Positions 1 to 64,000 of a DNA stretch of 64,000 bases are shown here, one piece after another (positions within the stretch are counted from its first letter, which is position 1; the number at the start of each line of letters is the position of its first letter). The notes under the pieces were generated by a model that ran no database searches, was not told the DNA's origin, and saw only the letters and a list, made by a program, of their open reading frames with translations. Location of the stretch: the NCBI GenBank assembly GCA_017461625.1, contig JAFTXJ010000002.1:1-64000 (forward strand). Reading direction: 5' to 3'. The translations under genes and the position numbers were made by a program. This DNA comes from Clostridia bacterium. Its GTDB lineage: Bacteria; Bacillota; Clostridia; Oscillospirales; Acutalibacteraceae.

Positions 1-148
1 TGCCTCCCTCTGACGAGGGAGGTGGATTTTGCGAAGCAAAAGACGGAGGGAGAGACTTCCGGAATCCTTGATAAATCAACAATTTCCACGCAAAATCATT
101 CTCTCCCTCAGGGTCTTCGACCCAGCTCCCTCGTCAGAGGGAGCCTGA
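1..148. repeat. Inverted intergenic repeat (family 1, full copy)
   Basis: The two ends are inverted copies of each other: GGCTCCCTCTGACGAGGGAG-type arms at about 2-23 and 126-146, with shorter complementary stretches inside (GACGGAGGGAGAG against CTCTCCCTC). A diverged full copy sits at 23105-23219 and a left half at 18567-18620. The form is that of a non-coding MITE-like or REP-like element that can fold into a long hairpin. The remaining DNA to 299 shows no gene. The left end may continue beyond the window. Confidence 0.75.
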
Positions 149-299
149 ATAATTGCGAAATATGATAAATCATTGGTTTCTCAAGGAGAAGGCTTTGAGG
201 TTGATTTTTATCCCGGTCACTGCGTGATACCTTCCCTATATTTATGCCTTGACTTTGCGTCGGTTTTATTATAGAATTTTTACCAAGGAGGCGGTTTAT

Positions 300-1694
300 A
301 TGTTTTCTAAAATTATCGCTTTAGTTTTATCATTTTTTATAGGCTTCTTTTCATACCCGATGAGCTTTTTACCAAGCAATTATGACACCTCATTTCACGT
401 TAATACAGGTAGCTTTTTTATGCTCAACGGTGATTACCTTGAGCCTGTCGTTGACGGTGAAGTTCTTGAGGATTCAACAATTGTGCTTGATAAAAAGGTT
501 ACCGTTGACCTTGATTATCAGAAGGCTGATTGGTTCAACTATTTCACATTGAGCTACGAAACAGATGCTTATGTCAAAGGTGTAATCACCTATAAAGCCG
601 GTGTTGTGGATAAAAGTGAAGAATTTTTCCTTGAACCTTCTGAAAACGGCAATTTCAGCTCATTTATCGACAACTGCCTTAACGGTACAAAGGCAAACGG
701 AGTTTACAGCCTTTCTTTTGAGCCGTTGAATGTGCCCTCTGCCACAATTAAGCTAAGAGGTCTTGACACATTTAACCGTGAAATCCCTGACAGAGAGGTT
801 TATATTGAAAAAGACGGCTACAAAATCGGTGTTGATATGCTTTGGGGCGGTGCATTGAGCTACCTTGAAGACACAAACTCCAATGTTGAAGCTGTTAAGG
901 TTGACGGCAGAGTTTATGTTGATTCCAACGCAAGTGAGCGTTACGGCAAAAAAGCTTTCAGCAAAAACGTGAATCTTATCAACCGTTATGACCCCGGCAG
1001 GCTTGTTCAGCAGTCTTATTACGGAACAGGCGACTGTGAGCAATACACAGGCGGCGTGTTTATGGATAACAAGTGGAATTATAACCCTGTTCAGGGTGGT
1101 AACCAGTTTGGTGACAGCAGCAAGATTGTAGATGTCCGTTGCACAGAAAAATCAATTTATATCAAATGCAGACCTCTTGACTGGTCGCTTCCAAAGGAAA
1201 ATATTACCCCCTCATATATGGAAGCTACATATACAATAGAGAACGGTGCTGTTCACGTCGAATGCAGATATGTTGATTTTTCAGGTTATCCAGTGGTTTC
1301 AACAAGTCAGGAAATTCCTGCATTTTATTGCATCGAGCCACTTAACAGATTTGTGTATGCCAACGGTGGTGAAATCAAGAGCGAGCCCGATTTGATTTTC
1401 TGGCCTGATGCAGGTTATCCCAAGTTTTTCTCTGATGAAAACTGGTCAGCCTTTGTAGGTCAGGAAGAAGATTCATTTGGTATCGGTGTTTATGTTGAGG
1501 GTGAAGAAGAGTTCCTTTCAGGCGTTTTTGGCCGTGGAGGAGATTTGAGCAAGGATCCGTCAAAGGATGGCCCCACTTCATATATTGCCGTTATAAAATG
1601 GCGTGATTCAACAAGCTATGACCCATATACTTATGATTATTACCTTGCAACAGGCAATACAAACGAAATCAGAGCAACGTTCAATGCGTTATAA
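300..1694 (+). CDS. Secreted protein of unknown function
   Basis: This is a 464-aa protein with a clear N-terminal signal peptide: a Lys, a hydrophobic core of about 15 residues, then a break near residue 25. I chose ATG 300 because AAGGAGG lies at 285-291; an upstream in-frame start at 249 would put charged residues before the signal peptide and has no ribosome binding site. The mature part is rich in aromatic, Gly and Asp residues (for example NRYDPGRL, QQSYYG, NPVQGGNQFG), which suggests a beta-rich carbohydrate-related fold, but I do not recognise the family. It has no lipobox, LPXTG or C-terminal anchor, so it is probably released. It stands alone, and its 3' end converges on the B12 operon. 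Confidence 0.8.
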   Translation: MFSKIIALVLSFFIGFFSYPMSFLPSNYDTSFHVNTGSFFMLNGDYLEPVVDGEVLEDSTIVLDKKVTVDLDYQKADWFNYFTLSYETDAYVKGVITYKAGVVDKSEEFFLEPSENGNFSSFIDNCLNGTKANGVYSLSFEPLNVPSATIKLRGLDTFNREIPDREVYIEKDGYKIGVDMLWGGALSYLEDTNSNVEAVKVDGRVYVDSNASERYGKKAFSKNVNLINRYDPGRLVQQSYYGTGDCEQYTGGVFMDNKWNYNPVQGGNQFGDSSKIVDVRCTEKSIYIKCRPLDWSLPKENITPSYMEATYTIENGAVHVECRYVDFSGYPVVSTSQEIPAFYCIEPLNRFVYANGGEIKSEPDLIFWPDAGYPKFFSDENWSAFVGQEEDSFGIGVYVEGEEEFLSGVFGRGGDLSKDPSKDGPTSYIAVIKWRDSTSYDPYTYDYYLATGNTNEIRATFNAL

Positions 1695-1730
1695 AAATAA
1701 AGTGCTGACTTTTTACGGTCAGCACTTTTT

Positions 1731-2234
1731 TCATATTTTTATCTTTTTTAATACTTTTGTTACAGGACGGTATAATAAAAGCATTATCAGAAAATTGCTC
1801 ACACCGTGAACAAGGTCAAAGGGGATTCCTGCAATCCACCATGAAAAGGCTGTGGAAATGCCCCCCATAAAAAGGTAGGGGATAGCGCATAAAAATCCGA
1901 ACAGCAATCCGAATACCCCCGACACAACTGCCCACAGCAGGGCGGAATCATTCTTTTTAAAAATTCGGGTGATGAGTATGAGCAACGGCCATGCGTAAAG
2001 ATACATTATCCACCATAAGCCAAAGCCGTAAACCACACCCTCTATAAGGATGAAAACAGGAACGGCTGCATAAACCCTTTTGCCGAAATACAGTGAAAAA
2101 ATTATCAGCAAAAAAGAGGTCAGTTCAATGTTTGCCAGGTTAGCAAGGGCAAATTTGCACACCTCAATAATTGCCACAAACAGTGCAATCAGAGCAATGT
2201 CTCTGGTTGCTATTTTTAATGTTTCTTTTTTCAT
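1731..2234 (-). CDS. ECF transporter S component, probably cobalamin-related
   Basis: This 167-aa, very hydrophobic protein has five or six predicted membrane segments and the build of an energy-coupling-factor (ECF) substrate-binding subunit: a short charged N-terminus, helices with small residues (FALANLAN), and a basic C-terminus. Such subunits capture a vitamin in the membrane and dock onto a shared EcfAAT module, which is not encoded here. Its start overlaps the stop of the upstream DUF4430 gene by one base (TAATG), so the two are translationally coupled and share the cobalamin riboswitch. B12 or a B12 precursor is therefore the inferred substrate; sequence alone does not prove it. Alternative: a different vitamin or a cobalt carrier. 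Confidence 0.75.
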   Translation of the reverse strand: MKKETLKIATRDIALIALFVAIIEVCKFALANLANIELTSFLLIIFSLYFGKRVYAAVPVFILIEGVVYGFGLWWIMYLYAWPLLILITRIFKKNDSALLWAVVSGVFGLLFGFLCAIPYLFMGGISTAFSWWIAGIPFDLVHGVSNFLIMLLLYRPVTKVLKKIKI

Positions 2235-2638
2235 TATTGAGCAACGGTATAAACAATGCTGAATTTATCGCCGTCGTTTACAGGCTGTGAGTCGATGCCG
2301 TAATTGCAGTATTCATCGTTTACATAAAATGCCCAGTATGCACCATTGGTTTCATAAACAGCACTTTCTCCGTTAACAACAGATACGGTGTAGCCGTAGG
2401 GTCCTTCTTCACCGTCATAGGTAAGGCCCTCAGCCTCGTCCATTGCACCGTGAAGATATTCGGCATCGGTTTTAACTTCGTACTCGGTTGATTCACCTTT
2501 GCTGTTTACTACTTCAATAACAACTGCTTTGCTGCCTTCAACAGGCTTTTCGCCAAACATAAAATATGCACCTGCAAGGGCGGCGATGAGCACAACAACA
2601 AGGCACACCCCGAGGATTTTTTTGGTTTTTGTTTTCAT
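2234..2638 (-). CDS. DUF4430 (transcobalamin C-terminal-like) exported protein
   Basis: This 134-aa protein has an N-terminal membrane anchor or signal peptide (residues about 7-28, ending near GAYF, no lipobox Cys) and one globular domain. The pattern VxVVNSKGES, then YGYTVSVVNG, ending GDKFSIVYT, matches the DUF4430 domain, which is related to the C-terminal domain of animal transcobalamin and intrinsic factor. I chose ATG 2638 because GGAAGGAG lies 8 nt upstream; a longer frame adds a charged leader without a binding site. It is the first gene after a cobalamin riboswitch and is coupled to an ECF S component, so it probably presents B12 to the transporter at the cell surface. B12 binding itself is inferred. 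Confidence 0.8.
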   Translation of the reverse strand: MKTKTKKILGVCLVVVLIAALAGAYFMFGEKPVEGSKAVVIEVVNSKGESTEYEVKTDAEYLHGAMDEAEGLTYDGEEGPYGYTVSVVNGESAVYETNGAYWAFYVNDEYCNYGIDSQPVNDGDKFSIVYTVAQ

Positions 2639-2711
2639 TTTTAGTTTCTCCTTCCTTTTCCGCAACTTCCGTCCAAGCTGCATCAGTGCATAGACATTGC
2701 GGAACAAAGAT

Positions 2712-2740
2712 AAAGCCCATTACCGCCAAGTAATGGGCAA
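2712..2740 (-). terminator. Terminator hairpin of the B12 riboswitch expression platform
   Basis: Read on the minus strand, GCCCATTAC - TTGGCG - GTAATGGGC (2738-2715) forms a perfect 9-bp stem followed by TTTATCTTTG. It lies between the cobalamin aptamer and the DUF4430 start, the expected place for a B12-controlled transcription terminator. Confidence 0.65.
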
Positions 2741-2811
2741 GAAGATACAGATATACAGTAAACTTTATCTTTCTGCTTCAACCAGTTACTCGTGGCTCCA
2801 CAATATCACCC

Positions 2812-2990
2812 CGGGCAGGTCTTCTGACTTGAGTATCATCACTTTGTTTCGTCTTCTCGAAAAATCCAATGACTGCATATGCTGAAACAAAGCTCCTCTT
2901 TCACAGCGACGAGTTCGTGCAGGAATTTCACCTGCTTCCCTTTTCACCGGATCAAGCTTTTGCTTATCCGACACCTGAGATGTTCTATTC
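2812..2990 (-). promoter_or_regulatory. Cobalamin riboswitch
   Basis: On the minus strand the diagnostic blocks occur in order: AAAAGGGAAGCAGGTGAAA, TTCCTGCACGAACTCGTCGCTGTG (the B12-box region, counterpart of CCCGCCACTG), a variable arm near 2840-2890, and the closing AGTCAGAAGACCTGCC (2829-2814). These are the hallmarks of the class I cobalamin aptamer (Rfam Cobalamin family). Together with the hairpin at 2715-2738 it should shut off the DUF4430/ECF operon when B12 is plentiful. Confidence 0.92.
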
Positions 2991-3016
2991 ACTTTTAGCA
3001 GATATTCTGCTCTTTT

Positions 3017-3045
3017 AATTTATCACACGACTAAATAGTTGTCAA
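3017..3045 (-). promoter_or_regulatory. Promoter of the B12-riboswitch operon
   Basis: On the minus strand TTGACA (3045-3040), a 17-bp spacer and TAAATT (3022-3017) form a vegetative-type promoter. The -35 hexamer includes the stop codon of the upstream spoIIE gene (TGA, 3044-3042). Confidence 0.65.
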
Positions 3046-5339
3046 GGGTTATCTGCCATAAGAGCAATAACAGTCATATCGTCAGCACGTTTGCCGATCA
3101 TTCTGTCGCAGGCGCATTGCAGAATGTGCTTTGCAAGGTCAGTGGGGGATTGAGCAGCGTATGTTTTTAATTCTGCCGAAATCCAGCCCCAGCTGTCACC
3201 TGTTATTCCGTCTGAAACGGTAAGATAAATGTCTCCTTTTGAAATTGAAATTTCACTTTTTGCCATGTCAACCTTGTCAAGGATTCCTATTGGTGCACTT
3301 TCAGCCTCAAGCACGGAAACCTTGCCGTTTTTTAAAATAAAAGATGGTGCTGCACCGCATTTATATATTGTAAGATTTGCTGCGACCGGGTCAGCGATAA
3401 TTAAATCAACAGTTGCAAGAGATTCATCAGTAGATTTCATAAGCATAGCACAGTTTACGGCAGCGGCAGCGGTTTTAACGTCAAGCCCTGATTTCAAAAG
3501 GTTGCAAAAGGTTTCGCAGGTGAAGGCTGAGTCAACAGCAGCACGTGTACCTGTTCCCATTCCGTCGCTAAGGAGTACCACCTGACGTGAAAATGAATCT
3601 TTAAAGCTGCGGTAATAATCACCGCTTACTCCGTCGGGGGTGGCAGGCTTAACTGCCGCTGAAATTTTAAAGCTGATTTTTGGCTTTTGTTTAAAAATAA
3701 GGGTGTAAACATCATCCTTTTGTATAAGTGTGGGAAAATCAAGCTCAAACCCTGTTTCACGCCGTAAGTTTTCGGTGAGCTTTGTAACGTTAAAATTGTT
3801 GTCAGGTTTTTTAAAAGAGAGGTTAAAATATTCGTGCCCTGCTTTGTTTTGGCAAAGGTGTGCGGAGATTATATCTATGCCGAATTCCTCAGCACACACG
3901 GCACATGCGCGGCTATTTTTTGCCGTAATTGCTCCTGCATTCATTGCTGTGGCACAAATCGGACCGATGATTGAACCGATAGATTTGAGCTGGTTGCCTG
4001 TGATTTCTTGAAAACGGCTGATTTTATTGTCTGAATTTATATTGGTGCAATATACAAAATATGCCTGTCGCATAGAATTCAGCATCTGCTCACTGAGGTA
4101 GCAGGTGTTTTTAAAGTTTTCGGGGAAGGATGAGTAATCAAGCCTGTTTTCATTAAGAGCTGAAGCAATTTTTTTATAGCAAGGGTTGTTTTCTTTTCTT
4201 ATGGAGTTTATACAGCTGTCTTGCAATTCGCATTTTTCACATATTTTTTTGCCTGCATTAAAAAGTACTTGCGTAAGCTCTGCTGTTACAAAGGGTCGCA
4301 GGGTCTTTCTGACAGCATTCATGCAATCACCGAGGTTTTCAACTGCTGCCGAAATTTCTTTTGCCTGAATGGGAATTGCAACATTGTCGGCAATGGTATG
4401 GGGGTCAGAATTTAACCTGTTTTGGAATATTTTTGACGGAATAACCGACATAGTTGCAGCTGACAGAATTGTTGCAGGGAGGGTGGGGAAAAAGTCGGTA
4501 TATTCACCAAAGGCACAGCCTGTAACGGTAAGAGCAATAATCACAATTCCCGATGTGTATCGATACCTTGTGTTAATCAGGGGGCAAATACATCCGCCGA
4601 GAGCTATGGCGGCACACATAAAATCAGCTTCACCGCCCATTGCCAAAGAAACGGCGGCACATACCGAAGTAACAGCCGAAGCAAAGAACGACTTTTTAAA
4701 TGAAAAATATAAAATCCCGCACCAAAAAATCAGGATTGCAAAAAACTCACCGATTACACCTGTTCCCCGAAGCTGACCGATTAAAAAAGATAAGGCAAGA
4801 ATAGCAATTGCCGTATGCTTTTCACCGGATGTTTGTGACAAAAATCTTTTTTCATAAATCTCTTTGATTGCCACGGAAAAAACAGGAACCGCAACAATGG
4901 TGAGCACCGTTTCAACAACTGTTGTAAATATCAGATCTGCACTGAATTTTTGAGAAAAAAGAAAGATGAAGTTTACAATCCCTGCACATAATCCCGGGCA
5001 AATCGGGCGAAGAAGTTTTTCTTTTTTTAAGCCGAGATAATAAAGGCAGATATGTAAAATTGCCGTTGAGGTCAACACCGTTGCGAAATATCTGAAAGCA
5101 GAAATCCCCGATTGAAAAACAAAAATCCCCAGTATTGAGCCGATGGCACAGGTGATTGAAAACATTCCGTTAAGCGCAGCAGGGAGAGCTGCTGCAAATG
5201 GGGAGAATGAGCCGAGAAAATACGGCACAGAGCAAATTATTCCCCCTGAAAAGCTGAGTATAATTTTGGTTAAAAAAGCCAGGCTTTTTCTGTCGCTGAG
5301 GATTGTGTTAAGATGAGATATTTTTTCTTTCACTTTCAT
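3042..5339 (-). CDS. spoIIE: Stage II sporulation protein E, PP2C phosphatase
   Basis: This 765-aa protein has about ten membrane segments (residues roughly 20-310), a soluble linker with a Cys cluster near residue 368 (CEKC then a further Cys), and a C-terminal PP2C-type Ser/Thr phosphatase domain (about 560-765). The metal-binding motifs SGDYY, LSDGMGTG (near 590), VSDGI and DDMTV are all present, so it should be active. In endospore formers SpoIIE acts at the asymmetric septum and dephosphorylates SpoIIAA to release sigma-F. Length and layout are close to the usual ~800 aa. The gene diverges from rlmB; TGGAGTGG precedes ATG 5339. It is strong evidence that the host belongs to a spore-forming lineage. 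Confidence 0.95.
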   Translation of the reverse strand: MKVKEKISHLNTILSDRKSLAFLTKIILSFSGGIICSVPYFLGSFSPFAAALPAALNGMFSITCAIGSILGIFVFQSGISAFRYFATVLTSTAILHICLYYLGLKKEKLLRPICPGLCAGIVNFIFLFSQKFSADLIFTTVVETVLTIVAVPVFSVAIKEIYEKRFLSQTSGEKHTAIAILALSFLIGQLRGTGVIGEFFAILIFWCGILYFSFKKSFFASAVTSVCAAVSLAMGGEADFMCAAIALGGCICPLINTRYRYTSGIVIIALTVTGCAFGEYTDFFPTLPATILSAATMSVIPSKIFQNRLNSDPHTIADNVAIPIQAKEISAAVENLGDCMNAVRKTLRPFVTAELTQVLFNAGKKICEKCELQDSCINSIRKENNPCYKKIASALNENRLDYSSFPENFKNTCYLSEQMLNSMRQAYFVYCTNINSDNKISRFQEITGNQLKSIGSIIGPICATAMNAGAITAKNSRACAVCAEEFGIDIISAHLCQNKAGHEYFNLSFKKPDNNFNVTKLTENLRRETGFELDFPTLIQKDDVYTLIFKQKPKISFKISAAVKPATPDGVSGDYYRSFKDSFSRQVVLLSDGMGTGTRAAVDSAFTCETFCNLLKSGLDVKTAAAAVNCAMLMKSTDESLATVDLIIADPVAANLTIYKCGAAPSFILKNGKVSVLEAESAPIGILDKVDMAKSEISISKGDIYLTVSDGITGDSWGWISAELKTYAAQSPTDLAKHILQCACDRMIGKRADDMTVIALMADNP

Positions 5340-5426
5340 AAAACCACTCCAAAAATCATTTTAAACCTATAATATTTTACTTTTTTCAGGTGGTATAATA
5401 TGTCGGTGTGAACATATAAAAAACTA

Positions 5427-5456
5427 TTGTATTTTGTCGATATAGTATGATATAAT
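5427..5456 (+). promoter_or_regulatory. Probable promoter of rlmB
   Basis: TTGTAT (5427-5432), an 18-bp spacer and a perfect TATAAT (5451-5456) precede the rlmB start by about 40 bp. A TTGTCGAT resembling a Spo0A box with one mismatch lies in the spacer (5434-5441); it may or may not matter for the divergent spoIIE. Confidence 0.55.
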
Positions 5457-5494
5457 GATACTCATAAAACTATAGGCTAAAATAGGGAGTTTTT

Positions 5495-6268
5495 ATGGAT
5501 AAAATGACACAAAGCGAAAACAACGGCCTCATCATCGGCAGAAATGCCGTAACCGAAGCCCTCAGAAGCGGCAGAGTGATTGACACTCTTGTTGTAGCCA
5601 AAGGGGAGCGTGGAGGTTCAATCGGTCAGATTATCAGCCGTTGCAAAGAAAAGGGCGTTGTTGTTAAAGAGGTCGAAAGGAAAAAGCTTGATATGATGTG
5701 CTCAGGTGCAGCTCACCAGGGTGTTGCCGCATATGCTGCTGCTCACGAGTATTCAAGCGTTGAAGATATTTTTGCCCTTGCTGAAGAAAGGGGCGAAGCT
5801 CCGTTTATTATTATCTGTGATGAGCTTGAAGACCCTCATAATTTAGGTGCAATTTTAAGAAGTGCTGAAGCAGGCGGTGCTCACGGAGTTATTATTCCTA
5901 AAAGAAGGAACGCTTCATTGAGCTATGTTGTGGGTAAGGCATCGGCAGGTGCAGTGGAATATGTGCCTGTTGCCAGGGTTTCAAACATTGCATCAACAAT
6001 TGACGAGCTTAAGAAAAAAGGTGTGTGGATTTACACCGCTGATATGGACGGTCAGAATTGGTGTGAGGTTGATTATTCCGGCGGAGTCGGTCTTATAATC
6101 GGCTCTGAGGGTAAGGGTGTCAGCCGCCTTGTTAAAGAAAAAAGTGATTTTACTGTTTCACTCCCGATGAAAGGGAAGATTAATTCCCTTAATGCTTCGG
6201 TTGCTGCAGGAATACTTATTTACGAGGTTTCGAGGCAGCGCTCGGGTATAAAACGAAAGGATGTTTAA
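5495..6268 (+). CDS. rlmB: 23S rRNA 2'-O-methyltransferase (SpoU/TrmH family)
   Basis: This 257-aa SpoU-class methyltransferase has an N-terminal substrate-binding domain beginning IIGRNAVTEAL and a C-terminal trefoil-knot domain with the family motifs DELEDPHNLGAILRSAEA, IIGSEGKGVS and LPMKGKINSLNASVAAGI. RlmB methylates a guanosine in domain V of 23S rRNA using S-adenosylmethionine; the precise target may differ in Firmicutes. The start at ATG 5495 follows AGGGAG. It overlaps the next gene by 8 bp, so the two are probably co-translated, although their functions look unrelated. Confidence 0.93.
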   Translation: MDKMTQSENNGLIIGRNAVTEALRSGRVIDTLVVAKGERGGSIGQIISRCKEKGVVVKEVERKKLDMMCSGAAHQGVAAYAAAHEYSSVEDIFALAEERGEAPFIIICDELEDPHNLGAILRSAEAGGAHGVIIPKRRNASLSYVVGKASAGAVEYVPVARVSNIASTIDELKKKGVWIYTADMDGQNWCEVDYSGGVGLIIGSEGKGVSRLVKEKSDFTVSLPMKGKINSLNASVAAGILIYEVSRQRSGIKRKDV

Positions 6269-8882
6269 GTTGGCTAAAAAGCGTGATGACAAAAATTGGT
6301 CAATGGATGATGTTGACCGTCTTTTAAGCAGAACTGAAAAGGCCCCTCAGAAAGAGGAAACAGTTGTGGAAAATTTTGCCAGAACAATGCGTCTTGCCGA
6401 CACTATGGTTACAACTTCAGTTTCTGCCGAGGAAGCAGCAAGAGTTGAATCCCTTGAGGAGGATACCACTGTGCTGCCGTCTGACTATGCCCGAATTGCA
6501 AAAGAAAAGGCTGATGTCGCTATGGGCATTGTGTCGGCAGATACGGGTGATATTCAGATTTCATCAAAAACAGCAAAGCAAAGAGTGTCGGATGTGCTCA
6601 AAGGTCTTAAAAAGGCAGGTAAAAAAAGTCCTTATGACACCGGAACGGTAAGGATAGATTTTGATGAGCCGTTGATTCCTTCAAAAGAGCATTCTATGGA
6701 AGTGGATGAAAACCGAAGAAAGTTTCTTGAAAGGGTAAAATTTGACGACGAAGATACAGGCGAGCAGACCAAAATAGTTGAACGCCCGGGCTTTGTGATG
6801 CAAAAGGGTGACGATGATATTGATTTAGACCTGGAGTCTGTTCCCACACTTATAGAGGCTGAGGATTTTATCAACACAATTATTCCTGATGATGCTGAGG
6901 TTGACGAATCACAGGATTTGTGGGACGACGGTCAGATTAAGCTTGTAGGGTTTGAAATCGGCACTCAGGAGCCGGAAAAGGTTAACGAGCTTGAAGAAGA
7001 GAAAAATCTTAAGGTTAAACGCCGTGAAAAGATTGACAAGTTTAAGCTTATGGGTATTGCCGAAGCTGAAGAAGAGGGCAGAGCCACTAACGGCAAGCTT
7101 GAAAAACTGTTTGGCGAAGGCTCAAATGATGACAAAACAGATTCAGTTACGGTTAAAACAAACCCCGCCGGCGTGGAATACACAAACGTCAAAGATGCCA
7201 ACCGGGTAAGAGCAACTCTTCACAAGGTTAAACGGTTGTCTGCCATACGTTTTGCGGCTTTCAGCCTGATTACTGTTGCAATGTTTGTAATCAATATTGT
7301 GTCAAAGGTTACACTCGGTTTTGATGCAACGCTTTCTCATTCAATAAACACAGTGCTTCTGATTGCTTGCATAATTATAGGTATGAACACCATAAACAGC
7401 GGTGTTGCAGCCTTGCTTAAAAGGCAACCTAACTTGAAGACATCTGTTACGGTAATATCTGCTATGGCAGTTGTGCAGAGCGTGGTTTCTTTTGCATTAG
7501 AAGAGTTTATGGCAGTTGAAGGCTTTGTTATTTCAGCCTGTGCAGCATTTGCTTTTGCAGTTGATGAGTTTGGTGATTATCTTCGCCATTCAAGAACCTA
7601 TGATGCCTTTAACTTCTGCACAGGTAGAGAAAAAGAAAATCTCCACTCTGTTCAGCGAGTAGAGAATAAAAATGATGAATTTGAAATTGGCAGAGTTCTT
7701 TTAATGAATAAGCCGGATGTCAGATATTCTTGCAAAACTAATTTTCCTACAAAGCTTATTGAGCGTTGCGAAAGTGAAGTTTCATCAGACAAGCTGACTT
7801 CTTTGCTTTTGCCGTTGTCTTTTGCAGCAGGTTTGATTTGTGCAGTTTTGGGCGGAGTATTTTCCAAAAGCTTTGTGGGTGCTGTTACATACCTTTCAGC
7901 GGCTGTGTGCGTTTGTGTGCCGGCTTTTGGTGTGGCAGCTATTCAGCTTCCCCTCAGATGGGTCAACAAACGCCTTAATAAGGCAGGCGGTATGATTTCA
8001 GGTCAGAAAGCTGTTGACGATTTCAGCAAAACCAACGCTGTCGTTGTTGACAGTGCTGATATTTTTGACCAGCAGGCTTGTCGTTTGCACGGTATAAGAG
8101 ATTTTAAAAAGGTGCGTATTGATGACCTTACTCTTTATGCGGCTGCAATGATGGTGAAATCAGGCGGACCTCTTACCGCTGTTTTTGATCAGGTTGTAAG
8201 CAAGCGTGACCTTTTGCCGGCAGTGCACTCGTTTAATTATGAAGAGCGAATGGGTGTTTCGGGCTGGATTAACGGTCAAAAGGTTATTATGGGCAACCGA
8301 AATATGATGAAGCATCATAACATGGAGTTACCCGATATTTCTGAAGAGGAAAGATACACCACCGACGGCAGAAAGGTAATTTACCTTGCCATTGCAAACC
8401 AGCTTGCAGCAATGATGGTTGTGAGTTATGCGCCCAACAAAAAGCTTATACCGTTTATAAGAAGATTGGGCACAAACGGTGTAACGGTCCTTTTGAGGAA
8501 TTATGATTCAAATATTACAACTGATATGATAAACGAGGTTTTCGGTGTCAGATTTAATAATATCCGACTTATAAGCAACACCTCGGGCAGAATTTATAAA
8601 AAGTATAAAAACCGTGTGCGTGAAACCTCAAAGACAGGTATTCTTCACGACGGAAATGCATTCTCACTTTTCAGAAGCTTCACAATGTCATATTCACTTT
8701 GCGGAACTTTTAAGGTTGAAAATCTGATTCAGCTTATCAACGTAATTGTCGGTTTTGCAGTGATTGCAGTGTTTTCAATTTTTGATGTAATTTCAATTAT
8801 GGGAGTATGGCCGTTGCTTTTGGTTCAGGCTGTGATGACAGCGGTGTCATTCCTAGTTGCAAGAGTGAGAGGAATATTTTAA
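6261..8882 (+). CDS. Degenerate P1B-type ATPase-like membrane protein
   Basis: This 873-aa protein has an acidic, charged N-terminal region (about 1-315) without recognised domains, four membrane segments (about 325-441), a further pair (about 515-565), a large soluble region and two C-terminal segments. From residue 550 on it follows the order of a heavy-metal P-type ATPase: VCVCVPAFGVAA where CPC would lie, KAGGMISGQKAVDDF, VVVDSADIF around Asp597 where DKTGTLT is expected, GVSGWINGQKVIMGN (N-domain), and GILHDGNAFSLF where GDGxNDAPAL is expected. No TGES loop is visible. The Asp may remain, but the catalytic motifs are broken, so it is probably a pseudo-pump. It is overlapped by rlmB and lies next to spoIIE. 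Confidence 0.75.
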   Translation: MFKLAKKRDDKNWSMDDVDRLLSRTEKAPQKEETVVENFARTMRLADTMVTTSVSAEEAARVESLEEDTTVLPSDYARIAKEKADVAMGIVSADTGDIQISSKTAKQRVSDVLKGLKKAGKKSPYDTGTVRIDFDEPLIPSKEHSMEVDENRRKFLERVKFDDEDTGEQTKIVERPGFVMQKGDDDIDLDLESVPTLIEAEDFINTIIPDDAEVDESQDLWDDGQIKLVGFEIGTQEPEKVNELEEEKNLKVKRREKIDKFKLMGIAEAEEEGRATNGKLEKLFGEGSNDDKTDSVTVKTNPAGVEYTNVKDANRVRATLHKVKRLSAIRFAAFSLITVAMFVINIVSKVTLGFDATLSHSINTVLLIACIIIGMNTINSGVAALLKRQPNLKTSVTVISAMAVVQSVVSFALEEFMAVEGFVISACAAFAFAVDEFGDYLRHSRTYDAFNFCTGREKENLHSVQRVENKNDEFEIGRVLLMNKPDVRYSCKTNFPTKLIERCESEVSSDKLTSLLLPLSFAAGLICAVLGGVFSKSFVGAVTYLSAAVCVCVPAFGVAAIQLPLRWVNKRLNKAGGMISGQKAVDDFSKTNAVVVDSADIFDQQACRLHGIRDFKKVRIDDLTLYAAAMMVKSGGPLTAVFDQVVSKRDLLPAVHSFNYEERMGVSGWINGQKVIMGNRNMMKHHNMELPDISEEERYTTDGRKVIYLAIANQLAAMMVVSYAPNKKLIPFIRRLGTNGVTVLLRNYDSNITTDMINEVFGVRFNNIRLISNTSGRIYKKYKNRVRETSKTGILHDGNAFSLFRSFTMSYSLCGTFKVENLIQLINVIVGFAVIAVFSIFDVISIMGVWPLLLVQAVMTAVSFLVARVRGIF

Positions 8883-8887
8883 TCATT

Positions 8888-8912
8888 AAAGAGAGCTTCG
8901 GCTCTCTTTTTT
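8888..8912 (+). terminator. Rho-independent terminator
   Basis: AAAGAGAGC - TTCG - GCTCTCTTT followed by T residues directly after the P-type-ATPase-like gene. Confidence 0.85.
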
Positions 8913-8954
8913 GTTTGCGAAAATTAGGAATAATTGAAATTTGATTGCCTATTT

Positions 8955-8993
8955 ACACAAAAACAAGGCAGATAGCATAGCTACCTGCCTTGT
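8955..8993 (-). terminator. Rho-independent terminator of the SPFH gene
   Basis: On the minus strand ACAAGGCAG - 13-nt loop - CTGCCTTGT (8993-8963) is followed by TTTTGTG, just after the SPFH stop codon. Confidence 0.8.
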
Positions 8994-9012
8994 AAGCTCG
9001 GTTGTAATAATT

Positions 9013-9816
9013 TTACTCGGCCTTCTTTTCAAGCTCGTCCATACTCAGGAGAATGTCGCTGTCACCCATAACGGTAGGAAGCTCACCGTTCCATTTGTTC
9101 CACTTTACGTAGTCAACATAGTCGGGGGACTTTGCAAGAGCCTCCTGAATGAGCTTTATACTTTCAGCCTCAGCTTCTGCCTGAGTGATTTTCTGCTTTG
9201 CTTCAACCTCAATACGAGCGAGGTCCTGCTCTGCCTTGAGTGCATTCTGCTGAGCTGTCTGTTTCGCTTCAACAGCGGCATTAAATTCTTCGGAAAAATC
9301 AAAGTTCACAATGTTGAAGATTTCAACAGTAAGTCCGTACTGATTGATTTTGTCTGAAAGAGCAGTTTTAATCTGGTCGCCAACAGACTGACGCTTAGTG
9401 ATAAGCTCCTCAGCTGTGTACTGTGCAGTTACTGCTTTAATGCTTTCCTGAATTGCAGGCACGATAATTACGGAGCCGTAATCCATACCAACGCTCTGAT
9501 AAAGAGAAGCAGATGAGGTGTTATTAACATGGTAGTTAACAGCAACAACATAAGAAATTATCTGCAAGTCCTTTGATGAAGCTGTGCCGTCGGTTTCAAT
9601 CTTCTGAGTACGGTTGTTCATTTGTACAACACTCTGCACAATTGGAGCTTTAAAGTGAAGTCCTTCGTCAAGAACTTTTTCTTCAACTGCACCGAATGTG
9701 AGAACAACGCCTGTGTGACCTGCCTTAACCACTGTGAAGCTGGTGGCAAGCACTGCAATAACAATAACTGCACAAACAACCAGAGCAATAATTTTTGATA
9801 AATTTTTTGTTTTCAT
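9013..9816 (-). CDS. SPFH/band-7 (prohibitin-like) membrane protein
   Basis: This 267-aa protein has one N-terminal membrane anchor (about 8-28), then an SPFH/band-7 domain starting VKAGHTGVVLTFGAVEEKVLDEG, typical of HflC/prohibitin-type proteins, and an Ala/Glu/Gln-rich coiled coil (about 180-235, QTAQQNALKAEQDLARIE). Such proteins form large oligomeric rings or microdomains in the membrane and scaffold proteases or transporters. I chose ATG 9816, which has AAGGAG 7 nt upstream; the frame is open further but without a binding site. It is a single-gene unit with its own terminator and a leader that looks like a manganese riboswitch, tying it to Mn2+ physiology by inference. Confidence 0.9.
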   Translation of the reverse strand: MKTKNLSKIIALVVCAVIVIAVLATSFTVVKAGHTGVVLTFGAVEEKVLDEGLHFKAPIVQSVVQMNNRTQKIETDGTASSKDLQIISYVVAVNYHVNNTSSASLYQSVGMDYGSVIIVPAIQESIKAVTAQYTAEELITKRQSVGDQIKTALSDKINQYGLTVEIFNIVNFDFSEEFNAAVEAKQTAQQNALKAEQDLARIEVEAKQKITQAEAEAESIKLIQEALAKSPDYVDYVKWNKWNGELPTVMGDSDILLSMDELEKKAE

Positions 9817-9876
9817 AGTTTTTCTCCTTTTCAAATTTTTCAAAGCCTAGGACTTTGCTATGAGAGAGCCTCCTAA

Positions 9877-9919
9877 ACAAAAAACTCATACACAATTCAG
9901 CGCTGAAAAGTGTATGAGT
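9877..9919 (-). terminator. Leader terminator controlled by the riboswitch
   Basis: On the minus strand ACTCATACAC (9919-9910) pairs perfectly with GTGTATGAGT (9893-9884) and is followed by six T residues. Its 5' arm shares CTCATA with the 3' strand of aptamer helix P1, so aptamer and terminator are mutually exclusive. This predicts that ligand binding turns the SPFH gene on. Confidence 0.8.
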
Positions 9920-10005
9920 CTCATTTACATTAAGGACACTCCGAGGATTGCTCCTGTATTGACGAAAGTGTCACGCACATATTTGTGTGGAATTACTCCC
10001 TCATA
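9913..10005 (-). promoter_or_regulatory. Candidate yybP-ykoY (Mn2+) riboswitch
   Basis: The minus-strand leader folds as the yybP-ykoY aptamer does: P1 TATGAG/CTCATA; a GGAGTAA strand right after P1; a small CACA-AATA-TGTG hairpin; a long helix GACACT/AGTGTC enclosing TCGTCAATAC opposite CTCGG with an AGGA/TCCT tip; and AATGAGA just before P1 closes. The order and the conserved loop sequences (GGAGUA, CGUCAAU, CGG, GAGA) match the known Mn2+ aptamer by eye. A covariance-model search was not run. Confidence 0.72.
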
Positions 10006-10014
10006 TTGTCACAT

Positions 10015-10043
10015 ATATTATCATAACCGTTGAATTTTGTCAA
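10015..10043 (-). promoter_or_regulatory. Promoter of the SPFH transcription unit
   Basis: On the minus strand a perfect TTGACA (10043-10038), a 17-bp spacer and TAATAT (10020-10015) place the start of transcription a few bases upstream of the aptamer. Confidence 0.8.
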
Positions 10044-10067
10044 CACCCGTCGAAAAATATTTTTAAG

Positions 10068-10235
10068 TTATAATTTAAAATCAATCTTGCCGTGTTCCTT
10101 TTCAAATTTTTCAATAGCCTCACGAATAAGAATAATTATTTCGCTGTTGGCACTTCTCAGTTCGGAACCAGCCAATATATGCAATTTGTGAAGCAGAACT
10201 TCATCTATGCGTATAGAATAGCTTTTGATTGCCAC
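10068..10235 (-). CDS. Small ribbon-helix-helix (Arc-type) regulator
   Basis: This 55-aa protein has the pattern of an Arc/MetJ-type DNA-binding domain: a short basic beta strand (KSYSIRID), helix 1 (EVLLHKLHILAG), a turn, and helix 2 (SANSEIIILIREAIEKFEKEHG). I chose GTG 10235 because GGAGG lies 5-9 nt upstream and the promoter hexamers sit directly before it; a longer frame would run back through that promoter. It diverges from an XRE regulator, and three ACAACA-N2-TGTTGT-like sites lie between them, so it probably represses its own promoter. No toxin gene is adjacent, so it does not look like a toxin-antitoxin pair. Confidence 0.75.
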   Translation of the reverse strand: MAIKSYSIRIDEVLLHKLHILAGSELRSANSEIIILIREAIEKFEKEHGKIDFKL

Positions 10236-10248
10236 AATGCCCTCCGGA

Positions 10249-10307
10249 ACAACAAATGATGTATAATTATACAACACTTGTTGTATTTTGTCAACAACAA
10301 ATGATGT
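10249..10307. promoter_or_regulatory. Three phased operators and divergent promoter region
   Basis: Three near-palindromes, ACAACA-AA-TGATGT (10249-10262), ACAACA-CT-TGTTGT (10271-10284) and ACAACA-AA-TGATGT (10294-10307), are spaced 22 and 23 bp centre to centre, about two helical turns. The first and third lie in a perfect 17-bp direct repeat. They cover the minus-strand promoter TTGACA (10294-10289), 17 bp, TATAAT (10271-10266). A plus-strand promoter for the XRE gene must lie nearby (CATAAT at 10315-10320 is a possible -10). Confidence 0.75.
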
Positions 10308-10337
10308 ATTGTGGCATAATGGCTTTGGGTGATGAAA

Positions 10338-10547
10338 ATGCAATACTATCCAAGATTAAGAGATTTAAGAGAAGATATGGATTTAACTCAGGAAGAGCTT
10401 GTGAAAAAACTGGGGATGCACAAGACAACATATACAAACTATGAACAAGGCAAGCGTGAGCCACCGTTTGAGCTGATTATAAAGCTCGCCAAACTGTATA
10501 ATGTTTCAATAGATTATATTGCAGGTTTGACAAACACCAAAAAGTAA
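10338..10547 (+). CDS. XRE-family helix-turn-helix regulator
   Basis: This 69-aa protein is one Cro/C1-type helix-turn-helix domain: YYPRLRDLREDMDLTQEEL, then KTTYTNYEQGKREPP, then an amphipathic C-terminus (IDYIAGLT). It is a complete small regulator of the kind that senses nothing by itself and acts as a dimer. ATG 10338 is chosen because GGGTG sits 6 nt upstream and the protein begins just before the conserved YYPRL; ATG 10332 is an alternative. It diverges from the ribbon-helix-helix gene, with shared operators between them, and ends in a strong bidirectional terminator. Confidence 0.85.
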   Translation: MQYYPRLRDLREDMDLTQEELVKKLGMHKTTYTNYEQGKREPPFELIIKLAKLYNVSIDYIAGLTNTKK

Positions 10548-10580
10548 AACGCAGGAGTTTCGGCTCCTGCGTTGTTTTTT
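10548..10580. terminator. Bidirectional terminator
   Basis: AACGCAGGAG - TTTCGG - CTCCTGCGTT followed by GTTTTTT. It ends the XRE gene and abuts the stop codon of the convergent yifB-type gene. Confidence 0.85.
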
Positions 10581-12114
10581 ATGTTCTCTCCCAGAATTTT
10601 CTGTCAAGTGAACGGTATTGAATTGCCTCTGCGATGTGCTTGGGCTCAATGTCGTTACTGCCGTCAAGGTCAGCAATTGTGCGTGAAACACGAAGAATTT
10701 TGTCATACGCTCTTGCCGAAAGACCAAGGCGACGGAAGGCGTTTTCAAGAAGCTCCATTGCTTTATCGGTCGGTCGGCAAAGCTCTCTTGTAAGACCTGC
10801 CGGCATATGGGCGTTGCTGGTGACACCTGTTCCTTCAAGTCGCTGCTGCTGAATTTTGCGGGCGTAATCCACACGCTGACGGATAGCTTCCGAGCTTTCA
10901 CCCTTTTCGGTGTCAGAGAGCTTATCAAAATCAACAGGCGGTACTTCAATATGAACATCAATTCGGTCAAGCAACGGACCTGAAATTCGTGAAAGATATT
11001 TTTGTGCAGCCCCTTTAGGGCAAGTGCATGCTTTGGTAGGGTGCCCGTAAAATCCGCACGGACATGGATTCATTGCACAAACAAGCATAACCGAGCAAGG
11101 GTAAGCAACCGTGCCCATAACTCGTGAAATAACGATTTTTTCATCTTCCAACGGCTGACGTAAAACCTCAAGCACATTTCGGTTAAATTCAGGCAATTCA
11201 TCAAGAAAAAGCACACCGTTGTGAGCTAAAGAAACTTCACCGGGGCGAAGGGTTTTGCCTGTTCCTCCGCCTGAAAGACCAACAGGTGACACCGAATGGT
11301 GAGGTGAACGGAAAGGTCTTTCTGTAATAAGTGAAACGTCATCGGGCAAAGTACCGGCTACGGAATAAATTTTTGTGGTTTCAAGGCTCTCTTCAAAAGT
11401 CATTGAGGGCAGAATTGAAGGTAATCTTTTGGCGAGCATACTTTTACCTGAACCGGGAGGACCGAGCATAATAACATTATGGCCGCCTGCTGCGGCAACC
11501 TCAAGGGCTCGCCTTGCTTCAAGCTGACCTTTAACATCGGCAAAGTCGGGGGCAAATTTTAATGAATCGGATTGCTTCTTCTGCGGAACACAAGGTGTTA
11601 TTTTTTCAACACCGTGAATGTGGTTGACCACCTCATAAACGTGCTCAACAGGGAGAACATCAATGCCTTTGACAACCGAGCCTTCAAGGGCGTTTTCCTT
11701 TGGCACAAAAACAGCTTTAAGCCCGGAATCTCTTGCTCTGATAACCATTGGCAAAACGCCATTTACTTTGCGGATCTGACCGTTGAGAGCAAGTTCACCT
11801 AAAAAAGCGTATTCATCGGTTGGTTTTCGTATTTGACCTGTTGCAATAAGAAGTGCCACAAAAATTGAAAGGTCATAAAGGGGTCCTTCCTTGCGTGTGT
11901 CGGCAGGGGCAAGGTTAACTGTGATGCGGCTCACAGGGAAGGTGAAGCCGTTGTTTTTAATGGCGGAGCGAACTCTGTCTTTAGCTTCGCTTACAGCTGT
12001 GTCGGGCAGACCGACGATTTCAAACTTAGGCAGACCCTGAGATAAATCCACCTCAACCTCAACCGAGAAAGCGTCCATACCGAAAAGTCCCATGCTGTTT
12101 ACTTTGGCAAACAT
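10579..12114 (-). CDS. comM: YifB/ComM family Mg-chelatase-like AAA+ ATPase
   Basis: This 511-aa protein has an N-terminal Lon-protease-like fold (MFAKVNSMGL to about 175), a magnesium-chelatase-type AAA+ domain (about 190-400) with Walker A GPPGSGKSMLAKRLP and Walker B VLFLDELPEF, a Cys-containing insert (CAMNPCPCGFYG), and a C-terminal helical domain. ComM homologues are hexameric helicases that promote branch migration during natural transformation. I chose ATG 12114 because GGGGGAA precedes it; the longer frame adds ten residues lacking a binding site. It is a single gene convergent with the XRE regulator. Confidence 0.93.
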   Translation of the reverse strand: MFAKVNSMGLFGMDAFSVEVEVDLSQGLPKFEIVGLPDTAVSEAKDRVRSAIKNNGFTFPVSRITVNLAPADTRKEGPLYDLSIFVALLIATGQIRKPTDEYAFLGELALNGQIRKVNGVLPMVIRARDSGLKAVFVPKENALEGSVVKGIDVLPVEHVYEVVNHIHGVEKITPCVPQKKQSDSLKFAPDFADVKGQLEARRALEVAAAGGHNVIMLGPPGSGKSMLAKRLPSILPSMTFEESLETTKIYSVAGTLPDDVSLITERPFRSPHHSVSPVGLSGGGTGKTLRPGEVSLAHNGVLFLDELPEFNRNVLEVLRQPLEDEKIVISRVMGTVAYPCSVMLVCAMNPCPCGFYGHPTKACTCPKGAAQKYLSRISGPLLDRIDVHIEVPPVDFDKLSDTEKGESSEAIRQRVDYARKIQQQRLEGTGVTSNAHMPAGLTRELCRPTDKAMELLENAFRRLGLSARAYDKILRVSRTIADLDGSNDIEPKHIAEAIQYRSLDRKFWERT

Positions 12115-12180
12115 AGAAATTCCCCCAAAAAATTTATATATCAATTAAACCAAATTTGTGTAACTTTTTCAAGTATCTGC

Positions 12181-12209
12181 TTTAAATATTGTGAATTTTA
12201 TGTTACAAT
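12181..12209 (+). promoter_or_regulatory. Probable promoter of the ABC transporter gene
   Basis: TTTAAA (12181-12186), a 17-bp spacer and TACAAT (12204-12209) lie 30 bp before the start codon. The -35 match is weak. Confidence 0.4.
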
Positions 12210-12239
12210 TAAGAATATTGAATCTCAAGGAGGGATAAT

Positions 12240-14000
12240 ATGCCCGAAGAAAAAAGAAAAACCAAAAGCACAGTCCTTTTGAAAAGATTTATACCTTATT
12301 ACAAAAAATACGGTTGGTATCTGGTGCTTGACCTTGTGTGTGCAATGTTTACCGTTGTGTGTGAGCTGGCACTCCCTGTTATTGCACGTAACATTACTGA
12401 AATCGGTATCAATAACCCCGAGGTGCTTACACTTACATATATCGGTAAAATAGCGGGATTTTATCTTTTCTTGCGTGTTCTTGACAGTGCCGCCAACTAC
12501 TATATGGCAGCAGGCGGTCATATTATGGGCACACGGATGGAAACAGATATGCGCCGTGATATGTTTGCCCATTTGCAGACTCTTCCTTATTCTTATTATG
12601 ACAACACAAAAATCGGTCAGCTTATGTCAAGAATAACGTCTGACCTTTTTGATATTGCAGAGTTTGCTCATCATGCCCCCGAAGAATATTTTATTGCTTC
12701 CCTTAAATTTATCGGTTCATTTGCTTATCTTGCAAGCATCAACCTCAAGCTTACGCTCATAATGTTTATTATGGTGCCGCTTATGGTAATTGTTTCAAAA
12801 ACATTCCGTGAAAGAATGAAAAAAGCTTTTAAACAGCAGCGTCACGAGCTTGGTGAAATCAATGCAAGGGTTGAGGATACACTCCTCGGTATCCGCGTTG
12901 TAAAATCCTTTGCTAATGAAGACGTTGAAAAAGAAAAGTTCGGCAAAAATAACAAAAAGTTTTTCTCTGTTAAACGCTCGGCATATTTCAGCATGGCAGG
13001 CTTTCACACAACGGTCAGGTTTTTTGACGGACTTATGTATATTATGGTTGTGTGCGTAGGTGCATTGTTTATAATGAATGATGAAATTGAGCCTGCCGAC
13101 CTTACTGCATATTTGCTGATGGTTTCCACGCTTCTGGGCAGCATCAGGCAGATTATTCAGTTCAGCGAGCAGTTCCAGAGGGGTATGACAGGCTTTGAGC
13201 GTTTTACCGAAATTATGGACGTTAAGCCTGAAGATATTGACAACCCCAATGCCCGTGATATTGAAACAGTTGAGGGTGACATCCGTTTTGAAAATGTAAG
13301 CTTTGCATATTCCGAAAAGCTTGAAGATGTTCTTCATGATGTGAACATTCACTTTCCCAAAGGTCAGAATGTTGCAATTGTCGGTCCGTCAGGCGGCGGT
13401 AAAACCACAATCTGTAATCTTATTCCCAGATTCTACGAAATCAAAGAGGGTAAAATCACCGTTGACGGAATTGATGTTAACGATTTCACTCTTTCTTCAC
13501 TTCGTGAAAACATCGGTGTTGTTCAGCAGGATGTTTACCTTTTCTCAGGAACAATCAAAGAAAACATTGCCTACGGCAAGCAGGATGCAACCGACGAAGA
13601 AATTATTGCCGCCGCAAAGAAGGCAGGAGCTCACGAATTTATCACAGAGCTTGAAAACGGCTATGATACTTATGTTGGCGAGCGTGGAGTTAAGCTTTCA
13701 GGCGGTCAGAAGCAAAGAGTGTCCATTGCAAGGGTATTCCTTAAAAATCCGCCTATACTCATTCTTGATGAAGCAACCTCAGCTCTCGACAATGAAAGTG
13801 AAAAATTGATACAAAAATCCCTTGAAGAGCTGTCAAAAGGCAGAACAACCTTGACAATTGCTCACAGATTGACTACTATTAAGAATGCAGATAATATTCT
13901 TGTGCTTACCAAAAACGGCATAGAGGAGCAGGGCAACCACAAAGAGCTGGTTGCCAAGGGCGGAATTTATGCAAGTATGTATGAGATGTATTCCAATTAA
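12240..14000 (+). CDS. ABC exporter half-transporter (permease fused to ATPase)
   Basis: This 586-aa type IV (B-family) ABC exporter half-molecule has six membrane segments (about 20-320) followed by an ATPase domain with Walker A GPSGGGKTT (near 382), Q-loop VVQQDVYLFSG, signature LSGGQKQR, Walker B ILILDEATSALD and switch AHRLTT. AAGGAGG sits 7 nt before ATG 12240. It resembles the lipid/drug exporters of the MdlB/YheI type and probably works as a homodimer, since no partner half is next to it. It is followed after 17 bp by fucU and a sugar kinase, probably one transcript; the substrate cannot be told from sequence. Confidence 0.9.
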   Translation: MPEEKRKTKSTVLLKRFIPYYKKYGWYLVLDLVCAMFTVVCELALPVIARNITEIGINNPEVLTLTYIGKIAGFYLFLRVLDSAANYYMAAGGHIMGTRMETDMRRDMFAHLQTLPYSYYDNTKIGQLMSRITSDLFDIAEFAHHAPEEYFIASLKFIGSFAYLASINLKLTLIMFIMVPLMVIVSKTFRERMKKAFKQQRHELGEINARVEDTLLGIRVVKSFANEDVEKEKFGKNNKKFFSVKRSAYFSMAGFHTTVRFFDGLMYIMVVCVGALFIMNDEIEPADLTAYLLMVSTLLGSIRQIIQFSEQFQRGMTGFERFTEIMDVKPEDIDNPNARDIETVEGDIRFENVSFAYSEKLEDVLHDVNIHFPKGQNVAIVGPSGGGKTTICNLIPRFYEIKEGKITVDGIDVNDFTLSSLRENIGVVQQDVYLFSGTIKENIAYGKQDATDEEIIAAAKKAGAHEFITELENGYDTYVGERGVKLSGGQKQRVSIARVFLKNPPILILDEATSALDNESEKLIQKSLEELSKGRTTLTIAHRLTTIKNADNILVLTKNGIEEQGNHKELVAKGGIYASMYEMYSN

Positions 14001-14017
14001 GAAAGGACTTTGTAATT

Positions 14018-14443
14018 ATGCTTAAAAATGTACCATCAATTCTTTCACCCGAGCTTTTGAAAATTCTTATGGAAATGGGTCACGGTGATACCATCGTTAT
14101 CGGCGACGGTAACTTCCCTGCAGCAGCTAATGCAAAAAGACTTGTTCGACTTGACGGTCACGGTGTGCCCGAAATTCTTGATGCAATTTTAAAGCTTATG
14201 CCTCTTGATACATATGTGAAAACTCCTGTTTCTCTTATGGATAATGATGACAGTGAAAACCGTCCCCCCATTTGGGAAGAATACAAGCAGATTATTGAGA
14301 AAAACGAAGGCGAAAAAGAAATTGAGCTTATTGAGCGTTTTGCTTTTTACACAAGGGCAAAAAATGCTTATGCAATCATCGCAACAGGTGAAACAGCAAT
14401 TTATGCCAACGTAATTCTCCAGAAAGGCGTAGTTATCGAATAA
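14018..14443 (+). CDS. fucU: FucU-type sugar mutarotase (RbsD/FucU family)
   Basis: This 141-aa protein follows E. coli FucU closely: LISPELLK-like start, MGHGD with the catalytic His22, DGNFPA, LDxY, RFAFYxRA and a C-terminal TGExAxYxNxxLxKG. The family interconverts alpha and beta anomers of L-fucose (FucU) or D-ribose (RbsD); the RFAFY segment favours FucU. Nine bp later comes a FGGY kinase, so the pair probably serves 6-deoxyhexose (fucose or rhamnose) use. The isomerase, aldolase and sugar transporter are not in this window. Confidence 0.88.
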   Translation: MLKNVPSILSPELLKILMEMGHGDTIVIGDGNFPAAANAKRLVRLDGHGVPEILDAILKLMPLDTYVKTPVSLMDNDDSENRPPIWEEYKQIIEKNEGEKEIELIERFAFYTRAKNAYAIIATGETAIYANVILQKGVVIE

Positions 14444-14452
14444 GGTGAGATT

Positions 14453-15919
14453 ATGAAAAAAGTTCTTGCTTTTGACTTTGGTGCTTCCAGCGGAAGAGCC
14501 ATTATCGGCTCATTTGATAACGGCAAAATCTCTTTGCAGGAAGTTCACCGCTTTTCAAATGACCCTGTTAAGGTGAACGGCACTCTTTATTGGGATGTTC
14601 TTCGTCTTTTGCACGAAATTAAGCAGGGTATTGTTAAGGCTAAAATTGCAGGCGGTTTTGACTCAATCGGTATTGATACCTGGGGCGTTGACTTCGGCCT
14701 TATTGACAAAGACGGTAGACTTCTTGAAAACCCTGTTCATTATCGTGATCCGAGAACAGCCGGCCTTGTTGAAGAGGCTTTTAAAACAATCCCTAAAGAA
14801 AAGCTTTATAACATCACCGGCATTCAGTTTATGGAGCTTAATACTCTTTTTCAGCTCATTTCTTTGCGCCGTCAAAGACCGGAGCTTCTTGAAAGAGCTG
14901 ATAAAATGCTCTTTATGCCTGACTTGCTTGCATACTTTTTAACAGGCAAAATGTGTGCTGAATATTCAATCGCTTCAACCTCACAGCTTATTGATATTGA
15001 AAATCGCACCTGGTCAAAGGAGCTTCTTGAAGCTTTTGATATTCCCGAAAGCCTTTTTGCTCCCATTGTTCAGCCGGGCACAGTTCTCGGTGAGCTTACC
15101 GATGAAATCTGTGAGGAGCTGGGTGTTGAAAAGGTTCCCGTAATTTCAGTTTGCGGTCACGATACTCAGTCGGCTATCACTGCCGTTCCTTGCCCCGAGG
15201 GTGATTTTGCGTTCCTTTCATCAGGAACATGGTCACTTTTCGGCACAGAGCTGAAAACCCCCATTGTTGATGAAACTTCACTTAAAATCAATATCACTAA
15301 CGAGGGCGGAATTGACGGAACAATCGGACTTCTCAAAAATATTATCGGCTTGTGGCTGATTCAGGAAAGTCGCCGTCAGTGGCAGCGTGAGGGTCAGGAT
15401 TATTCCTATGCAGAGCTTGAAAAGCTTGCTCTTAAAGAAGAGCCGTTTAAGTGCTTCATCGACCCTGATGCACCTGAATTTACACCCCAGGGCAATATCC
15501 CGAGAAGAGTTCAGGAATTCTGCAAAAAGACAGGTCAGTATGTTCCTCAGAGCGTTGGTGAAATTATGCGTTGTATCTATGAAAGCCTTGCAATGAAATA
15601 TCGCCTCACATTTGAAAAACTGTGCGATTGCACAAACAAGGATTACCCCGTAATCCACGTTATCGGCGGCGGAACAAAAGACGGACTTCTTTGTCAGATG
15701 ACTGCAAATTCCTGCGACAGAACAGTTAAAGCAGGTCCTATTGAAGCAACGGTTATGGGTAACGTTGCCGTTCAGTTTATGTCTGACGGAACAATTAAAG
15801 ACGTGCCCCATGCCCGTCAGGCAGTTGCCGACAGCGAAAGCCTTAAGGTATATAACCCCGAAAATGCCGAAGATTGGAAACAGGCATATCCGAGGTTTGT
15901 TGAAATTGCGAAATATTAA
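14453..15919 (+). CDS. rhaB: Rhamnulokinase-type FGGY sugar kinase
   Basis: This 488-aa FGGY-family kinase begins VLAFDFGASSGRAIIG (the phosphate-1 loop) and has GVDFGLID, a central CGHDTQSA motif, SSGTWSLFG and a C-terminal IGGGTKDGLLCQ adenosine site. The details (DFGASSGR, HRFSNDPVxxNGTLYWD) fit rhamnulokinase better than xylulokinase or glycerol kinase. It would phosphorylate L-rhamnulose, or L-fuculose, before aldol cleavage. The fucU neighbour leaves the substrate open between the two 6-deoxyketoses. AGGTGAG precedes the ATG. Transcription ends at the terminator that opens the first 114-bp direct repeat. Confidence 0.85.
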   Translation: MKKVLAFDFGASSGRAIIGSFDNGKISLQEVHRFSNDPVKVNGTLYWDVLRLLHEIKQGIVKAKIAGGFDSIGIDTWGVDFGLIDKDGRLLENPVHYRDPRTAGLVEEAFKTIPKEKLYNITGIQFMELNTLFQLISLRRQRPELLERADKMLFMPDLLAYFLTGKMCAEYSIASTSQLIDIENRTWSKELLEAFDIPESLFAPIVQPGTVLGELTDEICEELGVEKVPVISVCGHDTQSAITAVPCPEGDFAFLSSGTWSLFGTELKTPIVDETSLKINITNEGGIDGTIGLLKNIIGLWLIQESRRQWQREGQDYSYAELEKLALKEEPFKCFIDPDAPEFTPQGNIPRRVQEFCKKTGQYVPQSVGEIMRCIYESLAMKYRLTFEKLCDCTNKDYPVIHVIGGGTKDGLLCQMTANSCDRTVKAGPIEATVMGNVAVQFMSDGTIKDVPHARQAVADSESLKVYNPENAEDWKQAYPRFVEIAKY

Positions 15920-15932
15920 AATAAGATTAAAT

Positions 15933-16046
15933 AAAGCTGTCCTTCGGGGCAGCTTTTGTTATTGTCAGCACCGTAGGGGCGCCCATCGGGCGTCCGTCAA
16001 ATTAAAGCTATTAAAACGGACTGCCAATGGTAGCCCCTACGAGCTT
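15933..16046. repeat. 114-bp direct repeat, copy A (terminator plus intergenic element)
   Basis: The first 25 bp are a terminator hairpin (AAAGCTGTCC-TTCG-GGGCAGCTTT) that ends the rhaB unit. The rest is an element bounded by CCGTAGGGGC and GCCCCTACGA, enclosing the stems GCCC-ATC-GGGC, GTCCGT/ACGGAC and the TGCCAATGGTA region. By eye, copy B (18445-18558) differs at only three positions. A further hairpin, GGTCGGG/CCCGACC, lies just downstream at about 16077-16099. Confidence 0.9.
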
Positions 16047-16103
16047 GTTAGAGGAAGACTTATTGTGGATAAAAAACGGTCGGGCACAGAGACCCGACCT
16101 TAC

Positions 16104-16147
16104 AAATAAAAAAATAGCAGTGTCGTCTTTTTCTCGACACTGCTATT
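16104..16147 (-). terminator. Terminator of the XRE gene
   Basis: On the minus strand AATAGCAGTGTCG - AGAAAAAGA - CGACACTGCTATT is followed by a T-rich run; the hairpin includes the stop codon of the gene. Confidence 0.85.
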
Positions 16148-16352
16148 CTTTAACGTGTTTTAAAATGTCTTCAACTTCACAGTCTAAGGTATAGCAAAGA
16201 GCGTCAAGCGTTTTTGTGCTGATTGCTTCACCGTGCTTAATTCTGTGAATTGTGTTCGCAGAAAAGCCTTCTTTATAAATCAGTTGATACTCTGTAATAT
16301 TTTTCTTAAAAAGAGTTTCGTAAAATGGCTTATAGCTAATCATTTTAATCAC
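16143..16352 (-). CDS. XRE-family (YozG-like) helix-turn-helix regulator
   Basis: This protein of up to 69 aa is one small Cro/C1-type helix-turn-helix domain of the short class: YKPFYETLFKKNITEYQLIYK, SANTIHRIKHGEAISTKTLD, then CYTLDCEVEDILKHV. Either ATG 16352 or ATG 16343 could start it. It diverges from a strongly promoted surface-protein gene; a perfect palindrome (16426-16447) in between is a candidate binding site, so it may control that gene. Both genes lie between two copies of a 114-bp direct repeat, as if carried together. Confidence 0.8.
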   Translation of the reverse strand: MIKMISYKPFYETLFKKNITEYQLIYKEGFSANTIHRIKHGEAISTKTLDALCYTLDCEVEDILKHVKE

Positions 16353-16379
16353 CGATTAAATTTTAACATACTCAAACTC

Positions 16380-16408
16380 TTGACAATACTCAAAACATTG
16401 ACTATAAT
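16380..16408 (+). promoter_or_regulatory. Strong promoter of the surface-protein gene
   Basis: TTGACA (16380-16385), exactly 17 bp, and TATAAT (16403-16408) are both perfect consensus hexamers. ACTCAAA-type repeats flank the -35. Confidence 0.85.
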
Positions 16409-16425
16409 AGTTTATGCTCAATATT

Positions 16426-16447
16426 TTAACTATATACATATAGTTAA
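16426..16447. promoter_or_regulatory. Perfect palindrome downstream of the promoter
   Basis: TTAACTATAT - AC - ATATAGTTAA has two perfect 10-bp arms and lies about 18-39 bp after the -10, in the transcribed leader. It may be an operator for the divergent XRE protein or an RNA hairpin protecting the message 5' end. Confidence 0.6.
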
Positions 16448-16469
16448 ACAAAAAGAAAGGGGTAAATTT

Positions 16470-18422
16470 ATGAAAAAATTTTTGGCAATTTTATTAGTGT
16501 TAGTTATGGTTATGGGTATTGCACCAATGGCCATGGCGGCAACTGTAAACGAAAGTGAATCAAATGACAGCTATTCAACAGCAGATACATTTGCACTTAA
16601 TAGTACAGTTCGAGGAAAAATGGAAGATTATGACGATGCGGACTATTATAAAATTATTGCTAGTACAAATGGTAAGCTTTCTATTACATTCAATCACATA
16701 TATTCAGGCAAGGATAACAGTTGGTACGTAACAATTTACTATTATGCGAATAATGTTTACAATGAGCTTTCAAATACATCAATAAGCTTGAGAGACAGTG
16801 AATCTGTTACACTTCCTATGGTAGGCTCAGTTGCAAATGGTGTGTACTATATAAAAGTGACAAATGGATTTTATGAGCCTGTTGGAGTAGAATACAGTAT
16901 TAAAAATACTTTTGTTTCGAGCAATTATATAGAAAGAGAAACTAATGAAACATATGCAACGTCAACCGTTATGTCAACAGATAAGGAATATATCGGTACA
17001 ATGAGTCGCCATAACGATTGTGATTATTACAAATTAACAGCGCCGTCAAACGGAAAACTTTCATTTACATTTAATCACACATATTCAGATAACAATAACA
17101 GTTGGTATGTAACAATTTACTATTATACGAATAACACTTACAACGAGCTTTCAAATGCATCAATAGGTATGAGGGATAGTGAATCTATTACTCTTCCTAC
17201 GGTGGGTACAGTCGCAAATGGAGTATACTATATAAAAGTAACAAATGGATTTTATGAGCCTGTTGGAGTAGAATACAGTATTGAAAATTCATTTATTCCG
17301 ACCGAAAACTTTGAAAAAGAAATAAATAATACCTATACGAATGCAACTGTAACTAATTTAGGTGTTGAAATGGGAGGTTGTATAAATAGTTCCGAGGATA
17401 TTGATTTATTTAAAATTGTTTCAACTTCAACTCAAAGTATTCCTGTGATATTCAATCATAAATATGAAGATAAAGGCGGGTATTGGTATATTTGCATATA
17501 CAAATATAGCGATGGCAAGTATACAGAACTTAAAGAAGACAGTGTTTATAGAGATCATACAACCGAAAGCAAAGAAATATATTCTATATCAGCAGAAAAA
17601 AATGGTGTTTATTACATAAAAATTGAAAATGGATTTTATGATGCAATCGGTAGTGACTATTCTTTTGTAGCAGGAACTAAAACTTCAACAATCCATACCG
17701 TAACCTACAACGCCAACGGTGGCAGTGTGTCTCCGTCAAGTGCAAATGTAGTTTCAGGTAACTCCGTAATACTTCCTACACCTACTAAATCTTACACGAT
17801 TTCATATTATGCAAATGGTGGTAGCGGTGCACCGTCTTCTCAGAAGATTAATGTAACATGTAAAGGCTGGTCAACAAGCAGTGCAACAAGTGCATCATAT
17901 TCATGCGGTGCATCATATAAACCAACAGCTAATACAACCTTGTATGCTGTGTGGAATACATCGGCAAATGCCAATTTGTCCCAGACAAAGCCTTCTCGCA
18001 GCGGATATACTTTCCTCGGCTGGTCAACAAACAGTAACGCAACAAGCGTATCATATGCAGCGGGTAACGGCGTAACTGTTTCAGGCAATGTAAGTCTTTA
18101 TGCAGTATGGCAGAAAAATCAGATTCAGGAACCGGAACAGCCCCAGATCCCTCAGATTGAATATAAAACAATCTTTATGAATTATAAAGATACATATAAA
18201 ATTACAGTTGAAGGTTTTACTGCGACAAGGTTTGTTTCAGAAGATGATTCAATTGTTTCAGTTGATTCAGAGGGTAATGTAAGATCGAATTCAACAGGAT
18301 CATCAGACATTTATGTTTATGATTCAAATGGTGACGTAAGAGTTGTTTATACATTTGAGGTTGAGTATACCTTCTGGCAGTGGATAATCGTTATTCTTCT
18401 CTTTGGGTGGATATGGTATTAA
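16470..18422 (+). CDS. Cell-surface protein with PPC-like and Listeria-Bacteroides repeats
   Basis: This 650-aa exported protein has a signal peptide (MKKFLAILLVLVMVMG, cut after AMA near residue 26), three beta-sandwich repeats of about 120 aa resembling bacterial pre-peptidase C-terminal (PPC) domains (about 28-400; NESNDSYSTAD then DADYYKI, each ending NGVYYIKVTNGFY-like), two or three InlB-type Flg_new repeats (about 408-560; YNANGGS and GYTFLGWST), a Big-like domain and a C-terminal aromatic hydrophobic tail (about 634-650, FWQWIIVILLFGWIWY). GAAAGGGG precedes ATG 16470. There is no LPXTG, so the tail is the likely anchor. The DNA of this gene is visibly more AT-rich than its neighbours. 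An adhesin or glycan-binding role is inference. Confidence 0.85.
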   Translation: MKKFLAILLVLVMVMGIAPMAMAATVNESESNDSYSTADTFALNSTVRGKMEDYDDADYYKIIASTNGKLSITFNHIYSGKDNSWYVTIYYYANNVYNELSNTSISLRDSESVTLPMVGSVANGVYYIKVTNGFYEPVGVEYSIKNTFVSSNYIERETNETYATSTVMSTDKEYIGTMSRHNDCDYYKLTAPSNGKLSFTFNHTYSDNNNSWYVTIYYYTNNTYNELSNASIGMRDSESITLPTVGTVANGVYYIKVTNGFYEPVGVEYSIENSFIPTENFEKEINNTYTNATVTNLGVEMGGCINSSEDIDLFKIVSTSTQSIPVIFNHKYEDKGGYWYICIYKYSDGKYTELKEDSVYRDHTTESKEIYSISAEKNGVYYIKIENGFYDAIGSDYSFVAGTKTSTIHTVTYNANGGSVSPSSANVVSGNSVILPTPTKSYTISYYANGGSGAPSSQKINVTCKGWSTSSATSASYSCGASYKPTANTTLYAVWNTSANANLSQTKPSRSGYTFLGWSTNSNATSVSYAAGNGVTVSGNVSLYAVWQKNQIQEPEQPQIPQIEYKTIFMNYKDTYKITVEGFTATRFVSEDDSIVSVDSEGNVRSNSTGSSDIYVYDSNGDVRVVYTFEVEYTFWQWIIVILLFGWIWY

Positions 18423-18444
18423 TAATATAACAAAATAATTCGGC

Positions 18445-18558
18445 AAAGCTGTCCTTCGGGGCAGCTTTTGTTATTATCAGCACCGTAGGGGCGCCCATCG
18501 GGCGTCCGTCAAATTAAAGCTATTAAAACGGACTGCCAATGGCAGCCCCTACGGGCTT
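18445..18558. repeat. 114-bp direct repeat, copy B
   Basis: This is the second copy of 15933-16046, again opening with a UUCG-capped terminator that ends the preceding gene and continuing with the element bounded by CCGTAGGGGC and GCCCCTACGG. Sequences outside the 114 bp do not match copy A. No gene lies in 18423-18751 apart from repeats and a promoter. Confidence 0.9.
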
Positions 18559-18566
18559 TATGTAAC

Positions 18567-18620
18567 AAGCCTCACCTTGTCAGGGGAGGTGGCATTTTCA
18601 AAAGAAAATGACGGAGGGGT
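18567..18620. repeat. Half copy of intergenic repeat family 1
   Basis: GCCTCACCTTGTCAGGGGAG followed by GTGGCATTTTC and GACGGAGGGG matches the left half of the elements at 1-148 and 23105-23219; the right arm is absent. Confidence 0.65.
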
Positions 18621-18751
18621 AGTCAGAATCAGGAGAATCTTTCCGTTATCATAAAAACGAAGACAGCTTTATTTTATATTTAAAATGTGATATAATGAAA
18701 CGGATAAAGCAAATTCAGATAACAGCATAACTAAAAAGGAGATATTTTGAA

Positions 18752-19381
18752 ATGAAAACTTTTTTATTTCAGGGGGATTCAATAACAGATGCCAACAGAG
18801 TTGACGATAATCAGGATAGTTTTGGCTTGGGTTGCGGATATGCATTCCTTCTTGCTGCTGAGATTGAAAAACAACGTAAGGGCGAAATTAAATTTGTCAA
18901 CCGTGGTGACAGTGGGGACAGAATCACCGATGTTTATGCAAGAATAAAGGAAGATATAATAAATCTGAAGCCCGATTATATGTCGCTTCTCATAGGTGTT
19001 AACGATGTTTCTCACGAGCTGACAATGGGCTGCGGTGTAGGTCCTCTCAAATTCAAAAAGATTTATAAAATGCTTATTGAAGAAATTACGGAAAGTCTGC
19101 CACAGATTAAAATCATTATTTTAGAGCCGTTTGTTTTAAAAGGTTCTGCCACAGAAAAATTATGGGACGGATTTAATACCGAAGTGAGAAAGCTTGCGAA
19201 GGTAGCCGAAGAAATAGCCGAAGAATATAATTTAAGCTTTGTACCCCTTCAGGAAGAATTTGACAAGGCTTCATCTGACGGTGACACAAGATATTGGAGC
19301 GTTGACGGTATACACCCCACCTCTGCAGGGCATCAGCTTATTAAAGAAGAATTGCAGAAAGCTGTTGAGGGCCTTATTTAA
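18752..19381 (+). CDS. SGNH/GDSL-type esterase or acylhydrolase
   Basis: This 209-aa protein has the four SGNH blocks: FQGDSITD with the nucleophile Ser, a Gly in RGDSGDRI, GVNDVSHE with the catalytic Asn, and DGIHPTSAGH with the Asp-His pair. It has no signal peptide, so it is cytoplasmic. Such enzymes remove acetyl or other acyl groups from sugars or lipids. AAGGAG lies 9 nt before ATG 18752, and a promoter-like TATAAT is at 18691-18696. It is a single gene with no functional hint from its neighbours. Confidence 0.9.
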   Translation: MKTFLFQGDSITDANRVDDNQDSFGLGCGYAFLLAAEIEKQRKGEIKFVNRGDSGDRITDVYARIKEDIINLKPDYMSLLIGVNDVSHELTMGCGVGPLKFKKIYKMLIEEITESLPQIKIIILEPFVLKGSATEKLWDGFNTEVRKLAKVAEEIAEEYNLSFVPLQEEFDKASSDGDTRYWSVDGIHPTSAGHQLIKEELQKAVEGLI

Positions 19382-19425
19382 AATATCAGCAGTTTCATTC
19401 TTCGACAAAAAATTAACAAAACCCC

Positions 19426-19454
19426 TTGATTATACTTTTGCTAAAGTGTATAAT
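19426..19454 (+). promoter_or_regulatory. Promoter of the aconitase-X pair
   Basis: TTGATT (19426-19431), a 17-bp spacer and a perfect TATAAT (19449-19454) lie about 57 bp before the large-subunit start, which has AGGAGG before it. Confidence 0.7.
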
Positions 19455-19510
19455 TATTTGTGAATTTAAATGCTCGTGTAAACGGGCGTTAAAACATAGG
19501 AGGTAATACT

Positions 19511-20797
19511 ATGAACTACAATATGCAGCTCACCCCCGATGAAGTTGAAATTCTCAACGGCTCCAAGGGTGAAGCAATGGCAAAGGTTATGAAAACCCTT
19601 GTTATGTACGGTGATGCTTTCGGCGCAACTAAAATGGTTCCCGTAACAAGCAAAATGGGTCACCTTGTTACAAGCTTCGGTCTTAAGGTTATGAGCCCTG
19701 TTTATGATCTTATGGATAAGCTTATTGACGGCGGTGCTCTTTCAGCTCAGAAATTCTCAGTTGACCCCAAGCCCGTTGACCCCAATGTTCCCTCAAGCTT
19801 TCTTAAAAATATCGTTTTCAACAAGTTTATGTATTCTATGCAGGATAACTACGATGCTCAGCTTCGTAAGCTCGGCCTTGTTGATGACAAATCATATACC
19901 TGCACCTGCTATATGGACGAAGTAGGCAACATACCCAACAAGGGTGAGGTTCTCTCATGGGCAGAAAGCTCAGCTGTTGTTTATGCTAACTCTGTTCTCG
20001 GTGCAAGATGTAACCGTAACTCAGGTATCATCGAGCTTTTCGGCTCAATCGTTGGCAAAGTTCCTTATTTTGGTCTTGTTACTGACGAAGGCAGAAAGGC
20101 TACCTGGATTATCGAAGTTAAAACAACCAAAAAGCCCGAAGCTCAGGTTCTCGGTTCAGCTATCGGTATGAAGGTTATGGAAGATGTTCCTTTTGTTAAG
20201 GGTCTTGATAAGTGGATCGGCACAACTCTTGACGGTGACACAAAGGCATATCTTAAGGACTTTGGTGCTGCCACAGCTTCAAACGGTGCTGTTGGTCTTT
20301 ATCATATTGAAAATCTTACTCCCGAAGCAGTTGAACAGGGTGAAAGCCTTGTTGCAGAGGGTGCAAAGGTTTATGTTATTGATGATGCAGAGCTTGAAAG
20401 AGTTAAGGCAAGCTATCCTGTTATGTGGAAAGATAAGAATGCAACACCTAAGCTTTGCTTCGTAGGCTGCCCCCACCTTTCACACGCTCAGCTTGTTGAG
20501 TGGACTGACAACGTTGTTGCAGGTCTTAAGAAAAACGGCCTCAAGAAGGTTTCAATCCCCACAGTTTTCACAGCTGCTCCTGCAGTTATTGAAGAGTTTA
20601 ACAAAACTCCTTATGCTAAAAAGCTTAAGGATACAGGCGTTGTTCTCAGCTACATCTGCCCTCTTATGTATATGAACAATCCTCTTGCTAAGAAGATGCC
20701 CGTAATCACAAACTCCAACAAGCTCAGAACATACACAACTTCACGCTATTATACAAGTGCTGAAATTCTTGATATCATCACAAAGGAGGCAAAGTAA
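19511..20797 (+). CDS. Aconitase X catalytic subunit (AcnX large, DUF521)
   Basis: This 428-aa protein is the large component of the aconitase X family: an N-terminal LTPDEVEILNGSKGEAMAKVM, YTCTCYMDEVGNIP, ANSVLGARCNRNSG with Fe-S ligand Cys residues, and FVGCPHLSHAQL. AcnX enzymes are hydro-lyases; known members are archaeal mevalonate-5-phosphate dehydratase and bacterial cis-3-hydroxy-L-proline dehydratase. Here the subunits are split, as in archaea, with the small subunit starting 1 bp after the stop. No proline-catabolism or mevalonate gene is adjacent, so the substrate is open. Confidence 0.9.
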   Translation: MNYNMQLTPDEVEILNGSKGEAMAKVMKTLVMYGDAFGATKMVPVTSKMGHLVTSFGLKVMSPVYDLMDKLIDGGALSAQKFSVDPKPVDPNVPSSFLKNIVFNKFMYSMQDNYDAQLRKLGLVDDKSYTCTCYMDEVGNIPNKGEVLSWAESSAVVYANSVLGARCNRNSGIIELFGSIVGKVPYFGLVTDEGRKATWIIEVKTTKKPEAQVLGSAIGMKVMEDVPFVKGLDKWIGTTLDGDTKAYLKDFGAATASNGAVGLYHIENLTPEAVEQGESLVAEGAKVYVIDDAELERVKASYPVMWKDKNATPKLCFVGCPHLSHAQLVEWTDNVVAGLKKNGLKKVSIPTVFTAAPAVIEEFNKTPYAKKLKDTGVVLSYICPLMYMNNPLAKKMPVITNSNKLRTYTTSRYYTSAEILDIITKEAK

Positions 20798-20798
20798 G

Positions 20799-21239
20799 AT
20801 GAAACAATTTAAAGGTAGACCTGTTGTAGCAGGTAAATGCACAGCTAACGCTCTTGTTTCTCACGGCGGTTTCAACACACTTGCTTCTTTCCAGAACGCA
20901 CTCCAGTTTGGTGATAAGCAGGCAAAATGCGGCGACCAGAACAACCCCGACCTTTACGGCAAGCCAATGGTAGGCACAGCTCTTTGCCTTCCTCAGACAA
21001 TCGGCTCAACCACAGGCGGCATGGTTCTTTATTGCGCAAAGGTTATGGAGAGAAACCCTGCTTGCATGCTTTTCTCAGAGCATATTGACTCACTTGCTGC
21101 TGCAGGTGCAGTTATCGGTGCTGTTTGGACCGATAACCCCATGCCTGTTATCGACTGCCTCGGTGATGAATTCCTTAACTACGTTAAAGACGGAATGAAA
21201 ATCACAATCGCAGAAGACGGCACAGTTACAGTTGACTAA
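20799..21239 (+). CDS. Aconitase X swivel subunit (AcnX small, DUF126)
   Basis: This 146-aa partner of the preceding gene starts FKGRPVVAGKCTANALVSHGGFN and has PQTIGSTTGGMVLY and AAGAVIGAVWTD, the DUF126 swivel-domain pattern whose Ser (in GSTTGG) helps bind substrate. ATG 20799 is set by AGGAGG 10 nt upstream, inside the end of the large-subunit gene. The two proteins should form a heterodimer. A terminator follows. Confidence 0.9.
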   Translation: MKQFKGRPVVAGKCTANALVSHGGFNTLASFQNALQFGDKQAKCGDQNNPDLYGKPMVGTALCLPQTIGSTTGGMVLYCAKVMERNPACMLFSEHIDSLAAAGAVIGAVWTDNPMPVIDCLGDEFLNYVKDGMKITIAEDGTVTVD

Positions 21240-21251
21240 TTGAATTTTTAA

Positions 21252-21279
21252 AAGCGGCCTGTTTTCAGGTCGCTTTTTC
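21252..21279 (+). terminator. Terminator after the aconitase-X pair
   Basis: AAGCGGCCTG - TTTT - CAGGTCGCTT followed by TTT; one G-T pair in the stem. Confidence 0.8.
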
Positions 21280-21308
21280 TTGCTTTTAATAAAAACATTG
21301 TGTATAAT
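21280..21308 (+). promoter_or_regulatory. Promoter of the small membrane-protein gene
   Basis: TTGCTT (21280-21285), 17 bp, TATAAT (21303-21308). It begins inside the T-run of the preceding terminator. Confidence 0.6.
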
Positions 21309-21331
21309 TGCATTTGGAAAGCAGGTGCACT

Positions 21332-21967
21332 ATGGCAATTAAAATAGAAAACAGAACCGAAGATGATATTATCATCACTTGCTTCGGCAAAGAAACAGAA
21401 ATACCCGACGGTGAAGATGCTGTTTTTAACTCTGACGGCAGATTTACACTCACGGTTAAAAGAAAAAGAATCCCCGAAATGGTAAAGGCGGCAAAAAAGA
21501 AGCTTCCCATTTATGAGGAGGACGCAACCCCAGCCAGCCACATTCAGTTGAGGGGTGAGTTTGAAATTGAGCCGAATTCATCAAAGACGGTGGTCACTCT
21601 TGCCAACACTGCAAGGCTTGTTGATACTTTGCACGAGGATGCAATTTTTGTAGGCTACAAGGCAGCGATTGCAGGGGGCAAAGTGGTTGAATACAAAGAA
21701 ATTTTTAACGACGAAAAGGTAAAAAAAGAGTATAAAAAAAAGCAGCTTTTAAACACAATTTTTCCTGTGGGCACTGTGGGAATAGGCTTGATTTTGCTTG
21801 GTATTTATTGCCTGATTTTTGCTTATGGCGGTAACCCTGTGAACTTTTTCGGCAATAAGATAGATATGCTTTATTCAGGCACTATGACTGCTGCAGGTGT
21901 GCTTGTAACAGGTGTGTTTGTTTCAAATGTTATCAAAATCCTGAAAAGGATTAAAGAATACAGTTAA
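21332..21967 (+). CDS. Hypothetical protein with two membrane segments
   Basis: This 211-aa protein of unknown function has an N-terminal soluble, beta-rich domain (residues 1-130, IENRTEDDIIITCFG and EIPDGEDAVF), a charged stretch with many Lys, and two membrane helices near 145-168 and 185-203. I use ATG 21332, after AGGTG; an in-frame start at 21308 lies on the promoter -10. It is followed by a Gfo/Idh/MocA gene after 18 bp, so the two may share a transcript, but no shared function is evident. Confidence 0.75.
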   Translation: MAIKIENRTEDDIIITCFGKETEIPDGEDAVFNSDGRFTLTVKRKRIPEMVKAAKKKLPIYEEDATPASHIQLRGEFEIEPNSSKTVVTLANTARLVDTLHEDAIFVGYKAAIAGGKVVEYKEIFNDEKVKKEYKKKQLLNTIFPVGTVGIGLILLGIYCLIFAYGGNPVNFFGNKIDMLYSGTMTAAGVLVTGVFVSNVIKILKRIKEYS

Positions 21968-21985
21968 CTCCGGGAGGAAAACAAA

Positions 21986-23050
21986 ATGAAAAAATTAAGA
22001 GTAGCAATCATCGGTTGCGGAAATATTGCAAACCACGCTCATATTCCCAACTATCTTACAAACGAAAATGTTGAAATCAAATATTTCTGCGACATTATCC
22101 CCGAAAGGGCAGATGCAGCTGTTGAAAAATACGGTTGCGGTAAAGCTGTTTATGATTACAAAGAGATTGTCAACAATGACGATATTGATGCAGTTTCTGT
22201 CTGCACACACAACGATTTCCATTCAATTATTTCAATCGACTTTATGAGAGCAGGTAAGGATGTTCTTTGTGAAAAGCCTGCTGCAAGAATTCTCTCTGAA
22301 GCTCTTGAAATGCAGAAGGTTGCTAAAGAGGAAGATAAAATTCTTTCAATCGGTGTTGTTAACCGTTTCCACGATTCAGTTAACAGAATTAAAAAGATGA
22401 TTGAAAGAGGCGACTTGGGCGAAGTCTTCCACGTTTATGCATCTTTCCGTGCTCACCGTTCAATCCCCGGTCTTGGCGGAGATTTTACCAAAAAGGCTTG
22501 CTCAGGCGGCGGTGCACTTATTGACTGGGGCGTTCATTATCTTGATCTTATTATGTATTGCTGCGGTGATCCCAAGCCCCTTACAGCAAGCGGTCAGGCA
22601 TTCTGCAAATTGGGTAAGGATATGAAAAATTATGCCTACACAAGCATGTGGGCAGAGGATTCAGCCGATATTGAAAACGGCACTTATGATGTTGACGATT
22701 CTGTAACAGGTATTATCCGTACAGAAGGCCCGACAATTTCATTCAACGGCGCATGGGCACAGAACATCGGTGTTAAAGAAACATATATTGACTTTATGGG
22801 CGATAAGGGCGGTGTTCGTCTTGATTATTGCGGATACTTCCGTTTTTACACCGTAAGAGACGGCGACCTTGTGGAAGAAAATCACGATTTCAGAATGGAT
22901 GATTTCTATAAAACAGAGATTGATTCATTTGTTGATGCCTGCTTTACTCACACTCCAAACAGAGCCACAATTGACAGGGCTGTGCTTACTTCAAAGATTA
23001 TGGATGGCATTTACCGTTCATCAGACGAGAGAAAAGAAGTTACACTTTAA
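21986..23050 (+). CDS. Gfo/Idh/MocA family oxidoreductase
   Basis: This 354-aa NAD(P)-dependent sugar or inositol dehydrogenase-like protein has an N-terminal Rossmann fold starting VAIIGCGNIANHAH, the family motif CEKPAAR near residue 95 with the conserved Lys, and a C-terminal alpha/beta domain with GGALIDWGVHYLDL, whose Asp and His are the usual catalytic residues. The substrate is not evident. GGGAGGAAAA precedes ATG 21986. The gene ends at a strong terminator. Confidence 0.93.
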   Translation: MKKLRVAIIGCGNIANHAHIPNYLTNENVEIKYFCDIIPERADAAVEKYGCGKAVYDYKEIVNNDDIDAVSVCTHNDFHSIISIDFMRAGKDVLCEKPAARILSEALEMQKVAKEEDKILSIGVVNRFHDSVNRIKKMIERGDLGEVFHVYASFRAHRSIPGLGGDFTKKACSGGGALIDWGVHYLDLIMYCCGDPKPLTASGQAFCKLGKDMKNYAYTSMWAEDSADIENGTYDVDDSVTGIIRTEGPTISFNGAWAQNIGVKETYIDFMGDKGGVRLDYCGYFRFYTVRDGDLVEENHDFRMDDFYKTEIDSFVDACFTHTPNRATIDRAVLTSKIMDGIYRSSDERKEVTL

Positions 23051-23065
23051 TTTAACACAAAAAAT

Positions 23066-23099
23066 CACGGGTCGGAATTTCCGACCCGTGTGTTGTTTT
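23066..23099 (+). terminator. Rho-independent terminator
   Basis: CACGGGTCGG - AATT - CCGACCCGTG followed by TGTTGTTTTG, 15 bp after the oxidoreductase stop. Confidence 0.85.
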
Positions 23100-23104
23100 G
23101 TCTT

Positions 23105-23219
23105 TGCCTCTCCTGTGTAAGGGGGTGGGTTTCGCTTGTCGAAACTTGGAGGGGGTTGTAAAGATTAACAATCCCTCAGTCACTTCGTGACAGCTCCCTT
23201 TACACAAGGGAGCCTGAAG
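23105..23219. repeat. Inverted intergenic repeat (family 1, full copy)
   Basis: The outer arms CTCTCCTGTGTAAGGGGG and CTCCCTTTACACAAGGGAG are inverted and roughly complementary, and inner TCACTTCGTGA and GTTTCGCTTGTCGAAAC hairpins are visible. The organisation is the same as at 1-148, with different arm sequences kept complementary by paired changes. It sits in the convergent gap between two genes. Confidence 0.7.
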
Positions 23220-23221
23220 GT

Positions 23222-24043
23222 TTATTTAAGCATTTCTGCGATTTTGTCGGCTGCCTGATTGATTTCTTCAAACTCTGCCAGCTCAACTGCGCCTTTGTCA
23301 ATAAGCTCTGCGTTTTTGCTCTTGATGGGGAGCTTCGCAAGAACAGGAATATCAAGCTCTTTTGAAACCTCGTCAAGCTTGCTTTCACCAAAAACAGAAA
23401 TTTTCTTTCCGCAGTCGGGGCACTCAATGTAGCTCATATTCTCAATAATACCGAGAATGGGAACATTCATCATCTGAGCCATATTAACTGCCTTTTTAAC
23501 AATCATTGTAACAAGATCCTGAGGAGTGGTAACAATAACAATTCCGTCAACAGGAATCTGCTGGAAAACGGTGAGGGGAACATCACCTGTTCCGGGAGGC
23601 ATATCAATAAACATATAATCAACATCGCCCCAGAAAACCTCTGTCCAGAACTGCTGAATAACGCCGGAAATAACAGGACCTCTCCAGATAACAGGAGCTT
23701 CTTCGCTTTCAAGCAAAAGGTTGATTGACATAACCTCAATGCCTGTGTTTGTTTTGGCAGGGATAAGTCCCATTTCATTTTGCATAGCAGGGCCTTTAAC
23801 ACCAAATGCCTTTGGGATTGAAGGACCTGTGATGTCAGCGTCCATAACGGCACAGGCGTTGCCCTTAACCTGCATTGCGGTTGCAAGCATTGAAGTAACA
23901 AGTGATTTACCTACGCCACCCTTACCGCTTACTACGCCGATAACTTTTTTAACATTGCTGTATTCGTTGCACGGAATGTGCATATCCTGTTCGCCTTTGT
24001 TGCAATCAGATGAGCAAGAAGAACAATTTCCACTGCATCCCAT
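23222..24043 (-). CDS. Mrp/NBP35-type P-loop ATPase (Fe-S carrier)
   Basis: This 273-aa member of the Mrp/ApbC family has a Cys-rich N-terminus (CSGNCSSCSSDC), deviant Walker A SGKGGVGKS, DADITGPS, FIDMPPGTGDVPL and the C-terminal IECPDCGKK pair that binds a bridging 4Fe-4S cluster between subunits. Such proteins hold and hand over Fe-S clusters in the cytoplasm. It starts 11 bp after the stop of the C_GCAxxG_C_C gene, so the two form an operon that ends at the intergenic repeat. Confidence 0.93.
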   Translation of the reverse strand: MGCSGNCSSCSSDCNKGEQDMHIPCNEYSNVKKVIGVVSGKGGVGKSLVTSMLATAMQVKGNACAVMDADITGPSIPKAFGVKGPAMQNEMGLIPAKTNTGIEVMSINLLLESEEAPVIWRGPVISGVIQQFWTEVFWGDVDYMFIDMPPGTGDVPLTVFQQIPVDGIVIVTTPQDLVTMIVKKAVNMAQMMNVPILGIIENMSYIECPDCGKKISVFGESKLDEVSKELDIPVLAKLPIKSKNAELIDKGAVELAEFEEINQAADKIAEMLK

Positions 24044-24054
24044 AATAACATCTC

Positions 24055-24504
24055 CTATTCAAATATAACTTTTTCAAGTGCCTCTGCACTGTCCGTAACA
24101 ATCTGCACGCAGGGGCGTTTTTCATAATATTGCTTTGTTCTTTCGTCGGGCTTGGCAGATTCTTTTTTGCCTTCGTCAAGTCCGAGAAGTTCACGGCACA
24201 CGATTGAGTGATTAGTCTTTTTAAATTCATCGGTGAATTCTCTCACCTTTTCGTAGCAGAGTTGTTTGCCTTCGGCATCATCTGCGTCTGTTGCACCAAA
24301 TTTAAGGCCGATAATCATTGCTGCACCTGAAACAGCACCGCAAAGCTCTCTTTGCCTGCCGCAACCGCCGCCAAGACCTGCCGACAGCTTTAATGCGGTT
24401 TTTTCATCAATACCGAATAAATCGGCATAAGCTGCAAAAACAGCCTGAGAGCAGTTGTAACCTTCGGTAAAAAGCGATTCAGCCTTTTTAACTCTTTCGC
24501 TCAT
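24055..24504 (-). CDS. C_GCAxxG_C_C family redox protein
   Basis: This 149-aa protein fits the C_GCAxxG_C_C family (PF09719): GYNCSQAVF, GGGCGRQRELCGAVSG, then a later Cys (SIVCREL) and a C-terminal RPCVQIV. These four or five conserved Cys residues suggest a redox or metal role; the family has no firmly known function. I chose ATG 24504, which has AAAGGGAG 8 nt upstream, over a start six codons further out. It is the first gene of an operon with the Mrp Fe-S carrier. Confidence 0.88.
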   Translation of the reverse strand: MSERVKKAESLFTEGYNCSQAVFAAYADLFGIDEKTALKLSAGLGGGCGRQRELCGAVSGAAMIIGLKFGATDADDAEGKQLCYEKVREFTDEFKKTNHSIVCRELLGLDEGKKESAKPDERTKQYYEKRPCVQIVTDSAEALEKVIFE

Positions 24505-24528
24505 AAAAGCACTCCCTTTCAACAGACT

Positions 24529-24556
24529 ATTTTAGCACAATAAAAATAAATTTCAA
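24529..24556 (-). promoter_or_regulatory. Probable promoter of the C_GCAxxG_C_C - mrp operon
   Basis: On the minus strand TTGAAA (24556-24551), a 16-bp spacer and TAAAAT (24534-24529). Confidence 0.5.
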
Positions 24557-24636
24557 GGGATATAAAAATATACTTTTATTTTTTGCAATTATATAGTATA
24601 ATATTTACGATTATAGATAAAGAGAGGAGTAATCCT

Positions 24637-25650
24637 ATGTCTAAAAATATACTCGTAACAGGCGGAGCAGGCTTTATCGGCAGCAACTTTATTTATTATA
24701 TGCAAAAAAAGCATCCTGATTATCGCCTTGTCTGCCTTGATTCACTTACTTATGCGGGCAATCTTCATACCCTTGAAGGTGCAAGATGCGATAACTTCCG
24801 CTTTGTGCTCGGAAGCATCACCGACAGAGAGCTTGTTTTCTCTCTTTTTGAAGAGGAGAAGTTTGATGCCGTTGTTAACTTTGCCGCAGAGAGCCACGTT
24901 GACCGTTCAATTGAAGACCCCGAGGTCTTTTTGAGAACCAACATTCTCGGCACTCAGGTGTTGCTTGATGCAACCAACAAATTCGGTGTGCCTCGTTATC
25001 ATCAGGTTTCAACCGATGAAGTATATGGTGATTTGCCCCTTGACAGACCCGACCTTTTCTTCACAGAAGATACACCGATTCACACCTCTTCACCTTATTC
25101 TGCAAGTAAGGCTTCGGCTGATTTGCTTGTTATGGCTTATCACCGCACCTTTAAAACTCCGGTTACAATCTCACGTTGCTCAAACAACTACGGGCCTTAT
25201 CAGTTCCCCGAAAAGCTGATTCCCGTTATGATTGCCAACGCCCTTGCTGACAAAAAACTCCCCGTTTACGGTGAAGGTCTCAATGTTCGTGACTGGCTTT
25301 ATGTTGATGACCATTGTAAAGCCATTGATATGATTCTTGAAAACGGCAGAATCGGTGAAGTTTATAACATCGGCGGTCACAATGAAAAGGCAAACATCGA
25401 TGTTGTTAAAACAATCATCAAGGCTGTGGGTAAAGATGAAAGCCTTATCACTTATGTTACCGACAGACCCGGTCACGATATGCGTTATGCCATTGACCCT
25501 GAAAAAATCAAAAATGAGCTCGGTTGGTATCCCGAAACTCTTTTTAATGAAGGTATTCAGAAAACAATCAAGTGGTACCTTGAAAACGAAGATTGGTGGC
25601 AGAATATCCTTTCAGGTGAATACAAAAATTATAGGGGGTTTGACGAATGA
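24637..25650 (+). CDS. rfbB: dTDP-glucose 4,6-dehydratase
   Basis: This 337-aa extended short-chain dehydrogenase has the NAD motif GGAGFIGSNF, NFAAESHVDRSI, the catalytic VSTDEVYGDL segment (Thr-Asp-Glu) and YSASKASAD with the Tyr-x3-Lys pair, then NNYGPYQFPEKLIP. These are diagnostic of RfbB/RmlB, which turns dTDP-glucose into dTDP-4-keto-6-deoxyglucose for rhamnose and related surface sugars. ATG 24637 follows AGAGGAG. The other rml genes are not adjacent. It overlaps the downstream lipoprotein gene by 4 bp (ATGA). Confidence 0.95.
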   Translation: MSKNILVTGGAGFIGSNFIYYMQKKHPDYRLVCLDSLTYAGNLHTLEGARCDNFRFVLGSITDRELVFSLFEEEKFDAVVNFAAESHVDRSIEDPEVFLRTNILGTQVLLDATNKFGVPRYHQVSTDEVYGDLPLDRPDLFFTEDTPIHTSSPYSASKASADLLVMAYHRTFKTPVTISRCSNNYGPYQFPEKLIPVMIANALADKKLPVYGEGLNVRDWLYVDDHCKAIDMILENGRIGEVYNIGGHNEKANIDVVKTIIKAVGKDESLITYVTDRPGHDMRYAIDPEKIKNELGWYPETLFNEGIQKTIKWYLENEDWWQNILSGEYKNYRGFDE

Positions 25651-26069
25651 TGAAAAAGCTTGTTGCATTTTTATTGGTTCTTATTTTTGCATTTTGCTTT
25701 GCAGGGTGTAACGGTGATGACCTTGGTAAGCAGACCGTTAAAGATGAAGAGCAGGGCATTGTTGAGTTTAACACAGTAAATGCCTTTGACTTCAGTGATT
25801 TCAAAAAAGAGCATGAACAAACAGCCAAAACAGAAGGCTTTGTTAACACAGAGGCTAAAGAGTTCCATAACAAAACAGATGCCAAAGAGCTGGCTGCAAA
25901 GGAGCTTCCCGAGGGCTATAAATATAATACAATCAGAATTTTTTATGACCGCACAGAGGGTATCTGGATGGTGGCATTTTCAACCGAAACCGAAGAAGGC
26001 GAAGTAACTGCCAAGTGCAGTGTTTGCGTTGAAGATTCAGGATACACAAGGCTTGTGGTAGAGGAGTAA
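25647..26069 (+). CDS. Small lipoprotein of unknown function
   Basis: This protein of about 140 aa has a lipoprotein signal: two Met, two Lys, a hydrophobic core and lipobox FAGC, with Cys at about residue 21. The mature part is charged, with a Lys/Glu-rich middle and a beta-rich C-terminus (IRIFYDRTEGIWMVAFST), a pattern like small PepSY- or YpeB-type domains, but I do not assign it. ATG 25647 overlaps the rfbB stop; ATG 25650 is also possible. It lies 3 bp before the ACT-domain gene, so rfbB through the UPF0210 gene may be one transcript. Confidence 0.8.
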   Translation: MMKKLVAFLLVLIFAFCFAGCNGDDLGKQTVKDEEQGIVEFNTVNAFDFSDFKKEHEQTAKTEGFVNTEAKEFHNKTDAKELAAKELPEGYKYNTIRIFYDRTEGIWMVAFSTETEEGEVTAKCSVCVEDSGYTRLVVEE

Positions 26070-26072
26070 ATT

Positions 26073-26345
26073 ATGAAAGCAATTGTTACAGTGGTTGGAA
26101 AAGACAGAGTGGGCATAATTGCAGAAATCTGCACTTTGCTCGCAGAAATGAAAGTGAATATAATTGATATTAATCAGACCGTTATGCAGGACGATTTCTT
26201 CACAATGGTTATGCTTACCGACACAAAGGGCAGTGACCTTTCCTTTGGGGAAATCAGCGAAAAGCTTAACCAAAAGGGCAAAGAAATGGGCCTTTCAATC
26301 CGTATTCAGCTTGAAGATATTTTTAATTCAATGCACAAAATCTGA
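26073..26345 (+). CDS. ACT domain protein (UPF0237, GcvR-like)
   Basis: This 90-aa protein is a single ACT domain: KAIVTVVGKDRVGIIAEICTLL, then VNIIDINQTVMQDDFFTMVM. ACT domains bind amino acids and regulate enzymes. It is followed after 13 bp by a UPF0210 gene, a pairing found in many Firmicutes and Actinobacteria, so the two probably act together. GGAG lies 8 nt before ATG 26073. Confidence 0.92.
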   Translation: MKAIVTVVGKDRVGIIAEICTLLAEMKVNIIDINQTVMQDDFFTMVMLTDTKGSDLSFGEISEKLNQKGKEMGLSIRIQLEDIFNSMHKI

Positions 26346-26358
26346 GAGGTGAATTGCC

Positions 26359-27717
26359 GTGATAAATATTTCAGATATTATGCAGACCAATGAGATGATT
26401 GACAATCAGCATCTCGATATAAGAACAATCACAATGGGTATTTCTCTGCGTGATTGCTGTGACAGTGACATTGATAAGTGCTGTGATAAGATTTATAACA
26501 AAATTGTTGCTTGTGCTAAAAATCTTGTTCCTGTTGCAGAGCAAATTGAGCTTGAGCTTGGTATTCCTATCGTTAACAAGCGTATTTCTGTAACCCCCAT
26601 TTCAATGATTGCCGAAAGCTGTGAAACAGACGACTATGTTCCCATTGCCAAGGCTCTCGATAAAGCTGCAAAGGAATGCGGAGTTAACTTTATTGGCGGA
26701 TTTTCTGCCCTTGTACATAAAGGATGTACAAAGGGCGATAGAAATTTAATTAAATCAATTCCACAGGCTCTCGCTCAGACCGAAAGAGTGTGTGCAAGCG
26801 TCAATGTTGCCTCAACAAAAGCAGGTATCAATATGGACGCTGTTGCTGAAATGGGCAGAGTGGTTAAAGAATGTGCAGGGCTCACCAAAGACACCGACGG
26901 GTTGGGCTGTGCCAAGCTTGTTGTGTTTGCCAATGCTGTTGAAGATAACCCATTTATGGCAGGTGCATTCCACGGCGTGGGTGAGGCCGAATGTGTTGTT
27001 AACGTTGGTGTTTCAGGTCCCGGAGTTGTTCACCACGCATTAAAAAACATCAAGGGCGAAAGTTTTGATGTTGTTGCCGAAACCATTAAGAAAACAGCTT
27101 TCAGAATCACCAGAATGGGTCAGCTTGTGGCTCAGGAGGCTTCAAAAAGGCTCGGTGTTCAGTTTGGCATAGTTGACCTTTCCCTTGCTCCTACACCTGC
27201 TAAGGGTGACAGTGTGGCAAGAATTTTGGAAGAAATGGGTCTTGAACATTGCGGAACACACGGCACAACCGCCGCACTTGCTATGCTTAACGATGCTGTT
27301 AAAAAGGGCGGCGTTATGGCATCTTCTCACGTCGGTGGACTCAGCGGTGCATTCATCCCTGTTTCTGAAGATGAGGGTATGATTGAGGCTGTTAAGGTTG
27401 GCGCTTTGAGCATTGAAAAGCTGGAGGCTATGACCTGCGTATGCTCCGTTGGTCTTGATATGATTGCCGTTCCCGGTGATACAGATGCCGCCACAATTTC
27501 GGCAATTATTGCTGACGAATCGGCTATCGGCGTTGTAAATATGAAAACAACGGCTGTGAGAATTATCCCCGTTGAGGGCAAAAAAACAGGCGATGAGGTT
27601 GAATACGGCGGACTTTTAGGCAGTGCCCCGGTTATGCCTGTTAATAAATATTCTGCAAAGGATTTCATCGCCCGAGGCGGAAGAATCCCCGCACCCATGC
27701 ATTCGCTGAAAAACTAA
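26359..27717 (+). CDS. UPF0210 / PFL family protein (DUF711)
   Basis: This 452-aa protein matches the UPF0210 (DUF711) family: it starts [24 protein letters not shown] and has [63 protein letters not shown] and [13 protein letters not shown] structure in the family resembles glycyl-radical enzymes, but no glycyl-radical motif is present and the function is unknown. The start is GTG 26359 after AGAGGTG. Full length for the family. Confidence 0.93.
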
Positions 27718-27729
27718 ATTCCAAATGAC

Positions 27730-27783
27730 AACCGAGGTTTACACATTTTTGCGGGAATGTAAACTTCGGTTGCTTGCTTTTTA
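27730..27783 (+). terminator. Rho-independent terminator
   Basis: AACCGAGGTTTACA (27730-27743) pairs with TGTAAACTTCGGTT (27758-27771), with one G-T pair, followed by GCTTGCTTTTT. Confidence 0.8.
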
Positions 27784-27823
27784 TATTGCGAAGTGATATT
27801 ATTGAAGCAAAAGGAGGGATTTT

Positions 27824-28252
27824 ATGGGTGCGATGCTTATAAGCTTGCTTGTTAGCTTGCCGTTTATGGTTATTACTTGGACAGCTTGCTTTTTATATTT
27901 TCTGTATGCAATTCCGCCGATTGTGCTGAGCATATTGGTATACCGTCAGGCAAAAGAGTACAGAATGAACACCTTTTTGTGGGTAGTTATGTGCCTTCTT
28001 TTTCGCTTTGTCGGGGTGAATGCGTTCCTTGCCGCAAGGCGCAAAAGAGTGAAGGAGATTTGCCCCAAGTGCTTTGCAAAAACACCTGAGGGCTGTGAGG
28101 TTTGCCCCGAATGCAAGGTAAAGCTTGAAGAAGTGAGACCCGAAGAGAAGCATTCGGTTAAGGTTCTTGTGAAGATTGGTACAGTAGCTTCTGTTGTTGC
28201 AATGTTGGTTTTTATTGCAATTCATATAGCACTTTTTGTTTGGCTGTATTGA
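27824..28252 (+). CDS. Membrane zinc-ribbon protein (paralogue 1 of 3)
   Basis: This 142-aa protein has two N-terminal membrane segments (about 5-45), a third short hydrophobic stretch, a zinc ribbon near 78-100 (CPKC, 11 residues, CPEC) and a final membrane helix (about 115-138). It is the first of three tandem genes with the same order. AGGAGGGAT lies 7 nt before the ATG. The function is unknown; zinc ribbons of this kind often sit on small membrane proteins that bind partners rather than DNA. Confidence 0.8.
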   Translation: MGAMLISLLVSLPFMVITWTACFLYFLYAIPPIVLSILVYRQAKEYRMNTFLWVVMCLLFRFVGVNAFLAARRKRVKEICPKCFAKTPEGCEVCPECKVKLEEVRPEEKHSVKVLVKIGTVASVVAMLVFIAIHIALFVWLY

Positions 28253-28330
28253 GAAGGCTTTCTCGGTGCGTCAAAATTGCCGCACCCTACAATGGCTGAT
28301 TTTAAATCCGAATTTCAGGAGGGATAATAT

Positions 28331-28918
28331 ATGGGTGCGATGATTATAGGTATGATTACCGGAACAGTAGCGATGTTTTTACTGTTTGTGGAAATGGTTG
28401 TTTGCGGAGTAGTTCTGGCTTTGATTGCTCATAAGCTTAAAATGAATGCGTTTTGGTGGGGGATTGCAGGATTTTTGCTGAATGTTTACGCTGTGGTCGT
28501 TTTTGTGATAACGGCTATTAAAATTCGCACAAAAAAGTGCCCTGAATGCAAAATAAAAGTTAAACCGGGTGAAAGCATCTGCCCTTCTTGTGGCAAAGAA
28601 ATCAAAATAATTGATGACAAAAAGATCGCAAAGAGTTTTCTTAAAATCGTGGCTACAGTAATGGCTGTGGGAAGTATTATGGGAGGAATCTGGGTCAGTA
28701 TAAGCACTTACTTCGAAGCAAATGATTTACCCTGGCAGGTATTATTGTTTTATTCTGCGATATTGGGAGCAGTGGGATGCTTTCTTTCAAGAAAAAGAAA
28801 CAATAAATGTAAATGGGCGTTTACCCTTTTAGGGATTGCGATTCCTTGGGTAGAATTGGCAGTTTTTGAATTGCTCGATTATGTAATCAATACGCTCGGT
28901 ACGATGGGTTATATTTGA
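28331..28918 (+). CDS. Membrane zinc-ribbon protein (paralogue 2 of 3)
   Basis: This 195-aa protein starts MGAM, like the previous gene, and has two N-terminal membrane helices, a zinc ribbon near 70-90 (CPEC, then CPSCGKE) and three more membrane helices (about 103-125, 137-152, 160-185). The AGGAGGGATAATAT leader before its ATG is nearly identical to that of the first gene, which supports duplication. A GGTGCG/CGCACC hairpin lies in the gap (28264-28286). Function unknown. Confidence 0.78.
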   Translation: MGAMIIGMITGTVAMFLLFVEMVVCGVVLALIAHKLKMNAFWWGIAGFLLNVYAVVVFVITAIKIRTKKCPECKIKVKPGESICPSCGKEIKIIDDKKIAKSFLKIVATVMAVGSIMGGIWVSISTYFEANDLPWQVLLFYSAILGAVGCFLSRKRNNKCKWAFTLLGIAIPWVELAVFELLDYVINTLGTMGYI

Positions 28919-28956
28919 TTTACAAATTATGAATAGTAATTTTCAGGAGGAATAAT

Positions 28957-29754
28957 ATGGCTTTTATGTCTTTTGCGTTTTTGTATGCGGTGATCGGTCT
29001 GCTTCTTTTCACCTTGATTGCTTGGCAGGTTTCATCAGTTATAATTGCAGTTTATATCTTTCGTGATGCACAAAAAAGAGAGATGAATGCAGGCAAATGG
29101 GTCTGGCTCTCTTTGCTTAATCTTGTTGGTTTTATAATATACATTGCCAAAAGAAAGGATTTAATTAAAAGCAAATGTTCAGCTTGTGGTTTTGGCATAA
29201 AAAAGGGCTGGAAATTTTGCCCTGAATGTGCATCTCCCATTGTGGGTTCAGATAAAAACATTGCTCCGAAACAAAAGAAAACTCCTTTGAAAGCAGCAAT
29301 TGCTTTTCACATAGTTTTTCCTGTTGTTTTGTGCACTTGCCTTGCAGGCGTTGTTACCTTAACAAGTGAGCCTATTGAGTATTTTTCAACGGAAAACCTT
29401 GAAAAAGAGGATTTTCTTATCTACAATCCGGATTTTTCTCATTGGGTAAAAGAGTGCGATAAGGATAAAAAACGCTCTGTTTTTGTTTTGTATAATGAAG
29501 AAGAAGGCGAAGCGGTTATTTACACCAAAGGTTGGATTGGTGAAGGTGCAGAGCCGAAACTTTCGGGCAAAAGCAACTTTTTCAGAATAACAGAATTGAA
29601 CATTGAGCTGCCTCAAGGGGAGTTTATTGTCAGCGACGGTTATAACATAACCGTTGTAAGGAATGTTTGGGACGGTTTTGACTGTATTGAAGCTTATTCC
29701 GGTGATAATCAGATTGATGTTAAGTTTGAAAAAACAGATATGATAATCAGGTGA
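28957..29754 (+). CDS. Membrane zinc-ribbon protein with exported domain (paralogue 3 of 3)
   Basis: This 265-aa protein starts MAFMSFAF and has two N-terminal membrane segments, a zinc ribbon near 73-95 (CSAC then CPEC), a third membrane helix (about 112-132) and a C-terminal soluble domain of about 130 aa that should face outside. That domain has ELNIELPQGEFIVSDGYNITVV and looks beta-rich, but I do not recognise it. Its conserved order and AGGAGGAATAATAT leader mark it as the third copy. A ligand-sensing role across the membrane is speculation. Confidence 0.78.
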   Translation: MAFMSFAFLYAVIGLLLFTLIAWQVSSVIIAVYIFRDAQKREMNAGKWVWLSLLNLVGFIIYIAKRKDLIKSKCSACGFGIKKGWKFCPECASPIVGSDKNIAPKQKKTPLKAAIAFHIVFPVVLCTCLAGVVTLTSEPIEYFSTENLEKEDFLIYNPDFSHWVKECDKDKKRSVFVLYNEEEGEAVIYTKGWIGEGAEPKLSGKSNFFRITELNIELPQGEFIVSDGYNITVVRNVWDGFDCIEAYSGDNQIDVKFEKTDMIIR

Positions 29755-29768
29755 TAAACAAAATTTTT

Positions 29769-29796
29769 GCCGTGGGATGTCCCACGGCATTTTTTA
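29769..29796. terminator. Bidirectional terminator
   Basis: GCCGTGGGA - TG - TCCCACGGC followed by ATTTTTT on the plus strand and by GCAAAAATTT on the minus strand. Confidence 0.8.
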
Positions 29797-30051
29797 TCGT
29801 GTTTTGCTTAAGTCTGATTTAATTTCTGAGCCTGCCTCGGAAAGTTCGCTTGATACATCAGATATGCCTTCTTCAAGCATATTTTGGTCACCTGAGGTTG
29901 TTGTGCTTGCAGAGGTTGTTGAAGTAGTGGTTGTGGATGTTGTAGTTGTGGATGTTGTTGTGCTTGGCGTATTGTTATTTGTTCCGCAAGCGGCAAAAAA
30001 CAATGAAATTGCCATGGTTGATATGATAATCGGAATATATATTTTTTTCAC
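29794..30051 (-). CDS. Small Thr-rich lipoprotein
   Basis: This 85-aa protein has a lipoprotein signal (MKKIYIPIIIS, lipobox FAAC at about residue 22), a Thr/Ser run of about 25 residues (STTTTSTTTT type), and a short acidic C-terminus (DVSSELSEAGSEIKSD). It is probably a surface-exposed lipid-anchored spacer; no domain is present. The minus-strand leader has AAAAAGGAGTGAT before the ATG. The 211-bp gap upstream to 30262 holds AT-rich promoter DNA only. Confidence 0.75.
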   Translation of the reverse strand: MKKIYIPIIISTMAISLFFAACGTNNNTPSTTTSTTTTSTTTTSTTSASTTTSGDQNMLEEGISDVSSELSEAGSEIKSDLSKTR

Positions 30052-30262
30052 TTTTTATCACTCCTTTTTATCATTTTTCCCATACGAATGTGTTTAATAC
30101 GCGTTTAATTTAAAAAAAATTTCAAAAAGAGGAAAAAATCGCTTAAAATCAATGGAATTTGCCCAAAATTTAAGCGAAAAATATTGCAAAAAATGATGAC
30201 AAATTGACTGTTATATGTTATAATAACAAAGTATATAATTTTTAATTCAAGGAGCAGGCGAA

Positions 30263-33168
<2,906 letters not shown>

Positions 33169-33185
33169 GAAAGGAGTGACTTGAA

Positions 33186-35717
33186 TTGAGTAAGAAAAAT
33201 GAACCACAACGCAGTAACTTTCCGGAACATCTTCTCAACTCTAAGGTTGTTAATGTTGATATTGACAACGAAATGAGAAAGTCATTCCTGGACTATTCAA
33301 TGTCGGTTATTGTGTCACGTGCCCTTCCCGACGTAAGAGACGGACTTAAGCCCGTTCACAGAAGAATACTTTACACAATGTATGAAAACGGACTTACCCC
33401 CGAAAAGGCATACCGTAAGTGTGCTGACACTGTAGGTTCCGTTCTCGGTAGATACCACCCCCACGGTGATGCATCAGTTTATGATGCAATGGTTAGACTT
33501 GCCCAGACCTTCTCAATGAGATACACTCTCGTGGATGGTCACGGTAACTTCGGTTCAATCGACGGTGACCCACCCGCTGCTTACCGTTATACAGAGTCAA
33601 GAATGAGCAAAATTTCACTTAAAATGCTCACCGATATTGACAAAAACACAGTTGACTTTGCACCAAACTATGATGACCGTCTTAAAGAGCCTACCGTTCT
33701 CCCCACAAAGTTCCCCAACCTTTTGGTTAACGGTTCAACAGGTATCGCTGTTGGTATGGCTACCAACATTCCTCCTCACAACATGGGTGAGGTTATTGAT
33801 GGTATGTGCTGTGTTATTGATAACCCCGACGCCACTCTTGATGAAATTATGGAACACATCAAGGGACCTGACTTCCCCACTCACGGTATTGTAATGGGCA
33901 GGGCAGGTATCCGTGCTGCTTACGGCACAGGTCGAGGCAAAATCACTGTAAGAGCAAGAGCTGAAATTGTTGAAAAGAAAAACGGCAGATTTGAAATTCA
34001 GGTTACTGAAATTCCTTACGGTGTAAATAAGGCAAGACTTATTGAGTCCATTGCTGATTTGGTTAAGGATAAAAGAATTGAAGGCATTTCTGATGTTAAC
34101 GACTATTCTTCACGCCACGGAATGCACATTTCAATCGACTTAAAGCGTGACGCTAACCCACAGGTTGTTCTTAATCAGCTTTACTCTTTCACTCAGATGC
34201 AGACAACCTTCGGCGTTATTATGCTGGCTATCGTTAACGGTGAGCCGAAAGTTCTCACTCTTAAAGAGGTACTTCAGCAGTATATTGACTTCCAGTGCAG
34301 TGTTATTCGCCGCCGCACAGAGTATGACCTTAAAAAAGCGCAGGAAAGAGCACACATTTTAGAGGGTCTTCTCACTGCTCTTGATTTTATTGACGAGGTT
34401 ATTGAAATTCTTCGTAAATCAAAGAGTATTGCCGAAGGTAAAGAGGCTTTGATGGCTCGTTTCGGCCTTGACGATGTTCAGGCTCAGGCAATCGTTCAGA
34501 TGCGTCTCGGTCAGTTGACAGGTCTTGAAAGAATTAAAATTGAAGACGAGCTTGCCGAGCTTAAGAAGAAAATTGCAGAATTCCTTGAAATTCTTTCAAA
34601 TCATGCAAAGGTTCTTGAAATTATCAAGCTTGAAGCTCTTGAAATCAAAGAAAAGTTTGCTGACGAAAGAAGAACAGAAATTATGAACGTCAGCGGTGAG
34701 GTTGATATTGAAGACCTTATTCCTGAAGAGGATTGTGTTTTCACCCTCACAAATTTCGGTTACATCAAGCGTATGCCTGCTGACACATATCAGAAGCAGA
34801 ACCGCGGCGGTAAGGGTATTAAAGGTCTTACCCGAAGGGAAGAGGACTATGTTCAGACTATGTTCACAGCCTCAACCCACGAGGTTATCGCCTTCTTCAC
34901 CACCAAGGGTAAAACTTATCGCTTAAAGGGTTACGAAGTTCCCGAAGCATCAAGAAACTCAAGGGGTATCAATATCGTCAATGTTCTTCCGCTTGAAGGT
35001 GATGAAAAAATCTCTGCTATGATAAGAGTTCCTCAGGATGATAACGGTAAATACCTCTGTATGGTTACAAGAAAGGGTATTATCAAGCGTTCAGAGGCTG
35101 AGCTTTATAAGCACGTGAGAAAGTCAGGTCTTATTGCCATCAACCTTGACGATGATGACGAGCTTGCATGGGTAAGAATCACTGACGGTAACAGCAAGCT
35201 TCTTGTTGCCACAAGAAAGGGTATGTCCATCTGCTTTGATGAAAATGATGCAAGACCTATCGGACGTACTGCCCGAGGAGTTAAAGCTATTGAGCTTAAA
35301 GAGGGCGACGAGGTTGTTGGTATGTGTGTTGTTGATGAAAGCAAGACACTTCTCACCGTCAGTGAAACAGGCTACGGCAGACGAAGCACCTTTGACAATT
35401 ACCGACTTCAGTCAAGAGGCGGTAAGGGTCTTATTAACTACCACACCGAAACCTACGGCGATGTTGCCGTTGTGGCTGATGTTGATGAAAATGACGATGT
35501 TATTCTCATTGCATCAGACGGAATTATAATCAGAATTGCGGCTGATTCTATCAGCACCTTTGCACGTCCCTCAAAGGGAGTAAGAGTTATGAAGGTAACA
35601 AGCGGTGAAAAGCTCGTTACACTCACAACTGCACAGAAAGAGGATGAATCAGAGGAAGGCGAGGAACAGTCAGAATCACAGGAAACTGAAAATCAGGAAA
35701 CAACACAGGAGGGTTGA
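33186..35717 (+). CDS. gyrA: DNA gyrase subunit A
   Basis: This 843-aa GyrA has the catalytic Tyr in [10 protein letters not shown], the quinolone-determining segment (KPVHRRILY to [20 protein letters not shown]), a coiled-coil region, and a C-terminal beta-pinwheel with the GyrA box QNRGGKG, which marks it as gyrase rather than topoisomerase IV. At the usual resistance position it has DAS (Ser for the common Ser83 neighbour), that is, a wild-type-like state. The tail is Glu/Gln-rich. The start is TTG 33186 after AAAGGAG, so both gyrase genes use TTG. Confidence 0.96.
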
Positions 35718-35720
35718 TGA

Positions 35721-36128
35721 ATGAACATTGCAATTATTGCACACGACGCTAAAAAAGAGCTTATGACACAGTTTTGCATAGCATACTGCGGTATTCTTTC
35801 AAGACATAAGATTTTTGCAACAGGAACAACAGGTAAAATCGTAAGCGAAGCAACAGGCCTTGAAATCACATGCTTTTTAAGCGGAGCTCAGGGCGGTGAT
35901 CAGCAGATTGGTGCCCTCGTTGCCTGCAACGAGATTGATATGCTTCTCATCTTCGGTGACCCTCTCAATCCAAAGGATCAGGAGCCTAAAATCAACAGCC
36001 TCCTCCGCCTTTGCGATGTTCATAATGTTCCCGTTGCCACCAATATTGCAACAGCCGAGGCTCTTGTTCATTCACTTGACAGGGGCGACCTTGACTGGCG
36101 TGATATTGTTAACCCAAAGAATAAATAA
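35721..36128 (+). CDS. mgsA: Methylglyoxal synthase homologue with altered active site
   Basis: This 135-aa protein aligns without gaps over most of its length with E. coli MgsA: AHDAKK (His19/Asp20), GTTGKI, LSGAQGGDQQIGAL (Asp71 equals Asp60 here) and DPLN (Asp91 equals Asp80). The next stretch, PHDPD in E. coli, is DQEPK here, so catalytic His98 is Gln87 and Asp101 is Lys90. The enzyme normally turns dihydroxyacetone phosphate into methylglyoxal and phosphate. With two active-site residues lost, activity is doubtful; it could be a changed specificity or a phosphate-binding regulator. It is 3 bp after gyrA. Confidence 0.85.
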   Translation: MNIAIIAHDAKKELMTQFCIAYCGILSRHKIFATGTTGKIVSEATGLEITCFLSGAQGGDQQIGALVACNEIDMLLIFGDPLNPKDQEPKINSLLRLCDVHNVPVATNIATAEALVHSLDRGDLDWRDIVNPKNK

Positions 36129-36151
36129 TTATCGTTAAAGGGAGGTTTATT

Positions 36152-36637
36152 ATGAACACTCTCGGTAAAACGCTTGTCGCAATAGGCGTTTGCATTGTGG
36201 TTTTTCTCTCGCTCTTTCTCACAAGGGATTTCGGTGCACCTGCCGGCAGAGCGGGGGAGGGCTTCGGCACAATGCGTGAAAGCCTTGATGACAGCATAGG
36301 TGCTTCATATTCTATTGAAGAGGATATAGGCCATGTTGCCTTTGACGACGGCGTAATTTATATAACAAAAACCAAGGATCAGAAAATTGCCCTGAGTTAT
36401 CTTTTTCTTAATTCTCAGGGGACAAAGTATTACCTTGACTCCTACTGCATAATTTCAGATTTAGAAAACACTCAGTGGTTTTCAAGTGAAAACGATGTTA
36501 AAACAAATTACAGAATAACCTCAGAGGATGAGGTTATCACTCAGTGTGACAATATGCCTGTCAGTGTTGAGGAATACACAGTGACCCTTGATGAAAAAGA
36601 AACAAAAATCAAGCTCTATTACAACAGAGCAGAATAA
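36152..36637 (+). CDS. Membrane-anchored hypothetical protein
   Basis: This 161-aa protein has one N-terminal membrane helix (about 6-24) and a soluble, probably external domain rich in Asp, Ser and Tyr (GHVAFDDGVIYITKTKDQK, then EEYTVTLDEKE). The strands suggest a beta-sandwich or PH-like fold, but the family is not recognised. AGGGAGG lies 7 nt before ATG 36152. It lies between mgsA and hisS in a tightly packed run and is probably part of the same transcript. Confidence 0.78.
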   Translation: MNTLGKTLVAIGVCIVVFLSLFLTRDFGAPAGRAGEGFGTMRESLDDSIGASYSIEEDIGHVAFDDGVIYITKTKDQKIALSYLFLNSQGTKYYLDSYCIISDLENTQWFSSENDVKTNYRITSEDEVITQCDNMPVSVEEYTVTLDEKETKIKLYYNRAE

Positions 36638-36654
36638 TTCGGGAGAATTTATTT

Positions 36655-38004
36655 ATGGCACTTATCACTAAAGCTCCGAGAGGCACACAGGATGTTTTGC
36701 CTTCACAGAGCCATAATAACCGTTTTTTAGAAAACACATTGCTTGAAATTGCCGAGGAATTCGGCTTCAGAGAAATAAGAACACCTGTTTTTGAACACAC
36801 AGAGCTTTTCACTCGCTCAGTTGGTGACACCACCGATGTTGTTCAGAAAGAGATGTATACATTCCTTGATAAGGGTGAGCGTTCAATCACTCTTCGTCCT
36901 GAGGGAACTGCAGGTGCTGCAAGAGCTTTCCTGGAGCATGGTCTTTATAATGAGCCCCTGCCTCAGAAGGTTTGTTATCTTACATCCTGCTACCGTTATG
37001 AAAAGCCTCAGGCAGGCAGGCTTCGTGAGTTCCACCAGTTTGGTGTTGAGTGTTTCGGCACTCCTGCCCCTGCAGCAGATGCAGAGGTTATTTCATTAGC
37101 TTATGAAATTTTCGGATTTTTGGGTGTTGAAGATATTCACCTTGAAATCAACTCTATCGGTTGCCCCGAATGCAGAAAAAATTATCATGCTGCATTAAAG
37201 AGCTATTTTGAGAGTAAAAAAGGCGACCTTTGCCCAACTTGCCTTGAAAGGCTTGATAAAAACCCAATGAGAATTCTTGACTGCAAGAGCCCCATCTGCT
37301 CTGAAATTGCAGCAGAAGCTCCAGTGGTTATTGATTATCTTTGCGAAGATTGTGCAGACCACTTCAAAAAAGTTCAGGCATATCTTGATGAAATGCTTAT
37401 CCCTTACTCAATCAATCCTCAGATTGTAAGAGGACTTGACTATTATACAAGAACTGTTTTTGAATTTGTTTCAGATTCAATCGGTGCACAGGGAACTGTT
37501 TGCGGTGGCGGACGTTATGACGGACTTATTGAAGAATTGGGTGGCAGCCATACTCCGTCTCTCGGTTTTGGTATGGGCATTGAAAGGCTTATGCTTTTGC
37601 TTGAAGCTCAGGGTATCAAGCTCCCTGAGGCAAAGCGTTGTGACCTTTATATTGCTCCCATTGGTGACAATGCAAGCCTTAAAGCTGCTCGCCTTGTGCA
37701 GGAGCTTCGTCAGAGTGGCGTAAGTGCTCAGTTTGACGTTGTAGGCAGAAGTGTTAAAGCTCAGATGAAATTTGCCAACAAATTAGGTGCAAGATTTACC
37801 GTTGTGCTTGGTGATGACGATATTGCCGCTAACAAAGTTAACGTTAAAAATATGGATGACGGCGAAGTAACCGAAATGGCACTTGACGAATTTTCTGAAG
37901 AATTTATGGAACTTACTCTTCAGCAATCTGCAAAGGACCTTGAAAGTGCAGTTGCCAACGGAGAAAATATTGACCTTAAGTCATTTTTGGGAGGTTTGAT
38001 GTAA
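36655..38004 (+). CDS. hisS: Histidyl-tRNA synthetase
   Basis: This 449-aa class II synthetase has motif 1 around RTPVFEHTELFTRSVGD, motif 2 YRYEKPQAGRLREFHQFGVE, the histidine-specific RGLDYYTRTVFEF, motif 3 GFGMGIERL, and a C-terminal anticodon-binding domain (RCDLYIAPIGD). An insert with CPEC and two further Cys pairs (about 165-235) may bind zinc. ATG 36655 follows GGGAG. The gene ends immediately before the aspS start codon. Confidence 0.97.
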   Translation: MALITKAPRGTQDVLPSQSHNNRFLENTLLEIAEEFGFREIRTPVFEHTELFTRSVGDTTDVVQKEMYTFLDKGERSITLRPEGTAGAARAFLEHGLYNEPLPQKVCYLTSCYRYEKPQAGRLREFHQFGVECFGTPAPAADAEVISLAYEIFGFLGVEDIHLEINSIGCPECRKNYHAALKSYFESKKGDLCPTCLERLDKNPMRILDCKSPICSEIAAEAPVVIDYLCEDCADHFKKVQAYLDEMLIPYSINPQIVRGLDYYTRTVFEFVSDSIGAQGTVCGGGRYDGLIEELGGSHTPSLGFGMGIERLMLLLEAQGIKLPEAKRCDLYIAPIGDNASLKAARLVQELRQSGVSAQFDVVGRSVKAQMKFANKLGARFTVVLGDDDIAANKVNVKNMDDGEVTEMALDEFSEEFMELTLQQSAKDLESAVANGENIDLKSFLGGLM

Positions 38005-39792
38005 ATGGATTTTATGACAGGCTTAAAGCGTACTGATTATTGCGGTGATTTGCGTTTAAGTGATGCAGGCAAAGAAGTTGTTGTTGCAGGTTGGGTTCAG
38101 CGTCAGCGTGACCTTGGTGCTCTTATTTTCATCGACCTTCGTGACAGAACAGGTATTGTTCAGCTTGCTTTTGATGAAGAATGTGAAAAAGAAGTTTTTG
38201 ACAAAGCATTTTCAGCAAGAAGTGAATTTGTACTTATGGCTAGAGGTGTTGTAAGAGAACGTTCTGCTAAAAATAAAGATATTCCCACAGGTGAAATTGA
38301 AATCGCAGTTAAAGAGCTTCGTGTATTGGGCAAGAGTGAGACTCCTCCCTTTGAAATTGTTGAAAACTGCCAGACAGCAGAATTAACAAGGCTCAAATAC
38401 CGTTATCTTGATTTGAGAAGACCTGATTTGCAGAAAAATATTATGCTTCGTCACAAGATAACAAAAGTAACACGTGACTATTTTGACGAAAACGGATTTA
38501 TCGAGATTGAAACACCAATGCTCATTAAGTCCACCCCTGAAGGTGCCCGTGACTTCCTTGTTCCAAGCAGAATTCACCCCGGCACATTCTACGCTCTTCC
38601 TCAGTCACCTCAGCTTTATAAGCAGCTTTCAATGGTTGCAGGCTTTGACAGATATATGCAGATTGCCCGCTGCTTCCGTGATGAAGATTTGCGTGCAGAC
38701 CGTCAGCCTGAATTTACACAGATTGACCTTGAAATGTCATTTGTAGATATGGAAGATGTTCTTGCTATAGGTGAAGGCTATGTTAAGCGTGTATTCAGTG
38801 ATGTTCTCGGTGTTGATATTCCTACTCCGCTTCCAAGGCTTACTTATGAAGACGCTATGAACCGTTACGGTTCAGACAAGCCCGACACTCGTTTTGGCAT
38901 GGAGCTTTATGATTTGAACGAAACCGTTAAAAATTGCGGATTCGGTGTGTTTACAAGTGCAATTGAGGGCGGTGGCAGTGTAAGAGGTATCACAGCTAAA
39001 AACGCTGTTAAAACCCTTACAAGAAAAGAAATTGACAAATTAACCGAAATGGTAAGAGGTATCGGTGCAAAGGGTCTTGCATGGGTAAGATACAATGAAG
39101 ATGGCACAATGGCTTCTTCATTTGCAAAGTTCCTCACAGAGGACGAAATGAACGCTGTTCTTGCAAAGGCAGATGCTAAGCCCGGTGATGTTGTTCTTAT
39201 TATCGGTGACACAAAGAATTCAACAGTTCTTTCAGTTCTCGGTGCTCTCCGTGGCGAGGTTGCAAAGAGACTTGATATTATTCCTAAGGATAAATATAAC
39301 TTCCTTTGGGTAACAGAGTTCCCGTTCTTTGATTGGGATGAAGATACTCAGCAGTTTGTTGCAATGCATCATCCTTTCACTTCACCTATGGATGAATACA
39401 TTGACACCCTTGAAAGTGATAAGGCAAATGTTAAGGCAAAAGCTTACGACCTTGTTCTCAATGGTGTTGAGCTTTGCTCAGGCTCAATCAGAATCACAAA
39501 CCCCGACCTTCAGAAGAGAATGTTTGCGCTTCTCGGTCTTTCTGATGAAGAGGCTTATGCAAAGTTCGGTTTCCTTACCGATGCATTCAAATACGGTGCA
39601 CCGCCCCACGGTGGTATGGGTATCGGTCTTGACCGCCTTATTATGCAGATGCTCGGTTGTGAAAGCCTTCGTGATGTTATTGCATTCCCCAAGGTGCAGA
39701 ATGCAAGTGAGCCTATGACAGAGTGCCCGTCAGTTGTTGACACAGTACAGCTTGATGAGTTGGGCATCGCTCTTAATAAAACAGAAGAATAA
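38005..39792 (+). CDS. aspS: Aspartyl-tRNA synthetase (bacterial type)
   Basis: This 595-aa class II enzyme has the N-terminal OB-fold anticodon-binding domain (VAGWVQRQRDLGALIFIDLRDRTG), the catalytic core (motif 2 ARCFRDEDLRADRQPEFTQID), the bacterial insertion GAD domain (about 300-420) and motif 3 GIGLDRL. Its layout is that of bacterial AspRS; no gatCAB is nearby, so the discriminating or non-discriminating type is not decided here. ATG 38005 directly abuts the hisS stop; ATG 38014 is an alternative. Confidence 0.97.
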   Translation: MDFMTGLKRTDYCGDLRLSDAGKEVVVAGWVQRQRDLGALIFIDLRDRTGIVQLAFDEECEKEVFDKAFSARSEFVLMARGVVRERSAKNKDIPTGEIEIAVKELRVLGKSETPPFEIVENCQTAELTRLKYRYLDLRRPDLQKNIMLRHKITKVTRDYFDENGFIEIETPMLIKSTPEGARDFLVPSRIHPGTFYALPQSPQLYKQLSMVAGFDRYMQIARCFRDEDLRADRQPEFTQIDLEMSFVDMEDVLAIGEGYVKRVFSDVLGVDIPTPLPRLTYEDAMNRYGSDKPDTRFGMELYDLNETVKNCGFGVFTSAIEGGGSVRGITAKNAVKTLTRKEIDKLTEMVRGIGAKGLAWVRYNEDGTMASSFAKFLTEDEMNAVLAKADAKPGDVVLIIGDTKNSTVLSVLGALRGEVAKRLDIIPKDKYNFLWVTEFPFFDWDEDTQQFVAMHHPFTSPMDEYIDTLESDKANVKAKAYDLVLNGVELCSGSIRITNPDLQKRMFALLGLSDEEAYAKFGFLTDAFKYGAPPHGGMGIGLDRLIMQMLGCESLRDVIAFPKVQNASEPMTECPSVVDTVQLDELGIALNKTEE

Positions 39793-39798
39793 AAATTA

Positions 39799-39835
39799 AG
39801 GCTTGTGAGTTTTGTGCTCACAAGCCTTTTTCTTA
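39799..39835 (+). terminator. Terminator of the gyr-aspS run
   Basis: AGGCTTGTGAG - TTTTGTG - CTCACAAGCCT followed by TTTTTCTT. Confidence 0.88.
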
Positions 39836-39866
39836 ACAAAAACGGAGAGGATTTTGTCCTCTCCGT
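39835..39866 (-). terminator. Terminator of the minus-strand gene at 39871
   Basis: On the minus strand ACGGAGAGGA - CAAAA - TCCTCTCCGT is followed by TTTTGTTAAG. Confidence 0.82.
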
Positions 39867-39870
39867 AATT

Positions 39871-40284
39871 TTAATTTTTTGTAGCGGTATCAAAATTAAT
39901 TTCGTGTTTTGTTCTTGTATGTTCACTGCCTTCAAGATAAAGGATTGCGGTGTCACCGTCCCACTCAAGGCTGAAATTATTTTTGGTGAGTGATTCAGTG
40001 CCGTTATTAACCTCAACTGTAAAAACTGCTGTGCCGTGGCGATGGTTAGCATCACGGTAATATGCCTTTACGGTGTTGGAACGGAAAAGGGTAGGGTTGC
40101 CAACCTCATAAATTTCAATAACATATTCGCCGTTATCTGACTGACTTTTTCCGAGAAGATATTCGGTTTTGTTGTTAAGAATACCTCCGAACAAAATAAA
40201 CAAAACTGCTGCCATAATCAGAGCACTTTGAATAAAGGTTACAACAACCAGAGCCTTATATTTTTTATTGTTTTGCTGTTCCAT
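39871..40284 (-). CDS. Small membrane-anchored protein (DUF5412-like)
   Basis: This 137-aa protein has one N-terminal membrane helix (about 12-34) and an external beta-rich domain: SQSDNGEYVIEIYEVGNPTLFRSN, then NFSLEWDGDTAILYLEG. The pattern of SPDGKYxIxxY followed by a conversion W-D resembles DUF5412-type proteins, which have no known role; I hold this loosely. GGAAGG is 12 nt upstream, and a near-consensus promoter precedes it. It has its own terminator, so it is a single-gene unit. Confidence 0.72.
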   Translation of the reverse strand: MEQQNNKKYKALVVVTFIQSALIMAAVLFILFGGILNNKTEYLLGKSQSDNGEYVIEIYEVGNPTLFRSNTVKAYYRDANHRHGTAVFTVEVNNGTESLTKNNFSLEWDGDTAILYLEGSEHTRTKHEINFDTATKN

Positions 40285-40337
40285 TTGATTTCAACCTTCC
40301 TGACGAATCTGCATTTTGACTTTACACTAACTATGAT

Positions 40338-40366
40338 ATTATATAATAAAGTTAATTTTGTGTCAA
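40338..40366 (-). promoter_or_regulatory. Promoter of the gene at 39871
   Basis: On the minus strand perfect TTGACA (40366-40361), 17 bp and perfect TATAAT (40343-40338). Confidence 0.85.
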
Positions 40367-40382
40367 TGCTTTTGCAGAAATG

Positions 40383-41339
40383 TTAGCCTTCGGGATAACG
40401 TTCAAAATTATTAAAGGCTGCATATGTGCCTTCTTTATTGTCGTAGTGATATTTTGGTGTATTGGTAAGTCCGAAGTTAGTGTACCTTGTCGGTCCGCCG
40501 TCAGAGTTTCGCCAATCAGCCTGAGTGTCAATAAGATATTCAACACCGTTAATTCTGATAATATTCCAATAGTGGCTTGATTGACCGCCGTTGTAGTCAA
40601 TATATCCGCTCATCATATAAGAATCAAGCCCTATACGGCGAGTAAGAATCATAAAAACAGCGGCGAAATTATAGCATACACCTTTTTTGGTGCTCAACAT
40701 CTCTTCAGCAAGGATTACTACATCACCGTCATAAGAACTAACGTAGTCAAAGTTCCATCCACCGCCTGAGTGTTCATACACGGAAGTCTGAACAAGGTAG
40801 TTGTGAACAGCCTTAACCTTCTGGAAAGTGGTCATAGACGAGGTGGTGATGTCTGCAAGAATATCGCCTGCCAATTTATCAACGTTTTCGTTGTTGGTTT
40901 TCATAGGGTTAAGGGGTGCTGAATTGAATGCTTTTTCAACAGAAGCAGGAATCTGTGCAACCGGCTTATATGGTGATTTTGTGGTTGTGGTTTGTTTTTT
41001 GGTGGTAGTGGTCTGCTTTTTGGTAGTTGCTGTTTGTTTTTTGGTTGAATCCTCTTGTGCTTGCTTTTTAGTTGAGGAAAGAGCTGTGCTTTGCGAATCT
41101 TCAGTTGATTCAGTGGTTGTAGCTGAAGTTGTGCTTTGGGTTGTGGTTGTCGATTCATCGGTTACAAAAGTTGAAGGAACTGAGCTGACGGTAATGTTTT
41201 CTTCAACAGATGAAGAGCCTGAAGCAGCCTTTTGATTCGTTTTTGAAAAGCTGTCAATTGAAAAACTGCAGGATGAAAGAGTTGCAGCTATAAGTGAAAT
41301 AACGCAAATGGCTAAAATTGCTTTTTTAAAAGTATTAAT
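40383..41339 (-). CDS. Transglutaminase-like lipoprotein with AUU start
   Basis: The frame is open from a consensus promoter (41399-41371) through 318 codons to 40383, but contains no ATG, GTG or TTG before 40904. AGGAGG at 41353-41348 is 8 nt upstream of ATT 41339, which begins MNTFKKAILAICVIS and a lipoprotein signal with lipobox LSSC. A linker of Thr, Ser, Lys and Gln repeats (KKQTTTTKKQTTTT) follows, then a transglutaminase-core domain with the triad Cys in KGVCYNFAAV, His in SSHYWNI and Asp in LIDTQAD. It is probably an extracellular protease or cross-linker acting on cell-wall or peptide substrates. ATG 40904 is possible but would lose the export signal. Confidence 0.8.
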   Translation of the reverse strand: MNTFKKAILAICVISLIAATLSSCSFSIDSFSKTNQKAASGSSSVEENITVSSVPSTFVTDESTTTTQSTTSATTTESTEDSQSTALSSTKKQAQEDSTKKQTATTKKQTTTTKKQTTTTKSPYKPVAQIPASVEKAFNSAPLNPMKTNNENVDKLAGDILADITTSSMTTFQKVKAVHNYLVQTSVYEHSGGGWNFDYVSSYDGDVVILAEEMLSTKKGVCYNFAAVFMILTRRIGLDSYMMSGYIDYNGGQSSHYWNIIRINGVEYLIDTQADWRNSDGGPTRYTNFGLTNTPKYHYDNKEGTYAAFNNFERYPEG

Positions 41340-41370
41340 ATAAATCCCCTCCTGATGCTAAATCCTGATT

Positions 41371-41399
41371 ATTATATTGCAAACTGTTTTTGCGGTCAA
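41371..41399 (-). promoter_or_regulatory. Promoter of the transglutaminase-like lipoprotein gene
   Basis: On the minus strand TTGACC (41399-41394), 17 bp and TATAAT (41376-41371). It gives a leader of about 25 nt carrying AGGAGG, which supports the AUU start at 41339. Confidence 0.75.
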
Positions 41400-41427
41400 G
41401 TGTTGAGTTAATAAAAAGACAATGCGT

Positions 41428-42729
41428 TTAAAATGAACAGTTCGGAAGGTATGCTCCGAGTGTTATCAATGATTTCTGAAGCTCTTTGGTTGAAATTTTT
41501 CTCACGTCTTCTTTTTCGCAGGCGAGTGCCGCTGCAGTGCCTGCCGCCTGACCTGTAATAAAGCAACCGGGCATTACTCTGATTGAAGCCTGCATTTGTC
41601 GGTCAGTGCCGATGCATCTGCCTGCCACTAAAGCATTTTTAAATGAAACGGGGATAAGACTGCGGTAGGGAATACCGTAGGATTCACCGTTTTTATATCT
41701 TAGTGAAGTTATGTATTCTTTAGAAAAACGCTCATATTCCTCTTTGTCGGTGTTCATAACATGGATGTCAACAGGATAGCAATAGCGACCGATTTCATCT
41801 TCAAAAACCGAACGGTTGATAAAGTCATTCACATTCAAGGTGTAGTCGCATTTTATACGTCGGGATTCTCTGACACCGAGGATTGAAGCTGTTGAAACCA
41901 AGCGAAGGTTTTGGTAGCCGGTGAAGTACTTTTTAAAATAGTTTTCAAACTCCACCATAGACTTTCTGCCCCAAATCATACCGTCAGTGAGCTGATTTTC
42001 GTCAGTTGGGTCAGTATTAAAAATGTGACCGATGTTGCCTCCGCTTATTTTGTCATTGCCGTGAAAAAATCCGGGAATATGCCTGTCTTCAAAGCTTAAC
42101 ACTCCGTCTTTGAAAGCCTGCTCAACGTGTTTGTTCCACGGTTCGTTGCACTCTTCTTTATTAATGCCTGACCAGATACTGCAAAGAGTCGGTGGCATAA
42201 CATTGCCGTCAGAGTCACCTTTTTTATATTCACCGCCACCAAAGGCACAAAGGTCGCCGTCACCGGTGCAGTCAATATAAATCTTGGCTTTAACGGCAAT
42301 AAGACCGCTTTTGGTGCCGAGAACAACACCTTCAATTTTGTTGTTTTTTACAATAACATCATAAACTGTTGTAAAAAAAGAAAATTTGATACCTGCTTCG
42401 GTAACGGTATCATCATAAACTCTCTTAAGTTCTTCAATGTCAAGGGTTGTCCAGTTCCTCAAGGGAACTGCGTTCTTTAACTTTTTGCGAATTTCATAAC
42501 CGATTCCATCAGCGAGGATGTTTACTCCGTCATCAAATGGGGCAAATGCAGGCACAAGACCGGAAGTCCCGAGCCCTCCGAAGCAGCCTGACGCTTCGGC
42601 AAGATAAACCTCTTTGCCCATTCGTGCGGCAGCAACTGCCGCAGCAACACCTGCGGCACCTCCGCCTGCCACAAAAACATCGGTTATATATTTATAATCT
42701 AATTCTTTCTGATATATCATTTTATCCAT
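41428..42729 (-). CDS. FAD-dependent oxidoreductase
   Basis: This 433-aa flavoprotein has the dinucleotide fold VFVAGGGAAGVAAAVAAARMG near the N-terminus, IYIDCTGDGDLCAFGGG, and a C-terminal PGCFITGQAAGTAAALA, the pattern of the FAD_oxidored family (PF12831). Such enzymes often sit beside sugar or polyol catabolism; the substrate is unknown here. The start is ATG 42729, overlapping the upstream acetyltransferase stop by 8 bp, or ATG 42720. It has no export signal. Confidence 0.88.
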   Translation of the reverse strand: MDKMIYQKELDYKYITDVFVAGGGAAGVAAAVAAARMGKEVYLAEASGCFGGLGTSGLVPAFAPFDDGVNILADGIGYEIRKKLKNAVPLRNWTTLDIEELKRVYDDTVTEAGIKFSFFTTVYDVIVKNNKIEGVVLGTKSGLIAVKAKIYIDCTGDGDLCAFGGGEYKKGDSDGNVMPPTLCSIWSGINKEECNEPWNKHVEQAFKDGVLSFEDRHIPGFFHGNDKISGGNIGHIFNTDPTDENQLTDGMIWGRKSMVEFENYFKKYFTGYQNLRLVSTASILGVRESRRIKCDYTLNVNDFINRSVFEDEIGRYCYPVDIHVMNTDKEEYERFSKEYITSLRYKNGESYGIPYRSLIPVSFKNALVAGRCIGTDRQMQASIRVMPGCFITGQAAGTAAALACEKEDVRKISTKELQKSLITLGAYLPNCSF

Positions 42730-43354
42730 TGTCTGTGTCGTCGTTTAAAATTTTTTCGGGAATTTTTTTGTTTTTAAAATAAAACTGTCGGTCGTGTTCG
42801 CTGATTTGACGAAGCACTCTGCAAGGATTGCCGACAGCCACCACATTTGCAGGAATATCTTTAGTTACAACACTGCCTGCACCTATAACGGTATTGTCAC
42901 CAATGGTTACCCCCGGAAGGACTATTACCCCTGCACCGAGCCAGCAATTTTTGCCGATATGAACGGGCATATTGTATTGATATGCCTTTTCTCTGAGTTC
43001 GGGCAAAATCGGATGCCCTGCCGTTGCAATCACAACATTCGGCCCGAGCATAGTGTAGTCACCCACATAAATATGGGTGTCATCAACCAGCGTGAGGTTG
43101 AAGTTTGCATAAACGCTGTTGCCGAAATGAACGTGATGACCGCCCCAGTTTGCATGAAGGGGAGGTTCAATATAGCAGTTTTCACCAATTTCAGCAAACA
43201 TCTCTTTAAGAAGCTTTTCACGTTTTTCAGCCTCAAGAGGGCGTGTTGCGTTGTAATCATAAAGCTTTTCAAGGCAAAGGGCTTGCTCTTTCATAATTGA
43301 TTCATCACTCGGATAATAAATTTCACCTGAGTGAAGCTTTTCTTTCATATTCAT
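42722..43354 (-). CDS. Maltose/galactoside O-acetyltransferase-like
   Basis: This 210-aa hexapeptide acetyltransferase has an N-terminal helical Mac domain (LHSGEIYYPSDESIMKEQ) and a left-handed beta-helix with ENCYIEPPLHANWGGHHVHFG, then ATAGHPILPE, VHIGKNCWLGAGVIVLPG and VVAVGNPCRVLR. Catalytic His in AGHP is present. The LacA/Maa/NodL family moves acetyl from acetyl-CoA to sugars. I chose ATG 43354, with GGAGG 6 nt upstream; a start seven codons earlier has none. It overlaps the oxidoreductase gene. Confidence 0.92.
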   Translation of the reverse strand: MNMKEKLHSGEIYYPSDESIMKEQALCLEKLYDYNATRPLEAEKREKLLKEMFAEIGENCYIEPPLHANWGGHHVHFGNSVYANFNLTLVDDTHIYVGDYTMLGPNVVIATAGHPILPELREKAYQYNMPVHIGKNCWLGAGVIVLPGVTIGDNTVIGAGSVVTKDIPANVVAVGNPCRVLRQISEHDRQFYFKNKKIPEKILNDDTDNG

Positions 43355-43380
43355 TACAGACCTCCGATTTTGCAATTGTT

Positions 43381-44001
43381 TTATTGTTTGCCCAAAGAAA
43401 AATTTAAAAGCTCAAAAGCAACAAAAAATTCTCTTATATAATGAAACAAAATGTTCTCTTCCGTTGGGCAAGAAACACGCAGAGGATGTTTGATTCCGCA
43501 ACGTTTGGCAATAAGAGCACCCCTGTGCATATGATAAGATGATGATAAAAATGCCACTTTAATGTTGTTTATATCCTTGCCGGAATGGCTTTGAATAATT
43601 TTTTTGGCATTTATAAAGTTTTCAAAAGTTGTGGTTGATTTGTTTTCCTGAATAATTCTGCTTTGATCAATGCCATGGTCAATAAGATAATCGGAAATCA
43701 CCTGTGATTCAGACACCTTCTGCCCCTTTCTGAAGCATCCGCCGCAAGGAACCACAAAGCAACTTTGGTTTTCTTTCAGATAATCAACGGCATATTTCAT
43801 TCGTGTTATAAGCTGAGGTGAAGGTGTGTTTGCTCCGATGATTACACTGCCGAGAATTAAAAGATATTCGCAGTTGTCACGATAACCTTTTTTAGCATCG
43901 CTTATAACAAACGGAAGATAAATCGCCATTAAAAAACCGAGAATTAAAAGCAGAACACCAAAAAATTTCAATATGATTTCAAAAATTAAATTCATATTCA
44001 T
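43381..44001 (-). CDS. DUF218 (YdcF/SanA-like) membrane protein
   Basis: This 206-aa protein has an N-terminal membrane segment (about 5-33) and a DUF218 domain: YLLILGSVIIGANTPSPQL, VPCGGCFRKGQ, SEAQxI-like SESQVISDYLIDHGI, then IIQENKSTTTFENF and SSSYHMHRGALIAKRCG. The family acts on envelope precursors or S-adenosylmethionine by report; the precise job is unknown. ATG overlaps the permease stop by one base (TAATG). The polar pocket residues Glu, Ser and His are in place. Confidence 0.9.
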   Translation of the reverse strand: MNMNLIFEIILKFFGVLLLILGFLMAIYLPFVISDAKKGYRDNCEYLLILGSVIIGANTPSPQLITRMKYAVDYLKENQSCFVVPCGGCFRKGQKVSESQVISDYLIDHGIDQSRIIQENKSTTTFENFINAKKIIQSHSGKDINNIKVAFLSSSYHMHRGALIAKRCGIKHPLRVSCPTEENILFHYIREFFVAFELLNFSLGKQ

Positions 44002-45365
44002 TATGAATCAAGGGGCTTCTTTTTAATAAATAAAATTCCGATTAACATCACAACAGCAAACAAAATCAGGTAGCCGGGGATTTTTTCGGCATGAGCATTA
44101 ACTGCAGCAATTACCATAAATACACTGCCTGCAATGGCAAGTGTCGGGGCGACAAATCGCTGAACGAAATTGAAGTCTTTGTTAAAATACATTTTCACAA
44201 AAATCGGAATATAAAAAGGATAAATTGTAACAATGGGAAGCTCTGTGGGGTCAAAGGCAAACATACCAAGCTTATCGCTGAAATCACTCATCTGTGAGCA
44301 ATAGAAGAAAAGAAGCCAGGCACTGCAAAGAAGAAGCCCGATGATTGAAGAGTTTGAGGGCATATTTGTGGTTTTGTCAATGTTGGCTATAACGAGGGGA
44401 GCCGGACCTCTGCCACGGTTGGCAACAGAATAAAGCCCTCTTGAACATCCGAGCATAAGTCCGTTGAGTGTACCGAGGCAAGATATAATAACAAACACAA
44501 AAACGCCTGTTCCCATAACATTTCCAAACACAGCGGCAAAGGCTTTTTTGGCTCCTGTTTGACCGCTTGCCATCATCTCGGCATTGGGGACTGCACCTGC
44601 AAGACCAACGTAATAAAAAACATAAATTGCAACAATCGCAAATGCACCGATTACAAGGGCTTTGGGAAGATTTTTCTTCGCATCTTTAAGTTCAGCGTTG
44701 ATTGATGTGGCAATAATCCAGCCTTCATAAGCAAAAACAGTAGCGCAAACAGCCTTGAAAATTGCATCAGAAGCAGGAATGTCAGAAACAACAGTTGTAA
44801 AGTTTGCAACTGTGTGACCTTTGGTGAGCCCGTAAATTGTGCCCACAATGCCCATAAGAAGCAACGGCACAAGCTTGATAAAGGTGGTTGAAACTTGAAA
44901 TTTGCCTGAAATAACAGGTGAAAGGGTATTAAGAGCAAAGCTGGCTATAAGATAAAATCCTGCCAAAGCAAAGCAAAAGCCACCGGTAATGTCTGCCTTT
45001 TCACCATAAATCAGAACAAGAGTGTAACGGGCTGAAAGCCAAGCAAGTGCCATTGTGAGGGTGGGGTAATAAATTGTGGATAAAAACCAGCCGACAATAT
45101 AGCCGTATTTTTCGCCAACGGCTGCCTCGGCATAGTCAACAACACCGTTGACTTTTTCATACTTTGTGGCAAGGATTGAAAAAGTGTATGCGGCAATAAT
45201 CATAACGACACCGCCGATAATCCATGCAAGGATACCGAGCTTAAGATTGCCGCCTGTATAATTGAGAATGGACTCGGCTTTAAAAAAAACGCCGCTACCC
45301 ACAACAATACCGATAACCATACAGATAGCAGTAAGCAATCCATATTTCTTTTTAAGTTCTGACAT
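44001..45365 (-). CDS. APC-family amino acid permease
   Basis: This 454-aa integral membrane protein has about 12 helices and the family start GLLTAICMVIGIVVGSGVFFKAESIL, the conserved substrate-site loop GSGVF, and FAYEGWIIATSINAELKDAKKNLPKAL, typical of amino acid-polyamine-organocation carriers of the LAT type. It imports or exchanges an amino acid; the specificity is not visible. It overlaps the DUF218 gene by one base. TTGACT at about 45436-45431 may be its -35. Confidence 0.93.
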   Translation of the reverse strand: MSELKKKYGLLTAICMVIGIVVGSGVFFKAESILNYTGGNLKLGILAWIIGGVVMIIAAYTFSILATKYEKVNGVVDYAEAAVGEKYGYIVGWFLSTIYYPTLTMALAWLSARYTLVLIYGEKADITGGFCFALAGFYLIASFALNTLSPVISGKFQVSTTFIKLVPLLLMGIVGTIYGLTKGHTVANFTTVVSDIPASDAIFKAVCATVFAYEGWIIATSINAELKDAKKNLPKALVIGAFAIVAIYVFYYVGLAGAVPNAEMMASGQTGAKKAFAAVFGNVMGTGVFVFVIISCLGTLNGLMLGCSRGLYSVANRGRGPAPLVIANIDKTTNMPSNSSIIGLLLCSAWLLFFYCSQMSDFSDKLGMFAFDPTELPIVTIYPFYIPIFVKMYFNKDFNFVQRFVAPTLAIAGSVFMVIAAVNAHAEKIPGYLILFAVVMLIGILFIKKKPLDS

Positions 45366-45455
45366 TTTATCAACCTCTCTTTTTGGGGTTTAAATGTATT
45401 TAAAGTTTAACTTGTAATAGAAAAAAAGTCAATATAATTTTAACTGCACAGCAGA

Positions 45456-45483
45456 TTGACTTTTTAATAAGAAGGGATATAAT
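45456..45483 (+). promoter_or_regulatory. Promoter of the TauE/SafE gene
   Basis: TTGACT (45456-45461), a 16-bp spacer and TATAAT (45478-45483), 22 bp before the ATG. It is back to back with the promoter region of the APC permease. Confidence 0.7.
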
Positions 45484-45504
45484 TAAACAAACGGAGGTGG
45501 AGCA

Positions 45505-46287
45505 ATGATAACCTTTTTATTGGTGAGCTTTTTTGCAAGTGTAATAGGTGCAATCTGCGGAATAGGCGGGGGTGTAATCATAAAGCCCGTGCTTGATATG
45601 GTTTCAGCTGAATCCGTTGCTGCAATTAACTTTCTTTCGGGTTGTACGGTGCTTTCAATGAGCACATATTCTGTGGGAAAAGCCCTTATAAAAAAAGAAA
45701 AAGCTGTAAATATGGCAACAGGAACTCCGTTGGCTGTTGGTGCGGCTGTGGGAGGAATACTGGGCAAAGAACTGTTTTCTTTTGTGAAACACAGTGTTTC
45801 ATCCCCTGAAAACCTAAGCGTAATTCAGGCGGTTGCTTTGGGAATAATCACAGTGGGTACTTTGATTTATACTGTAAACAAAAATAAAGTTCACACTCAC
45901 AGTGTCAAAAATAAAGTGGCGTGTGTATTAATCGGAATTGCCCTCGGTGTGATGTCAAGCTTTCTCGGTATCGGCGGAGGGCCGATAAATCTTGTTGTGC
46001 TTTACTTTTTCTTTAGTATGGACACAAAAACGGCAGCTTCAAACAGCCTTTACATAATATTTTTCAGTCAGCTTGCAAATCTGATAGCTTCTGTTGCAAC
46101 ACACGCTGTTCCTGAGTTTGATACACTTTCCCTCGTGGTTATGATTGTCGGCGGTATCGGCGGAGGCATTGTGGGAAGAGCCCTTAATAAAAAAATAAAC
46201 AGTTCTACGGTTGAGAAGCTGTTTATCGGTCTTATGAGCGTGATTATTTTAATATGTGTTTATAATGCGGTTAAAAACTTTATATAG
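45505..46287 (+). CDS. TauE/SafE (TSUP) family permease
   Basis: This 260-aa membrane protein has seven or eight helices and the two inverted halves of the family, each with a GIGGG loop (CGIGGGVIIKPVL near residue 20 and LGIGGGPINLVVL near residue 155). TSUP members export sulfite, sulfoacetate or related sulfur compounds and some metabolite anions. ACGGAGGTGG is 7 nt upstream of the ATG. It is a single gene ended by a shared terminator. Confidence 0.92.
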   Translation: MITFLLVSFFASVIGAICGIGGGVIIKPVLDMVSAESVAAINFLSGCTVLSMSTYSVGKALIKKEKAVNMATGTPLAVGAAVGGILGKELFSFVKHSVSSPENLSVIQAVALGIITVGTLIYTVNKNKVHTHSVKNKVACVLIGIALGVMSSFLGIGGGPINLVVLYFFFSMDTKTAASNSLYIIFFSQLANLIASVATHAVPEFDTLSLVVMIVGGIGGGIVGRALNKKINSSTVEKLFIGLMSVIILICVYNAVKNFI

Positions 46288-46292
46288 TTAAA

Positions 46293-46330
46293 AAGTGGCT
46301 TGCCTTGCGGTAAGCCACTTAAACTTTATT
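46293..46330. terminator. Bidirectional terminator
   Basis: AAGTGGCTTGCC - TTGC - GGTAAGCCACTT with T/A-rich flanks on both sides. Confidence 0.8.
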
Positions 46331-46333
46331 AAA

Positions 46334-48400
46334 TTACAGCTTCATTGCAATGTCCCATGCACCCCAGATAACTGTGCGAAGGTTGCCGACTTTAGCTGCG
46401 TCACCGATAACGTGAACGTGCTTTGCCTTGGGGGCAATGGGAGCAGGTCTGTAACCTACTGAAAGAATTACGCTGTCAGCAGGAAGGTCAACTGTTTTGC
46501 CGTCCTTGGTTGCGATTGTAACGCCGTCTTTGCGAACTTCTGTTGTTTTGGTTTCAAGGAATACGGGAACATTGTTAGCCTTGAAGAAGTCACGAAGGAA
46601 GCTTGTGTTAGCAAGAGCAACACCGGGTGTTGTGATAAGGTCATCCTGCATTTCGATAATTGCAGGCTTTTTGCCCTGAAGATAAAGGTCATAAGCAATT
46701 TCACAGCCTGTGAGACCACCGCCGATAACAATAACATTGTTGCCGACTTCCTTTTCTTTAAGAAGATATTCAACAGCCTCAATGCCGTATTCGTTTGCAC
46801 CCTTAACAGGAATCTTGTTAGCAACTGAACCTGTTGCAACGATAACCTCGTCAGCGTCAAGTGAAGCGATGTCTTTAACTTCTGTGTTCATCTTAACTGT
46901 GATTGAGGGCTGTTTGAGAAGCTCACGTCTGTACCAAGCGATAAGGTCACGGTCCTTCTCTTTGAAAGAGGGAGCTGCTGCAGCGATGAATACACCGCCG
47001 AGAACGTCTGACTTTTCATAAAGAGTAACTGTATGACCACGCTTTGCGCAAACAATTGCAGCTTCCATACCGCCGATACCGCCGCCGATAACAGCAATTT
47101 TCTTGCTTTTCTTTGCTGGAGTGAGTTTATATTTCTTTGACTGCATTGTTTCGGGGTTGATTGCACAGCGTGCAAGACCCATTGTGTCAAGAAGGTCCTG
47201 AGTGTTTGCGTGACCCTTTGAAGATGAGAAGTTGAAGCAGCCGCTGTGGCAGCAGATACAAGGCTTGATTTCTTCAAGTCTGTCTTCAATAAGCTTTGTA
47301 ATCCACTGTGGGTCAGCAAGGAACTGACGTGCAACACCTACGCCGTCAATTTTGCCCTCTGCAACAGCCTTTGCACCAACGTCCGGTTCCATACGGCCTG
47401 CACAAACAACAGGGATGTCAACAAATTCTTTAATGTGAGCAACGTCGTCAAGGTTACAGTTCTGAGGCATATACATCGGCGGATGTGCCCAGTACCATGA
47501 GTCATATGTACCGTTGTCAGCGTTGAGCATATCATAGCCTGCATCCTGAAGATACTTGGCAGCTTTTTCACTTTCAGCCATGTTACGGCCAACTTCTGTG
47601 TATTCCTCACCGGGCATAGCACCCTCGCAGAAGCCCTTCATTTTTGACTCAACAGAGTAACGAAGAGAAACAGGATAGTCATTACCGCAAGCTTCTTTGA
47701 TAGCTTTAACAACTTCAACTGCGAAACGGTATCTGTTTTCAAAGCTTCCACCGTATTCGTCAGTACGCTTGTTAAAAAATTCAATAGCGAACTGGTCAAG
47801 AAGATAACCCTCGTGAACAGCGTGAACTTCAACACCGTCAACACCTGCATCACGGCAGAGCTTTGCAGTTTTGGCAAATGCTTCAATAATTTCGTGAATC
47901 TGTTCTTTAGTCATTTCGGGGCAGATAATGTCGTGAGCCCAGCGTGAAGGCTGTGGGCTTGGAGAAGCGAGCTCGTGTGAAGTGTCAAGAATCGGCTTAA
48001 CAAGAGCACGTGTAAATTTATTTTTATGAAGGGGAGCAACAAGCTCAGTAATAGCCCATGAACGGCCCATACCTGCTGTGAGCTGAACAAAAAGCTTTGC
48101 TCCGGTTTTGTGGATTTCATCCATAAATTCTTTAAGGTCTTCAAACATCTTTGGATTCTGCCAAAGCCATTTGCCCCAGAAAGTATCACGCAAAGGTGCG
48201 ATACCGGGGATGATAAGACCAACATTGTTGTTAGCTCTTTCTAAAAAGAGTTTTGCAGCCTCTTTGTCAAAGTGGCAACCGCCAAGCTCAAACCAACCGA
48301 AAAGAGATGTACCGCCCATGGGACACATAACAATTCTGTTTTTGATTTCAACGTTGCCTATTTTCCAGGGGGTAAATAATGCTTCGTATTGTTTATCCAC
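46334..48400 (-). CDS. Old-Yellow-Enzyme-type NADH:flavin / enoate reductase (FMN, FAD, 4Fe-4S)
   Basis: This 688-aa protein joins an FMN TIM barrel (1-390; LFTPWKIGNVEIKNRIVM, AHxxGYLLDQF-like VHEGYLLDQF, GGSFENRYRF, ARQFLADP), a 4Fe-4S site (CICCHSGC plus a later Cys in LARCAINPE), and an FAD/NAD-binding half (KIAVIGGGIGGMEAA, VIGGGLTGCEIA, VIGDAAKVGN). This is the build of 2,4-dienoyl-CoA reductase, 2-enoate reductase and bile-acid BaiCD/BaiH. It would reduce an activated C=C bond in an anaerobe. The start is GTG 48400 behind AAGGAA. Single gene; substrate not assigned. Confidence 0.92.
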   Translation of the reverse strand: MDKQYEALFTPWKIGNVEIKNRIVMCPMGGTSLFGWFELGGCHFDKEAAKLFLERANNNVGLIIPGIAPLRDTFWGKWLWQNPKMFEDLKEFMDEIHKTGAKLFVQLTAGMGRSWAITELVAPLHKNKFTRALVKPILDTSHELASPSPQPSRWAHDIICPEMTKEQIHEIIEAFAKTAKLCRDAGVDGVEVHAVHEGYLLDQFAIEFFNKRTDEYGGSFENRYRFAVEVVKAIKEACGNDYPVSLRYSVESKMKGFCEGAMPGEEYTEVGRNMAESEKAAKYLQDAGYDMLNADNGTYDSWYWAHPPMYMPQNCNLDDVAHIKEFVDIPVVCAGRMEPDVGAKAVAEGKIDGVGVARQFLADPQWITKLIEDRLEEIKPCICCHSGCFNFSSSKGHANTQDLLDTMGLARCAINPETMQSKKYKLTPAKKSKKIAVIGGGIGGMEAAIVCAKRGHTVTLYEKSDVLGGVFIAAAAPSFKEKDRDLIAWYRRELLKQPSITVKMNTEVKDIASLDADEVIVATGSVANKIPVKGANEYGIEAVEYLLKEKEVGNNVIVIGGGLTGCEIAYDLYLQGKKPAIIEMQDDLITTPGVALANTSFLRDFFKANNVPVFLETKTTEVRKDGVTIATKDGKTVDLPADSVILSVGYRPAPIAPKAKHVHVIGDAAKVGNLRTVIWGAWDIAMKL

Positions 48401-48437
48401 TAAAAAACACTTCCTTACGTTTTATTTTAACATTACT

Positions 48438-48466
48438 ATAATAAAGAAAAATCTTTGCATTGTCAA
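48438..48466 (-). promoter_or_regulatory. Promoter of the flavin reductase gene
   Basis: On the minus strand TTGACA (48466-48461), 17 bp and TATTAT (48443-48438). Confidence 0.75.
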
Positions 48467-48490
48467 GAGTTTCACAAATGAAACTGTGTT

Positions 48491-49879
48491 TTAAAATTCA
48501 GCATTTCCCACAGTTCTGGGATAGGGTGTAACATCGCGGATATTCTGCATACCTGTTAAATACATTATGGCTCTTTCAAAGCCCAGACCAAATCCTGCGT
48601 GCTTAGTGCCTCCGTATTTTCTCAAATCAAGATACCACCAATAATCCTCTTCGTTGAGCCCAAGCTCTTTCATTCTTTGGAAAAGCACATCATAGCGTTC
48701 TTCACGCTGACTGCCGCCGATTATTTCACCGATGCCGGGCACAAGGCAGTCCATTGCGGCAACGGTTTTGCCGTCATCATTAAGTCGCATATAAAAAGCC
48801 TTGATTTCTTTTGGATAATCCGTAACAAAAACAGGCTTTTTAAACACAACCTCGGTAAGGTATCTTTCGTGCTCTGTCTGCAAATCACTGCCCCACTCAA
48901 CGGGGTAATCAAAGTTTTCGTTATTCTTTTTAAGTATCTCAATAGCCTCGGTGTAAGTCACTTTACCAAAATCGGAATTTACAACACCCTGAAGTCTGTC
49001 GATAAGTCCTTTATCAATGAAAGCGTTGAAAAACGCAATTTCCTCCGGGGCATTTTCCATAACATAATTGATAACAAATTTGAGCATATCTTCGGCAAGG
49101 TGCATGTCGTCGTTAAGATCGGCAAATGCGATTTCAGGCTCAATCATCCAAAATTCTGCAGCGTGGCGGGTGGTGTTTGAATTTTCTGCTCTGAAAGTGG
49201 GTCCGAAGGTGTAAACATTTCTGAATGCCATCGCATAAGTTTCGGCACTTAACTGACCGCTAACGGTAAGGTTTGCACTTTTGCCGAAAAAGTCTTTTGA
49301 AAAGTCAACCTTGCCATTGTCAACAGGGGGATTGTCCATATCAAGAGTTGTTACACGGAACATCTCACCTGCACCCTCGCAGTCGCTGGCTGTGATAATG
49401 GGTGTGTGGGTATAAACAAAGCCTCTTTCGTTAAAGAATTTGTGTATAGCGTAAGCGGCAACACTCCTTACCCTGAAAACGGCAGAAAATGTGTTTGTTC
49501 TCGGTCTTAAGTGAGCGATTGTTCTCAGATATTCAAGTGAGTGACGCTTTTTCTGCAAAGGATAATCGGGGGTTGAAGCACCCTCAACCTCGATTTTGGT
49601 TGCTTTAATTTCAAAGGGTTGCTTTGCTTCGGGGGTTAATACAAGCACACCGTCAATGTTAAGTGCAGCACCCACATTCATTGAAGCAATTTCTTTGTAA
49701 TTGGGAATATTTTCACTTTCAAAAACAACCTGAATGTTTTTGAAAAATGTTCCGTCATTTATTTCAATAAAGCCAAAAACATTTGAAGCGCGAAGGGTTC
49801 TTACCCAGCCTGAAATTCTGACCTCTTTGCTGTCAAAGCTATCGGGGTTTGCAAATATTTCTTTAACCGTTGTTTTCAT
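48491..49879 (-). CDS. asnS: Asparaginyl-tRNA synthetase
   Basis: This 462-aa class IIb enzyme has the OB-fold domain ([21 protein letters not shown]), motif 1 ([16 protein letters not shown]), motif 2 ([25 protein letters not shown]) and motif 3 ([16 protein letters not shown]). It charges tRNA-Asn with Asn directly. GGAGG lies 5 nt before the ATG. The 5' leader is only about 30 nt, so it has no T-box. Single gene. Confidence 0.97.
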
Positions 49880-49909
49880 TGGAGTTCCTCCGTAAATATT
49901 ACTGAGTTA

Positions 49910-49938
49910 ATTTTACAATGACCGGGTGCAAAAATCAA
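49910..49938 (-). promoter_or_regulatory. Probable promoter of asnS
   Basis: On the minus strand TTGATT (49938-49933), 17 bp and TAAAAT (49915-49910). Confidence 0.5.
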
Positions 49939-50008
49939 GGTCAAAAGCCCTTGAATTATTGCCGTTAATCGTTTACACTATAATAAAATATATCGAAAGG
50001 GTAAGATT

Positions 50009-51487
50009 ATGCTTTATATTGGTATAGATTTAGGCACTTCGGCTGTTAAGCTGTTGCTTGTGGACGAAAAAGGCGAAATCAAAAACGTGGTTTCCAAAGA
50101 ATATCCCATAAGCTTCCCCAAGTCAAACTGGTCAGAACAGAACCCTGCTGACTGGTGGAACGCAACAGTTGAGGGAATAAATGAGCTTGTTGAAGGCTTT
50201 GACAAATCCCGAGTTTGCGGAATCGGCTCAGGCGGTCAGATGCACGGACTTGTTGCTCTTGATGAGAATGATGAGGTTATTCGTCCTGCAATTTTATGGA
50301 ACGACGGCAGAACCGAAAAAGAGGTTGAATATCTCAACTCCGTTATCGGCAAGGATAAGCTTTCAGAATATACGGCAAACATTGCTTTTGCAGGCTTTAC
50401 TGCCCCCAAAATTTTGTGGATGAAAAACAATGAGCCTGAAAATTTTGAGAAAATCAGCAAAATTATGCTCCCCAAGGATTACATAAATTATAAGCTGACG
50501 GGTGTTCATTGCTGTGACTATTCCGATGCTTCGGGTATGCTTCTGTTAGATGTTAAAAACAAAAGCTACAGCAAAGAGATGCTTCGGATTTGTGACATCA
50601 CAGAAGATAAACTTCCAAAGCTTTATGAAAGCTATGACGTTGTAGGCAATGTTAAAAAGGATGTTGCAGACCTTTTCGGATTTGGTGAAGTCAAGGTGGT
50701 TGCAGGTGCAGGTGATAATGCCGCGGCGGCAATCGGCACAGGCACTGTGGGTGACGGCAAGTGTAACATCTCTCTCGGCACATCGGGCACGATTTTTATT
50801 TCAAGCAACTCTTTTGGTGTTGATAAATTCAATGCACTCCATTCCTTTGCTCACGCTGACGGAAATTATCACCTTATGGGGTGTATGCTTTCTGCCGCAT
50901 CGTGCAACAAATGGTTTATGGATGACATTTTGCAGGATAAGGATTATTCCTCAATTCAGGCAAAATTAACCGATGATAAATTAGGTAATAACGATGTTTA
51001 TTTTCTTCCCTATCTTATGGGCGAAAGAAGCCCGATTAATGACACAAATGCAAGAGGAACTTTCATTGGTATGAGTATGGATACAAAGCGTGAAAGTATG
51101 CTTCAGGCGGTGCTTGAGGGTGTGGCATTTGCAATTCGTGATTGCTTTGAACTTGCAAAGGATTTGGGTATTTCCATTTCACAAAGCAACATCTGTGGCG
51201 GTGGAGCCAAAAGTGACCTTTGGAAAAAGATTATTGCAAATGTGCTTGGTATTCGCCTTGATATTGTTAAAACAGAGCAGGGTCCCGGTTACGGCGGTGC
51301 AATGCTTGCAATGGTAGGTTGTGGAGTGTATAATGATGTAAACGATGCGTGCAACGAGCTTGTTGAGGTCGTAGAAAGTATTTACCCTGATGAAAACCTT
51401 GTTTCACTTTATGATAAAAAATATAATAAATTCAAAAAAATATACCCTGCGTTGAAAGAAACGTTTAAGGAATTTAGTAAGGAGTAA
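50009..51487 (+). CDS. xylB: Xylulokinase
   Basis: This 492-aa FGGY kinase begins [17 protein letters not shown] and has [12 protein letters not shown] (the xylulokinase-specific QMHG), [39 protein letters not shown] and a C-terminal [13 protein letters not shown]. It phosphorylates D-xylulose to feed the pentose phosphate pathway. GAAAGGG lies 7 nt upstream. xylA follows 4 bp later, so they are co-transcribed. Confidence 0.95.
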
Positions 51488-51491
51488 AATT

Positions 51492-52808
51492 ATGAGCGAA
51501 ATCTTTAAAGGAATTGATACTATTAAGTATGAGGGTCCTCAGAGCAAAAACCCTCTTTCATTCAAATTTTATGATGCAGAAAAGCTTGTTATGGGCAAGC
51601 CTATGAAGGATTATCTTCCCTTTGCAATGGCTTGGTGGCATAACCTTGGTGCAGCAGGAACAGATATGTTCGGCAGAGACACAGCTGACAAATCCTTCGG
51701 TGCAGAAAAAGGAACAATGGCTCACGCAAAGGCAAAGGTTGACGCAGGCTTTGAGTTTATGCAGAAGCTGGGTATTGAATATTTCTGCTTCCACGACGTT
51801 GACCTTGTTCCTGAAGCTGATGATATTAACGAAACAAACAAGAGGCTTGATGAAATTACCGATTATATTCTTGAAAAAATGAATGCAAGCGGTATCAAAT
51901 GCCTTTGGGGAACAGCAAATATGTTCTCAAATCCTCGCTTTATGAACGGTGCAGGCAGCACAAATTCAGCCGATGTTTATTGCTTTGCAGCAGCACAGAT
52001 TAAAAAAGCACTTGAACTCACTGTTAAGCTTGGCGGTAAGGGCTATGTTTTCTGGGGCGGCAGAGAGGGCTATGAAACCCTTCTTAACACCGACGTTAAA
52101 TTTGAGCAGGAAAACATTGCAAGACTTATGCATATGGCAGTTGATTACGGTCGCAAAATCGGCTTTACAGGTGATTTTTATATTGAGCCAAAGCCGAAGG
52201 AGCCTATGAAGCATCAGTATGATTTTGACGCTGCAACAGCAATCGGTTTCCTTCGTCAGTATGGTCTTGATAAGGATTTCAAGATGAACATTGAAGCTAA
52301 CCACGCAACATTGGCAGGTCATACATTCCAGCACGAATTGAGAGTTTCAGCAATCAACGGAATGCTCGGCTCAATTGATGCTAACCAGGGCGACTATCTC
52401 TTGGGTTGGGACACTGACGAGTTCCCCTTTGACGTGTATGAAGCAACAATGTGTATGTATGAGGTGCTTAAAGCCGGCGGCCTCACAGGCGGATTTAACT
52501 TTGATGCAAAATCACGCAGACCCTCAAACACTTATGAAGATATGTTTGAAAGCTATATCCTCGGTATGGATACATTTGCTCTCGGTCTTATCAAGGCTGC
52601 CGAGATTATTGAAGACGGCAGAATTGACGGCTTTGTTGCTCAGAAATATTCAAGCTTCAATGATGGCATCGGTGCAAAAATTGTAGCAGGCGAAGCAACA
52701 CTTGAAGAGCTTGCAGATTATGCTCATAATCTTAAAAACACAACCGAGCCTTGTTCAGGCAAGCAGGAAAGACTTCAGGGTATTCTGAACAGCATTTTGT
52801 TTAAATAA
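51492..52808 (+). CDS. xylA: Xylose isomerase
   Basis: This 438-aa class II xylose isomerase has [12 protein letters not shown] with the catalytic His-Asp, [30 protein letters not shown] with the metal-binding Glu, and [18 protein letters not shown]. It interconverts D-xylose and D-xylulose in the cytoplasm, the step before XylB. Length is as usual for clostridial XylA. AAGGAG precedes ATG 51492. A probable xylan-degrading pair lies convergently downstream. Confidence 0.97.
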
Positions 52809-52848
52809 TCCTTTAGTTAAAATGAAAATTTAATAAGGAGGTCAGTTT

Positions 52849-53754
52849 ATGGAAAGCAAACGTTCAAAGCTTTTGATTGCAGTTATAGTTTTACTTATTG
52901 CAGGGTTGATTGCTTCAATTGTAATGATTTATAACCTGACGGAAAAGGTTGAAAATCTGCATCTGTCTTTTTCAAATCAGCTCAATTCTGTGAATTCAAA
53001 CATCAACTCAATTTATTCAAATGTTGATGAATCGCTTAAAAAGCAGGCAAGTATTATTTCAAACGCTGAAGAGAATAAGGGCAACCTTGACGAAAAAACT
53101 CTCACGGTGCCTGTAAGCTTAAAGATTGCCCCAAAATCTGTTGCAGATGACACAAAGCTCAGTGTTGAAATCAACGGAAAAGCTTTTCCTCTTTCAAAAA
53201 CAGGCGAAGCTGAGTTTTCGACCACAATAAATGTACCTCTTTTTAACACGGAATATGCATATCTTCTTGTGCAGTCTGGTGGCGAAACTAAGACCGAGCT
53301 CCTTGAAGATGTATACATAACCGATATGTGGTATTCATACCTGCCGATGATAAATAACGCTGATTTTACAGGCAGCAATGGCTACACAAACGGCAGTTAT
53401 ACCCTCAACGGCAAGATTCATATTGACTGTGATGAATCAGCCAAAATGGATATGAGAATCTTTGAAAAACTTACACTTGAAGCTTTTATCAACGGCAAAA
53501 AAGTTTGGGAGCAGGACGAAACCGATGCATTTAATAAAGCAAATGGAGAAATCCCTCTTACTAAAGGCTTTGAAATGAAGCCTGAAGATACTTTTACCAT
53601 TGATGTTGTTGCTGTTGACGATGCAGGAATAATCCATCGCTACACTGCACATTCCAAGTCTGCAGAAGGTTCACAACTCGATGAAATGATTGAATCTGTA
53701 GTGTATGCGGGTGATATTTTATATTATCCGGATGGCAGGCAAGTTTTTGAATAA
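52849..53754 (+). CDS. Membrane-anchored protein with coiled coil, unknown function
   Basis: This 301-aa protein has one N-terminal membrane helix (about 8-27), an Asn/Ser-rich coiled coil (about 30-80, VENLHLSFSNQLNSVNSN), and an external beta-sandwich-like region (about 85-290, LTVPVSLKIAPKSVADDTKLS). The family is not recognised. AAGGAGG is 8 nt upstream of the ATG. It lies 40 bp after xylA and may share its transcript. Confidence 0.78.
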   Translation: MESKRSKLLIAVIVLLIAGLIASIVMIYNLTEKVENLHLSFSNQLNSVNSNINSIYSNVDESLKKQASIISNAEENKGNLDEKTLTVPVSLKIAPKSVADDTKLSVEINGKAFPLSKTGEAEFSTTINVPLFNTEYAYLLVQSGGETKTELLEDVYITDMWYSYLPMINNADFTGSNGYTNGSYTLNGKIHIDCDESAKMDMRIFEKLTLEAFINGKKVWEQDETDAFNKANGEIPLTKGFEMKPEDTFTIDVVAVDDAGIIHRYTAHSKSAEGSQLDEMIESVVYAGDILYYPDGRQVFE

Positions 53755-53763
53755 CAAAATTTT

Positions 53764-53800
53764 ACGGGTCACTTCAAAACGAAGTGACCCGTATTTTTAT
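53764..53800. terminator. Bidirectional terminator
   Basis: ACGGGTCACTTC - AAAAC - GAAGTGACCCGT followed by ATTTTTAT; it overlaps the stop codon of the convergent gene. Confidence 0.85.
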
Positions 53801-55191
53801 TCCGTTATTCTGATTATAAATTCTTCCGTGTAACCTTTCCAGGTGGCTGTGACTGTGGTTTCGCCAACATTCTGCGGATAAAATCTTCCGCCGATTAACT
53901 TAACGATGTTTTCATCATAACCTGAGAATTCAACACCGATATTGTTGGTGTTATATTCTCTGTTGCTGTCAACTTTATGAATTTCGGGAGCAAAGCTGAT
54001 TTTTGATTTTTTAACTTCATAAACCTGGTTTTCACTTGTGATTGCTACAAAGTTTCTGTACCAACTTTTTTCAGCGTAAGTTACGGGTGTTTTCAGATTA
54101 TCTTTATTCATTTCTGAAAAATCGGGGGCATCAATGAGGCTGAGTTCAACCTTGTTCATCCTTGTGGGCCAATAAGCCCATTCGTCACCGTAAGCATAAG
54201 CAAGATAAACCCCGTCAGACAGTCTGATATGACCGTCAGGCCGTGAGGTGATACCGCAGTTGTGACAACAGTGGCTGATGTTTACTTTAGCTGCGCTTGA
54301 CTCTTTGAATGAAAGTCCGTCATCAGAAACATAAAGACCGATAAAGCTTTCTGTTGTGAATCTGTCGCAGGTGACAACGGCAATAAATTTGCCGAAATCT
54401 TCAACGTACTTAACATCTGCTGAGTCGAGGGCTGACATATTATATGTGTGGTTTATTGCGATGCCCTTATATTCCATTGTGGCAGGCCAGTTTTCATCAG
54501 TTGCGTTTGCTGTGCAGAGTCTTGTCTGGTTAATTCCTGCATCTTTCCAGGTGTAATAAATATAAAGTGTACCGTTAAGCTCAACCAATGAAGGTTCACC
54601 TGCGCCGTAAGCATCAGGGTCACCTGTGAAAACAACAATTGGCGACGGTTTGCCTCCCCAACCGTTGCCGTTCCATTTTTCAAACGGACCATCGGGATTT
54701 TTGCTCCTTGCGACAAAAACGCAGTTGTCGGTGCCGTTGATGTTTGTTGTGGATGTGTAGCTGATATAGTAATAATCACCGACTTTGATAACACTGGGGT
54801 CGCAGCAGGAATAAAAATCAACAGAGTCTGCCGTAGGCTGCAAAACTGCTTTTTCTTCGGTCCAGGTTTTTCCTCCGTCAGGTGAGTGGCGATACATAAT
54901 CCAGTCCCACTCATCACGGATGCCGGGTGCAGAAAGATAAGCGTCAATGCTTCCGTCAGCGTTGATAATCATAGACGGGCCGTAACGGTAACCTGCGTCA
55001 TCAGCAGGTGGATTATAAATGTCATAACCTTCATCAATGGCTGTGATTTTAACATATTTTGAATTGTCAGGGGCAACAACAAGCTCACCGTCTGTGTATA
55101 TACGGTCTGACATAGGCGTAAAAACTGCAAAAGGTGATTGCAGAATACCGAGCGTCAGAAGGATCGAAGCAAAAAATCTTACAATTGCCAT
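53797..55191 (-). CDS. Secreted glycoside hydrolase-like five-bladed propeller (GH43-type)
   Basis: This 464-aa exported protein has a signal peptide (VRFFASILLTLGIL, about 1-24), then a five-bladed-propeller region: RYGPSMIINADGSIDAYLS, EWDWIMYRHSPDGGKTW, DPSVIKVGDYYYISYTST, DAYGAGEPSLVELNGTLYIYYTW and ARSKNPDGPFEKW. The DPS and EPS motifs followed by G-x-YYIYY are those of GH43/GH32-like enzymes, where they carry the catalytic acids. A Big-like C-terminal stretch (VGETTVTATWKGY) closes it. AAGGAG precedes the ATG. It is 11 bp after the GH3 gene, so they form an operon for plant-polysaccharide breakdown. Confidence 0.8.
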   Translation of the reverse strand: MAIVRFFASILLTLGILQSPFAVFTPMSDRIYTDGELVVAPDNSKYVKITAIDEGYDIYNPPADDAGYRYGPSMIINADGSIDAYLSAPGIRDEWDWIMYRHSPDGGKTWTEEKAVLQPTADSVDFYSCCDPSVIKVGDYYYISYTSTTNINGTDNCVFVARSKNPDGPFEKWNGNGWGGKPSPIVVFTGDPDAYGAGEPSLVELNGTLYIYYTWKDAGINQTRLCTANATDENWPATMEYKGIAINHTYNMSALDSADVKYVEDFGKFIAVVTCDRFTTESFIGLYVSDDGLSFKESSAAKVNISHCCHNCGITSRPDGHIRLSDGVYLAYAYGDEWAYWPTRMNKVELSLIDAPDFSEMNKDNLKTPVTYAEKSWYRNFVAITSENQVYEVKKSKISFAPEIHKVDSNREYNTNNIGVEFSGYDENIVKLIGGRFYPQNVGETTVTATWKGYTEEFIIRITE

Positions 55192-55202
55192 AACAAATCT
55201 CC

Positions 55203-57458
55203 TTATCGGTTAATTTCGATTGTTTCTGTAAGTCTTATATCATCTGAAGCAGCGCCGACCATAATTTCAAACTTGCCGTTTTCAACAACCCACTCATAGT
55301 CTTTGTTGAGAAGTCTGAATGCATCAAAGCCGAGGCTGAATTCAACGCTCTTTTCTTCACCCGCTTTAAGGCTTATTCTTTCAAAGCCCTGAAGGAGCTT
55401 GCGTGGGGTCATGATAGAAGAAACAACATCGTTAACATAAAGCTGAACAACCTCGTCACCGTCAACATCACCGATGTTTTTAACTTTCACATTAACTGTA
55501 AAATCGGTTTCACCGGTTTTTATAACATTGAGGTCGGAATATTCAAACTTTGTATAAGACAGACCGTAGCCGAAAGAGTATCGTGCAGTTCTTTCGCCCT
55601 CAAACATATTTTCAAAGAAATTAGGAAGCTGAGAATAATAGCAGGGGATTCTGTTAGAATCGGCAGGGAAAGAAACAGGAACTCTGCCGGCAGGGTTGTT
55701 TTTACCAAGAAGTGTTTCAACAATTGCCTTTGCACCGAATTCTCCGCCAAACCACGAAACGAGAATAGCATTTGCAACTTTAACCTCTTCACTAAGGTCA
55801 ATGCTTCTGCCGTTTTCAAACACAAGAATCATCGGCTTGCCCAGCTTAGCAACTTCCATAATAAGCTGTCTTTGCTCACCGGGGATCCTTAAATCTGAAC
55901 GGTCGTGACCTTCACCGCTTGTGAAGTTGTTGTCACCACCAACGAAAATAACAAGGTCGCTGTCTCTTGCTGTTGTAACTGCGTGGGCGATGCTGGTGTT
56001 TTCTACCTCGTCATAGACATCTATCAGGTGGAACTGACCGTCTTCTGCGGTGATTGCCTGAGTGCCTACGGGAATCCCGCAACCTGAGCATTGAGTGATT
56101 TTAACCTTGTCACCAAGGGCTTTTTCAAGCTCTTCATAAACCGAGCTGACTTCATATCCGTCAGGCATTGAAGAATATCCGCCCACACGCTGCTTTGCCG
56201 ATGATGGACCGATGAGAGCGATTTTTCTGTAATTATCTTTAATAGGAAGAATGCCGTCATTTTCAAGAAGGGTCATGCCCTCCTTTGCGGCTTCATAGGC
56301 AAGGTCTTTATGCTTTTGGCAACGGATAACTTCCTTATATTTTTCCTCATCTGCATACGGATTTTCAAAAAGACCCAATTCAAACTTGAGAGTGAGCACG
56401 CTCAATACCGATTTATCAACCTGCTCCAATGAAATTTCGCCTTTGTTTATGTATTCAATCAAAGTGCCTTCCCACATATCGGGAGTATAATCACTGCAGC
56501 CCTGCATATCCATGCCTGCGTTGAAAACATCTCGGATAGCCTCTTTGTCATTTTCGGCGGTTTTGTGAGCCTGAAGAATTCGTCTGATTGCACCCCAGTC
56601 AGCTCTTACATAGCCCTTCATACCCCAACGGTTTCGGAGAACCTCTGTGAGATAATATTCTGAGCTGATAACAACCTCACCGTCAATTGCATTGTAGCAA
56701 GCCATAACATTGTTGGCACCGGCTTTGGTGATTGCTTTTTCAAACACGGGAAGATAGCATTGCTCAATTTCACGTTTGCCGACCCTTGCATTGGCACAGT
56801 TGATTCCGTTTTCGGGGATTCCGTGAACGCAGTAATGCTTGGGCTCAGTGAGTACGGCATCGTCACGCTTGAAGTCACCGTTTTTCTGCTCGCCTGTGAT
56901 AATCTGATAACCCATTTCACTGCAAAGGTATGTATCTTCACCGAAGGTTTCTTCCACTCTGCCCCAACGTGGCTCTCTTGCAACGTCAAGGTTGGGAGCA
57001 AGAATTTCGTGCATACCTAAGATTCGTGTTTCAGCACCGATTGCCTGACCAACTCGGTTAGTGATGTTTCGGTTGAATGTTGCAGCCAACGTGAGAGGAA
57101 CAGGGAAAATAGTAGCTCCCGGGAAAGAGATTCCGTGCAAAGCTTCACCTGTAAAAATGCAGGGGATACCAAGACGGGTTTTCTCCACCATATATTTTTG
57201 AAAACGATTGAACATTTTTGGTACTGCATAAGCATCGTGAATAAAGCCGATGCCTCGGTCACCAATTGTTTTTTCAAGCTCATCAAATCTGATTTCAGAT
57301 TTTTCATCAATTGCACAATGATTGAGTGCATGAGGGATTGTGGCATATTCCACACCTCTGATTATATCAAGCTGAGCAACTTTTTCTTCTAATGTCATAA
57401 GTGAAAGAAGAGCCTCGGCACGTTCTCTTGAAGAAAGTGTTGTGTCCTTATAGTTCAT
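55203..57458 (-). CDS. Glycoside hydrolase family 3 (beta-glucosidase/beta-xylosidase)
   Basis: This 751-aa GH3 enzyme has the N-terminal TIM barrel (RLGIPCIFTGEALHG, EPRWGRVEETFGEDTYL, GYVRADWGA with the nucleophile Asp), the alpha/beta sandwich domain (GGYSSMPDG, FVGGDNNFTSGEGHDR) and a C-terminal fibronectin-III-like domain (VQLYVNDVVSSIMTPRKLLQGF). It has no signal peptide and is probably intracellular, acting on imported xylo- or cello-oligosaccharides. I chose ATG 57458 since AGGTGA lies just upstream. The neighbouring xylBA genes favour a beta-xylosidase role, which is inference. Confidence 0.93.
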   Translation of the reverse strand: MNYKDTTLSSRERAEALLSLMTLEEKVAQLDIIRGVEYATIPHALNHCAIDEKSEIRFDELEKTIGDRGIGFIHDAYAVPKMFNRFQKYMVEKTRLGIPCIFTGEALHGISFPGATIFPVPLTLAATFNRNITNRVGQAIGAETRILGMHEILAPNLDVAREPRWGRVEETFGEDTYLCSEMGYQIITGEQKNGDFKRDDAVLTEPKHYCVHGIPENGINCANARVGKREIEQCYLPVFEKAITKAGANNVMACYNAIDGEVVISSEYYLTEVLRNRWGMKGYVRADWGAIRRILQAHKTAENDKEAIRDVFNAGMDMQGCSDYTPDMWEGTLIEYINKGEISLEQVDKSVLSVLTLKFELGLFENPYADEEKYKEVIRCQKHKDLAYEAAKEGMTLLENDGILPIKDNYRKIALIGPSSAKQRVGGYSSMPDGYEVSSVYEELEKALGDKVKITQCSGCGIPVGTQAITAEDGQFHLIDVYDEVENTSIAHAVTTARDSDLVIFVGGDNNFTSGEGHDRSDLRIPGEQRQLIMEVAKLGKPMILVFENGRSIDLSEEVKVANAILVSWFGGEFGAKAIVETLLGKNNPAGRVPVSFPADSNRIPCYYSQLPNFFENMFEGERTARYSFGYGLSYTKFEYSDLNVIKTGETDFTVNVKVKNIGDVDGDEVVQLYVNDVVSSIMTPRKLLQGFERISLKAGEEKSVEFSLGFDAFRLLNKDYEWVVENGKFEIMVGAASDDIRLTETIEINR

Positions 57459-57500
57459 TTGCATCACCTGAAAGATATATTTGTATATGAATACATCTGG

Positions 57501-57529
57501 ATTATATCATCACTAAAAAACAATGTCAA
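57501..57529 (-). promoter_or_regulatory. Promoter of the GH3-GH43 operon
   Basis: On the minus strand perfect TTGACA (57529-57524), 17 bp and perfect TATAAT (57506-57501). A short TGTAT-TCAT-ATACA inverted repeat follows at about 57482-57495. Confidence 0.85.
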
Positions 57530-57565
57530 TCTGCACAGAAATTTAAAAATGTCGTGAAAATTTTA

Positions 57566-57594
57566 TTGATATATTTCAAAATTTACATTATACT
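57566..57594 (+). promoter_or_regulatory. Promoter of the metallophosphoesterase gene
   Basis: TTGATA (57566-57571), 17 bp and TATACT (57589-57594), about 34 bp before the ATG. Confidence 0.6.
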
Positions 57595-57627
57595 TATTCA
57601 GGTAAATTTGATTAAAAGAGGTAGATT

Positions 57628-58833
57628 ATGAAAGCTGTTAAAATTATCGGAAGTATTCTCGCTGTTATTGCCCTCGTTGCTGCAGTTACTGCAATTGTAA
57701 ATGTTAATGTTGTTAAAAACGGTATTGAATACGCAAAATCGTTTGACAAGGTAGAATATGAAAATCAGCTTGTGCCTGAAAAAGATGCTGACGGATATTG
57801 GACCTTTAACACTGATAAAGATCTGAAGGTTTTGCAGATTACCGATTTCCACGTTGGTGGCGGTTGGATGTCTGTTGATGAAGACAAAAAAGCTCTCAAC
57901 GCTGTTGCCGCTATGATAACCGAAGAAAAGCCCGATCTTGTTGTGCTTACGGGGGATATGGTTTATCCTGTTCCCTTTTCTGCAGGAACATTTAATAATA
58001 AGAACTCAACCAATATGGTAATAAGCCTGATGGAAAGCCTTGGCGTTTATTATACGGCTTGTTTCGGCAATCACGACACAGAGATTTACAGCTATTTCGA
58101 CCGTAAAGATATTTCTGATGTATGGGCAGATTCTTCATTAAAATACAGCCTTTATCAGGCAGGACCTGAAGATGTTGATGGCTACGGTAACCACGTTATC
58201 AAGGTTAAAAATTCTGACGGTATTGTTAAAAATGCGTATTTCGTTCTTGATTCTCACGCTTATACCGACGGTGACTATCTCGGTATTTTGTGGAAGTATG
58301 ATAACATTAAAGAAAGCCAGATAAAGTGGTATGAAGAAAATGTGAAAGCCATTGATGAAGCAAACAAGGCTGTTGACCCTGAATGCCCTCTTTTCACTTC
58401 TCTTGCATTCTTCCATATTCCTCTTGAAGAGTATGAATTTGCTTGGTCTGAACTTCAGGGTAACGACTATAAAAACACCGAAAACGCAAAGCTCGTTGAC
58501 GGCTGGCTCCACGAAAAAGATGAAACCGTTTACCACGGTGTGCGTTCAGAAGAGTTTTTTGAAACCGTTCACGCTCTTGGTTCAACCAAAGCTCTTTTCT
58601 GCGGTCACGACCATATTAACAATGCTATTCTTGAATACAAAGGCATCAACCTTGTTTACGGTAACAGCATTGACTACCTTGCTTACGCAGGCATTGACAA
58701 AAAAGGTCCTCAGCGTGGCTGTACAGTTATTACACTCACTCAGGATGGTGAGCTTGATATTAAACTCAGCAATTATTATCAGGACAAATATGAAAGTAAG
58801 TACGAAAAAGAAGAAGTTACAATGGAGTGGTAA
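57628..58833 (+). CDS. Exported calcineurin-like metallophosphoesterase
   Basis: This 401-aa protein has an N-terminal membrane anchor or signal peptide (about 5-26) and a calcineurin-type phosphoesterase domain with the metal ligands in order: LQITDFHVGGGW, VLTGDMVY, CFGNHDTE, LAFFHIPLEEY and FCGHDHIN. It should act outside the cell on a phosphodiester or nucleotide, as in the yeast DCR2/YkuE-like group. AGAGG lies before the ATG. It diverges from the GH3 operon and ends at its own terminator. Confidence 0.9.
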   Translation: MKAVKIIGSILAVIALVAAVTAIVNVNVVKNGIEYAKSFDKVEYENQLVPEKDADGYWTFNTDKDLKVLQITDFHVGGGWMSVDEDKKALNAVAAMITEEKPDLVVLTGDMVYPVPFSAGTFNNKNSTNMVISLMESLGVYYTACFGNHDTEIYSYFDRKDISDVWADSSLKYSLYQAGPEDVDGYGNHVIKVKNSDGIVKNAYFVLDSHAYTDGDYLGILWKYDNIKESQIKWYEENVKAIDEANKAVDPECPLFTSLAFFHIPLEEYEFAWSELQGNDYKNTENAKLVDGWLHEKDETVYHGVRSEEFFETVHALGSTKALFCGHDHINNAILEYKGINLVYGNSIDYLAYAGIDKKGPQRGCTVITLTQDGELDIKLSNYYQDKYESKYEKEEVTMEW

Positions 58834-58841
58834 AAGATTAT

Positions 58842-58873
58842 GCCGTTTCGCTCAGGTGAAACGGCATTTTTTT
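58842..58873 (+). terminator. Rho-independent terminator
   Basis: GCCGTTTC - GCTCAGGT - GAAACGGC followed by ATTTTTTTG. Confidence 0.88.
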
Positions 58874-58884
58874 GTTGCAAAATG

Positions 58885-58913
58885 TTGCTATATTGATTTT
58901 TCTGTGATATAAT
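58885..58913 (+). promoter_or_regulatory. Promoter of the CysK-like gene
   Basis: TTGCTA (58885-58890), 17 bp and perfect TATAAT (58908-58913). Confidence 0.7.
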
Positions 58914-58936
58914 TTGTTGGTTTCAAAAATGAGTAG

Positions 58937-58955
58937 ATTTACATATTATGTAAAT
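58937..58955. promoter_or_regulatory. Perfect palindrome in the cysK leader
   Basis: ATTTACATA - T - TATGTAAAT has perfect 9-bp arms, 24 bp downstream of the -10 and 12 bp before the start codon. It could be a repressor operator or a leader hairpin. Confidence 0.6.
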
Positions 58956-58967
58956 TGAGGTGGAAAT

Positions 58968-59897
58968 ATGATTCATGATAACATTCTTCAGGCAATGGGT
59001 AACACGCCCCTTATAAGACTTAATAAAATGGCTGAGCCTGACAGCGCAGAAATTCTTGTTAAATTTGAAGGTATGAATGTTGGCGGTTCAATTAAAACAA
59101 GAACTGCTTATAATATGATTAAACACGCTGAGAAAAAGGGTATCATCAACGAAAACACAATTATCGTTGAGCCTACAAGCGGTAACCAGGGTATAGGTCT
59201 TGCTTTGGTCGGTGCTGTAAGAGGCTACAAGGTTATCATCGTTATGCCCGACTCTGTTAGTGAAGAACGCAGAAAGTTGGTTGAGCATTACGGTGCTGAG
59301 GTTCGCCTTGTTCACGATGCAGGCAATATCGGTGACTGCATTGAAGAGTGCCTTCGTGTTGCATTGCAAATGCAAGAGGATGACCCCAATGTTTTTGTTC
59401 CTCAGCAGTTTGAGAACCCTGCCAATGTTTCAATTCAACGTAAGCAGACAGGCGTTGAAATCTTAAATCAGGTTGACGGTCCTATTCACGGCTTTTGCTC
59501 AGGAATCGGCACAGGCGGAACGATCACTGGTATCGGCGAAACCCTTAAAGAAGAAAACCCCGATATTGAAATCTGGGCGGTTGAGCCTGAGCATGCGGCC
59601 ATTCTTTCGGGCGGCAGCATCGGCACTCACATGCAGATGGGCATCGGTGACGGACTTATCCCCGGCATTCTCAATCAGAATATTTACAATGACATTTGCA
59701 TAATCAAGGACGAAGAAGCAATTCAGACCTCAAAAGACCTTGCCTCCAAGGAAGGTATTATGTGCGGAATTTCCAGCGGAACAAACGTTGCGGCGGCAAT
59801 TAAGCTTGCCAAAAAATTAGGACCGGGCAAAACTGTTGTTACAGTTCTTCCCGACACCGCTGAAAGATACTTTTCGACCCCGCTTTTTGAAGATTAA
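58968..59897 (+). CDS. cysK: Cysteine synthase-like PLP enzyme with unusual motifs
   Basis: This 309-aa type II PLP enzyme is of CysK length and layout: MGNTPLIRLNKM, GGSIKTRTA with the PLP Lys43, a phosphate-binding loop TSGNQGIGLA, SVERRxLxxxYGAE-like SEERRKLVEHYGAE, GIGTGGTITGIG, EPEHAAILSGG and a C-terminal SSGTNVAAA. It would make cysteine from O-acetylserine and sulfide. Two motifs differ from the classical NPGGSVKDR and TSGNTG, so another beta-replacement substrate is possible. GAGGTGG precedes the ATG. No cysE is adjacent. Confidence 0.85.
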   Translation: MIHDNILQAMGNTPLIRLNKMAEPDSAEILVKFEGMNVGGSIKTRTAYNMIKHAEKKGIINENTIIVEPTSGNQGIGLALVGAVRGYKVIIVMPDSVSEERRKLVEHYGAEVRLVHDAGNIGDCIEECLRVALQMQEDDPNVFVPQQFENPANVSIQRKQTGVEILNQVDGPIHGFCSGIGTGGTITGIGETLKEENPDIEIWAVEPEHAAILSGGSIGTHMQMGIGDGLIPGILNQNIYNDICIIKDEEAIQTSKDLASKEGIMCGISSGTNVAAAIKLAKKLGPGKTVVTVLPDTAERYFSTPLFED

Positions 59898-59898
59898 A

Positions 59899-59940
59899 AC
59901 ACTCCCCGATATTCGCAAGAATATCGGGGAGTGTGCTGTT
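59899..59940. terminator. Terminator after the CysK-like gene
   Basis: ACACTCCCCGATATTC - GCAA - GAATATCGGGGAGTGT, a perfect 16-bp stem, followed by GCTGTTTGTT; it can serve both strands. Confidence 0.85.
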
Positions 59941-59942
59941 TG

Positions 59943-60569
59943 TTAATAGATGCCTACTAAATTGCCTTTGGAATCATAAAATTTTATGTCGGAGACTGTT
60001 TTTTTATTATTTTTATCTGCATTACCAAGGTCATAAAACTTTATAAACCATACAAATTCGCCCCGAGTAACACTTTTTTTGTAAATATTCGATTTTTCTC
60101 CAACTTTTAATGTATATTCGTATTCAGTTATATCAGAACCCATATTTGCGCCAAAAAAAAGCAAAGTAGCACCCGTTTCTTTTTCTCCGGCATCATTTCT
60201 TGTAAAAAAATGTATGGAACCGAATTCGGTTTCGTCTTCTTCGTTTTTATCGCTTTGCGTACTGCTCATTATAAATTCATATCTGTCAAAACTAAGAGAA
60301 CCCCAAAACTTTTTTTTGAAAATGAAAATCTCCTGAGGTTTGTCGGGATCACCATTTGCCGCTATAAAATATGCATAGTCTTCCACATAACGACCATCAC
60401 CGATTCGTGAAAAATAAGTAGAGTTTCTTTCCGTGTTTTCCAAACAATAATTTCTGCAGTCCTGAACAGATAATGTTGTTGAAAAATAGTATATCAGATT
60501 TATAGAGAATGCTAATATTATAGAAAAAACCATTATCAGGCTATACTTAAATATTCGTTTTTTTACCAT
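59943..60569 (-). CDS. Membrane-anchored hypothetical protein of the PadR-linked module
   Basis: This 208-aa protein has one N-terminal membrane helix (about 7-30) and an external domain rich in aromatic and charged residues (YVEDYAYFIAANGDPDKPQ, then EFGSIHFFTRN). The family is not recognised. AAGAGGTAAC lies just before ATG 60569. It is 10 bp downstream of the secreted 336-aa gene and is very probably co-transcribed with it. Confidence 0.8.
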   Translation of the reverse strand: MVKKRIFKYSLIMVFSIILAFSINLIYYFSTTLSVQDCRNYCLENTERNSTYFSRIGDGRYVEDYAYFIAANGDPDKPQEIFIFKKKFWGSLSFDRYEFIMSSTQSDKNEEDETEFGSIHFFTRNDAGEKETGATLLFFGANMGSDITEYEYTLKVGEKSNIYKKSVTRGEFVWFIKFYDLGNADKNNKKTVSDIKFYDSKGNLVGIY

Positions 60570-60579
60570 TTGTTACCTC

Positions 60580-61590
60580 TTACCAGTTATAAGAAACAAA
60601 GTTGTATAATTGCCATTGCTTATCTTTAATTGTTGGGGTAAAGCTTAATGCAACTCCGGCAGATGGTGAGCCACCTGTTACACCAGCAGTGCCGCTAACG
60701 GAAACGGAAACAGACATATCTTTCCATGTATGTATATAGTAGCTATTGATTTTTTTAGTTGATGATGTAGTTCGTGTTCTAAATGTTTGACCAAGGCTGA
60801 AAGTTTTTAATTGTGCCAAACCTACCGGGTCGTCAACAACTTCATATTTAACCCAGGAATCTTTTCCGTCAGTTAAAAAATAATTTATTCCTTCTTGTCC
60901 ATTTTTGCTTCCATCAGTGCTGTAATTATATGTGCTTCTAAACACAGAACTGGACGTAACTGTGGGGCAGGATTGAAGCACGAAATCGTTACCTCCGGCG
61001 GGTTGAGTTTCACCATCAAATAAAGATGCTGAATTTTCCCAAGTTCCAGATGTTGAGGGATAATAAGTGTATGGGTTTGAAGTTCCTCTTCTTGTTATTG
61101 TGGTTTTTAATGTTAAACGGTGTCTTAGTGAGGCGTCTGATGTGATTGAGATATCTGCTGCCTTGGCTTTTAAACCGAAAGAGTTTATGTTGGCAGTATT
61201 ATTTTTAGGAATTCTTTCGTAATGGTCTCCTGCAAACAAAAGCGGAGCATCAGTATAACTTATTGCACAGAGATAATCGCTGTCATTTACCATATTCAGC
61301 ATTTCAGTTTTTGCCTCTGGATGTTCCTTGATATACTTATTGTATTTTTCTTTTTGATTTTTCGCTCCAATTTTTTTGAATATTGATATTGTTGGGTCAA
61401 CATCTACTAATATATCGGTTTTGTTTACAACGTATAACATCAAATCGTCAAAATTTATTTGGTCATGATATTCTTCGTATTCACTACTGTTGCCGCCGGT
61501 TTTTGAATTGCTGGCAAAAGAAATACAGGGGGTATATAATACTATTAATGCTGCTAAAACAACAGCAAATATCTTTTTGTAATACTTCAT
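60580..61590 (-). CDS. Secreted hypothetical protein of the PadR-linked module
   Basis: This 336-aa protein has a signal peptide (KIFAVVLAALIVLYT, cut near ISFAS, about 27). The mature N-terminal part is charged; from about 150 on it is rich in Ser, Thr and Gly with beta-strand character (TLKTTITRRGTSNPYTYYP, and SVSVSVSGTAGVTGGSPSAGV), ending in an aromatic tail (KQWQLYNFVSYNW). I do not recognise it. Its promoter overlaps a palindrome facing a PadR regulator, so PadR may control it. Confidence 0.8.
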   Translation of the reverse strand: MKYYKKIFAVVLAALIVLYTPCISFASNSKTGGNSSEYEEYHDQINFDDLMLYVVNKTDILVDVDPTISIFKKIGAKNQKEKYNKYIKEHPEAKTEMLNMVNDSDYLCAISYTDAPLLFAGDHYERIPKNNTANINSFGLKAKAADISITSDASLRHRLTLKTTITRRGTSNPYTYYPSTSGTWENSASLFDGETQPAGGNDFVLQSCPTVTSSSVFRSTYNYSTDGSKNGQEGINYFLTDGKDSWVKYEVVDDPVGLAQLKTFSLGQTFRTRTTSSTKKINSYYIHTWKDMSVSVSVSGTAGVTGGSPSAGVALSFTPTIKDKQWQLYNFVSYNW

Positions 61591-61667
61591 AATAATTCTC
61601 TTTTATGAGTTAAATTTGTACTGCTTTGATTGGTTCATCGGACTCACTTCCTTTGTTTTCTGATTTT

Positions 61668-61719
61668 AATGTAGCATAACAAATAATTTTTGTCAATAAC
61701 AAATTTTATTTATTGACAA
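61668..61719. promoter_or_regulatory. Promoter and palindromic operator between divergent units
   Basis: On the minus strand TTGACA (61696-61691), 17 bp and TACATT (61673-61668) drive the 336-aa secreted gene. A perfect inverted repeat, TTGTCAATAA (61690-61699) and TTATTGACAA (61710-61719), covers its -35, giving a mirrored TTGACA toward the PadR gene. This is a likely PadR binding site. Confidence 0.75.
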
Positions 61720-61769
61720 AAATACTTGATTTTTTAGAAAAAGTGATATATGATTTTGGTGGTGATAAA

Positions 61770-62138
61770 ATGAAACGGTCGAATGAGGCAAACGGGAGTA
61801 TTTCTGAAAACTTGAAAAAAGGTATTACAGAAATGCTTATATTAAGCTTTTTGGATAAAAGGGATATGCACATTTATGCAATAACAAGCCAATTGGACGA
61901 GCTTTCAAACAGTGTGTGCAAAATCTCTTATCCTTATGCGGCTATTTACAGGCTTGTAAATAGTGGCTATATAGCAGAGGCGGGGAAAAAGGTTGATGAC
62001 AACCGTCTTCGCCAGTTTTACAGCATTACTCCCGGTGGAAGGGAATATCTTTCGGCAATGAGAAAAGAATATGAATTATTTATTTCGGGGGTTAATCTTA
62101 TATACAAAAATCTGGAAGGGGGAGAGTTCGATGCTTAG
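61770..62138 (+). CDS. PadR-family transcriptional regulator
   Basis: This 122-aa winged-helix protein has the PadR pattern: LKKGITEMLILSFLDKRDMHIYAI, ISYPYAAIYRLVNSGYIAEAG, and RQFYSITPGGREYLSAM, plus a short C-terminal helix for dimerisation. I chose ATG 61770, preceded by GGTGGTG; an earlier in-frame start lies in the promoter palindrome. It overlaps the next gene by 8 bp and is the likely repressor of both divergent units. Confidence 0.9.
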   Translation: MKRSNEANGSISENLKKGITEMLILSFLDKRDMHIYAITSQLDELSNSVCKISYPYAAIYRLVNSGYIAEAGKKVDDNRLRQFYSITPGGREYLSAMRKEYELFISGVNLIYKNLEGGEFDA

Positions 62139-62532
62139 TGACAAGCAGAAAAAGAAGTATGTCAGAGCTGTGTCAAAATGCCTGAAATGCTCAAAAAAAG
62201 ATAAAACCGAATGTATGGAATTATTCACACATTCGGTTGAGGATATTATAAATCAGGAAGAAGACATAACTATTGAAAAATTAGAAGGCATCTTGGGTAA
62301 ACCGCAGGAGGTTGCAAAGGAGCTTGAGAGTGCAATCAACCCAATTGCAATGAAAAAATATGCAAGAAACAGAAAAATTTTGCTCACTACGATAACGATA
62401 GTGATTATAGTTGCAATGATTGGAATTTGGCAATATGCAGTTTATTACGCAGTTTCACCGGTTTATTATGTCGAATCACCTGTGCTTTCGCCGGAAGAAA
62501 TGGAGATATATGATGAACTTTTATTACACTAA
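62131..62532 (+). CDS. HAAS/DUF6120-like membrane protein
   Basis: This 133-aa protein has an N-terminal helical domain of about 70 aa (KYVRAVSKCLKCSKKDKTECMELF, then LEGILGKPQEVAKELES) that resembles the HAAS/DUF1700/DUF6120 domain often encoded beside PadR regulators, one membrane helix (about 82-104) and a short external tail. It overlaps the PadR gene by 8 bp, so they are translationally coupled; PadR-HAAS pairs are thought to signal membrane state. Family call by pattern only. Confidence 0.78.
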   Translation: MLSDKQKKKYVRAVSKCLKCSKKDKTECMELFTHSVEDIINQEEDITIEKLEGILGKPQEVAKELESAINPIAMKKYARNRKILLTTITIVIIVAMIGIWQYAVYYAVSPVYYVESPVLSPEEMEIYDELLLH

Positions 62533-63004
62533 AAAAGTTATTTCATTGCTTTTAGTGATGACAATTTTGTTATCAATATCATCAGTATCAGTGTTTGCTA
62601 CAAATGAAAAAGCAACAGAGGATATAGTGAGATTTGCTGACGGCTGTTATTTTGTAACTGTTATGATTGAGGAGCAAGTAACGCCAAGAGCAACAACGGT
62701 TACTAAAACAAAAAAGACTACATGTTATGATGCTAATAATGTAGCCAAGTGTGCGCTTGAGGTTACTGCAACTTTTTCGCTGAACAAGGGTACAAGCATC
62801 GCCTGCACCAATGCAACATATAAAACTTATTCTTATGCAAGCGGTTGGTCGATTGAGTCACCCTCCGTGAAATATGATAACTACATAAGCTCAGCGGTCG
62901 CAAAAGCAAGCGGAACGGTTAAACACAAGGTTTTAGGTGTAACTGTAAAAACAGAACCGATTTCAGTGAGCTTATCAGGCTACAAAGACGGAACATATGC
63001 ATAA
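62510..63004 (+). CDS. Small secreted Thr/Ser-rich protein
   Basis: This 164-aa protein has a signal peptide (KKVISLLLVMTILLSISSVSVFA, cut near residue 30, written here in parts) and a mature part of about 130 aa that is rich in Thr, Lys and Ser with two Cys pairs (KTTCYDANNVAKC and IACTNATYKTYSYASGW). It resembles abundant small beta-rich secreted proteins of Clostridia that have no known function. ATG 62510 or 62513 overlaps the end of the preceding gene, so the three genes are coupled. A terminator follows. Confidence 0.78.
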   Translation: MMNFYYTKKVISLLLVMTILLSISSVSVFATNEKATEDIVRFADGCYFVTVMIEEQVTPRATTVTKTKKTTCYDANNVAKCALEVTATFSLNKGTSIACTNATYKTYSYASGWSIESPSVKYDNYISSAVAKASGTVKHKVLGVTVKTEPISVSLSGYKDGTYA

Positions 63005-63008
63005 ATAA

Positions 63009-63045
63009 AAGAGCCGAGGCATAGCGCTCGGCTCTTAAAACTTTA
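63009..63045. terminator. Bidirectional terminator
   Basis: AAGAGCCGAG - GCATAGCG - CTCGGCTCTT between convergent genes, with A- and T-rich tails on each side. Confidence 0.8.
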
Positions 63046-64000
63046 CAAAAAATGGGTTATCAAAACGGGATTTGTCAATTTGTTTTTTGAGGGTAAAATC
63101 AAAAAGGTTTTTTGTTATGAAATCTTTTTCAGGCGGTGCAACCTCATTGCAGGTGAGTGACACTTCCTTTGACAACTTGCTTTGGCTTACTTCATTTTTA
63201 GCAGCGACGGCATAGAAATATGTCTCGCCGTTTTTTGTTTTATTGTCGGTAAAGCTTGTGTTTTGGCTCTCACCAATGAGGCGGAAATGATGGGGCATTC
63301 CCTCTGAACGGTAGATGTAATATTTGTCCGCTCCGTCTGTTTTGCCCCAGGTCAGATTAACGGTCCAGTCCTTCTGAACAATTGTTTCAATCACGGGGGT
63401 GGGGAGTGAAGCTGTTTCTTTGGCGGCTTTGCTCATTTCGCTGTTAAATTCTTCACTCACTCCGAGGCACTGTACCTGATAATAATAAGTTTTACCCTCT
63501 TCAAGTGAGGAGTCAAGAAACTCTTTGGTTGTGGTTTTACCAATGCAGGTAAAAACTGCATCAAGGCTTGTACTTCTGTAAATTTTGTAACCCACAATGT
63601 CGTGAATGTTGTCATCTTCCCAGCTGATGCGAATTGAAGTTTGACTTACATTTTCAGTGCAGATTTTTTTAACAGGGGAAAGGGTAACAGTAACATTGCA
63701 GTCAGCCGAAACATTGCCGTAATCTGATTTCACTGTAATTACGCAGTTGCCTGCACCCTGACCTTTGATTATGCCGTTTTGGGCGGTGGCAACCATTTCA
63801 TTGCTTGTGAGCCATTTTGTTTGCTCACTGTTTGCGTTAAGAGGCAAAACTGCGGAAAAAATCTCGTTGGTTTCACCAATCCCGAGTACAAGTGAATTCT
63901 GACTGAGCACAATTTTTTCAGGTCTGTCATCCACGGTAACAAAGCTGTAAACAGGGCCTTTGTAGGTTTTGCCGTTAATTACTGCATATGTGCAGTAATA
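63035..64000 (-). CDS. Surface protein with fibronectin-III and Big2 domains (5' end cut)
   Basis: At least 321 aa are visible, and the frame continues off the right edge (YYCTYAVINGKTYKG, the end of a fibronectin-III domain), so the GTG at 63934 is not the start. A Big2-type immunoglobulin domain (LVLGIGETNEIFSAVLPLNA to CNVTV) follows, then two fibronectin-III domains (ISWEDDNIHDIVGYKIYRST and LTWGKTDGADKYYIYRSEG), and a short charged tail. Such modular proteins are exported and often bind or degrade polysaccharides; the catalytic part, if any, lies outside the window. Confidence 0.88.
   Translation of the reverse strand, partial: YYCTYAVINGKTYKGPVYSFVTVDDRPEKIVLSQNSLVLGIGETNEIFSAVLPLNANSEQTKWLTSNEMVATAQNGIIKGQGAGNCVITVKSDYGNVSADCNVTVTLSPVKKICTENVSQTSIRISWEDDNIHDIVGYKIYRSTSLDAVFTCIGKTTTKEFLDSSLEEGKTYYYQVQCLGVSEEFNSEMSKAAKETASLPTPVIETIVQKDWTVNLTWGKTDGADKYYIYRSEGMPHHFRLIGESQNTSFTDNKTKNGETYFYAVAAKNEVSQSKLSKEVSLTCNEVAPPEKDFITKNLFDFTLKKQIDKSRFDNPFFVKF

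Follow-up and report, generated by a model that had tools for sequence, protein, structure and literature searches.

The window analysed here, a stretch of 64,000 nucleotides, contains directly behind rlmB an open reading frame for a protein of 873 amino acids (6261..8882, + strand), in which an earlier note had seen a P-type ATPase homologue with broken catalytic motifs. The locus raises the question of whether a protein that is built like a P1B metal pump, and lacks the parts that pump, is the remnant of a recent pump gene or a member of a maintained family, and what such a family might do if it no longer pumps.

The locus and its kinship with P1B pumps

The frames of rlmB and of the 873-aa ORF overlap by 8 bp, both on the + strand, and a TTG at 6270, directly past the rlmB stop, is a possible alternative start of the latter. 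rlmB (5495..6268, + strand), the gene for the 23S rRNA (G2251-2'-O)-methyltransferase, was assigned with TIGR00186 (E=2.3e-73, above cut-off), and spoIIE, the divergent neighbour past rlmB (3042..5339, - strand), with TIGR02865 (E=1.9e-67, under its cut-off). Both neighbours had been named in the earlier note and both were confirmed in the window. A terminator-like hairpin of 9 pairs with a T run is located directly 3' of the ORF (8888..8909, + strand); this is a pattern match only, of a kind with 14 occurrences in 5300-9050, where shuffles gave a mean of 3.5.

The 873-aa protein matched no Pfam family above cut-off (best E=0.14), and a match to DRTGG at E=0.14 was rejected as not significant. 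Among the NCBIfam models, CopA (NF007952) was matched at E=1.8e-13 and the heavy-metal P-type ATPase model (TIGR01525) at E=5e-12, the curated cut-offs of both being missed (49.6 bits vs 1316 and 45.5 vs 346.25 respectively). The best match in the PDB was the copper ATPase 3rfu (8.2e-13), the sole other match having a value of 0.89. When a profile of 41 family members was compared with 13 true P1B pumps by hhalign, the two aligned over 533 columns with a probability of 100 and E=2.8e-38; copper ATPase structures also came first when the family profile was compared with the PDB (3rfu, E=3.6e-40), and the CopA model matched 33 of the 41 members. The profile alignment spans approximately residues 312-840 of the 873-aa protein in P1B order, so the order of elements described earlier was borne out, while the start given for it, near residue 550, was placed too late.

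A hydropathy scan of the 873-aa protein found nine segments, eight of which correspond to the P1B helices, the ninth (residues 706-724) lying within a cytoplasmic block; other family members had seven to ten segments. Hydropathy and hhalign together delimit a P1B-like membrane domain of eight helices with cytoplasmic modules (residues 329-872; 7245..8876, + strand), and the profile alignment gives the same order of helices and of A, P and N modules as in the CopA-type ATPases (3rfu, NF007952). Judged by these comparisons, the 873-aa ORF is a real gene and its predicted product a homologue of P1B (CopA-type) pumps, with a similarity far above chance.

Lost motifs and internal deletions

The state of the catalytic motifs was assessed by aligning 87 family ORFs, a subset of the members from 292 genomes, together with 25 true pumps. 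The 87 ORFs represent 86 genes (L025 and L064 each hold part of a single gene) and include two loci that are >95% alike and come from two genomes (L079 and L080); two duplicate loci (L134, L135) were left out. DKTGT was intact in none of the 87 ORFs and in 25/25 true pumps, the latter count being given by construction because the pumps were picked by DxTGT. TGES and the CPC metal motif were each intact in 0/87 family ORFs vs 25/25 true pumps, and GDGxNDxP in 0/87 vs 22/25. The loss of these motifs is shared by all family ORFs examined, and a close relative with an intact DKTGT, which the earlier note would have taken as the sign of a recent pseudogene, was not found among the 87 ORFs.

In the 873-aa protein, VVVDSADIF (residues 594-602; 8040..8066, + strand) aligns in place of DKTGTLT, as had been noted by eye. 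The position of the DKTGT Asp is still Asp in 53/87 family ORFs and another residue in 34/87; relative to it, +3 is D or E in 74/86, +4 is hydrophobic and +5 is Phe in 71/86. The absence of a TGES loop was also confirmed, and the A-domain-like loop is shortened (residues 435-512; 7563..7796, + strand). The distance between the Gly at the M2 end and the M4 Pro has a median of 114 aa in the family (101-129, n=85) vs 179 in the 25 true pumps, a deletion of 65 residues around TGES. A second deletion, of 31 residues, has removed the piece of the P domain with GDGxND: 78 aa separate the TGD Asp from M5 in the family (74-80, n=85) vs 109 (108-109) in true pumps, and all 85 family ORFs with coverage show gaps throughout the GDGxND columns. 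HDGNAFSLF (residues 796-804; 8646..8672, + strand) aligns with the stretch downstream of this deleted piece; its reading as a remnant of GDGxND, or of GDGxNDAPAL as first written, was therefore wrong and was rejected.

Other elements of the pump have been retained to differing degrees. DSNIT (residues 749-753; 8505..8519, + strand) stands in place of the TGDN element with its Asp retained, as it is in 83/85 family ORFs. The His of SEHP, an element of the ATP pocket, is found in 0/86; the first Gly of GxG is kept in 24/86 and the second in 85/86, and in GN the Gly is kept in 86/86 and the Asn in 52/86. At the CPC positions the first Cys is present in 5/86 and the second in 0/86, the proline of M4 in 72/86. 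The family therefore resembles CopA in the second Gly of GxG, the Gly of GN, the M4 proline and the TGD Asp, and differs from it in lacking every intact catalytic and metal motif and the pocket His, in the two shortened stretches and in having a long acidic tail ahead of the membrane domain. By alignment, the nucleotide site appears to be retained in part, and because the DKTGT-position Asp survives in over half of the ORFs and the TGD Asp in nearly all, residual phosphate or metal chemistry may remain in family members.

These residues bear on the possibility that the protein continues to transport by an unorthodox chemistry, powered by the Asp at the DKTGT position, where it survives, or by some other source of energy. 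By analogy, motif loss alone would be no proof of absent transport, because ERMA/TMEM94, a human ER protein with a P-type fold, is reported to move Mg without TGES and GDGVND. In that report (PMC13322241), ERMA is like the family in having no TGES, its GDGVND is replaced by GSSANL, and its structures have an occluded nucleotide pocket; it is unlike the family in being eukaryotic, in a reported need of D427 for Mg uptake and in keeping DK in DKQGI. The family, unlike ERMA, has the GDGxND piece deleted and an Asp at the DKTGT position that is not fixed. In addition to this precedent, the M4 proline and the Asp where it survives are consistent with transport, as is the retention of a polar residue at position 406 of M1 (Q in 48/85, H in 18/85). 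Against it stand the 34 ORFs from which the Asp has gone, the complete absence of the GDGxND segment, of TGES and of CPC, and a lower conservation of the membrane helices compared with the cytoplasmic block. Continued transport is accordingly considered rather unlikely.

In a tree of 83 family members and 25 true pumps the two groups stood apart, joined by a long branch (1.5). Because the support of the separating node was only 0.30 after rerooting, the case for the proposed single origin of the P1B-derived family comes mainly from the shared deletions.

Distribution, constraint and gene neighbours

A search of 60 relatives gave a family match in 58, the exceptions being G022 and G040. Low-scoring second matches in the relatives covered only approximately residues 509-763, and those inspected (13 loci) were true P1B pumps. 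In the host order, 290 of 297 sampled genomes had a member at E<=1e-45, and 292 after the misses were inspected: one genome (G706) has a full-length diverged copy that was missed at this threshold, and another (G448) an N-terminal piece cut by a contig end, both directly behind rlmB. The remaining five (G390, G473, G493, G523 and G620) yielded neither a family match nor an RlmB above cut-off, weaker SpoU-type matches only, and represent either an assembly gap or joint loss.

The wider class was surveyed by scoring the best three first-look candidates in each of 391 sampled genomes. A full-length match (E<=1.2e-100) was found in 17/18 genomes of the host order, the host genome included, and no full-length member among the matches listed for the 373 genomes outside it (best E=5.1e-41); those listed matches span model positions 206-500, like true P1B pumps. 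Across the phylum, 398 genomes gave 6 matches at E<=1e-42, all from the host order, and no relative of the family was found in the viral contigs searched.

Against the nearest relative (L032), dN/dS by the Nei-Gojobori method was ~0.03 for residues 435-512, 0.05 for residues 570-820, 0.07 for the whole membrane part and 0.15 for the tail, values that are rough as dS is near 1. Mean information, in a count that took in the two duplicate loci, was 1.60-1.76 bits over residues 564-770 and 1.10-1.40 in other regions. The conservation maximum thus falls on the P/N-domain-like cytoplasmic block (residues 564-770; 7950..8570, + strand), and the strongly conserved residues include several foreign to P1B pumps (Y723, F642, F602, N751 and W669), which are read as re-tooling rather than decay. 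The 873-aa ORF is under purifying selection, which together with the loss of the motifs in all 87 ORFs gives good support to the earlier description as a pseudo-pump. Individual genes are broken, one by an in-frame TGA (G058) and one by a split across two contigs (G007), as would be expected if the ORF were a recent pseudogene or an assembly artefact; with dN/dS at ~0.03-0.15 by region and the gene present in 292/297 host-order genomes, that explanation is scarcely credible and was rejected.

rlmB lies upstream on the same strand in 70 of the 71 family loci that could be examined, 16 of the 87 ORFs having too little upstream DNA to be counted. In 68/71 the distance from rlmB to the family ORF is -196 to +182 bp. 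It is larger in two loci, 1106 bp in L035, where the gene is interrupted and the value refers to its later open piece alone, and 4212 bp in L037; in the one exception (L058, genome G037) rlmB is on a different contig. A comparison of 32 loci revealed no third gene conserved beside the pair. A SpoIIE match adjoins rlmB in 12/17 relatives from the genus; among the other five, four stretches end ~230 bp or less from rlmB and the fifth has no SpoIIE in 513 bp. Outside the genus, a SpoIIE match was found in 0/28 loci with longer flanks. Of the two neighbours in the window, rlmB is therefore a conserved neighbour of the family gene and spoIIE one at the level of the genus only.

The same comparisons bear on the idea that the protein regulates the P1B pump of the same cell, pairing with the true CopA and damping or localising it. 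The host genome does encode a true CopA-like pump in which the five scored motifs are all present (L002/L065), and the second-class P1B matches in many relatives fit with such an arrangement. However, no pump gene is linked in a conserved manner to the rlmB and family pair, and among the matches listed P1B-type proteins are also widespread in class genomes without the family. A partnership with CopA is regarded as unlikely.

The adjacent spoIIE had also suggested a sporulation-linked membrane protein. SpoIVA was found in 280/297 host-order genomes, and with SpoIIE beside rlmB in most of the genus relatives this would be compatible with such a role. The family gene, however, is kept in 16/17 SpoIVA-negative genomes. 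SpoIIIAE was sought in 23 genomes, the 17 SpoIVA-negative and six others, every match being under the curated cut-off: the eight genomes without SpoIVA and SpoIIIAE all keep the family gene (8/8), and the seven without a family match at E<=1e-45 all have a SpoIIIAE match, likewise under the cut-off. The host MAG (86.6% complete) has SpoIIIAE, SpoIVA not being found in it. As the spore markers do not track the family gene and as SpoIIE is missing from all 28 longer loci outside the genus, the spoIIE link was rejected as a functional clue. Also against a spore role, no full-length member was listed for the 373 other genomes of the class, to which many spore formers belong. Judged by its distribution the family gene is no spore gene; the suggestion of the earlier note is not supported, and a role tied to sporulation is very unlikely.

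A proposed role and the N-terminal tail

A family that combines a pump-like build without pumping parts with an order-wide position beside rlmB probably serves to sense or hold something; sensor or scaffold would best fit its role. The reading favoured here, with a modest degree of confidence, is that of an order-wide family that descends from P1B ATPases, has ceased to pump, is encoded behind rlmB and acts as a general membrane sensor or scaffold. Such a protein would form no aspartyl-phosphate and would not pump. Its P/N-like cytoplasmic block would have become a module that binds a ligand or a partner in the cytoplasm, the former pump helices would anchor this module in the membrane, and the long acidic tail, with a short W/F-S-x-D-D-I motif, might recruit a partner, in a role that would be general and not spore-specific. 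A more specific version is put forward tentatively, as conceivable and somewhat short of probable: the order may have converted one P1B copy, via two ancestral internal deletions, into a core non-enzymatic receptor, encoded with rlmB, whose re-tooled nucleotide domain would sense a ligand in the cytoplasm.

Among kinases and proteases, pseudoenzymes are a familiar phenomenon. Descriptions of conserved P-type pumps that are dead seem, by contrast, to be very scarce: in the titles and abstract openings of the open-access papers searched no earlier description of the family was found, nor any paper pairing 'P-type ATPase' with 'pseudoenzyme', and the nearest cases found there were eukaryotic. Besides ERMA, these include the ATPase-like domain of an apicomplexan guanylate cyclase (PfGC-beta), which is like the family in that its P-type module is described as degenerated, and unlike it in being P4-like, cyclase-fused and eukaryotic (PMC6592433). 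Near-universal in the sampled order, not found elsewhere in the sampled class and without a Pfam family above cut-off, the gene is a direct target for removal, and its removal could reveal what a P-type fold does without ATP turnover.

The N-terminal region, which had been described as acidic and ~315 residues long, was confirmed as an acidic and less conserved tail of ~300 residues, assigned by charge and dN/dS to residues 1-304 (6261..7172, + strand). Tails in the family have a median length near 300 (in a count with the two duplicate loci) and are net negative in 71/80. In the window the tail carries W-S-M-D-D-V-D-R-L-L at residues 13-22 (6297..6326, + strand), an instance of a motif class, aromatic-S/T-x-acidic-acidic-I/V/L, that is lacking in its strict form from 49/80 tails and present in 31/80, where 29 begin within 60 aa; 0.42 were expected from shuffles and 0 were found in reversed tails. 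It was also considered whether the motif is common to many proteins. When DNA patterns of the motif were scanned in ten genomes each, the family gene accounted for 4/4 hits of the first and 4/5 of the second, the backward control of the second giving one hit, and with 8/9 pattern hits in the family gene this was rejected for the scanned genomes. These data suggest a putative partner-binding motif near the start of the tail.

Divergence and possible decay of the family gene

A strongly diverged family member was located in genome G706 (L147:1057-3879; hmmsearch E=4.7e-46), immediately downstream of rlmB. This copy was not picked up by the genome search (297 genomes of the order, E<=1e-45). The family is drifting rapidly in the G706 lineage. 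Another member, L035 (G058:C38), contains an in-frame TGA and is possibly a decaying copy.

Genomes lacking matches to the family gene, RlmB or spore markers

In five genomes with a stated completeness of 95-100% (G390, G473, G493, G523 and G620), the genome search found no family gene and no RlmB match exceeded its cut-off; either both genes were lost together or one assembly gap covers the two. Matches to both SpoIVA and SpoIIIAE were absent from four genomes of genus g279 (G464, G475, G486 and G506), in which sporulation has probably been lost; SpoIVA was present in a fifth, G453.

Other reading frames in the window

The 481-aa ORF at 249-1694 had no Pfam or NCBIfam match at E<=1. The 729-aa ORF at 16233-18422, with a GTG start, carries List_Bact_rpt repeats and likely encodes a surface protein.
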